35,587 bases of DNA from NCBI RefSeq assembly GCF_018860755.1, contig NZ_JAHKPW010000043.1, positions 1-35,587 of the forward strand. The letters are read 5' to 3'. The stretch is from Colwellia sp. D2M02. GTDB taxonomy: Bacteria > Pseudomonadota > Gammaproteobacteria > Enterobacterales > Alteromonadaceae. The first letter of the stretch is position 1, and each line of letters opens with the position of its first letter. Shown here piece after piece: positions 1-35,587 of this stretch. The notes below the pieces were generated by a model that did no database searches, had not been told where the DNA came from, and worked only from the letters and a program-made list of their open reading frames with translations. Both the position numbers and the translations under genes were made by a program.

Positions 1-43
1 CAACAAAAAGCTGCAAAAAAATCTCGAAAAATCAACAGTCCTA

Positions 44-77
44 ATTTAAGTTAAAAACTTATTTAAGTTAAAAACTT
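44..77. repeat. 17-bp perfect tandem duplication across the glnE stop
   Basis: The 17-mer atttaagttaaaaactt occurs twice back to back, at 44-60 and 61-77. The right copy holds the last codons and the TAA stop of glnE (minus strand). The left copy repeats them just past the stop, so it looks like a replication-slippage duplication with no effect on the protein. Confidence 0.85.
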
Positions 78-2918
78 AGCCCACAGTTTACTCACTAATT
101 CTGGCTGTGCTGAATAACTTCTACTAATACACTGTTTTTCATTCTGCATAGTGGCATGGTGCCCTAAAGCACGTAACTGTTGATAGGTATCACTTAGTAA
201 CGTTTGCTCTTGCTCGTTAATAATCCCAGCTTGTTTGAGTGCTTTAAAAATACTTAAGTTATCAGAGTTTTTCATTAAGTTAGCATGTTCATGGCTATTA
301 GCTAACACTAAGTATTGTGCTAAAAACTCAATATCAACTAAACCACCTTGACCTTGCTTAATATCTAAAAGCTCTTCATTAGAACTATCAAGGTGTGCAC
401 GCATTTTATCGCGCATTGAAGTAACATCTTGCTTTAAAGTATCAAGTTCTCTTACTCGAGATAAAATATTATGGCGAATAGCGGTAAACTGTGCTTTTAG
501 TTCATCATTACCGTATATCATTCTGGCGCGAACCAATGCTTGATGCTCCCATGTCCACGCATCTTCTTCTTGGTATTTGCCAAAGGTATTTAAGTGCACG
601 ACTAATAAGCCTGAATTACCCGAAGGGCGTAAGCGCATATCAAGCTCATATAATATGCCGCTGTTCATACGCGTATTAAAAATATGCATAATACGCTGTG
701 CCAGCTTCATGTAAAACTGACTGGCGGCAATCACGCGACTACCGTCAATTTGACCCGTTGTAACTTCATCGCGCTCACTATGATGGGTAAAAACTAAATC
801 AAGATCTGAACTATAACCCAACTCTATACCACCAGTTTTACCATAAGCAATAACACCAAAGCCCTTGCCTTTATCCTCATTTAAGCAAGTTTGTGGTACA
901 CCATAACGGCTACTTAATTGCTGCCAAGCCAAGGTAATCCCTTCATCAATAATAGCTTGGGCTAAAGCGGTAAGGTGATCGCTAACCTTAGCGACAGGTA
1001 ATACTTCAGCAATATCTGCGGCGGCTATACGTAGTTGTTGCGATTGCTTAAATTGACGCAGTGCCTCCATTTGGGCTTCTAAATCTTCCTCAGGAATACG
1101 TAGCATACGCTCACGTAACTCTAAGGCATAAGCACTTAACTGTGGGGGGTTGTGCAATAGTTTAGGATCAATTAATTCATCCAATAAGATAGGATATTTA
1201 GCAATATATTCAGCGACCCAGCTGCTCGCTTGGCATAAATGCAATAATTGTTTAAGTGCCCCTTCGTTTTCAAATAACAGCTCAAGATAAGCGGTACGAG
1301 TAATTATTTTACTAAAAACAATTAAGACCCGGGTTAACACCACATCGGCTTTAGTGGTTTTTTGTAATCGACATAGTAATAGTGGGATAAGCTTATCTAG
1401 CACTTGTCGACCGCGACTACCTAAACTGCGCTTATTACACTCTTCTCTGAAATCATTAATAGCAGTCCATACCTTAGCGCTATCCCATGTTTGATCATCT
1501 TGTGCTAGCCAAGTAATGGACTCTTCATCACTCCAACGGCTATGCCATAACGTCACCCAATGCTCATCTGCGGCTTCATGGTTAGGGCTTTCTACACCAA
1601 TCAATTGCTGAAACTCTTGGTGAACATTATTCATATGAGCGGTTAAAATAGTTGTAAATTCTTCCCAACTATTAATAGCTAATACTGCAAGTATGCGTTC
1701 TTGATCTAATGGCGTGTCAGGTAAGGTTTGTGTTTGTTTATCTGCAAGTGCTTGAATAATGTTTTCAACGCGTCGTAAAAAGCGATAAGCCTGCTCTAGT
1801 GTTTGCTGCGTCTCAGCGCTAATTTCGCCACTAATAACAAGCTGTGGTAACACCGTTAACAAATTACGTTGTTGCAACTCTTTAACACGGCCACCTCGTA
1901 TGAGCTGAAAAACTTGCACAATAAATTCAATTTCTCGAATACCGCCAGCACCTAATTTAATGTTATTAATGAGCTGTTTGCGCCTAACTTCCTGCGCGAT
2001 CATCATTTTCATACCGCGTAAGCTATCTATTACACTAAAATCAATATAACGACGATACACAAAAGGCCTAAGCATGTTACTTAGTTGTTGATGATAAAAA
2101 CCTTCACCAATTACACGAGCTTTAAGCATAGCGTAGCGTTCCCAATCACGACCTTGCTCTTGGTAGTAATGCTCCATGGCATTAAACGTTAACACCAACG
2201 GACCACTGTCACCAAAAGGGCGTAAACGCATATCAACGCGATAAACAAAGCCATCGCACGTTACCTGATGCAGCGAGGCAATCAGTTTTTGTGCTAAACG
2301 GGTGAAAAATAATTGGTTATCAATACTGCGTCGACAACCAACCGTTTCGCCGCTTTCAGGGTAAGTAAAAATAAGATCTATATCAGATGAAAAGTTTAGT
2401 TCTTTACCGCCTAGCTTGCCCATTCCATACACTAATAGCTTTTGTTGCTCGCCTTGTGCATTTTTAGGTACACCCCACTTATCTTCACAAAAAGCTGTTA
2501 GCCAAGCTAAACTACTTAAAATAAGTGCATCGGCTAATGAAGATAAACGTAATAAAGAGCAGTCTAAACTGACACTAAACAGTAAATCATCAATAGCAAT
2601 CTTTACCATTTGTTGTAATCTGAAACGCCGTAATATTCGGTGTAATTGCACTTCATCAGTACACGTTGCCAATATTTCATGTAATAGTTTTTGATAATTT
2701 GGCAACAATTCATTAGACGTTTCAGTAAACAAAGGAATAACTAAATCAGGAGCTTGTAACGCACTTTCAAAAATAAAGTCGCTTAATGCTATTGCTTGTT
2801 TAAACAACTCAAGTTGCTCTACCGACAACTGGCTATAGGCCTTATGATGTTGTTCTTCAAAACGCTGCCAGTTTTTTTGTTGTTGATTTTGTAATCGTGA
2901 TGATAAAACTAAAGACAC
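63..2918 (-). CDS. glnE: Bifunctional glutamine synthetase adenylyltransferase / adenylyl-removing enzyme
   Basis: GlnE adds AMP to, and removes it from, a tyrosine of glutamine synthetase, so it tunes cytoplasmic ammonia assimilation to nitrogen status under PII control. Two nucleotidyltransferase halves are visible. The N-terminal one has GMGKLGG followed by SSDIDLIF near residues 165-185 (deadenylylation). The C-terminal one has AYGKTGG followed by SSDLDLVF near residues 690-715 (adenylylation). The length of about 951 residues fits the family (E. coli about 946). The open frame reaches a TTG at 2939, but GTG at 2918 has a GGAG five bases upstream (2924-2927), so I place the start there. 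In E. coli this gene adjoins ygiF; here ygiF lies about 7.7 kb away. Confidence 0.95.
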   Translation of the reverse strand: MSLVLSSRLQNQQQKNWQRFEEQHHKAYSQLSVEQLELFKQAIALSDFIFESALQAPDLVIPLFTETSNELLPNYQKLLHEILATCTDEVQLHRILRRFRLQQMVKIAIDDLLFSVSLDCSLLRLSSLADALILSSLAWLTAFCEDKWGVPKNAQGEQQKLLVYGMGKLGGKELNFSSDIDLIFTYPESGETVGCRRSIDNQLFFTRLAQKLIASLHQVTCDGFVYRVDMRLRPFGDSGPLVLTFNAMEHYYQEQGRDWERYAMLKARVIGEGFYHQQLSNMLRPFVYRRYIDFSVIDSLRGMKMMIAQEVRRKQLINNIKLGAGGIREIEFIVQVFQLIRGGRVKELQQRNLLTVLPQLVISGEISAETQQTLEQAYRFLRRVENIIQALADKQTQTLPDTPLDQERILAVLAINSWEEFTTILTAHMNNVHQEFQQLIGVESPNHEAADEHWVTLWHSRWSDEESITWLAQDDQTWDSAKVWTAINDFREECNKRSLGSRGRQVLDKLIPLLLCRLQKTTKADVVLTRVLIVFSKIITRTAYLELLFENEGALKQLLHLCQASSWVAEYIAKYPILLDELIDPKLLHNPPQLSAYALELRERMLRIPEEDLEAQMEALRQFKQSQQLRIAAADIAEVLPVAKVSDHLTALAQAIIDEGITLAWQQLSSRYGVPQTCLNEDKGKGFGVIAYGKTGGIELGYSSDLDLVFTHHSERDEVTTGQIDGSRVIAASQFYMKLAQRIMHIFNTRMNSGILYELDMRLRPSGNSGLLVVHLNTFGKYQEEDAWTWEHQALVRARMIYGNDELKAQFTAIRHNILSRVRELDTLKQDVTSMRDKMRAHLDSSNEELLDIKQGQGGLVDIEFLAQYLVLANSHEHANLMKNSDNLSIFKALKQAGIINEQEQTLLSDTYQQLRALGHHATMQNEKQCISRSYSAQPELVSKLWAKFLT

Positions 2919-2948
2919 AAGCACTCCAAATAAGGTCAAGGGTAAAGC

Positions 2949-2977
2949 TAGACATAATATGTCATTAATGCTATTAA
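2949..2977 (+). promoter_or_regulatory. Promoter with palindromic operator for the lipoprotein-DUF350 operon
   Basis: AGACATAATATGTCA (2950-2964) contains a perfect 6-bp inverted repeat, GACATA-A-TATGTC. A -35-like TAGACA (2949-2954) starts one base before it, and TATTAA (2972-2977) follows after 17 bases as a -10. The same palindrome sits in the same register over the promoter at 6955. It also lies about 30 bp upstream of the glnE start on the other strand, so an effect on glnE is possible. The regulator is not known from the sequence. Confidence 0.6.
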
Positions 2978-3128
2978 TTGAACAACGCCGATTTTTACTG
3001 GTGAATACTTCAATAGCACAAAGTATTACTATAAATTAAGGCTGACGCTATGTTTAATCACAAATAACGCATTACTTATTTGCTAACTAATCTGATAACA
3101 TAGCATTTTTAAGGAGATGATGGCATAA

Positions 3129-4103
3129 ATGCAAGCGCTAAAAACACCTTTTTTATTGCTTTTGATCATAGCAACAACATTTAGCTTGTTTGGCTGTGGT
3201 GATCCAATAAAAGACCAAATAGAACAACAACTTCCCATTACTGAACAACGTGTTGCTCAATTAGGTAACGCCCTTAGTAATGATCAAGTCCGCAATGCGA
3301 CATTAATTAAACAATATGCTCGTAAAGTTGAACAATTAAAACCTCAACTTAGTCCATTAATTAATGAATTTTCTAAAGATGCAACGACACAAGGTCCAAT
3401 GTATAAAGCGTTGTTAGACCGTATTAATACGGTTAAAACGCAGCCACAGATGTTTGAATCAAGCCAAGCACTTTATAATGAGTTACTTAATATTTATCAA
3501 GCCGCAGATCCAGTACTTTATTCTGATGCATTAAGTGACCCACTCAATGTGCTCGCCGATATGTCTGATGGTCAATTACCGCGTATCAACTCATTGTCCA
3601 AAGCTCAAAGTCAGCAAGCTAATAACGCACAAGATTTCGGTACTGGTGAACAGCTTATTGGTAACCCTAATTACGGCAGTTGGCAAACGGGTAGTAACGG
3701 CATGTCATTTTGGGCATGGTACGGTATGTACTCAATGATGGGCGACTTATTTGGTCGTCGTACTTATTACAATGACTGGGGTCGCTCTCGAAACTATAGC
3801 TATTATAATGATTATGGCCGCACACGTTATAGTTCACCTAGCCAACTTAAAAGCCAAACGCAACTCGATACACGCACTAAAAAGTCATTTGCCAGTAAAG
3901 GGCAAAAGTACAGTAGCCCCTATAGTAAAAATCGAGCTGGCTCGTCAAGCTTATCAAGCCAGAGTAAAACCGCACAAAATAGCGCTAAACGCTTTCGCTC
4001 AGATAACGTTAAAAAAAGCAGCTATGCAAGCAAGTCGACTAAAAGTTCAGGCTTTAGAAACTCAAGTACCAACACATCTCGCGGCTTTAGACGCGGGAAA
4101 TAG
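3129..4103 (+). CDS. Predicted lipoprotein with a basic, serine-rich C-terminal tail
   Basis: I do not recognise a named family. The N-terminus is a lipoprotein signal with lipobox LFGC (Cys at residue 23, followed by Gly, which suggests the outer membrane). Residues about 25-140 look helical. Residues about 170-230 are rich in Gly, Tyr, Trp and Asn. The last 90 or so are Ser/Lys/Arg-rich, end in repeated SSGF/SRGF-like pieces, and are probably disordered. AAGGAG at 3111-3116 is the likely ribosome site. A three-codon ATG ATG GCA TAA directly abuts the start at 3129. It is the first gene of operon A, 22 bp before the DUF350 gene. In E. coli yjfIJKLMC a DUF1190 protein (YjfM) sits beside the DUF350 protein; this lipoprotein may be its functional counterpart, which is inference only. 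Confidence 0.8.
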   Translation: MQALKTPFLLLLIIATTFSLFGCGDPIKDQIEQQLPITEQRVAQLGNALSNDQVRNATLIKQYARKVEQLKPQLSPLINEFSKDATTQGPMYKALLDRINTVKTQPQMFESSQALYNELLNIYQAADPVLYSDALSDPLNVLADMSDGQLPRINSLSKAQSQQANNAQDFGTGEQLIGNPNYGSWQTGSNGMSFWAWYGMYSMMGDLFGRRTYYNDWGRSRNYSYYNDYGRTRYSSPSQLKSQTQLDTRTKKSFASKGQKYSSPYSKNRAGSSSLSSQSKTAQNSAKRFRSDNVKKSSYASKSTKSSGFRNSSTNTSRGFRRGK

Positions 4104-4125
4104 TAAAGACAGGAAATAATTACTT

Positions 4126-5028
4126 ATGAATACATTTATTGAACTCGTTGGTGTAAATCAAGATTTGTTCGCCTACCTTGCTATTGATGTTTCAATTGCT
4201 ATTTTACTCTTAGGAGCCATGCGCTTTCTATCTGGCTTAAGTGCTAAGGTAAATAGTACAGAAGAACTCGCTAAACAAGACAATTTTGCTTTTGGTATCA
4301 GTGTTGCGGGTAGTGTTTTAGCCTTAGGCATTGTGCTTACTGGCGCTATTACTGGTGAAGCAGCAAGTAGCTATGCTATGGAAGCTATTGGTATGTTAGC
4401 TTATGGCGGCTACGGCTTAATATTAATAAAAGTGGGTCGTATTATTCACGACAAAGTAGCATTACAGCACTTAGACAAAACCGCACTGATTATTGAAAAG
4501 AACCTCACCATTGGCATTATTGATGCTGCAGGTGCTATTGCAACTGCTATTATTATCCGCGCAGTATTGTTATGGGTTGATGGTTTAGATATTAGCACTT
4601 TCATTGCGATTACCAGCGGCTTTATTGTTGCACAAACCGTTTTAGTAATAATCACCCGTTTACGTGAAAAGCAATACGCTAAGAATAATCAAGAAGACTG
4701 TTTACAAGAAGCATTAAGTAAAGGGCAACTCGCCTTAGCGATTCGCTATAGCGGCCAAGTAATTAGCACCGCATTAGCCGTTACTGCTGCTAGCCACTTT
4801 CTTATTTACAGCCCAGAAACCTTAGTGGTTAATTTACTCGGCTGGTTAATTTTTGGTATTGCCATGACCTTAATTGTTGCCTTGTTAACAGCACTAGCTA
4901 AACACATTGTGCTTTGGGGTATTAATTTAGTTGAAGAAGTTGATCAGCAGCACAACATTGGTGTTGCCAGTATTGAAATGGCAACTAGCATTGCTATCGC
5001 GTTAATATTAACAGCGTTGATGGCTTAA
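4126..5028 (+). CDS. DUF350 (YjfL-like) integral membrane protein, two tandem units
   Basis: This 300-residue, very hydrophobic protein has about eight predicted membrane spans. It looks like two DUF350 units joined: each half contains a run of small residues, a Gly-rich span (for example YGGYGLILIKVGRII in the first half) and a similar spacing of charged loops. E. coli YjfL is about half this length with one unit, so this is the duplicated form. Function is unestablished. DUF350 proteins recur next to PspA-type proteins and DUF2170/DUF2491 proteins, which points to a role in membrane stress or membrane modification. It is 22 bp downstream of the lipoprotein gene and surely cotranscribed with it. 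Confidence 0.85.
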   Translation: MNTFIELVGVNQDLFAYLAIDVSIAILLLGAMRFLSGLSAKVNSTEELAKQDNFAFGISVAGSVLALGIVLTGAITGEAASSYAMEAIGMLAYGGYGLILIKVGRIIHDKVALQHLDKTALIIEKNLTIGIIDAAGAIATAIIIRAVLLWVDGLDISTFIAITSGFIVAQTVLVIITRLREKQYAKNNQEDCLQEALSKGQLALAIRYSGQVISTALAVTAASHFLIYSPETLVVNLLGWLIFGIAMTLIVALLTALAKHIVLWGINLVEEVDQQHNIGVASIEMATSIAIALILTALMA

Positions 5029-5049
5029 ACAGTTACCAGCTAAATAAAG

Positions 5050-5084
5050 ATAACGGTAGTGCGTAATACAACCGCTACTGTTAT
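5050..5084 (+). other. Hairpin between the DUF350 and spermidine-synthase-like genes
   Basis: The arms ATAACGGTAGTG (5050-5061) and CGCTACTGTTAT (5073-5084) pair over about 12 bp, two of them G-U. No U-run follows, so it is a weak terminator at most. It could be an RNA-processing or attenuation site lowering expression of the third gene of operon A. The rest of the 149-bp gap holds a pyrimidine-rich stretch and no clear promoter. Confidence 0.35.
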
Positions 5085-5177
5085 CGCTAATAAAAAACTA
5101 CCAACGTATTAAGCTAATACAGTATAGCGAACCTCGCTTACTTCCCCCTCCCCTAAAATAGTATTCATCATATTAAA

Positions 5178-6869
5178 ATGCTTGCAAAAAATACCCGTAT
5201 TATTGACGACACATTACTAATTCTCACCATGGCTATCTTGGCTGGCTGTGGACTTATTTATGAGTACTTACTTTCACATTATGCTGGGCGTGTCTTAGGA
5301 GTCATGGAAAGCACTATCTATACGATGATAGGCTTGATGATAGTTTCTATGGGGTTAGGTGCTTTTGCTGCCAGAAAAGTACGCAGTGCATACAACGGTT
5401 TTGTGTGGCTAGAACTTATTATTGCTTTACTTGGCTCAAGTGCAATCTTAATTATTGGTGGTCTAATTGCCGTCACACAAATATTGCCTGAAATTATTGC
5501 CAATATGTTTGCTTTACCACCAGACATGAAGCCTCAAGGGGGAATATTCCAACAATTAAGTTGGCTGGCTTTTAATAGCCCTTACTTTTTTGGTGTCTTG
5601 TTAGGCTTTTTTATCGGCATGGAAATCCCGCTAATTGCCCGCATTAGAGAAGATATTTATCAAAAACATTTAGCTAACAATCTTGGCACTATTTATGGTG
5701 CTGACTATATTGGTGCCGGTATTGGCGCTGCTATCTGGGTCATATTTTTACTGAGTATTGATATTAGTAAAGCCGCAGCCTTAACTGCAAGTTTAAACTT
5801 AATTGCTGGCGCTGTATTTATCTTACGCTATTGGTCACAGCTTACCTGGCGTAAAACCTTTGTTGCTTTACACTTAGTATTGGCACTGATTATTGGCTTA
5901 ATGTTTAACTATGGTAATCAGTGGTTAAACCAAATGAATAGCTTACTGTACTTAGATAAAGTAGTTCACTTCGATAAAACCCGTTATCAGCAACTCACCT
6001 TTACCGAGCGCCATATGGGGCTTGAACAAAATAATATCATTAATTTTTACCTCAATGGTCGCTTACAGTTCTCTTCTATTGATGAACACATTTATCATGA
6101 CTATTTAGTTGCCCCGGTACTGGCAGGCTCAGCAAGGCATGACAACATTTTAATTATTGGCGGTGGTGACGGTTTAGCACTGCGTGATATTTTAAAATAC
6201 TCTCCTAAAAACATCTCTCTTATCGATTTAGACGGTGAATTAATCGATATATTTAAAGAGCCAAAAGAACACGTAAACCCAAGGTTAGCGCGACAAATCA
6301 GTCAACTAAATGAAAACAGTCTACAAGATGAACGTGTTACAATTTATCGAGAAGATGCTTTTATCGCAATTAACGCACTATTAAAAAACAAACAAGTTTT
6401 TGATGCCATTATTGTCGACTTACCTGATCCAAGTCACCCTGATCTTAATAAACTTTACTCTGTTAATTTTTACGCACGCTTAAAGCTATTACTTGCCGGT
6501 GACGGTTTAATTGCAGTGCAATCAACCAGCCCATACCACGCTAAAGCGTCTTTCATCTCCATAGGAAAAACCATGGCGGCAGCAAATTACGCTCATGTAG
6601 AGCAATATCACGACAACGTACCTAGTTTTGGTGAATGGGGTTGGACTATTGCAGCAAAAACAGGCGCAAGCCCTTTAGCGAGATTAAATAAGTTATCACA
6701 CCTATCTGTGCAGCATACGTGGTTAAACTTAGCACTTTTAAAAAATGCTTTTATTTTTCCTAATGACTTTTATAAAGATAAAGACGATATTAGAGTAAAC
6801 ACCCTTGGCAGCCATACTATTTACCAGCTTCATCAACAAGCATGGCAAGATCAACAAGGGTTAAATTAA
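5178..6869 (+). CDS. Membrane-anchored spermidine synthase-like (aminopropyltransferase/methyltransferase fold) protein
   Basis: The N-terminal 220 or so residues form about seven membrane spans. The C-terminal half is a spermidine-synthase-type Rossmann domain. Visible motifs are GGGDG (about residues 327-331) for the nucleotide substrate, an acidic DLDGE at the end of the next strand, EDAF, and DLPDPSHPDLNKLYS (about 414) where classical SpeE has its catalytic Asp loop. SpeE proteins are about 290 residues and soluble, so this is the membrane-fused form. The likely substrate is decarboxylated S-adenosylmethionine or S-adenosylmethionine; the acceptor is unknown. No good Shine-Dalgarno precedes the ATG at 5178, but the next ATG (5229) would cut into the first membrane span. 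Third gene of operon A; its placement suggests polyamine-type modification linked to the PspA proteins. Confidence 0.88.
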   Translation: MLAKNTRIIDDTLLILTMAILAGCGLIYEYLLSHYAGRVLGVMESTIYTMIGLMIVSMGLGAFAARKVRSAYNGFVWLELIIALLGSSAILIIGGLIAVTQILPEIIANMFALPPDMKPQGGIFQQLSWLAFNSPYFFGVLLGFFIGMEIPLIARIREDIYQKHLANNLGTIYGADYIGAGIGAAIWVIFLLSIDISKAAALTASLNLIAGAVFILRYWSQLTWRKTFVALHLVLALIIGLMFNYGNQWLNQMNSLLYLDKVVHFDKTRYQQLTFTERHMGLEQNNIINFYLNGRLQFSSIDEHIYHDYLVAPVLAGSARHDNILIIGGGDGLALRDILKYSPKNISLIDLDGELIDIFKEPKEHVNPRLARQISQLNENSLQDERVTIYREDAFIAINALLKNKQVFDAIIVDLPDPSHPDLNKLYSVNFYARLKLLLAGDGLIAVQSTSPYHAKASFISIGKTMAAANYAHVEQYHDNVPSFGEWGWTIAAKTGASPLARLNKLSHLSVQHTWLNLALLKNAFIFPNDFYKDKDDIRVNTLGSHTIYQLHQQAWQDQQGLN

Positions 6870-6954
6870 ACAATAATAGAGATACATCACAACAACTTAA
6901 AAAGCATGATTACATGAAACACACAAAATAAAGTAAATAATTACTAATTGCTCC

Positions 6955-7006
6955 TTGACATAATATGTCAGGGTGCTAAATTTAACCAAGTCGACATATT
7001 ATGTCA
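6955..7006 (+). promoter_or_regulatory. Promoter of the yjfI-pspA operon with two palindromic operators
   Basis: A consensus -35, TTGACA (6955-6960), overlaps the palindrome TGACATAATATGTCA (6956-6970; perfect 7-bp arms around a central A). TAAATT at 6977-6982 is the likely -10 (16-bp spacer). A second palindrome, CGACATATTATGTCA (6992-7006), lies just past the expected transcription start. The centres are 36 bp apart. A repressor on both sites would block polymerase binding and then its escape. The first gene starts at 7038 behind AGGATAGGAAA. Confidence 0.7.
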
Positions 7007-7037
7007 CTGACACTTTTACATTGAGGATAGGAAATAA

Positions 7038-7451
7038 ATGAATATTCATACTATAGCCGATCATTTAAATAGCCTGGCAGATAATTCAGACACTGGAATG
7101 AGCTTTGATTGTCAGCCGATTTCAGGCGAAGTAGATGTATTGCAAATTAGCATCTTAGGAAGAGAAGAGTTACCTATTTTTGTTTCAGTTACCGAAGACC
7201 AAATTTTATGCATTAGCTACTTATGGGGCGTTGAAGAGGTTAAACCCGAATGCATAGCACCTATGCATGAAAGCATGCTAGAAATGAGCATTCCAATGCC
7301 ACTATCATCTTTCTCAAAAATTGGTGATAAATATGTCGTATTTGGCGCTTTATCCATAAGCTCAAGCTTAGCTGATGTAGAACACGAATTAACGGTACTA
7401 AGTAATAACGCCGTTGAAGTTATTGATGATATGAGTGACTTTTTACTTTAA
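7038..7451 (+). CDS. DUF2170 protein (YjfI-like)
   Basis: A 137-residue acidic cytoplasmic protein with no signal peptide. It fits the DUF2170/YjfI family in length, in the alternating strand and helix pattern, and in its position directly before a PspA/YjfJ gene, as in E. coli yjfIJ. The biochemical function is not established; the family is thought to work with the PspA-type protein. A strong ribosome site (AGGATAGGAAA) supports the ATG at 7038. First gene of operon B, 49 bp before the PspA gene, under the double-operator promoter. Confidence 0.85.
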   Translation: MNIHTIADHLNSLADNSDTGMSFDCQPISGEVDVLQISILGREELPIFVSVTEDQILCISYLWGVEEVKPECIAPMHESMLEMSIPMPLSSFSKIGDKYVVFGALSISSSLADVEHELTVLSNNAVEVIDDMSDFLL

Positions 7452-7500
7452 TACAGTAATTGCACCAATAATTAACTTGTCATCCTATTAGGAGTAAACA

Positions 7501-8193
7501 ATGAGTATTTTTAAAAAAATCATGACCGCAGTACGTGGTGGCGCATCAGAAGCTGGTGAAGCAATTATCGATGCCAACGCAACTCGAATTTTTGAACAAG
7601 AAATTCGTGATGCAGAAAATCATTTAACTAAAGCAAAGCGCGATTTAACTGGCGTGATGGCTGAGCAAATGGCAGCAAAACGTGAGGTAGACCGTCTACA
7701 ACGTGAAATTACTGAGCACGAAGGTTATGCTGGACAAGCCCTTGAAAAAGGTGATGAAACATTAGCCCTTGCCGTAGCTGAAAAAATTGCCGCTTTAGAA
7801 AGTGACCTATCAGCACAGCAACAAGCACATGACAGTTTCGCTGGCAACGCTGAGCGTTTAAAAGAGTTAGTTAAGAAAAGTGAACGTCAAGTTGCTGAAC
7901 ATAAACGTCAACTCTCTATGGTTAAAACCACAGAAAGTGTACAAAAAGCAACGTCAGCAATTACCGATAACTTTTCATCAAGTAACTCTAAACTGCTTAG
8001 CGCTAAAGACTCTTTAGAGCGCATTAAAGCTAAGCAACAAAAATTTGATGATAAAATGAAGGCAGCTGAAGTGCTTGAGTCTGAAAACTCTGACACATCA
8101 CTTGAAGCTCAGCTTAAAGCCGCAGGAATTGGCAACCAAGATAGCAGTGCCAACTCAGTGCTTGATCGCATTAAAGCGAAACAAAAACAATAG
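7501..8193 (+). CDS. PspA/IM30 family membrane-stress protein (YjfJ-like)
   Basis: This 230-residue protein is almost wholly helical and coiled-coil (residues about 25-185), as in PspA/IM30/Vipp1, which assemble on the inner face of the cytoplasmic membrane and limit proton leakage (ESCRT-III-like). The N-terminal amphipathic helix (MSIFKKIMTAVRGGASE) and the following DANATRIFEQEIRDAE match the family. A Ser- and Ala-rich linker leads to a conserved C-terminal piece, VLDRIKAKQKQ, which repeats the internal LERIKAKQQK. AGGAG lies just upstream of the ATG. The pspF-type regulator and the pspB and pspC partners are absent here; the partners are the YjfI and YjfK types. Confidence 0.93.
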   Translation: MSIFKKIMTAVRGGASEAGEAIIDANATRIFEQEIRDAENHLTKAKRDLTGVMAEQMAAKREVDRLQREITEHEGYAGQALEKGDETLALAVAEKIAALESDLSAQQQAHDSFAGNAERLKELVKKSERQVAEHKRQLSMVKTTESVQKATSAITDNFSSSNSKLLSAKDSLERIKAKQQKFDDKMKAAEVLESENSDTSLEAQLKAAGIGNQDSSANSVLDRIKAKQKQ

Positions 8194-8200
8194 TTAAACC

Positions 8201-8226
8201 AATGGGCACACTCAGTGCCCATTTTT
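8201..8226 (+). terminator. Intrinsic terminator between pspA-like and yjfK-like genes
   Basis: AATGGGCAC (8201-8209) pairs perfectly with GTGCCCATT (8215-8223) around the loop ACTCA, and the U-run is within 8222-8226. It lies inside operon B and would let PspA be made in excess over the two downstream genes. Confidence 0.75.
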
Positions 8227-8240
8227 CGTTAGGAAAGCCG

Positions 8241-8882
8241 ATGAATTTTTTAAAGAAAATATTTAATAAAACAGCTGAAGCACCACGTAAACTTAGCCAA
8301 GTTAATCAATTATTAACGGGTGACATTATTGTGCTAACAGACAGTTTTGCTTTACCAGAGTCTCTTCGCGGTCAGCAGTTTCAAGTGAAAGCTATTAACA
8401 GCTATGAATTTGAACATAATACGCAAAGCGAGTGGGCTTTAGTTGGTGCTAACGACTTGGAAATATTTTTATCACTCGATGTTGATGACAATACCGAATT
8501 AAAATTTTCTTTAAAAATTCATCATGAAGACATTGAAACTTTATTTGATTTAGATGATTTTTCGCAAGTTTTTGATGAGCCAGGGCAAGCATTTTTAAAC
8601 AAACAAAAAGACTCGGCTTTAACTGCTAACTGGAGTAGCGAGCAATACCAGCAAAGTGTATTCGCTAAAGTAGGTTATTTTCATCGTAAAGATCATCGCA
8701 GTGAAAGCCTTAGTGCCTATGAGGGACAAGACAGCGGTGAACAGTTTGAGCTATACAGTTTATTTAATGAGGATCAAAGTAAAGGGATTGATGTTGAAGT
8801 ATGGCAAGATGGCGACACTGAAGTTTGTTTAACCTTATTTCGTCCATTAAGCGATATTGTTGATATGTACCCTGCAACTTAG
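8241..8882 (+). CDS. DUF2491 protein (YjfK-like)
   Basis: A soluble protein of 213 residues with no signal peptide, acidic and beta-rich, matching the DUF2491/YjfK family in content and position after YjfI and PspA. Function is unknown; the family is related to DUF4178 and recurs with PspA and DUF350 proteins. The open frame could begin at an ATG at 8202, but that codon lies inside the terminator hairpin. AGGAAAG (8231-8237) points to the ATG at 8241, giving MNFLKKIFNK. It is probably expressed by read-through of that terminator. Confidence 0.85.
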   Translation: MNFLKKIFNKTAEAPRKLSQVNQLLTGDIIVLTDSFALPESLRGQQFQVKAINSYEFEHNTQSEWALVGANDLEIFLSLDVDDNTELKFSLKIHHEDIETLFDLDDFSQVFDEPGQAFLNKQKDSALTANWSSEQYQQSVFAKVGYFHRKDHRSESLSAYEGQDSGEQFELYSLFNEDQSKGIDVEVWQDGDTEVCLTLFRPLSDIVDMYPAT

Positions 8883-8965
8883 CTAAACAATAACTAAGCA
8901 GTAACTAAGTTAAACACCTATTGTGAAATTATAGAAACACGACTTCGTAATTCGAGGAAGTAGTC

Positions 8966-9298
8966 ATGAGCAGAAAAGTCCCCGACAAATGGCAATCATC
9001 CGTCAAGGCAATGAAAGCGGTGCAAGTCGCCTTTGATATGGATGAAAAAATACAACTATCTATTCGTAAAGAAGCATTAGAAGCTGGTTTAAGCCCTTCT
9101 GATCAAATACGCGATATCTTAGGTCTCCCCATTAATAAAAGACCTAAACGACCGCGTTTAACTGTGAGTTTAGCGCCGAGTGATTACGAAGTACTAGCGG
9201 AAAAATACCAGTTAGCTGCCGATCAACAACTTGAAATTAAGAAGAAGTTGATGGACGACCTAATCAACTACGTGAATCAACAACCATCACAGAATTAA
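8966..9298 (+). CDS. Small basic protein with two ribbon-helix-helix-like units, candidate regulator of the cluster
   Basis: I do not recognise a named family. The 110 residues read as two strand-helix-helix units. Unit 1 is the strand KAVQVAFDM (17-25), a helix (27-39) and a helix starting SPSDQIRDIL (43-53). Unit 2 is the strand RLTVSLA (64-70) and helices at 71-83 and 85-103. Pro- and Lys/Arg-rich residues 55-63 link them. This is the pattern of ribbon-helix-helix DNA-binding proteins, here possibly as a single-chain pair. GAGGAAG (8954-8960), five bases before the ATG, is a strong ribosome site. It follows the yjfK-like gene by 83 bp with no clear promoter between. It is the only DNA-binding candidate in the cluster, so it may bind the TGACATANTATGTCA sites; this is inference. 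Confidence 0.65.
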   Translation: MSRKVPDKWQSSVKAMKAVQVAFDMDEKIQLSIRKEALEAGLSPSDQIRDILGLPINKRPKRPRLTVSLAPSDYEVLAEKYQLAADQQLEIKKKLMDDLINYVNQQPSQN

Positions 9299-9328
9299 CT
9301 TTACGGCTCTATCGTTTATTGTAAATAT

Positions 9329-9356
9329 TTGTTGATTATTTATTTTGTGTCATAAT
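9329..9356 (+). promoter_or_regulatory. Promoter of lpp
   Basis: TGTCATAAT (9348-9356) is an extended -10. A weak -35, TTGTTG (9329-9334), precedes it by 16 bases in an A/T-rich stretch. Spacing to the lpp ATG (9393) leaves a leader of about 30 bases, as expected for this very highly expressed gene. Confidence 0.5.
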
Positions 9357-9392
9357 GTAAATGAAAAAAACTATCACTACAGGGATATCATT

Positions 9393-9632
9393 ATGTTACT
9401 AAAAAAAATAGCTATTTCAGCTTTTGCTGTAGCACTTACAGGTTGTGCAAATACTGACGCTTTAGAAGAGAATATCGCAAATTTAACGAACAAAGTTGAC
9501 GCATTATCAACTCAAGTTGATAGTTTACAAAGTCAACAAGCGGCATTGAGCCAACAAGCAGCAGAAGCTAAAGCTGCCGCTGAAGAAGCTAATGAACGCA
9601 TTAATAATGTTGTTGCTTCATACAAAAAATAA
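9393..9632 (+). CDS. lpp: Murein lipoprotein (Braun-type Lpp)
   Basis: The small outer-membrane lipoprotein tethers the outer membrane to peptidoglycan. The 79 residues have a signal with lipobox LTGC (Cys18), then an Ala/Gln/Leu heptad coiled coil suited to trimer formation, and a C-terminal SYKK whose last Lys is the expected attachment point to diaminopimelate. The mature part is about 62 residues against 58 in E. coli. The frame is open back to 9345, but the signal peptide and the CAGGGATATC ribosome region set the start at 9393. The enzyme class that makes the peptidoglycan link lies next door, convergent, at 9720-10652. Confidence 0.88.
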   Translation: MLLKKIAISAFAVALTGCANTDALEENIANLTNKVDALSTQVDSLQSQQAALSQQAAEAKAAAEEANERINNVVASYKK

Positions 9633-9663
9633 TTGAGCTTTCTCAATTATAATTAATAAAAAA

Positions 9664-9692
9664 GCCTTTAATCATTGATTAAAGGCTTTTTT
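9664..9692. terminator. Bidirectional terminator between lpp and the L,D-transpeptidase gene
   Basis: GCCTTTAATC (9664-9673) pairs perfectly with GATTAAAGGC (9677-9686) around ATT. It is flanked by an A-run on the left (9658-9663) and a T-run on the right (9687-9692), so it works for both converging genes. Confidence 0.92.
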
Positions 9693-9719
9693 ATGTGTAT
9701 CGATTAACTGCAGATCGTG

Positions 9720-10652
9720 TTACTTACTGTGGTCTTTTAACTTAACTTCACTAGCTATCGGCTCCAATTCAACGACCAAGCCTTTAGGTTGTTCGATAAA
9801 GGGTAATAATTGATGCCAATGTGCTCGCTCTGTACCAACAAAACGCTGAACAACATCACTTATTTTAACCGTACTTTTACTGCCATCTTCTTCAGTTAAA
9901 GGCTGATGTATTTCAATTAGCTTTTTGTGACCGTTTTCATAAGACACTTTTACCGGTTGGTCAATAATTCTCACTTTAGTTTTCAAGGGAATATTGTCAT
10001 AAAGCCATTTAATGTCATCATCATACATTCTTATACAACCTGAGCTCGCCCGCATACCAATACCAAAGCGTTTATTAGAGCCATGAATTAAATACTCACT
10101 GGTGCCTAAACGTAATGCGTATTTACCAAATGGGTTATCTGGCCCCGCGGGTACAACGTCAGCTAGTTTTTTACCATGCTCGGCAAAATAGCGCTCATGC
10201 ATCTCTTTGGTTGGTCGCCAAACAGGATCTTCTCGTTTTTCACTAATATAGCTAGTCGCTACTGGTGTCTCTAAACCTTCACGGCCAATTCCGACAGGAA
10301 ATACTCGCACAGTTTTGTTATCAGGAGAAAAATAGTATAAACGTAACTCTGGTAAGTTAATCACAATGCCAACACGCCTAATAGGCGGGATAAGCATTGC
10401 CTTGGGTATAGTAACCTGGCTATTTACAGGCGGTAAGAAAGGGTCTACATTCGGGTTTGCCGCCATTAAGGCTAAAAAACCAACGTTATATTGTTCTGCT
10501 ATTTGCTGGAAGTAATCACCTTTAATGACAGTATGGTATTGCTCATGACCGATAAGTCGAGACTTTCCTTGCGGCAATTGATACTCGGTAGCGTTAAGTG
10601 TACCAATGGCCATCAATATTACTAAAGATAAATAGATAACTTTCATTTTCAT
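9720..10652 (-). CDS. LysM and YkuD-domain L,D-transpeptidase
   Basis: A periplasmic enzyme that forms 3-3 cross-links in peptidoglycan or joins Lpp to it. The 310 residues begin with a signal peptide (cleavage after about 21), followed by a LysM unit (about 39-85; HTVIKGDYFQQIAEQYNV) and a YkuD domain (about 95-230). The active site is HGSN followed by SSGCIRMY, with the catalytic Cys near residue 206. The ErfK/YbiS group usually has SHGC at this point, so the first His of the motif is Ser here. It lies 27 bp downstream of ygiF on the same strand and probably shares its transcript. The convergent neighbour of lpp makes an Lpp-anchoring role attractive. Confidence 0.92.
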   Translation of the reverse strand: MKMKVIYLSLVILMAIGTLNATEYQLPQGKSRLIGHEQYHTVIKGDYFQQIAEQYNVGFLALMAANPNVDPFLPPVNSQVTIPKAMLIPPIRRVGIVINLPELRLYYFSPDNKTVRVFPVGIGREGLETPVATSYISEKREDPVWRPTKEMHERYFAEHGKKLADVVPAGPDNPFGKYALRLGTSEYLIHGSNKRFGIGMRASSGCIRMYDDDIKWLYDNIPLKTKVRIIDQPVKVSYENGHKKLIEIHQPLTEEDGSKSTVKISDVVQRFVGTERAHWHQLLPFIEQPKGLVVELEPIASEVKLKDHSK

Positions 10653-10679
10653 TAAATTCTTTATAAAGCAGCTAAACGC

Positions 10680-12326
10680 TTAAAACTGCCAGTAAGGCTT
10701 TATTGACTCGGCATTATCACGAGAGTGAGTTAACGCCAGCAATAAGTTCTCTATTTTACTATCAAGCCACTTTTCTAGCTTTTCTTCAGGATGCGATAAC
10801 ACCGCTAACTGTTGCTTTAAAATATATAGCGTTTGTAGCTCGCTTATTCCTTGTTTAATGTCTAGCCAGGCTCTGCGGTAACTCTGCATTTTTTCTCGGC
10901 TAACTTCACCATCAAATAAAGTACTAAACCAGCTGCCAGCTAACAAGCTCCTAATTAAGATCCCATGAAGCGACATATATGACTGACAAGCCTCAGTAGT
11001 CGGCTCTATAGGCACCAAGCTCATCTCTGTTTTAATTGTCTGTAAGCTATAGGTTAATTTCTGCTGAGCGAAATTAAGTAAGCTACTGTCGTTAGACGTA
11101 TGAAGTGAAACTAGAGACTCATTATTTAATAAAATATTCAGTAATGATAACTGTAAAAGATTAAAGCGCTCACTGTAAAATAGCGCAATAATTTGTGCTG
11201 TATCAGGATAGCGACTTTTTTCTAATTGCAGCTTAGTAATTAGCTCATCGCTGTGGGCTATTTTTTTTCGATAACCACCACTTTTACTCATTAATTCTTG
11301 TAAGTGCTCAGCATTATCAGCCCAATTAATAACACGAATAAAGTAACTTAACTCTTTACGAATCTCAATATAGTCAACTGACAGCTCTTGTTCAAACAAC
11401 CAAAACCCTTGTCGCAATAACGCTAGCAATTCTGCTATTTTTATTAAAGTACTTACTTTAGGGTCAGAGATATAGCATTCCACGTTACGTTGTAACGAGA
11501 TTAACGAGTGTGACACTCCATGCTGAAATGCTTGACTAATTGAGGCTACGCCTCGCATAGGAATAACTTCAAGCTGTAACTCGACCGGAGTTGTATCAAT
11601 ATTTTCGTTAATAGCTTTCTTTGTTAGTTTCAGGTTGTTTTCTTTTGAGATGTTATCTTTTGAAGCATTAAATTGTGCAGCAAGAGTATAGCCTCTAGCA
11701 GCCTTACTTAGTTGCCCTGGTCGCATAGCAAGCGTTGCTAATAGTATTTTAGCTAAACTAAATAATGCTTGCTGCTCACCGCTAACTAACTCTAGTTCAA
11801 TTTCATAAATAGGTAAGGTTTTATCGTAGCCTTCACAACTAACGCTGCCTTCATCAAAGGCTAATTCAATAACGGAGCCTGCTAGCTCAATTAACCAAGT
11901 AGTGCGAGTAAAGTGGGTTTCAAAAAGGCTTTGAATATCTTGCTGTAACTTATCAACATCTCCACCGCTATCACGCCAAATATTTTCAGGGAAAAGAGAT
12001 AAATCGACATGCTTAGAGCTAATATCAACATTATACTCCGGACGCTTATGTAAGCCACCTACAACCTGCCCTGCCGTTTTTATGGTTTGCTCAAACTGTA
12101 ATGGAGCCTCAGGAGTTTTTATACCGCGCACTCTAAGTCCCATATCTAAATGACGTAATTCAAGATTAGGGGTATCGAGGTAATAATTAGCAAGCTGCTT
12201 TTGCTGTTGGCTAAAGCTCAATTGCTCACTTAACAGTATATTGGTTATTTCGGTCGTAATATCTGCTTTTGAGTTGGTATTATTTGTTTCACATAACAAA
12301 TATTTAAGTTCTATTTCGGTCGCCAT
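10680..12326 (-). CDS. ygiF: CYTH-CHAD domain inorganic triphosphatase (YgiF-like)
   Basis: YgiF hydrolyses tripolyphosphate. The N-terminal CYTH domain (about residues 1-215) opens with the ExExK signature EIELK and has the expected acidic and basic strands (GLRVRG, FEQTIK, LHKRPEYN). The CHAD domain, a helical phosphate-binding unit, fills about 250-545. At 548 residues it is longer than E. coli YgiF (about 433), mostly by a linker and a fuller CHAD region. The MATEIEL start has GGAA just upstream. It is divergent from ygiM with 136 bp between, the same arrangement as in E. coli, and is followed closely by the L,D-transpeptidase gene. Confidence 0.92.
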   Translation of the reverse strand: MATEIELKYLLCETNNTNSKADITTEITNILLSEQLSFSQQQKQLANYYLDTPNLELRHLDMGLRVRGIKTPEAPLQFEQTIKTAGQVVGGLHKRPEYNVDISSKHVDLSLFPENIWRDSGGDVDKLQQDIQSLFETHFTRTTWLIELAGSVIELAFDEGSVSCEGYDKTLPIYEIELELVSGEQQALFSLAKILLATLAMRPGQLSKAARGYTLAAQFNASKDNISKENNLKLTKKAINENIDTTPVELQLEVIPMRGVASISQAFQHGVSHSLISLQRNVECYISDPKVSTLIKIAELLALLRQGFWLFEQELSVDYIEIRKELSYFIRVINWADNAEHLQELMSKSGGYRKKIAHSDELITKLQLEKSRYPDTAQIIALFYSERFNLLQLSLLNILLNNESLVSLHTSNDSSLLNFAQQKLTYSLQTIKTEMSLVPIEPTTEACQSYMSLHGILIRSLLAGSWFSTLFDGEVSREKMQSYRRAWLDIKQGISELQTLYILKQQLAVLSHPEEKLEKWLDSKIENLLLALTHSRDNAESIKPYWQF

Positions 12327-12462
12327 TGTATTCCGTATCAGCTTTTATCAAACAAGGAGTAGCATACACTTTGTAAGATCAGATACCAAGAGTATCATTT
12401 ATCCTTGCCATAACAGGCTCAAACACATAGTATCTTGTATTATTTTACATTACGGCGCTGCT

Positions 12463-13062
12463 ATGAAATATTTGTTTAGTTTATTTATCTCTTTTTCACT
12501 CATCACTTTTACCTCATTAGCACAAGCAGAAGAGTCATCGGCCCCCTCAACTGGCTACATTTCAGATGATCTTTCTATTTTCATGCATGCTGGCCCTGGT
12601 ACTAACTATAAAATTTATGGCACCATCACTGCTGGTGCACAAATAACCATTACGGGTAACAGTGCCAAAGATTATAGTGAAATCGTTGATGAAAAAAACA
12701 GAACCGCTTGGGTTGAATCGAAATACATAACTACAACACCAGGTTTGCGCTTCACTGTGGAAGAGTTGAATAATCAAGTGAATAATGCAACAAGCTTTAC
12801 ACAACAGTTAGACGGTGAAGTAAATCAACTGAAGAGTACCATCGCCGATTTAGAGCAACAAAATACTTTACTCACGAAAGACGCTGAAAAGCTCAATAAA
12901 GCGCTAGCAGACACCAGTAGTAAGTTAAAAGATCAAGACACTAACATTAAAAAGCAATGGTTTTTTAATGGCGCAATTGTACTTGGTTTTGGTTTAGTAC
13001 TTGGGTTAATTTTACCTAAATTCTTCACTCGTCGTCGTGAAGGTATGGGTAGCTGGAAGTAA
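12463..13062 (+). CDS. ygiM: SH3b-domain membrane protein (YgiM family)
   Basis: The order seen in YgiM-type proteins is intact: a signal peptide (residues 1-23, cleavage after AQA), a bacterial SH3 domain (about 28-90; YISDDLSIFMHAGPGTNYKI), a coiled coil (about 95-160), one membrane span (about 165-187) and a short RRR-type basic tail. The SH3b part would face the periplasm, possibly touching peptidoglycan; the role is not established. The frame is open far upstream, to 12241 inside ygiF, but the signal peptide fixes the ATG at 12463. Divergent from ygiF as in E. coli. Confidence 0.92.
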   Translation: MKYLFSLFISFSLITFTSLAQAEESSAPSTGYISDDLSIFMHAGPGTNYKIYGTITAGAQITITGNSAKDYSEIVDEKNRTAWVESKYITTTPGLRFTVEELNNQVNNATSFTQQLDGEVNQLKSTIADLEQQNTLLTKDAEKLNKALADTSSKLKDQDTNIKKQWFFNGAIVLGFGLVLGLILPKFFTRRREGMGSWK

Positions 13063-13124
13063 TATATTACTCCGCTCAACTCTCTTGAACGTAGCATTAT
13101 TTTACGTAATAAAATATTCCTAAA

Positions 13125-14210
13125 ATGAAAATATTAGTTATCCCTAACAGAGGGCGTTCGTATAACGCGGTTCGCCCTGAGGCTGAGTGTTATATTAGCC
13201 TAGCCAAAACAGGTCATGATGTTACCATTATGACTTGTCAAACCAATGCCTATTATCAAGATTACTTGAAAGCAGGCTTAAAGGTAATAGAACTCGCTTC
13301 CTTAAAAAAATACAGCTTGGCAGTAATCAAACAAGTACATCATTATATCAAAAAGCACAACATTGATATTATGTATGCAACCGAGTCCAATGGTATACCT
13401 AATGCGGCTTTTGCCTGCATTGGAACGAATGCTAAAATGGTTGCTTACCGTGGAACCACTGGTGGTATGTATAAAACAGATCCCAGTAACTATTTATGCA
13501 CCCTGCATCCAAGAATTAATGGTTATATTTGTGTTTCTAATGCGGTGAAAAAACATGTTCTCACTAAAGTAAGAGTAGGCATTAAACAGCGCGTGAGCAC
13601 TATTTATAAAGGCCATGATACTGCTTGGTATGATCAGCCCCCCGTTACTTTAGAGAGCCTTAGTACAAATTCAACTAACTTTAATATTGTTTGTATTGGT
13701 AGCCCTAGACCCTACAAAGGCATGCAATATATGCTTGATGCTATGGCAGAGCTCAAAAACGTGCCAAATATCAAATTAATTTTAGTCGGCGATAATTTTG
13801 ACTGCGAGCCGTTTAGCTCTGCAATAAAAGTAACAGGAATGAATGAACATATTATTCAAACTGGTTTTCGAAGCGATGTGCCAGAAATAGCTGCCACTTG
13901 TGATGTGTTAGTGCTTCCTTCTGAACGAGAAGGCTTACCTCGAGTTGTATTAGAGTCACTTGCTAGTGGTACACCTGTCATAACTTCAGCTAATGAAGGC
14001 GCAATGGAAATTATTGAAGATAACGTTAATGGTTTTGTCGTACCTATCGGCGACGGTACAGCCATTGCCGAAAAAATCACACTACTAAAAGAAAATCATC
14101 CTCTGCTTAAGCGTTTAAGTGAGCAAGCAAAACAAACTATTGAAACAAAAATGTCCCACCAAAAAACGGCTCAGGATATGGCTAATTTCTTTCAGTCTTG
14201 CCTTGATTAA
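13125..14210 (+). CDS. GT4-family glycosyltransferase
   Basis: A cytoplasmic or membrane-associated GT-B-fold enzyme that transfers a sugar from a nucleotide donor to a glycan or lipid acceptor; the exact sugars cannot be told from sequence. The N-domain starts at once with a strand and a Gly/Arg loop (ILVIPNRGRS). The C-domain has the strand and loop IGSPRPYKGMQYMLDAM (about 192-208), LVGD, and the donor-site E-x7-E motif in REGLPRVVLESL, followed by SGTPVI. The length of 361 residues is normal. It begins 62 bp after ygiM and is convergent with the next gene, with which it probably shares a surface-polysaccharide job. Confidence 0.88.
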   Translation: MKILVIPNRGRSYNAVRPEAECYISLAKTGHDVTIMTCQTNAYYQDYLKAGLKVIELASLKKYSLAVIKQVHHYIKKHNIDIMYATESNGIPNAAFACIGTNAKMVAYRGTTGGMYKTDPSNYLCTLHPRINGYICVSNAVKKHVLTKVRVGIKQRVSTIYKGHDTAWYDQPPVTLESLSTNSTNFNIVCIGSPRPYKGMQYMLDAMAELKNVPNIKLILVGDNFDCEPFSSAIKVTGMNEHIIQTGFRSDVPEIAATCDVLVLPSEREGLPRVVLESLASGTPVITSANEGAMEIIEDNVNGFVVPIGDGTAIAEKITLLKENHPLLKRLSEQAKQTIETKMSHQKTAQDMANFFQSCLD

Positions 14211-14235
14211 AATAACAAATGATTAAGCTGTTTAG

Positions 14236-14262
14236 CGCGAGCTTAGCCGAACTAAACTCGCG
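14236..14262. terminator. Hairpin between convergent glycosyltransferase genes
   Basis: CGCGAG (14236-14241) pairs with CTCGCG (14257-14262), and inside it TTAG (14243-14246) pairs with CTAA (14252-14255). No U-run follows on either strand, so its termination strength is doubtful, but it sits where two converging transcripts end. Confidence 0.4.
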
Positions 14263-14270
14263 TGCTGAGC

Positions 14271-15317
14271 CTAGCGCCAATAATTTAATCGTTTGCGCAT
14301 TTTAAATTGACGAAAAAAATCAAACGGCTTACGTTTCAAGTTCAATTTCCCTGAAACCACTTCATCTACCGCATCTAATACGCGCTCTGATGACTTACCA
14401 TCATGATAAGGGTGGGTATTGGCGGTAAAATCGTTTATTTTTTGCATCAACTGGGCAGGTCTATCAAGCGCATATTCAATTGTTTGCTCTAACATGTCTG
14501 GGTCATCAATATCTAACAAGTAGCTATCTGGCGCTATATTGTTGAAGGTAACCACTGGCTTATTCAATAATAAAAACATGATCAACACTGATGAAGTATC
14601 ACATACCATCACATCAGCTTGCTGTAATAGTGGAATGATATTATCTGTTTCAACAAAAGTTAAATATTCACTCGTTAATGTTTTATATTGCGTGACAATT
14701 TCTTGAGGCATCTTGGGATGAAATTGCACTAACCACTGCCATTTTCCTGTAGCGCTTAGCGCCTTCACTTTTTCAAACAAGTGTGGTGCACACGATAATT
14801 TTTTCGAAAAAGTAGAACACAATAAAATTGTTTTTTTAGCTTGAGGCTTTACGTCATTAGGTGAATATAAACTGTCTAATGCACACCAGCCCGTTTGCGT
14901 TACTTTAAAGTGTTTATGTTGTTGCGCTAGCGCTAAAAATGGCTCCGTTGTACTAGGCCCTTGAGTACAATATAAATCAAAGCAGTTTCTTACTTTAAAG
15001 TGATCATTATTACCTTTTTTATCGAGCTTTCCAGCATCAAAACCATGAAAAACGGCAACATTAATACCGGGTAAAAATGTCGGAGCTATATTCGCCGGAT
15101 AGAAAACCGCAACAGGATTAAAGCTCACCACTTCGTTAACGCTCATTAAGCGCACTTCTTCAGGTAGTAAATAGTCAGGGTTAACTTCATCACCCTCTAA
15201 AAACCAAGCAACCTTATCACCGCGCGCTAAAATGGCCGCTTGCAATGGTCTTAATATCGCATAAGAGTAATTCTGAGAAATATACAGTAAATAGTGCTTG
15301 GCAAGTTTAGTACTCAT
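14271..15317 (-). CDS. CDP-glycerol glycerophosphotransferase-like polymer biosynthesis protein
   Basis: The 348 residues fit the GT-B-like family of CDP-glycerol:poly(glycerophosphate) transferases, which transfer glycerol-phosphate or similar units onto cell-surface polymers. Visible features are VAVFHGFDAGK (about 88-98), CTQGPS, a LLCSTFSKKLSC strand and loop at the start of the second half, VQFHPKMP (the family His), and MVCDTSSVLIMFLLLNKPVVTF, typical of the donor-binding end. The KMRKRLNYW terminus is basic. No signal peptide. It may act with the GT4 enzyme and the Wzi-like protein on a capsule or lipopolysaccharide; the substrate is uncertain. Confidence 0.75.
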   Translation of the reverse strand: MSTKLAKHYLLYISQNYSYAILRPLQAAILARGDKVAWFLEGDEVNPDYLLPEEVRLMSVNEVVSFNPVAVFYPANIAPTFLPGINVAVFHGFDAGKLDKKGNNDHFKVRNCFDLYCTQGPSTTEPFLALAQQHKHFKVTQTGWCALDSLYSPNDVKPQAKKTILLCSTFSKKLSCAPHLFEKVKALSATGKWQWLVQFHPKMPQEIVTQYKTLTSEYLTFVETDNIIPLLQQADVMVCDTSSVLIMFLLLNKPVVTFNNIAPDSYLLDIDDPDMLEQTIEYALDRPAQLMQKINDFTANTHPYHDGKSSERVLDAVDEVVSGKLNLKRKPFDFFRQFKMRKRLNYWR

Positions 15318-15568
15318 TAAAAGGCTATCAGTAGCTGGGGTATACCGCTATGATAACGCTATATAAAGATGATGAAAATAAGTATACTCTCTTTTTTGGC
15401 TACCCGAATTAACATTACTGAAAGGTAAGCAAACAGTGTGTTAATAAATTACATTTTTTATACATTTATTTGAACGAAAAAAATCAATAACTGTATGAAT
15501 ATCGGTATACTGCCATGCTTGTCATTATCAATATTAACAAAACGAATTGAGTAAGCTTAAATTTTCCC

Positions 15569-17104
15569 ATGATGATCTCTTCGATAAAAAAAAATGCCTT
15601 ATTATTGACAACTATTGCTAGTGCTAATTTAGTGATGGTTTTTCCCGCGGTGGCTGAGCCATGGATTGACACCTCTGATATTTATTTAAAAGCTAATATT
15701 CAATTACTAGCCGATTCTGGTCATATTGTTACGCCAGTCACTACCTACCCTTTGATGTGGCATGATATTAATCGCGATATTAAGTCAGTGACGGTGAGCC
15801 ACTTAACTGATAGTCAAAAAGAAGCCTACTACTATATTAAGCACCAATTTAACTTAGCTAACCGTAATCAGACACGTGTTAAAGCGCAACTAGGTATTGA
15901 AGACACGCGTTTTACTAGTTTCGGTGAGACCTATCGGGATACCAATAGTTTACAAGTACAAACCTCTACTATGATTGGTAACTTTGCAACTAACGTTTCA
16001 TTTAGTTATTACGCAAATGCCGATGAAAACCAAGATAAAGAACGCTGGGATAACACTTATGCTGCCGCTTTTTTTGGTAATTGGGTTATTGCAGCTGGCA
16101 AACAAGACCGTTGGTTTGGCCCAAGCTGGGACAGTAGTTTAAGCTTGAGTAATAATGCGCGTCCAATGACAGCGGTTTCGTTAACCCGTAAATCGGCTGA
16201 GGCATTTACTATTCCTTTTACCGAGTTTGACATTCCTTGGACAATCACCACTTTTATGGGAAAAATGGATGATAGTCGCGTTATTGATGACGCGCTTTTA
16301 TGGGGCTTTCGCTTTAACTTCAAACCATTCACTAACTTAGAAATTGGTATTACCCGTATAGCTCAATGGGGTGGCAAAGACCGACCACAAGATTTAGGCA
16401 CCTTTTGGAATTTATTAATTGGTAAAGATAACTGTTCAGCTGGCGGTTTAGACTGTAGCGCAGAGCAAGAGCCAGGTAACCAACAAGCTGGCTTTGATGC
16501 GCGCTATTCTTTTAACCTTTTTGATACGCCTCTTGCACTTTACGGACAATATTTTGCTGAAGATGGTGATAACTCAAGTAGTTGGAGTATGGTAACTAAA
16601 GCTAAATATCAAGGTGGGGTTGATATGCATATCAACTTATTTTCGCTACCAACTACGGCTTATATTGAATATACCGACACCTACCAAATTTGCGAAACCC
16701 TCAATGGCAGAGCCGATATTGGCGATTGTTATTACGAACACCATATTTATAAAACAGGTATGCGTTATGAGGGAAGAACATTAGGTAATTTATATGATAA
16801 CGATGCTAAAACAGTTGTTGTAGGTGCTATTTCTCAATTAGGTGCAAATACTCGTATGACGACTAAATTTCGCTACCTTGACTTAAATTACGATAACCAC
16901 GATAAAGCCCCAACAAACCCACTTATTGGTAACCCATTAACCGCTGTTTCTGAAAAAATGTATATGTTATCTGGCAACTTACAACATAGCTATCAACAAT
17001 GGCGTTTCACTTTAGGGGTTGATGTTAGTCGTTCAAGTTTTGTTGACACCAGTATGAATAATAATGAGGTCAACGCATCTTTAACTATAGAGTATAATTT
17101 ATAA
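15569..17104 (+). CDS. Wzi-family capsule assembly outer-membrane protein
   Basis: A 511-residue protein with a signal peptide (MMISSIKKNALLLTT to cleavage after VAEP or AVA), then a short helical lead (DTSDIYLKANIQLLADSG) and many alternating amphipathic strands ending in an aromatic-rich terminus (ASLTIEYNL), as in an outer-membrane beta barrel. The pattern and length fit the Wzi family, which holds capsular polysaccharide at the cell surface. CKAGG-like Cys residues appear in an extracellular-looking insert (NCSAGGLDCSAEQ). Divergent from the glycerophosphotransferase-like gene across a 251-bp gap that has TTGAAC (15470-15475) and TATGAA (15494-15499) as a possible promoter and nothing else clear. 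Confidence 0.85.
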   Translation: MMISSIKKNALLLTTIASANLVMVFPAVAEPWIDTSDIYLKANIQLLADSGHIVTPVTTYPLMWHDINRDIKSVTVSHLTDSQKEAYYYIKHQFNLANRNQTRVKAQLGIEDTRFTSFGETYRDTNSLQVQTSTMIGNFATNVSFSYYANADENQDKERWDNTYAAAFFGNWVIAAGKQDRWFGPSWDSSLSLSNNARPMTAVSLTRKSAEAFTIPFTEFDIPWTITTFMGKMDDSRVIDDALLWGFRFNFKPFTNLEIGITRIAQWGGKDRPQDLGTFWNLLIGKDNCSAGGLDCSAEQEPGNQQAGFDARYSFNLFDTPLALYGQYFAEDGDNSSSWSMVTKAKYQGGVDMHINLFSLPTTAYIEYTDTYQICETLNGRADIGDCYYEHHIYKTGMRYEGRTLGNLYDNDAKTVVVGAISQLGANTRMTTKFRYLDLNYDNHDKAPTNPLIGNPLTAVSEKMYMLSGNLQHSYQQWRFTLGVDVSRSSFVDTSMNNNEVNASLTIEYNL

Positions 17105-17158
17105 CGGCTAATCCGCGCGCTATAAAAGAATATGAACTAAATTAGACGATTAAAGCTA

Positions 17159-17188
17159 TTGACACTTATTGAGTAAATGCGCTATTAA
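17159..17188 (+). promoter_or_regulatory. leuL: Candidate leu operon promoter
   Basis: TTGACA (17159-17164) followed after 18 bases by TATTAA (17183-17188) predicts a start near 17195 and a leader of about 90 bases before leuL. A small hairpin TCGCT-TT-AGCGA (17209-17220) lies early in that leader. A closer promoter cannot be excluded. Confidence 0.4.
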
Positions 17189-17283
17189 TATACCACTGAA
17201 TAAATCTCTCGCTTTAGCGAATATTTATTAAATTATTTTCAGATTAATTACTTGCTGTATCAATTAACAATAAAAACTAACCA

Positions 17284-17346
17284 ATGACTAGATTAATTAA
17301 ACATACATCACTCAACCTCTTGCTCGCACTTAACATGCGCGGCTAG
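17284..17346 (+). CDS. leuL: leu operon leader peptide
   Basis: A 20-codon frame, ATG to TAG, with six leucines (residues 4, 10, 12, 13, 14, 16), ending in NMRG. Translation of this peptide senses charged tRNA-Leu: stalling on the cluster CTC AAC CTC TTG CTC GCA CTT should favour read-through of the terminator at 17409. GCGCGG at the end of the peptide (17337-17342) can pair with CCGCGC (17413-17418), the left arm of the terminator, as the antiterminator. A ribosome at the stop codon would cover GCGCGG and let the terminator form. No strong Shine-Dalgarno is seen. Confidence 0.85.
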   Translation: MTRLIKHTSLNLLLALNMRG

Positions 17347-17408
17347 ATTTTTGTTGTTTATTTACTAGATTCTCTTTCGAGAAATACATACAAGTAAAAA
17401 GAAAATAA

Positions 17409-17438
17409 AAACCCGCGCTAACTAACGCGGGTTTTTTT
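17409..17438 (+). terminator. leu attenuator terminator
   Basis: AAACCCGCG (17409-17417) pairs with CGCGGGTTT (17426-17434) around CTAACTAA, followed by T at 17432-17438. It is an intrinsic terminator upstream of leuA and downstream of the leucine-rich leader. A small pause-type hairpin, TTCTC-TTTC-GAGAA (17370-17383), lies between leader and terminator. Confidence 0.9.
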
Positions 17439-17460
17439 ACGTCTATGCGTTCGTTAGCTT

Positions 17461-17497
17461 AACTAATACCAAACGGATTAATTAGTTCGATTGGTAT
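17461..17497 (+). repeat. Interleaved inverted repeats before leuA
   Basis: AACTAAT (17461-17467) pairs with ATTAGTT (17481-17487), and ATACCAA (17466-17472) pairs with TTGGTAT (17491-17497). The arms alternate, so both stems together would make a pseudoknot-like shape. It lies in the 100 bases between the attenuator and leuA. Confidence 0.6.
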
Positions 17498-17538
17498 AGA
17501 GACACACAGTACAGATCAAATATTTTAAAGGACACCAG

Positions 17539-19101
17539 ATGAGCATCATAGAAACACCTAACGACAACGTCATTATTTTTGATACTACGTTACGCGATGG
17601 CGAGCAAGCCTTAAATGCAAGTTTATCAGTACACGAGAAACTACAAATTGCCTTAGCCATTGAGCGCTTAGGAGTTGATGTAATGGAAGTAGGTTTTCCA
17701 GTATCATCACCTGGTGATTTTGATTCAGTACAGCAAATAGCCCGTACCATTAAAAACGCCCGCGTGTGCGGCTTAGCTCGCGCTGTTGAAGCAGATATTG
17801 ATGCTTGTGGTCAAGCGCTAAAGGTTGCCGATCAATTTCGTATTCATACCTTTATTTCAACTTCTGATGTTCATGTACAACAAAAACTACGTAAAGAGTT
17901 TTCTGACGTTGAAGCTATGGCTGTTCATGCGGTAAAACATGCACGTAAATATACCGACGATGTTGAGTTTTCATGTGAAGATGCTGGTCGTACACCAATC
18001 GACAATTTATGCCGCATGGTAGAAAGCGCGATTAAAGCGGGGGCGACTACAGTAAATATTCCAGATACCGTGGGTTATACCCTACCTTTTGAGTTTCAAG
18101 GTATTATTACGAATTTATTTAACCGCGTACCTAATATTGATCAAGCCGTAATTTCGGTACATTGTCATAACGACTTAGGCTTAGCTGTTGCTAACTCAAT
18201 GGCAGCAGTACAAGCAGGTGCTCGTCAAATTGAATGTACTATTAACGGTATTGGTGAGCGCGCTGGTAACTGTTCATTAGAAGAAGTAGCGATGATCATG
18301 AAAACCCGTCAAGCATTATTAGGGGTTTCAACTAACATCAACCATCAAGAAATTGCCCGTGTATCAAAGTTAGTTAGTACGGTATGTAATATGCCGGTAC
18401 AACTTAACAAAGCTATTGTCGGTGGTAACGCCTTTAGTCATTCTTCAGGTATTCACCAAGACGGCATGTTAAAGGCGAGTAATACCTATGAAATTATGAC
18501 ACCAGAAAGTGTCGGTATTGCTAAAACCAAGTTAAACCTAACCTCTCGCAGCGGTCGCCATGTAATTAAGCACCGTATGGAAAGCTTAGGTTACCAAGAA
18601 ACTGATTATGACATTGAACAGTTATACGCAGACTTTTTAGCCTTAGCCGACAAAAAAGGCCAAGTGTTTGATGATGACTTAGAAGCGATGTTATTTAAAT
18701 TACAACAACAAGACTTACAAGATCATTACGTTATTGAGCAAATCAACGTCCACGCTGGTAGTGGCGATTTTTCAACGGCAAGCATTAAATTAGCTTCGGG
18801 TGGTGAGTCACAAATTGTTTCGGCAACGGGTAATGGCCCTGTTGACTCATTATACCGCGCAATTAAACAAGCAGTTGATATCGACTTTGAAGTTACAGAT
18901 TACAAAATTTCCAATAAAGGCTCAGGTGAAGATGGTTTAGGCCAAGCTGACTTAGTCATTACATGGCAAGAGCGAAACTTTCATGGTTACGGCTTAGAAA
19001 CTGATGTTATTCAAGCATCAGGACAAGCACTAATTCATGCGTTAAATAGTATTCGCCGCGCCATGACCATTGCTGATTTGAAGTCAGCAAAACAAGCATA
19101 G
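17539..19101 (+). CDS. leuA: 2-isopropylmalate synthase
   Basis: Catalyses the first committed step of leucine synthesis: acetyl-CoA plus 2-oxoisovalerate to 2-isopropylmalate, in the cytoplasm. The catalytic TIM barrel opens with [11 protein letters not shown] (about residues 12-22, metal and substrate site). It contains [13 protein letters not shown] (metal His pair) and NGIGERAGN. The C-terminal regulatory domain (about 390-520) binds leucine for feedback inhibition. At 520 residues it has the usual length. AAAGGACACC just before the ATG is a fair ribosome site. First gene of leuABCD, behind the leuL attenuator. Confidence 0.97.
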
Positions 19102-19122
19102 TTATATAAAAGAATTAAATAA

Positions 19123-20238
<1,116 letters not shown>

Positions 20239-21654
20239 ATGAGCAACGCCACACCTAAAACCATGTATGAAAAATTATGGCAAACTCACTTAGTCGAAGA
20301 AAAAGCGGGTGAAACACCGTTACTTTATGTTGATCGTCATTTAATTCATGAAGTGACTTCGCCACAAGCTTTTGCCAACTTACGTTTTCATAATCGCCAA
20401 GTACGTCATCCTGAACGTACTATTGCGACCATGGATCATAATATTTCAACGCGTTCAATTAAAATTGACGCTGCAGGTGAAGGCGCAGCAAATCAATTAC
20501 GCGCATTAGAAAAAAACTGTAAAGAATTTGGCATTCAACTCTTTGGTATGGGTCATAAAAACCAAGGTATTGCCCACGTTATGGGGCCTGAGTTAGGTTT
20601 AACGTTACCAGGTACTATTATTGTTTGTGGTGACTCACATACCGCAACTCACGGTGCTTTTGGCGCACTAGCCTTTGGTATCGGTACTTCAGAAGTTGAA
20701 CATGTTTTTGCTACGCAAACCTTGCGTCAAAACAAAGCAAAAACGATGAAAATTCAAGTTAATGGTCACGTTGGTGCAGGCATTAGCGCTAAAGATATTA
20801 TCCTAGCAATTATCGGTAAAACGGGTAGTGCTGGCGCAACGGGTTATGTCGTTGAATACTGTGGTGAAGCCATTGAAGCGTTAAGTATGGAAGAGCGCAT
20901 GACAGTCTGTAACATGAGTATTGAATTTGGCGCAAAAGCAGGCTTAATTGCACCAGATCAAACCACGTTTGATTATGTTAAAGGTAAAGAATACGCACCT
21001 AAAGGCGAAGTATTTGAGCAAGCCGTGATCGACTGGAAAAACTTACGCTCTGATGCTGACGCTGTTTTTGATACGGTCATCACCCTTGAAGCTAAAGACA
21101 TTAAAGCACAAGTAACATGGGGAACTAATCCAGGACAAGTAGTTAGCGTTGACGGTAGCGTACCTTCGCCAGATAACTTTAGTGATCCGGTTGAACAAGA
21201 GTCTTGTAAGCAAGCACTTGAGTACATGGATTTAAAAGCGGGTACCAAAATAACAGACATCCAAGTAAACAAAGTATTTATTGGCTCTTGTACAAACTCG
21301 CGTATTGAAGATTTACGTGCTGCAGCAAGCATTGTGCAACGCTACCAAGGTCAAAAAGTTGTAGCTAACGTTGATGCTATTATCGTTCCGGGCTCATACC
21401 GTGTAAAAGAACAAGCTGAAAAAGAAGGCTTAGATAAAGTATTTACTGACGCAGGTTTTGAGTGGCGCTTACCCGGTTGCTCTATGTGTTTAGGCATGAA
21501 CGATGACGTACTTGGCGCAGGTGATCGTTGTGCTTCGACCAGTAACCGTAACTTTGAAGGTCGCCAAGGTCGAGGTTCTCGTACACACTTAGTTAGCCCT
21601 GAAATGGCTGCTGCTGCTGCAATCACTGGTCACTTTGTTGATTTAAACGCATAA
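20239..21654 (+). CDS. leuC: 3-isopropylmalate dehydratase large subunit
   Basis: The large subunit of isopropylmalate isomerase, an aconitase-family enzyme with a 4Fe-4S cluster that moves the hydroxyl from C2 to C3. The family stretches are [33 protein letters not shown], and the cluster ligands in IGSCTNSR (one Cys) and [10 protein letters not shown] (two Cys). At 471 residues it is standard. The enzyme needs LeuD, encoded 74 bp downstream. Confidence 0.97.
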
Positions 21655-21667
21655 CAATTGTCTTTTT

Positions 21668-21690
21668 GCTATTTAATTGCATCAAATAGC
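21668..21690 (+). other. leuC-leuD intercistronic hairpin
   Basis: GCTATTT (21668-21674) pairs with AAATAGC (21684-21690) around a nine-base loop. There is no U-run directly after it, so it is more likely an mRNA stability or processing element than a terminator. Confidence 0.35.
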
Positions 21691-21728
21691 TTTAAGAAAT
21701 AAAGACTTAAAATTTTTTAGGAAGGCAA

Positions 21729-22340
21729 ATGGAAAAATTTAACACTCATACTGGCTTGGTTGTGCCATTAGATATCGCTAACGTTGATACCGATCAAATC
21801 ATCCCAAAGCAATTTTTACAAAAAACTGAACGTGTTGGCTTTGGTGTTCACTTATTTCATGAAAGAAGATATTTAGATCATGAAGGCACACAAGTGAATC
21901 CTGACTTTGTTATGAACAAGCCAGAATATAAAGATGCCAGCATTTTACTCGCACGTGAAAACTTTGGTTGTGGCTCAAGTCGTGAACATGCGCCATGGGC
22001 CATTGAAGAATACGGCTTTAAGGTGATTATTGCCCCAAGCTTCGCTGATATTTTTTACGGTAACTGTATTAACATTGGCATTTTACCTATTCAACTGACT
22101 GAAGCTGAAGTTGAAGAGCTGTTTCAATTAGCGCCTAATGCACAATTAACCTTAAAGGTTGATCTACCTAACAATAAAGTAAGTTGTGTACTTGCTGACA
22201 ACTCTGTAAAAGAGTACGCTTTTTCATTAAGCGAGTTTCAACAATACAGCTTAGAAAATGGCGTAGATAGCGTGGGTTGGACATTAAATAAGCTAGATAA
22301 AATTAAAGCTTTTGAAGAGCAAATGCCTGCTTGGCAATAA
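21729..22340 (+). CDS. leuD: 3-isopropylmalate dehydratase small subunit
   Basis: The swivel-domain partner of Leu[14 protein letters not shown] near the start and [15 protein letters not shown] (about residues 75-90) are the family signatures that bind substrate carboxylates. The length of 203 residues matches the proteobacterial subunit. GGAAGG lies about five bases before the ATG. Last gene of leuABCD, closed by the hairpin at 22409. Confidence 0.97.
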
Positions 22341-22408
22341 AGTGTAAGTTAACTGCCTGAGCTCAAGCTTTCTAACGATATCGCTATATCTGTCATAAAG
22401 CTATAAAT

Positions 22409-22440
22409 AAACCCCAAGTACAATACTGTTCTTGGGGTTT
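22409..22440. terminator. Bidirectional terminator after leuD and the response-regulator gene
   Basis: AAACCCCAAG (22409-22418) pairs with CTTGGGGTTT (22431-22440) around a 12-base loop. The tail is better on the minus strand (TTTATTTATAG), so it may mainly end the minus-strand signalling operon while also closing leuABCD. Confidence 0.75.
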
Positions 22441-22475
22441 ACTTTATGCGTTCATTTATCATCAAAACACCATAT

Positions 22476-24692
22476 TTATAAGGCTTTATCTATAATTTCA
22501 AGTACAGGCATCGGCTTGAAGTAGAAAAAACCTTGGGCGATATCAACATCATATTGAGTTAGCAAGTCAACCTGCTCTTGTGTTTCAACCCCTTCTACTA
22601 CCACCTTTTTACTCAAGTCATTGCAAATTTGCAGCATACCTTTTAGCAATGCTAATGCACTACGATCTTCGGTTATATAGCTGATAAAGGCGCGATCTAT
22701 TTTGATCACATCAAGCGGTAGCTTTAATAAGTAAGCAAGTGACGAATAACCCGCACCAAAATCATCAAGACACAGTACAAAGCCTAGTTCTTTTAACGAG
22801 TTCAAGTGTAAAATAGCCATGTCACTTCGTACTAATGAGTTTTCGGTTATCTCTAACTCTATACGACTCAAGTCGGCACTTTCTTCTTTAATTATTTTTT
22901 TCAGCTCATCAATAAAATCATGGTGGTGTAATGAATTAGCTGAAATATTCACTGAAATTGGTTTCGTAATTTGTGGGTAATCTTTAACAATATTTAAAGC
23001 GCTACGAAATACGTACATATCCAATTCGAAATATAACCCTGCTTGCTCTACTACTGGAATAAAAGCATTAGGTGGCACTAAACCTTTCTGCGGATGCTGC
23101 CAGCGTATTAATGCCTCATAACCAACAACATCACCTGTTTTCATTGATGTTTTCGGTTGTAACATTAAAAACAGTTCATTATAGGCAAGTGCTTTCCTAA
23201 ACTCGGCTAAAATACCTAAACGATGAATGGTTTCTTCCTCAAATTTAGGTTCAAAGGATTGCGCCATACCGCGTTTACTTTCTTTTGCCACTTTCAATGC
23301 CATTTTAGCGTGACGAATAAGCATATCAGCATCAAAATCATCATCAGCATTACAATTAGCCTCACCTAAGGTCACCCCTAAACGCATTGAACTACTGCCT
23401 AATACAAACGGTCGAGAACATTCAACAATCAATTGCTTGAGCTGCCATGTTGAGTCAGCTATCAATACGGCGAAAACATCTGAATGTAAACGAGCAATAC
23501 TGGCATTTTTATAAAAAACTCTTTTCAAAACTGAAACCATAGAAATAAGAACATCGTTACCGAATTCAAATCCCAGGCTATCGACAATATCGTGAAAATA
23601 ATCAATATCAATAATATATAAACTTAAAGAGCTTTTAGCTTTCGAGCGTACTTCTCGAGCAAAGTGAATAAGCCCTTCTCTGTTGTAGGCATCTGTTAAT
23701 GAATCGTAATAAGCTGACCTGTTTAAGTGAGTAAAAAACTTAGCATTTTCTAAGCCAATCGCAATATTCAAGCAGAAAACTTTAAGTAACTCTTCATCAA
23801 TATCTGATAGATCTAATGTGCCTTCAATAACAACAACCCCTTGCCAATTTGAAGGCGTCGCTAAATAAAGCGCACTAATTTTATCCTCTAAGATATGATG
23901 TTTTTTCTCGAGTGCTTGCTGCGCAAGTTGAGGCGCGACGCCAGATAATTCTTCGTATATATCTTTACCAAACAGTTCATCATATTGGCTTGTTGCCGCA
24001 ACCACTAGAAAGCTATCATTTGTAGACTTTTCTATCGCAAAAGGACCATTAAGTGGCCTTTGTGAAACACAAAATATCCCTTGAGAGGTGAGGTTAAATA
24101 GGGCATTCATTTGCTGTAGAACACCACTAGCAAACTCATGAATAGAGCGTTCTTTCATTAAACTCGCTGAAGCATGAATTACATTTTTCAAACCACTTTT
24201 TGAGTCTTCTAATGCTTGTAAGTGACTAAATGATCGTATTGCAGTAGCAATAGATGTAAATAGCTTGTCACGTGTTAACTCACTTTTAGTTTTGTAATCA
24301 TTAATTTCATACTGGGTAATAATTTCTTCTTCAGGTGCATAACCTGGTTGTCCGGTACGGAGAATTATTTGCAAATTTGTTCGCTTCATTTCATGGCGAA
24401 TTCGTTGAGCTAAAACCAAACCTGCATCTGAGCTTTCCATAACGACATCCAGTAAAACTACAGCACAATCGGGGTGTTCTTCAAGCAGTTTGTAGCCTTC
24501 TTCACCACTATAGGCACTAATAAACTTAACATTTCGTCCTTGAATTTTTGTATTGGCTAAAGCAAGTTTAGTTACATCGTGCACAGATTCTTCATCGTCA
24601 ACTATAGCAATGAGCCAAGAATGCTCACTTTCTGTATTATCAATGCTCTCAGATTCATCGTCATCAATAAGATTTAAAATAAAATCACTCAT
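22476..24692 (-). CDS. Response regulator with REC, DUF3369, degenerate GGDEF and EAL domains
   Basis: A 738-residue cytoplasmic regulator that probably breaks down cyclic di-GMP. The REC domain (about 27-150) has Asp82 in VVLLDVVM as the phosphate acceptor and DDE near 32-34. A DUF3369-type sensor region (about 175-325) follows. The GGDEF domain (about 335-480) is degenerate: the active-site loop reads RLHSDVFAVL instead of R-x-GGDEF, so cyclase activity is unlikely. The EAL domain (about 495-735) keeps YEALIRW, VNIS, ELEITE, DDFGAGYSS, IKID and EGVET, all the metal and catalytic residues. AGGAAG lies six bases before the ATG. It overlaps the kinase gene by 8 bp, so they form a two-component pair. 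Confidence 0.93.
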   Translation of the reverse strand: MSDFILNLIDDDESESIDNTESEHSWLIAIVDDEESVHDVTKLALANTKIQGRNVKFISAYSGEEGYKLLEEHPDCAVVLLDVVMESSDAGLVLAQRIRHEMKRTNLQIILRTGQPGYAPEEEIITQYEINDYKTKSELTRDKLFTSIATAIRSFSHLQALEDSKSGLKNVIHASASLMKERSIHEFASGVLQQMNALFNLTSQGIFCVSQRPLNGPFAIEKSTNDSFLVVAATSQYDELFGKDIYEELSGVAPQLAQQALEKKHHILEDKISALYLATPSNWQGVVVIEGTLDLSDIDEELLKVFCLNIAIGLENAKFFTHLNRSAYYDSLTDAYNREGLIHFAREVRSKAKSSLSLYIIDIDYFHDIVDSLGFEFGNDVLISMVSVLKRVFYKNASIARLHSDVFAVLIADSTWQLKQLIVECSRPFVLGSSSMRLGVTLGEANCNADDDFDADMLIRHAKMALKVAKESKRGMAQSFEPKFEEETIHRLGILAEFRKALAYNELFLMLQPKTSMKTGDVVGYEALIRWQHPQKGLVPPNAFIPVVEQAGLYFELDMYVFRSALNIVKDYPQITKPISVNISANSLHHHDFIDELKKIIKEESADLSRIELEITENSLVRSDMAILHLNSLKELGFVLCLDDFGAGYSSLAYLLKLPLDVIKIDRAFISYITEDRSALALLKGMLQICNDLSKKVVVEGVETQEQVDLLTQYDVDIAQGFFYFKPMPVLEIIDKAL

Positions 24693-26724
24693 TGTTATCT
24701 TCCTTTTTTTCAGGTGCGATTAATGGTAATTTAATTTCAAATATTGTTCCTATCCTGCTTTCCACGTGAATGCTCCCTCCCATTAAATCACTAATAATAC
24801 TATGCACGATATTTAGCCCTAGACCTGAGCCGCCTTTACCTAGTTTTGTGGTATAAAAAGGATCAAAAAGCTTTTTAATATTCTCTTTCTCAACGCCATT
24901 ACCGTTATCAGCAAAAAGGATTTTTACTTCTCTTTTAGCTATGACGCTGAAGCGAATATGAATTTCACCTTCAGCCTTACCCTCAAAACCATGCAATACC
25001 GCATTATTAAATAAGTTAGTGATAACTTGCCCTAGTGGACCAGGAAAGCTATCCATCATAATATTTTCAGGTCCCTCTACCGACAATTTAATCCCAGTAC
25101 GTTTGATTTTATGATGTAACGTCGCAACGATTTCATTAATCGTTTCAAGTAGGTTAAATTCACGTCGTTTACTACTTGTTTGATCAACTGCCACTTGCTT
25201 AAAGCTGTGAATAAGCTCGGCAGCATCTTGTAAGGAGCTCTCCAATAAATTGACTGATTGTTGAGAGTCAGTTTCAAACTTCTCTAAAATACTTCGACTG
25301 AGTACGCCAGTTTTAACTTTGGTTAAGAACTGCTTTAAATTAGCAGACAATGTACTTGCCATCGTCACACTAACCCCTAGCGGCGTATTAATTTCGTGGG
25401 CAACCCCTGCCACTAAAGTACCTAAAGAAGCCATTTTTTCAGTAGCAACTAACTTTGATTGTGTTTCTTTTAACTGCTTGTAAGACTGCGTAGCATTGTC
25501 TCTTTCAGTAAGCAATTCTGTTTGTATTTTCTGCTCACTTGCTCGCAGTTGATCTAATTCACTTAACTCTATTTGAAAATCTTGTAAACTTGCCAAGATG
25601 TCGGTGAGCTCATCTTGACGTGTATAATTTCCAAGCTCAATATTGCGTTCCCCCCTACGTAGCTTATCTATTGCCGTTGTTACTTGAGCTAATGGGGTAA
25701 AAATAGTTTTACGCGCATAAAAAATAACACTGGTAATTAAGCCAATAATGAATAACGCCGATATGGCTAAAACTATAGAAATATTTCTCGATATTATGGA
25801 TAAATCTGTCATCGATAATTGTACTTTTTGACGGGCAGCACTTGATAACGTGTCTAGTATATCCTCTGCTACATTAAAGCTCTGGTGCTCTAAATTATCG
25901 ATTGCTTTAGTTGCAAGCGCTTTGTTATGAGTTTGGTAATGATCAAATATTTCTTTGCCTCCCTCTTTGAGTTCTAAGAATAAGCGCTCTATTTCATTAA
26001 GATAAATAACCTCTTGTGGCTTTTGTTCTAGCGGTTTTAACTTAATTAAGTAACTTTCAAACTGTAAGGCGTTATTAAAAAAACTTTGCTTAGCATTAAT
26101 ATCATCAAGAACAAAGCGATCTAAATCAGCTAGCATGTCCCCAGCCTCGTCAACCAACTCTAAATAGTATTGTACGCCTGGTAAATCATCATTAATTACA
26201 TCTAAGGGGTTATTGCTAGAGCCGACATCAGCAATTTCATCTTCTTTCATTTTGTCTAGCAATTCTTCTAATGGTTTGCCGACATTAATAAGCAAGTTAT
26301 TTATTTTTCTAGCCGCATTTCGCTCCTGCTCAGGATGATATACCTCAAAAACTTGTGAAACAGCTTGCTTTTTATGGCCTTCAACCAAGCGCATTACTTT
26401 ATCTACTTCACCGTTTTCTTTGATATTTTTTGGGATTAAATCTCGGAAACGAATAAACTCCTCATAATTGCCAAAGTATTCCTGCTGCTCTTCTTCTTCT
26501 CCTAGTAAGTACTCTAATAAATTAGAGTTCATATCACCCAACTCTTCTAACATAGCTAAGCTATTTAATGCCTCAGGTAAGTCGTAATTAACGACCTTAT
26601 CGGTTGCACTGCTAATTTGAGAACTAAGGTAAATAATCGTTGCAGAAAAAATAAGAATAACAAAAGAGATACCGACTAAAATAACATTAATTTTAGTCGC
26701 AATAGACTGGCGTTTGGTAACCAT
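24685..26724 (-). CDS. Membrane sensor histidine kinase
   Basis: Partner of the overlapping REC-EAL regulator. There is a membrane span at about 12-33, a large, helical, acidic extracytoplasmic region (about 34-310), a second span (about 314-337), a HAMP domain (about 338-390), a coiled coil, and a HisKA box with MASLGTLVAGVAHEINTPLG (His near residue 443). A HATPase domain follows with NLFNNAVLHGFEG (N box), DNGNGV (G1), FDPFYTTK and GGSGLGLNIV (G2). The frame opens with TTG at 26727, but ATG at 26724 behind TTAGG is the better start. The signal sensed is unknown; no known small-molecule domain is evident in the periplasmic part. Confidence 0.93.
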   Translation of the reverse strand: MVTKRQSIATKINVILVGISFVILIFSATIIYLSSQISSATDKVVNYDLPEALNSLAMLEELGDMNSNLLEYLLGEEEEQQEYFGNYEEFIRFRDLIPKNIKENGEVDKVMRLVEGHKKQAVSQVFEVYHPEQERNAARKINNLLINVGKPLEELLDKMKEDEIADVGSSNNPLDVINDDLPGVQYYLELVDEAGDMLADLDRFVLDDINAKQSFFNNALQFESYLIKLKPLEQKPQEVIYLNEIERLFLELKEGGKEIFDHYQTHNKALATKAIDNLEHQSFNVAEDILDTLSSAARQKVQLSMTDLSIISRNISIVLAISALFIIGLITSVIFYARKTIFTPLAQVTTAIDKLRRGERNIELGNYTRQDELTDILASLQDFQIELSELDQLRASEQKIQTELLTERDNATQSYKQLKETQSKLVATEKMASLGTLVAGVAHEINTPLGVSVTMASTLSANLKQFLTKVKTGVLSRSILEKFETDSQQSVNLLESSLQDAAELIHSFKQVAVDQTSSKRREFNLLETINEIVATLHHKIKRTGIKLSVEGPENIMMDSFPGPLGQVITNLFNNAVLHGFEGKAEGEIHIRFSVIAKREVKILFADNGNGVEKENIKKLFDPFYTTKLGKGGSGLGLNIVHSIISDLMGGSIHVESRIGTIFEIKLPLIAPEKKEDNNE

Positions 26725-26882
26725 CAAAAAACCTAATACTGTGTAATTAAATTATTGTTATTAAGTTTAGTTAATGATTGGTATTTTGCTCATTTTTGTA
26801 AGTTTTTTATAAATTAACTTAATTTAACCAAATATTTAGAGCTAAATAATGTTAACACACCTCTCAAGCTAACTACCTAGAA

Positions 26883-28538
26883 TTACCAATGTACTAAAGC
26901 TGGCATAGTAAATGTTTGTTCTTGGTAAGTTAAAATAACTTGTTGAGGTAATATTTTTTCAAGTATTAAGCCATTTGCAATACTATCACCCTCATAACGA
27001 TCTCGACCGTTTACATTAACCCAGCCTTGGCCGTCTGAAGAGTAAATATGTTGCGTAAAATGCAAGCTCGGCAACGATTGTTGAAAACTTGCTGATAATT
27101 GCGTTAAAGGCTGAGCCTTTTGATATGCTCTATCGACACTCGACAAATGCTCTGCTGGTTCAACTGGTTTATGATTATTGCCATTAACGCTTTGCTGCGT
27201 TTCTTTAACTGCAGCTTGAAACAATGCTAATAACTCAGGTGATGTTCCATCTACCCCTTCAACTTGATAGTCATCTGTTTTTTCTACAGGCGATGAGTCA
27301 TCGACTGAAGATTGTTCTTCAGCTTTGGCATTTCTAATGCTTTCGTTGCCGCTTTCATCAACGGGTGCAACATTCGCAATATCAGAGCTCTCCTGCTCAA
27401 CAGATAATAACGCGGCAATTTCACTACTGTTAGAGCTAGTTGACAAACTTGTGTTTTGCTCTGCTGAAGGTTCATTGGCTATGTTTTCATTGCTTTTACT
27501 GTGTTCACTATAAGCGTTTTTAGTGGCTGTTAGCTCTATTAGCGGCTCAGTTATTGTCGCTTCTTCAATAACGGCTTTGTCACTTAATAATGATGGCGTT
27601 ACCACTAACGGACTCTCACTTTGGCCCAACCAAAAGCTGACGGCACCAATAGCAATAACTCCCGTTATTACGCTGCAAGTAGCTAAAACGGTACCAAGGC
27701 TATTAGATTTTTTTTGTCCCGAATAAAGCTCGTCTCCTAAGGTATGCTCTGCTGCTTTTTGAACGGCTTTTTTACTAACAATCGTATCGTTATTATTATA
27801 AGCGTGCATTAATGCGCTATGGCATAATAAGTTGATAAGCCTGGGAATTCCTTGTGATAACTGATGTATTTTAGCTAATGCGCCAGCATTAAATAACACT
27901 CGTTGGCAACCCGCAATATATAAGCGATGCTTAACGTATAGTGCTAATTCAGCCTTGGTGAGTGGCATTAGGTGATAACGAGCCGTTATACGCTGCGCTA
28001 ATTGCCTTAAATCGCGACGTTGTAATAACTGTTGTAGTTCAGGTTGCCCTATTAGAATAACTTGTAACAGTTTTTTAGTATCCGTTTCTAAATTAGTTAG
28101 CAGTCTAAGCTGCTCCAACACTTCTACTTGCAAGTGTTGCGCCTCATCAATAATCAATACCGTATTAATATTGGCTTGATGATTTTGTAATAGCTTGTCA
28201 AAAATTTTATCGGTCAGCGTTTTTAGACTTGCCGCTGACTTATCGTAGTTTAGCGTTAGCTGATCACAAATAGTCGCCAACAGCTCCAAGCTTGAAAGTG
28301 TAGGATTCAAAATAAAAGCAGTTTGGGTGTTTTCCGGCAGCTGTTCAAGTAAACAACGACTAATGGTGGTTTTACCTGTACCAACTTCACCGGTAAGTAA
28401 TGCAAACCCGCCAGTTTCACTTAACCCATAAGTTAAATGTGCTAGCGCCTCTTTATGCCTATCGCTCATAAATAAGTACTTAGGATTAGGAGATATTGAA
28501 AAAGGAAGTTCACTTAACGAGAAAAAATTTCGGTACAT
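26883..28538 (-). CDS. ExeA-type AAA ATPase fused to a GspB-type (T2SS) C-terminal domain
   Basis: ExeA/GspA and ExeB/GspB together help place the type II secretion secretin through peptidoglycan. The N-terminal AAA ATPase (about 1-270) begins YRNFFSLSELPFSISPNP and has Walker A GEVGTGKT (50-57) and Walker B VLIIDEAQ (127-134). One membrane span lies at about 283-306, then a Ser/Glu-rich, low-complexity periplasmic linker. The last 60 or so residues (QHIYSSDGQGWVNVNGR, YEGDSI, LEKILPQQVILTYQ) match the GspB C-terminal domain, replacing the peptidoglycan-binding domain of Aeromonas ExeA. The frame is open to GTG 28580, but that codon lies between the -35 and -10 of the promoter below, so ATG 28538 is chosen. 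Confidence 0.85.
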   Translation of the reverse strand: MYRNFFSLSELPFSISPNPKYLFMSDRHKEALAHLTYGLSETGGFALLTGEVGTGKTTISRCLLEQLPENTQTAFILNPTLSSLELLATICDQLTLNYDKSAASLKTLTDKIFDKLLQNHQANINTVLIIDEAQHLQVEVLEQLRLLTNLETDTKKLLQVILIGQPELQQLLQRRDLRQLAQRITARYHLMPLTKAELALYVKHRLYIAGCQRVLFNAGALAKIHQLSQGIPRLINLLCHSALMHAYNNNDTIVSKKAVQKAAEHTLGDELYSGQKKSNSLGTVLATCSVITGVIAIGAVSFWLGQSESPLVVTPSLLSDKAVIEEATITEPLIELTATKNAYSEHSKSNENIANEPSAEQNTSLSTSSNSSEIAALLSVEQESSDIANVAPVDESGNESIRNAKAEEQSSVDDSSPVEKTDDYQVEGVDGTSPELLALFQAAVKETQQSVNGNNHKPVEPAEHLSSVDRAYQKAQPLTQLSASFQQSLPSLHFTQHIYSSDGQGWVNVNGRDRYEGDSIANGLILEKILPQQVILTYQEQTFTMPALVHW

Positions 28539-28569
28539 AACCCTAACTACAAAATAAAAAGACAGGCTA

Positions 28570-28598
28570 AAAATACTCACTTGTTATATAGATGTCAA
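28570..28598 (-). promoter_or_regulatory. Promoter of the ExeA-GspB fusion gene
   Basis: Read on the minus strand, TTGACA (28598-28593), 17 bases, then TATTTT (28575-28570). Transcription would start near 28563, about 25 bases before the ATG at 28538, which excludes the longer GTG start at 28580. Confidence 0.6.
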
Positions 28599-28645
28599 AG
28601 CATCACCAATACTTAAGGTGATTATCTTAAATAAATAAGTAGGGC

Positions 28646-28712
28646 TCGATGTATGGGTTTGTTTTGGTCGACACCAATCTACGGGTGTCGATTGGTTGAG
28701 TCCATACATCGA
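28646..28712. repeat. 67-bp imperfect palindrome between divergent promoters
   Basis: Outer arms TCGATGTATGG (28646-28656) and CCATACATCGA (28702-28712) are perfect. Inner arms TCGACACC (28668-28675) and GGTGTCGA (28684-28691) are also perfect, and four G-T pairs extend the inner stem. The structure equals two inverted copies of GGTGTCGA-(10 or 11)-CCATACATCGA around the centre AATCTACG. It lies upstream of both flanking promoters, so it need not be transcribed with either gene. It may be a decayed miniature or REP-like element. Confidence 0.65.
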
Positions 28713-28755
28713 ATTCCGGTTAAATAGTATTTTAGAGTAAATACAAAAACCACCA

Positions 28756-28784
28756 TTGCAAATAAAAACAATTACCATTAACAT
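28756..28784 (+). promoter_or_regulatory. Promoter with Fur-like box for the TonB-dependent receptor
   Basis: AATAAAAACAATTACCATT (28761-28779) agrees with the gammaproteobacterial Fur consensus AATGANAATNATTNTCATT except at positions 4, 9 and 15. It overlaps a promoter with TTGCAA (28756-28761) and TAACAT (28779-28784), 17-bp spacer. Iron-dependent repression is the natural reading. Confidence 0.55.
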
Positions 28785-28823
28785 GCGCATTATATTTTAT
28801 AACAACTTAACGAGAGTAGTAAC

Positions 28824-30986
28824 GTGTTAAAAACAACATTAAGTCTAATTGCTTTATTGGTTGCCAATCAGGTACACGGTGCAAGCACCAACAAACAAGA
28901 AGAAGTATTAGATAGCGATAACGATCTAAAAAATATCGAACGTATTATTGTCACTGGCAGCCGAATCGCTGAAAGCATTGATGAAGTACCTGCATCTATC
29001 ACCATTATCACGCAAAAACAAATTGCCGAACAGCTTAAGGTTTCATCAGAAATTCAGAGTTTATTAGCAAATTTAGTACCTGGGATGGCACCAAGTACAG
29101 GTACATCAAGTAATTCCGGTCAAACCTTACGAGGTCGAGCGCCCTTAATAATGATTGATGGGGTACCGCAATCAACTCCATTGAGAAATGGCTCTTTAGG
29201 TGTACGCAGCCTAGATGCCAGTGTAATAGAGCGTATTGAAGTTATTAAAGGGGCAACATCAGTTTACGGTAACGGAGCTGCAGGTGGTGTAATAAACTAC
29301 ATCACTAAAAAAGCAAATAGCGACAAAAAACTAAGTGGTCATGCTAGTGTTTCAAGCCGTTTTAGCGCGGTAGAGCTTGATGATTCAGTAGGTACACGTT
29401 TTGAGGGTGGCATTAATGGCGAAGTAAACAATTTTACCTATGTATTAAATGCCAGCTACGAAGAAAATGGCCTACAGCGTGATGCCGATGGCGATATCCT
29501 AGGATTAAAATACGGTTTATCTGATGCGGTAATGCAGAACTACTTTACCAAGTTGGGTTATCACTTTGATGATGAAAAATCTCTGCAATTTACTTATAAC
29601 TTCTATCAATCAAAACAAGATGTCGACTTAATTGATAAAGTTGGCAAACTCAGTTTAGGTGAAAAGACTCAAGCCGTGCCACTTGCCCCTGGTCAAACAG
29701 TACAAGGTGACCCTCAAGGGCCTAGTAACCATAACGTTATGGTGAAGTATGTGGACGAGGCGTTATTTGAGCAAACACAATTAGTAATTGACTTATATAG
29801 CCAAGAAATAGAGAACATATTTTTCTATTCATCAAACTTAGCAAACCAAAGTGAAGGTTACGATGGTGGGCAATCATTAATTAACTCTGAGAAACAAGGT
29901 TTACGCGTTACCCTTAATACCCAAGCCGATTTTACTTTTGATAGTGGCAACACTCTTGATACAACATTCATTTATGGTATTGATGCGCTTAATGACGTCA
30001 CCTCACAACCTATGGTTGATGGACGAATTTGGGTTCCGGAAATGGATATGAGCAACTTAGCTGGCTTTTTCCAAACTAAATTAATCTATAACGATGATTT
30101 AGTGCTTAAAATGGGTATTCGACATGAAAATATTGATTTAACTGTAGACAACTACAGCACACTTAAATTGTGCAAAAAGCCAACGCAATGCTCAGTACCT
30201 GTTGATGTTACGGGAGACACCTTAAATTATAAAGCAACAACCTACAATATTGGCTTAAAATACAATGCAATAGAAAAATTCAGCCCATTTATTAGTTACT
30301 CTCAAGGCGCTGATATTTCAGATACAGGTAGGTTACTGAGAACCGCCACCGTAACAGATATTTCACTCATTCATACAGAAGCGTCAATCATTGACAGCTA
30401 TGAAGTAGGCTTCACTTCAGATTTTGAAGAACTTCACTTAGAGTTTTCAGCTTACCGAAGTACCTCTGAATTAGGCACAACTAACAAGTTTGACACAGTA
30501 ACAGGGATTTACGTCCCCGTTAGAGCACCACAAGAAATCTGGGGCTATGAAGCATTAGTAAACTATACGATTAGTGATAACTTAGCTTTAAATGCAACTT
30601 ATAGCTGGATTGAAGGTAAGAATACTGCTGCTGATGTTTACCTTGGTGCAAAACAAATCAATCCCCCTAAAGCAACAATAAACCTAAACTGGCAACCTAT
30701 TGATAACGCCAGTTTAGCGATTAACTACCTTTATGTAGGTGACAGAAAACGATTTGACCCCATTGATGGTGAATATGTTGGTGACCAAGGACCTATTGAT
30801 AGCTACCAAATTGTTAACCTAAGTGGTAATTATGATTTCGCAAAACAATGGTCTGCATTTATCGGGGTAGAAAACTTATTTAATCAAGATTACTACCCAA
30901 CCAAATCACAAGGCTATACTTATGGCGGTTACAACATTAAAGGTTTAGGTACTACTGTCAATATTGGTGTTAATTACCAGTTCTAA
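28824..30986 (+). CDS. TonB-dependent siderophore receptor (IutA-like)
   Basis: An outer-membrane gated channel that takes up a ferric siderophore with TonB energy. The 720 residues start at GTG 28824 (GAGAG seven bases upstream), with a signal peptide ending VHGA. There is a TonB-box-like IERIIVTGSRI (about 38-48), a plug domain (about 55-165; RGRAPLIMIDGVPQS, ERIEVIKGATSVYGNGAAGGVINYITK), and a 22-strand barrel ending in an aromatic (VNIGVNYQF). The plug and overall layout resemble the ferric aerobactin receptor IutA more than catechol receptors, but the ligand is inferred. No siderophore synthesis genes are nearby. It is divergent from the ExeA-GspB gene and followed by a strong terminator. 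Confidence 0.88.
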   Translation: MLKTTLSLIALLVANQVHGASTNKQEEVLDSDNDLKNIERIIVTGSRIAESIDEVPASITIITQKQIAEQLKVSSEIQSLLANLVPGMAPSTGTSSNSGQTLRGRAPLIMIDGVPQSTPLRNGSLGVRSLDASVIERIEVIKGATSVYGNGAAGGVINYITKKANSDKKLSGHASVSSRFSAVELDDSVGTRFEGGINGEVNNFTYVLNASYEENGLQRDADGDILGLKYGLSDAVMQNYFTKLGYHFDDEKSLQFTYNFYQSKQDVDLIDKVGKLSLGEKTQAVPLAPGQTVQGDPQGPSNHNVMVKYVDEALFEQTQLVIDLYSQEIENIFFYSSNLANQSEGYDGGQSLINSEKQGLRVTLNTQADFTFDSGNTLDTTFIYGIDALNDVTSQPMVDGRIWVPEMDMSNLAGFFQTKLIYNDDLVLKMGIRHENIDLTVDNYSTLKLCKKPTQCSVPVDVTGDTLNYKATTYNIGLKYNAIEKFSPFISYSQGADISDTGRLLRTATVTDISLIHTEASIIDSYEVGFTSDFEELHLEFSAYRSTSELGTTNKFDTVTGIYVPVRAPQEIWGYEALVNYTISDNLALNATYSWIEGKNTAADVYLGAKQINPPKATINLNWQPIDNASLAINYLYVGDRKRFDPIDGEYVGDQGPIDSYQIVNLSGNYDFAKQWSAFIGVENLFNQDYYPTKSQGYTYGGYNIKGLGTTVNIGVNYQF

Positions 30987-31025
30987 GCTAAGAAAAACCA
31001 AATTATCTTAACTAAGACCTCCGTT

Positions 31026-31057
31026 AAAAAGCAGTTACCCCTGGTAACTGCTTTTTT
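31026..31057. terminator. Strong terminator after the TonB-dependent receptor
   Basis: GCAGTTACC (31031-31039) pairs perfectly with GGTAACTGC (31043-31051) around CCT, with an A-run before (31026-31030) and T at 31052-31057. It isolates the receptor gene from cca. Confidence 0.95.
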
Positions 31058-31157
31058 ATTACCTACGCGATTTTCTTAAGTTCGGGTACACTTAAATTAT
31101 GATAAAGTAGTCACTTAACAAAAATATTATCCTTACTGGAGTTTAGTTGCAGGCCTT

Positions 31158-32426
31158 ATGATAAATAAAGATACGTCATTGAATACCTACCTTGTTGGCG
31201 GCGCTGTTCGCGATAAACTATTAGAGCGCCCGATCAAAGATAGAGATTATTTAGTTGTAGGTGCGAGTATTGAGCAAATGCTTGCCTTAGGCTATCAACA
31301 AGTGGGTAATGACTTTCCTGTTTTCCTCCACCCTGAAACCAAAGAAGAATACGCTCTAGCCAGAACAGAGCGTAAAGAAAGCCAAGGCTATACTGGTTTT
31401 AGTTGCTACTTTGCTCCTGATGTTACGATAGAACAAGACTTACAGCGTCGCGATTTAACGGTCAATGCCATGGCAATGGATAAAGCTGGCCATATTATTG
31501 ATCCCTACCATGGACAACGGGATCTTAACGACAGAGTACTTCGTCATGTCAGCGATGCATTTATTGAGGACCCACTGCGTGTATTAAGAGTAGCCCGTTT
31601 CGCGGCTCGTTATTATAGCTATGACTTTACCATTGCCAATGAAACGTTGGAATTAATGACTAAAATAAGCCTAAGTGGTGAGTTAAGTGCATTAACTCCT
31701 GAACGCATTTGGCAAGAAATGCAGCGCAGTTTAACGGAAGACCACCCTGAAATATTCTTCAATGTTTTACACCAATGTAAAGCGTTAGCCGTACTATGGC
31801 CTGAGTTAGATGTATTATGGGGCGTACCAAACCCTGCACAGTGGCATCCTGAAATTTGCAGTGGTATACATACAATGATGGTTGTACAACAGGCGGTATT
31901 ACTTTCACCGAAAACCTCAGTGCGCTTTGCAGCATTGTGTCATGATTTAGGCAAAGGGATAACGCCCGCAGAGCAATGGCCTAGCCATAGAGGACATGAA
32001 AAATCGGGACTACCTTTAGTTGAAAAGATTTGCCGTCAATTAAAAGTACCAACCCATTACAAACAACTTGCCCTTAAGGTATGTGAACATCATTTACATT
32101 GTCATAAGGCCTTTGAGCTCCGAGCAAGCACCTTATTACGCATATTTAACCAACTCGATGTGTGGCGTAAACCTGAGGAGTTTGATGATTTTATTTTAGC
32201 ATGTAAAGCCGACTTTCTTGGTCGTTTGGGCTTTGAAGATAAAGCTTACCCACAAGAGGAGTATTTAAAACAAGCTATGCTTGCTGCAAAAAATATTAAT
32301 GCTAAAGTGTTTGTTGAACAAGGGCTTAAAGGCATTGCGATTAAAGAGGCAATGGCTACAGCAAGGCTAGCAGCTATTCAAGCCGTGAAGGACGAGCAAC
32401 CTTCAACAACCCAAAATAATCACTAG
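31158..32426 (+). CDS. cca: Multifunctional CCA tRNA nucleotidyltransferase
   Basis: Adds or repairs the 3' CCA end of tRNA using CTP and ATP. The head domain has YLVGGAVRDKLL and KDRDYLVVGA (catalytic Asp pair), with LARTERK and RRDLTVNAMA; the EDPLRVLRVARFAARY stretch lies in the neck. The C-terminal HD domain with CHDLGKG gives the phosphohydrolase function of the long gammaproteobacterial form. At 422 residues it closely follows E. coli Cca throughout. GCAGG four bases before the ATG, with a GGAG farther up, is the ribosome region. In E. coli cca lies next to ygiM; here they are 18 kb apart. Confidence 0.97.
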   Translation: MINKDTSLNTYLVGGAVRDKLLERPIKDRDYLVVGASIEQMLALGYQQVGNDFPVFLHPETKEEYALARTERKESQGYTGFSCYFAPDVTIEQDLQRRDLTVNAMAMDKAGHIIDPYHGQRDLNDRVLRHVSDAFIEDPLRVLRVARFAARYYSYDFTIANETLELMTKISLSGELSALTPERIWQEMQRSLTEDHPEIFFNVLHQCKALAVLWPELDVLWGVPNPAQWHPEICSGIHTMMVVQQAVLLSPKTSVRFAALCHDLGKGITPAEQWPSHRGHEKSGLPLVEKICRQLKVPTHYKQLALKVCEHHLHCHKAFELRASTLLRIFNQLDVWRKPEEFDDFILACKADFLGRLGFEDKAYPQEEYLKQAMLAAKNINAKVFVEQGLKGIAIKEAMATARLAAIQAVKDEQPSTTQNNH

Positions 32427-32431
32427 ATACC

Positions 32432-32462
32432 ATTGAGCGTCAAGTGTAACTTGCCGCTCAAT
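32432..32462 (+). other. Long hairpin after cca
   Basis: ATTGAGCG (32432-32439) pairs with CGCTCAAT (32455-32462), continued inside by CAAGT (32441-32445) with ACTTG (32449-32453) across one T/C mismatch. There is no U-run, so it may protect the 3' end of the mRNA or act with Rho rather than terminate alone. Confidence 0.55.
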
Positions 32463-32562
32463 AAAACAACAAATTATTGCCTGTAGTTTACAAAACACAA
32501 CAACTCTTTTATCTCATCTCGCTTATCCTTTAATCACTACCTAATGTGACTTGGTGACGATA

Positions 32563-33144
32563 ATGACTATTCAAACACTCGCTTCTGTAAATACTCAACA
32601 CTATCCTGTTGGCCAAAATCAAATATCAACTAATACTATGGTGAGTGCACAGCCTAGTATGCAAGATCTACTATCACCTGAGCAGCAAAACACATTACAA
32701 TCGTATACTGAAACAAAGCGAGAAGAGCACGTTGAGCAAATAAAATCGAATTATAAAACAGCTAAAGATATTGACCTGACTCGCGCTTATTATGCTCAAC
32801 AACAAAAGTTATTTGATATTTACATAGAAACGGCAACGGATGGTGAAGTAGACACTGACAATCATGATAAAAATAACGTGAGTGCTATTAGCACGTTAAC
32901 AAGTGCTTATACTGAGCTGTATGACTTACATAAACAAGTAAAAGGTGTTATAGAACAAGTACCTACTATTAATGATAACGTCAAGTCGTTAAAGCATAAT
33001 GTGTCAAACGCTGCTGTTGGGCTAAATGGTGTCACTAGCGAGACGATGAATCACCAAGGACAATCATTAAGCCAGCAACAAACCAACATTTATAACAGTA
33101 TTATGATGCCAAGCAGTAACTCATACCTACACTTAAGTGCTTAG
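32563..33144 (+). CDS. Hypothetical protein, Gln- and Asn-rich, partly helical
   Basis: I do not recognise this gene. The 193 residues have no signal peptide or membrane span. Residues 1-40 are polar and probably disordered. About 45-100 (LLSPEQQNTLQSYTETK, EEHVEQIK, AYYAQQQKLFDIYI) are helical. About 115-165 (SAISTLTSAYTELYDLHKQVKGVIEQV) look like a coiled coil. The tail is Gln/Asn/Ser-rich. The frame extends to TTG 32551, but GGTGA five bases before ATG 32563 supports the later start. It lies 136 bp after cca and runs into the convergent small gene: the two stop codons share TTAG at 33141-33144. Confidence 0.7.
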   Translation: MTIQTLASVNTQHYPVGQNQISTNTMVSAQPSMQDLLSPEQQNTLQSYTETKREEHVEQIKSNYKTAKDIDLTRAYYAQQQKLFDIYIETATDGEVDTDNHDKNNVSAISTLTSAYTELYDLHKQVKGVIEQVPTINDNVKSLKHNVSNAAVGLNGVTSETMNHQGQSLSQQQTNIYNSIMMPSSNSYLHLSA

Positions 33145-33329
33145 TGAAGCTGAATTAATAGCTTAAGCAACGCTAATTCAAGTGATAAAAGCGGCTCTAA
33201 CCATACCCATAATGTTAGTGCTAGAAGGTAAGCAAGGTTGGCGTCGAAAAATACGCCAATCAAGCTTGAAATATAGATAATAGCGCGATTACCGTTTAAT
33301 AAATAATGACGCTGCTTTTCAATAGTCAT
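33141..33329 (-). CDS. Small hydrophobic membrane protein (62 aa)
   Basis: Family unknown. The N-terminus MTIEKQRHYLLNGNR is polar and basic, followed by two hydrophobic stretches (about 16-38 and 39-60) likely to form one or two membrane spans, ending LLIQLH. The reason to call it real is a very good ribosome site, AAGGGGA (33336-33342 read on the minus strand) six bases before the ATG, which shadow frames lack. Its stop overlaps the stop of the convergent upstream gene by four bases. Confidence 0.55.
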   Translation of the reverse strand: MTIEKQRHYLLNGNRAIIYISSLIGVFFDANLAYLLALTLWVWLEPLLSLELALLKLLIQLH

Positions 33330-33348
33330 GACAATCCCCTTAGGTCAT

Positions 33349-33423
33349 GCGATGCTTAACGCTAAGTGCTTGGTTGCTATCTAGCAAATAGCCAACTGAA
33401 TTAAGCTAAACTAAAAGCATCGC
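33349..33423. repeat. 75-bp element bounded by 9-bp inverted repeats
   Basis: GCGATGCTT (33349-33357) and AAGCATCGC (33415-33423) are perfect inverted copies. Inside are TTGG (33370-33373) with CCAA (33392-33395), and TTGCT (33374-33378) with AGCAA (33383-33387). A stem with a folded interior is possible. It lies downstream of the alkB-like gene and upstream of the small membrane gene; it could end the former or be a non-coding element. Confidence 0.45.
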
Positions 33424-33482
33424 AATCTACAATTAAATGGCCGTTATGCAAGCTTACTTATTTGAAGCATTTTTTAAGCCAA

Positions 33483-34115
33483 TTAACGCAGCCTGTCATT
33501 CACTATGGTTCTAAAAGTAAGGTTTATTCGAGGAGTATGAACTTTTTTTGTCGGAGGTAAACGATGTAGCCAGTGCTTTTGTGTAATGCCTTTCATCACT
33601 AATAAGCTACCCGCTCTTAAAGGTAAAGCGACAACTTCTTTCGTTTGCTTATGTTTAAACGCAAATTTTCGTTCAGCGCCAAAACTTAAAGAAGCAATAG
33701 CTCCCTGCTCTTTTAAGTCTTTTTCGCCATCGCTATGCCAAGCCATTCCCTCTTCACCATTATGATAAAGGTTCGCTAGGCAAGCATTGTATTGCTCTCC
33801 AGTTTCAACTTCGACTAAATTTTTTAGCGCTAATAATTCATCAGGAAAAGGCAGTGATCGTTTGGTAATATTTGAATAGGTGTATTCAAATGCTTGACCA
33901 TTTAAGGTATCCGCATACCAAGCGACTTTTCTTTTTGTTTCAATCAGTTTACCAAAGATCATTGCTTGATCGCATTGCCACGCTAACAACTTAAGTAGCG
34001 CTGAGAAATAATGTTCCGCCTGTTCTAACGCTATAACTTCACCATAGTAATTTACCTCGCCATCATAAGGTAAAAGGTTAATAGGCTGAGTTAGTCGCGG
34101 GGAGAATAAGTCCAT
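33483..34115 (-). CDS. AlkB-family 2-oxoglutarate/Fe(II) dioxygenase
   Basis: Probably repairs alkylated nucleic acid bases by oxidative demethylation. The 210 residues fold as the ALKBH2/3-like group. The iron ligands are seen as H-x-D in AWHSDGEKDL and the distal His in KHWLHRLPP. The 2-oxoglutarate arginine set is RINLTFR (R-x5-R). YNACLANLYHNGEEGMAWHSD is the family core. No good ribosome site is seen at ATG 34115, which suggests coupling to the VF530-like gene 43 bp upstream on the same strand. Confidence 0.9.
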   Translation of the reverse strand: MDLFSPRLTQPINLLPYDGEVNYYGEVIALEQAEHYFSALLKLLAWQCDQAMIFGKLIETKRKVAWYADTLNGQAFEYTYSNITKRSLPFPDELLALKNLVEVETGEQYNACLANLYHNGEEGMAWHSDGEKDLKEQGAIASLSFGAERKFAFKHKQTKEVVALPLRAGSLLVMKGITQKHWLHRLPPTKKVHTPRINLTFRTIVNDRLR

Positions 34116-34158
34116 AAGGTATATTTAAGCTAAACTCGAGAGAATGAAGCTTACTCTA

Positions 34159-34566
34159 CTACTTTTTAAAGTGTGCCCAAGGGTCTGCTGGTGCTCTATC
34201 GCGGGCTTTTTCGGCCTTTTTAATACGTAAACGCTCAGCATCTTCAAGGCTTAACTCTTTTGGCGGTCTTTGTTCTAAACCATGTGGCACAATACGATCA
34301 CGCGGCGGTAATAAAAACTGGTCATCACTCGCTTTAGGTAAACTGTGGTATTGATACATATAAAAAGCTTCAACTTTCTCTTGTGCCCACGTGGTCTTCT
34401 TTAAAAATTTGATGCTCGACTCAATACTTGGATTGGTTTTAAAGCAGTTCAAATTTAAATAAGCAAATAAGATTTCCCAGCCATAATGATCAACCAATTC
34501 GTTGAGTACTGTTTCTAATTTTGTACCGTGCAGTGGGTTGTTTTTATATATCTCTTTATCGCTCAT
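34159..34566 (-). CDS. VF530 family (DUF2132) small DNA-binding-type protein
   Basis: The N-terminal 70 residues ([50 protein letters not shown]) match VF530, a small helical family described structurally as DNA-binding-like. The C-terminal 50 residues are an extension rich in Pro, Arg and Lys ([18 protein letters not shown]) ending [15 protein letters not shown] just before ATG 34566 is a good ribosome site. First gene of a two-gene transcript with the AlkB-like enzyme, which hints at nucleic-acid repair, although the function of VF530 itself is not established. Confidence 0.85.
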
Positions 34567-34779
34567 TTATTTTCCTAGTTCACTTTTTACTTAACTCTTT
34601 GGTTCGCTTTTTTGGTTAGCTTTATCACTAACGACTATTGCTTTCGAGTTAACACAGTATGTAAGTAATGAATTATACCACTGTTGCTATAAAAGTTGAT
34701 GTTTAACTCAAGAATAAACGCCACTGTACATTAGAACCTACAGTCTCTTTCTTATTAATTAAGTTATTAATAAGTTAAC

Positions 34780-34824
34780 TTGATTAAAATCAATAAAGTA
34801 CCACTATAAAGCAATTAATATAAA
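34780..34824 (+). promoter_or_regulatory. FNR-type box and promoter for the hemerythrin gene
   Basis: TTGAT-TAAA-ATCAA (34780-34793) is a perfect FNR/Anr-type palindrome. TAATAT (34816-34821) or TATAAA (34819-34824) is the -10, with a start near 34828. The box centre is then 41.5 bases upstream, the class II activator position. The rest of the 316-bp gap 34567-34882 is A/T-rich and shows nothing else clear apart from the hairpin listed next. Confidence 0.65.
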
Positions 34825-34831
34825 GACCACT

Positions 34832-34849
34832 GTAGAGCATAAGCTCTAC
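34832..34849 (+). other. 5' leader hairpin of the hemerythrin mRNA
   Basis: GTAGAGC (34832-34838) pairs perfectly with GCTCTAC (34843-34849) around ATAA. It lies within a few bases of the predicted transcript start, a position where hairpins stabilise mRNA against 5'-end-dependent decay. Confidence 0.5.
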
Positions 34850-34882
34850 TTAAACTATATAAAATACAACAAGGTCAATATC

Positions 34883-35464
34883 GTGAGTATTAATAGCCGT
34901 AATAAATCTCTCAGCTTTATCATTATTGTCAGTTTACTTGTCTCTGCCATTATTTTAGGCCTATGGTCAAGCTTAACAAACCCTGTCCCTTGGATATTAA
35001 TCGTCGCTTTAGCATTGATGCCGCTACTCAGGCAAAAGCATATTGAACAAATAAAATGGAGTGATGATTACAGTATTGGTATTGAATACATCGACCAAGA
35101 TCATAAAAAACTCTTACACTTATTGAATCAATTTAGTATTGCTTACGATTATGCTCAGTGTGAAGAATTTGAGCGAGAAGCACTAGAAGAGTTAGTCAGC
35201 TACACCAAATATCACTTTAAACGAGAAGAGAAATTGATGGCAGATTATGACTACCCAGGTCTTGCTGAACATCAAGAAGAACATCAAGCAATGATTGATA
35301 AAGTCGAAGAATATGCACATATTTATAATGAACAAGGACACGATTCATTAAAACAAGTGACTAATTTGATAACATTCTGGCTTATTAACCATATTAATGA
35401 ATCTGATAAAGAATATAGCCGCTACTTACAAAAGCTTGGTGCTGACGAGTTTGATAATAACTAA
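34883..35464 (+). CDS. Membrane-anchored bacteriohemerythrin
   Basis: A di-iron oxygen-binding protein. Residues about 10-50 form two membrane spans, and the rest is a four-helix hemerythrin domain (about 58-188). All seven iron ligands are seen in order: His in IDQDHKKLL, His and Glu in KYHFKREEK, two His in AEHQEEHQ, and His and Asp in NHINESDKEY. At 193 residues it is longer than soluble bacteriohemerythrins by the membrane part. It starts at GTG 34883 with AAGG eight bases upstream. Single gene, likely FNR-activated under low oxygen, so it may deliver oxygen to, or shield, membrane respiratory enzymes; that role is inference. Confidence 0.92.
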   Translation: MSINSRNKSLSFIIIVSLLVSAIILGLWSSLTNPVPWILIVALALMPLLRQKHIEQIKWSDDYSIGIEYIDQDHKKLLHLLNQFSIAYDYAQCEEFEREALEELVSYTKYHFKREEKLMADYDYPGLAEHQEEHQAMIDKVEEYAHIYNEQGHDSLKQVTNLITFWLINHINESDKEYSRYLQKLGADEFDNN

Positions 35465-35482
35465 GCCTGAAATGTCCTTATT

Positions 35483-35512
35483 AATAAAGTTAGTACTGTT
35501 GCTAACTTTATT
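35483..35512 (+). terminator. Hairpin after the hemerythrin gene
   Basis: AATAAAGTTAG (35483-35493) pairs perfectly with CTAACTTTATT (35502-35512) around an eight-base loop. No U-run follows beyond the stem's own TTTATT, so it is a probable but weak terminator. The last 75 bases of the window hold nothing else I can support. Confidence 0.55.
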
Positions 35513-35587
35513 GCTTGCTCCTCGCCATTATTTTCGACTTATTGATTAGGGGTTGTTGAGCTTTCGATATTGTTTTTGCAGCTTTTT

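What the first reader, a model, noticed from the sequence alone, without database searches (positions are those of the whole stretch)
2949..7006. One palindrome, TGACATANTATGTCA, in the same register over two promoters of a Psp-like cluster
Seen directly: AGACATAATATGTCA at 2950-2964, TGACATAATATGTCA at 6956-6970 and CGACATATTATGTCA at 6992-7006. In the first two, the -35 hexamer (TAGACA, TTGACA) begins exactly one base before the palindrome and a -10 follows after 16-17 bases. I noticed no other copy in the window. This implies a dedicated regulon joining the lipoprotein-DUF350-SpeE-like operon with the YjfI-PspA-YjfK operon. I do not recognise the motif as that of a known regulator, and it does not look like sigma-54/PspF control.
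Basis: partly seen in the sequence, partly recalled or inferred. Interest (0 to 1): 0.75.

Follow-up and report, generated by a model that had tools for sequence, protein, structure and literature searches.

The report
Membrane-stress operator and its likely regulator
A short mirror-image DNA word over two stress-gene promoters turns out to mark a conserved set of membrane-protection genes in marine bacteria, and it travels with a small protein, probably a DNA-binding switch that keeps those genes low until the cell membrane is in trouble.

Summary
The three palindromes are real and not chance. The genome holds six sites within one mismatch, all upstream of genes: the DUF2170-PspA operon (two), lipoprotein-DUF350-SpeE, an SPFH protein, a Bax1-I membrane protein and a small secreted-looking protein. 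The motif tracks a 110-aa ribbon-helix-helix (RHH)-like protein encoded at 8966-9298, last gene of the PspA operon. In 98 sampled family genomes the exact motif occurs in 36 of 44 with this protein and 0 of 54 without; 34 of those 54 have DUF2170. All 44 clusters carry two sites 33-39 bp apart, the first enclosing TTGACA. Elsewhere the sites precede NfeD/SPFH, YqiJ/SPFH, Bax1-I, NhaA and other membrane genes. Bax1-I genes have the site in 24 of 29 genomes with the protein and 0 of 30 without. Best explanation: an autoregulated RHH repressor of a membrane-integrity regulon, comparable in gene content with Bacillus sigma-W. Ravi et al. 2024 noted an RHH gene there; I found no report of operator or regulon. 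Binding, direction and signal are inferred; the RHH assignment is weak by sequence.

The parts
2950..2964 (.). Operator of the lipoprotein-DUF350-SpeE operon (AGACATAATATGTCA), overlapping -35 TAGACA (2949-2954); extended -10 TGC-TATTAA 2969-2977. Lies between this operon and divergent glnE
   Evidence: a site within 2 mismatches at this place in 35 of 44 family clusters
6956..6970 (.). Operator 1 of the DUF2170-PspA operon (TGACATAATATGTCA), enclosing -35 TTGACA (6955-6960); extended -10 TGC-TAAATT 6974-6982
   Evidence: present (<=2 mismatches) in 44 of 44 family clusters, bases 0-5 and 9-13 of the site the same in all 44
6992..7006 (.). Operator 2 of the DUF2170-PspA operon (CGACATATTATGTCA), about +3 to +17 of the inferred transcript
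   Evidence: present (<=2 mismatches) in 44 of 44 family clusters; GACATA and ATGTC the same in all 44 although no promoter element is expected there
8966..9298 (+). Candidate regulator: 110-aa ribbon-helix-helix-like protein, last gene of the DUF2170-PspA-YjfK operon
   Evidence: co-occurs with the motif; weak RHH profile matches; Foldseek lists NikA, Rv0298 and CopG among the nearest folds, E near 1
9014..9037 (+). Possible first DNA-contacting strand of the regulator (residues 17-24; A18, Q20, A22 invariant in 39 sequences)
   Evidence: alignment A2; role inferred, strand not formed in the monomer model
9149..9172 (+). Possible second DNA-contacting strand (residues 62-69; R62, R64 invariant in 39 sequences)
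   Evidence: alignment A2; role inferred, strand not formed in the monomer model
3129..4103 (+). Lipoprotein-like 324-aa protein (by reading), first gene of the upstream operon
   Evidence: no Pfam match
4126..5028 (+). DUF350 membrane protein (PF03994)
5178..6869 (+). Spermidine synthase-like protein with an N-terminal membrane part (PF01564, NF002956)
7038..7451 (+). DUF2170 / YjfI / BacA-like protein (PF09938)
7501..8193 (+). PspA/IM30 family protein (PF04012)
8202..8882 (+).
   Evidence: E 5.6e-4, 20.5 bits against a cut-off of 25

Best explanation
The palindrome (core GACATA-N-TATGTC) is the operator of a small ribbon-helix-helix-type repressor encoded at 8966-9298 as the last gene of the DUF2170-PspA-YjfK operon. 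Two operators cover the -35 and the start-site region of its own operon's promoter; single operators cover the -35 region of the lipoprotein-DUF350-SpeE operon and stand upstream of unlinked membrane-protection genes (in this genome SPFH, Bax1-I and a small secreted-looking protein; in relatives also NfeD-SPFH, YqiJ-SPFH, NhaA, Yip1 and others). In unstressed cells the repressor holds the set down and limits its own synthesis; membrane damage or ion leakage relieves it. Shown by computation: sites, positions, conservation, co-occurrence. Inferred: that this protein binds them, that it represses, and the signal.
For: Exact motif in 36 of 44 family genomes with the protein and 0 of 54 without (by genus 20 of 25 vs 0 of 27); 34 of those 54 have DUF2170. 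The 35 DUF2170 loci fetched that lack the gene (34 genomes and a second copy in G022) hold no pair; one holds a single 2-mismatch site. In a sample of the order 23 of 91 with the protein vs 1 of 204 without have the exact motif. Sites upstream of Bax1-I in 24 of 29 genomes with the protein and 0 of 30 without; two genomes with a divergent Bax1-I (53-56% identical to the query) still have the site. Two sites 33-39 bp apart in 44 of 44 family clusters, a pair in 80 of 80 named relatives, 22 of which repeat family clusters, and in 12 of 20 fetched clusters of other families of the order, with regulators 38-71% identical. TTGACA around operator 1 in 44 of 44, with a majority extended -10 TGNTAAATT. 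Weak RHH-like fold evidence and invariant residues in the two candidate contact strands.
Against: No DNA-binding or expression data. RHH-named profile matches are weak (best E 0.0017 Arc-like, 0.003 NikA-like, 0.0056 CopG-like), no better than those of unrelated families, and Foldseek E-values are near 1. The monomer models show no paired strands. Eight of 44 family genomes with the protein lack an exact motif (their cluster sites have 1-2 mismatches). Outside the family only 16 of 83 order genomes with the protein have the exact motif anywhere. Of the 20 order clusters fetched, five have one site within 2 mismatches, one only a 3-mismatch site, one (L366, no DUF2170 found) none, and one (L365) cannot be judged because its promoter lies past the contig end. 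Five of 29 genomes lack the Bax1-I site, and Bax1-I proteins of genomes without the regulator are only 52-73% identical to the query, so some may not be strict orthologues. Co-occurrence counts are not corrected for phylogeny. Many non-cluster sites show no clear -10 at a fixed distance, so -35 occlusion is best supported for the cluster promoters. Some neighbours do not fit the membrane theme (PriC; by reading catalase-, imidazolonepropionase- and citrate synthase-like genes).
Confidence: 0.78

Rival explanations
1. The regulon is real but a different, unlinked transcription factor with the same distribution binds the palindrome, and the RHH-like protein does something else (for example binds a partner).
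For: Binding was not tested, the RHH assignment is weak, and related genomes share many genes, so any clade marker would co-occur. The 7-1-7 spacing recalls Fur-family sites such as Zur (recalled, no call).
Against: The protein occurs in ten other families of the order; the exact motif occurs in five of these (f6, f7, f12, f15, f16), always in genomes with the protein, against one exact copy in 204 genomes without it; sites within 2 mismatches precede DUF2170 in f2, f11 and f25 too. The gene sits in the most conserved target operon, and I recognised no second regulator gene in the cluster.
Confidence: 0.14
2. The RHH-like protein binds but activates, or acts both ways, at some promoters.
For: Many non-cluster sites have no obvious -10 at a fixed distance; some RHH proteins do both (recalled).
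Against: At the cluster the operator encloses TTGACA in 44 of 44 genomes, with a majority extended -10 and a second operator near the start site: the layout of a repressed promoter.
Confidence: 0.15
3. The palindrome is only a promoter element, read by a dedicated sigma factor.
For: Operator 1 contains TTGACA.
Against: Operator 2 has the same invariant core with no promoter role expected, and the core is symmetric; site 1 is followed by an ordinary extended -10.
Confidence: 0.03
4. Chance copies of an AT-rich word.
For: At 3 mismatches the window count is close to chance.
Against: 270 copies at 1 mismatch in 44 genomes against 15 of the reversed pattern in the same genomes and 13 copies in 54 other genomes; placement and conservation.
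Confidence: 0.005

Closest known systems
PspA gene neighbourhood with CesT/Tir-like DUF2170, membrane spermidine synthase and a final RHH gene (Ravi et al. 2024, PMC11237479; passages only; supplements not seen)
   Same: Same operon; [quoted passage not shown]
   Different: The passages I saw give no operator, no target genes outside the neighbourhood and no co-occurrence test; the words operator and NfeD do not occur in its main text
Escherichia coli yjfIJKL operon (PMC12492005; passages only)
   Same: DUF2170 (YjfI), PspA-like (YjfJ), YjfK and DUF350 (YjfL) proteins; reported as strongly upregulated in heat-evolved strains
   Different: The upregulation is put down to a one-base promoter deletion; the passages seen name no working regulator and no RHH protein
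Bacillus subtilis sigma-W regulon (PMC3498285; passages only)
   Same: Joins pspA, the flotillin operon yuaF-yuaG(floT)-yuaI and yqeZ-yqfA-yqfB; described as induced by envelope, alkaline and salt stress
   Different: Controlled by an ECF sigma factor, not by palindromic operators
Classical Psp system (PspF, sigma-54)
   Same: Controls PspA
   Different: No sigma-54 core in 6701-7036; no PspF-like gene recognised in the cluster; the rest of the genome was not searched for PspF
F plasmid TraY (PMC12117103; passages only)
   Same: A single chain that holds the whole RHH dimer fold; the regulator here also shows two possible strand-helix-helix units
   Different: TraY is a conjugation protein; a two-unit structure here is not shown (profile comparison of the halves not significant in register)
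Pseudomonas aeruginosa bac operon (PMC10948618; passages only)
   Same: DUF2170 protein BacA followed by a PspA homologue
   Different: Authors propose a sigma-54 site and say no spermidine synthase lies in or around the operon; the word ribbon does not occur in its main text

Membership tests
Ribbon-helix-helix regulators | Sequence similarity to RHH profiles | tested here: inconclusive
   NikA-like matches in 8 of 30 members (best E 0.003), RHH_1 and FitA-like in 1 each (0.027, 0.17); Arc-like in 4 and CopG-like in 3 of 39 members (0.0017, 0.0056); unrelated families score similarly; NCBIfam gave nothing useful
Ribbon-helix-helix regulators | Strand-helix-helix fold | tested here: inconclusive
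   AF2 model mean pLDDT 81.6 with helices 27-39/44-51 and 71-80/88-105; RHH proteins NikA, Rv0298, CopG are among the nearest folds with Foldseek probability 0.77-0.95, but E 0.8-2.7 and strands unpaired in the monomer
Ribbon-helix-helix regulators | Binding of the beta ribbon to repeated or inverted short sites | not testable with these tools
   Inverted half-sites are present and conserved; contact not measured
PspF/sigma-54-controlled Psp system | Sigma-54 promoter (GG-N10-GC core) | tested here: not met
   none in window 6701-7036; 3 of 43 other loci with the regulator and 2 of 35 without reach 7 of 11 consensus bases (consensus recalled)
Sigma-W-type ECF regulon | Control by an ECF sigma factor | tested here: inconclusive
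   Cluster promoters carry TTGACA and a majority extended -10 of the sigma-70 type; ECF factors were not searched for
Zur (Fur family) | Zur box and zinc-uptake targets | tested here: inconclusive
   No zinc-uptake gene recognised next to the sites examined (by reading; Pfam for 20 neighbours); half-site differs from the Zur box as I recall it

The most novel reading that the evidence does not exclude
A previously undescribed envelope-integrity response, its regulator present in 11 of the 27 families sampled in the order, in which a two-unit RHH repressor plays the part that sigma-W plays in Bacillus, joining PspA with SPFH/NfeD, flotillin-like, Bax1-I and ion/pH-homeostasis genes, and is switched by a protein of its own operon (the DUF2170 chaperone-like protein or PspA acting as anti-repressor when the membrane is damaged).
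Probability: 0.3. Interest if true: 0.85.

Novelty: new variant of a known kind. Interest (0 to 1): 0.72.

Why it matters
In the papers I could find (passages) the control of DUF2170-type PspA operons is open apart from a proposed sigma-54 site in Pseudomonas and a promoter mutation in E. coli. This gives an operator, a named candidate regulator and a target list that links PspA with SPFH/NfeD, Bax1-I and ion-balance proteins in many marine bacteria. It makes the function of several poorly known families (DUF350, DUF2170, bacterial Bax1-I, small secreted proteins) testable as parts of one response.

Tried and rejected
Considered and rejected: sigma-54/PspF control (no core); Zur/Fur-type control from the 7-1-7 spacing (targets and half-site do not fit; box recalled); DNA looping between the two operators (spacing 33-39 bp in the family and 30-39 in the order is not helically constant; it matches the -35 to +1 distance instead). 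Two-mismatch sites of the genome were examined and mostly lie inside frames, so I did not count them as members; a few are intergenic. Internal duplication of the regulator was tested by profile comparison and not shown (global P 0.043, local P 0.00045 but out of register). The first structure model was poor; a wider alignment gave a better one. PDB sequence searches gave nothing useful, NCBIfam only chance-level matches. Paper searches, seen as listings, added nothing beyond the cited papers.

Rows limited or dropped: all family, order and class samples are draws by the tool. The 1-mismatch place list was cut by the tool, so only 26 such sites in genomes with the regulator and 8 of the 13 in the others were fetched. 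Gene calls are a crude longest-frame method; 1 of 42 exact non-cluster sites (L180) got no gene within 450 bp. One search used 68 contexts. Alignment A1 used 30 of 44 family proteins. Only 20 of the 83 order genomes outside the family with the protein were fetched. Bax1-I was compared in 30 of the 44 and 30 of the 54 family genomes, taken in handle order. Sites for the information profile were picked with a 2-mismatch limit, which itself raises apparent conservation; no cluster had to be left out.
Full report
The observation. The three palindromes stand at the stated coordinates with 1, 0 and 1 mismatches to TGACATANTATGTCA; two more hits in the window have 3 mismatches. Reading the sequence, TAGACA (2949-2954) is followed after 17 bases by TATTAA preceded by TGC, and TTGACA (6955-6960) after 16 bases by TAAATT preceded by TGC: both look like extended -10 promoters. 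The second palindrome of the PspA operon lies just past the expected start (about 6989).

The genome. In the window's own assembly (4.01 Mb) there are six sites within one mismatch, against none for the reversed pattern. Three are in the window. The other three lie upstream of an SPFH/Band_7 protein (C32, exact), a Bax1-I family membrane protein (C3) and a 119-aa protein with a secretion-signal-like start (C44; by reading, no Pfam match). Sites with two mismatches lie mostly inside frames and are treated as background.

The regulator. The last gene of the DUF2170-PspA-YjfK operon (8966-9298) codes for a 110-aa protein that looks like a ribbon-helix-helix (RHH) regulator. I searched 98 sampled genomes of the family for it and for the motif. 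The protein is in 44, the exact motif in 36, and all 36 have the protein; none of the 54 without it has the exact motif (Fisher p 2e-19; by genus 20 of 25 vs 0 of 27, p 4e-10; not corrected for phylogeny). DUF2170 itself is in 78, so 34 genomes have DUF2170 but neither the protein nor the exact motif: the motif follows the RHH-like gene, not the DUF2170-PspA pair as such. At one mismatch there are 270 sites in the 44 genomes, against 15 of the reversed pattern in the same genomes, and 13 sites in the 54 (table; sum for the 44, the others by eye). In a sample of 295 genomes of the order, the protein is in 91, spread over 11 of 27 families, and the exact motif in 24, of which 23 have the protein. 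Outside the window's family that is 16 of 83 with the protein and one without it (G274); the exact motif there is confined to five of the ten other families that have the protein. In a class-wide sample the protein is in 13 of 369.

The cluster promoters. In all 44 family clusters two sites (each at most 2 mismatches) lie upstream of DUF2170, 35 bp apart in 21, 36 in 17, and 33, 34, 37 or 39 in the other six. The T before operator 1 and its bases 0-5 and 9-13 are the same in 44 of 44, so TTGACA is always present; the majority sequence that follows is TGNTAAATT, each of its named bases in 36-42 of 44. Operator 2 has GACATA and ATGTC in 44 of 44, where no promoter element is expected. Mean information is 1.82 bits per base in operator 1 against 0.44 in the 39 bases from -40 to -2; the sites were picked with a 2-mismatch limit, which raises this somewhat. 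A site within 2 mismatches stands upstream of the lipoprotein gene in 35 of 44. Among 80 named relatives (Colwellia, Litorilituus, Thalassotalea, Thalassomonas and others; the best 80 of 346 kept) 79 show the pair within 260 bases of DUF2170 and the remaining one (L279) 319-355 bases away; 22 of the 80 repeat clusters of the family sample. Of 20 clusters fetched from other families of the order, 12 have the pair within 2 mismatches (spacing 30-39), five have one such site (L359, L360, L362, L367, L368), one has only a 3-mismatch site (L358), one has none (L366, where no DUF2170 was found) and one (L365) cannot be judged because DUF2170 begins at the contig end. The 35 DUF2170 loci without the gene (34 genomes and a second copy in G022) hold no pair; one holds a single 2-mismatch site.

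The wider regulon. I fetched the flanks of 42 exact sites outside the cluster, 26 one-mismatch sites in genomes with the protein, and 8 one-mismatch sites in genomes without. Neighbouring proteins cluster into recurring families (Pfam names from one member each): NfeD (17 genomes; an SPFH-like stretch nearby in 16 of 17), Bax1-I (9), SPFH (7), two groups in 9 loci of which one is YqiJ by Pfam and the other had no Pfam match (a Band_7 protein follows in the one locus of each group that I read), NhaA Na+/H+ antiporter (4), small secreted-looking proteins of about 100 aa (6 loci in three groups, linked by reading only), Yip1 (3), YidC-like (2), and single cases of a second PspA, an alpha- and a delta-carbonic anhydrase. 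Not all neighbours fit: divergent zinc-ribbon and Lrp/AsnC genes (4 each), PriC, and by reading catalase-, imidazolonepropionase- and citrate synthase-like genes also occur. Neighbours of the 8 control sites share no blastp family with these, and three of the eight sites lie inside frames longer than 200 aa.

An independent control. I compared Bax1-I genes in 30 of the 44 genomes with the protein and 30 of the 54 without. The site (at most 2 mismatches, within 300 bp) is present in 24 of the 29 genomes with the protein in which a Bax1-I gene was found (G048 had none; G029 gave only fragments and counts as a miss), and in 0 of 30 without it. The Bax1-I proteins of the second group are 52-73% identical to the query, so strict orthology is not certain; but G025 and G035, which have the protein and a Bax1-I only 53-56% identical, do have the site. 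The five misses are G018, G020, G022 and G029, which carry the divergent regulator (33-37% identical), and G050.

What the protein is. Sequence profiles give only weak RHH matches, no better than unrelated families. With a 39-sequence alignment (A2) the model has mean pLDDT 81.6 and Foldseek lists NikA, the Rv0298 antitoxin and CopG among the nearest solved structures with probability 0.77-0.95 but E-values of 0.8-2.7. Ravi et al. also call the gene at this place RHH. The chain has two possible strand-helix-helix units, with invariant A18, Q20, A22 in the first candidate strand and R62, R64 in the second. A single chain holding a whole RHH dimer is described for F TraY (PMC12117103, passages); here the two-unit reading is an inference, and a profile comparison of the halves did not show it.

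How it probably works. The regulator is the last gene of an operon whose promoter carries two of its presumed operators, one over the -35 and one near the start: negative autoregulation of a promoter with good sigma-70-type elements. The spacing follows the -35 to +1 distance and is not helically fixed, which speaks for two independent blocks rather than a loop. Some non-cluster sites lie between divergent genes with TTGACA on both strands, for example a perfect 49-bp palindrome in L168. Most recognised targets are membrane proteins, several of them linked to membrane stability or ion balance, so the signal is probably membrane damage or ion leak; which molecule relieves repression is unknown. 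DUF2170 is a candidate, because the P. aeruginosa relative BacA has a chaperone-like fold and its loss raises the bac proteins (PMC10948618, passages).

What is known. Ravi et al. 2024 (PMC11237479, passages; supplements not seen) describe the neighbourhood and mention an RHH gene as the final gene in some cases. I found no operator or regulon in those passages, and six spellings of the motif occur in one unrelated plant paper only. A 2025 paper reports that the related E. coli operon yjfIJKL is upregulated in heat-evolved strains through a one-base promoter deletion (PMC12492005, passages), without a regulator in the passages seen. The target set resembles the sigma-W regulon of Bacillus (PMC3498285, passages), with a quite different type of regulator. 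I therefore call it a new variant of a known kind.

Noticed in passing
L168 around 1901-1915: Perfect 49-bp palindrome between a gene of the YqiJ-like group and a divergent zinc-ribbon gene, centred on the operator, so one site could serve two mirror-image -35 elements.
   Followed up: partly
L423 (G025), L426 (G035): Divergent Bax1-I genes (53-56% identical) nevertheless carry the operator, as if it had been gained again after gene replacement.
   Followed up: partly
L006 1696-2055, L207 2071-2364, L199 2069-2350, L231: Small secreted-looking proteins of about 95-120 aa recur downstream of the operator; the three sent to Pfam had no match at E 0.001; function unknown.
   Followed up: no
L362, L367, L368: In two families of the order a short operon DUF2170 - one further gene - RHH has no PspA match by tblastn; where read (L362, L368) the middle gene looks coiled-coil-like and a glnE-like gene lies divergently beside it.
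   Followed up: partly
L225 around 1901: One genome (G020) has a one-mismatch site upstream of a sigma-factor gene that looks like rpoH (by reading only); single case, may be chance.
   Followed up: no
window 2939-3129: The operator of the lipoprotein operon lies about 10 bases from the start of the listed divergent glnE frame, so glnE could be affected too.
   Followed up: no
L366: A YjfK-like gene directly followed by the RHH-like gene, with no DUF2170 match and no operator within 3 mismatches in the 14 kb fetched.
   Followed up: partly
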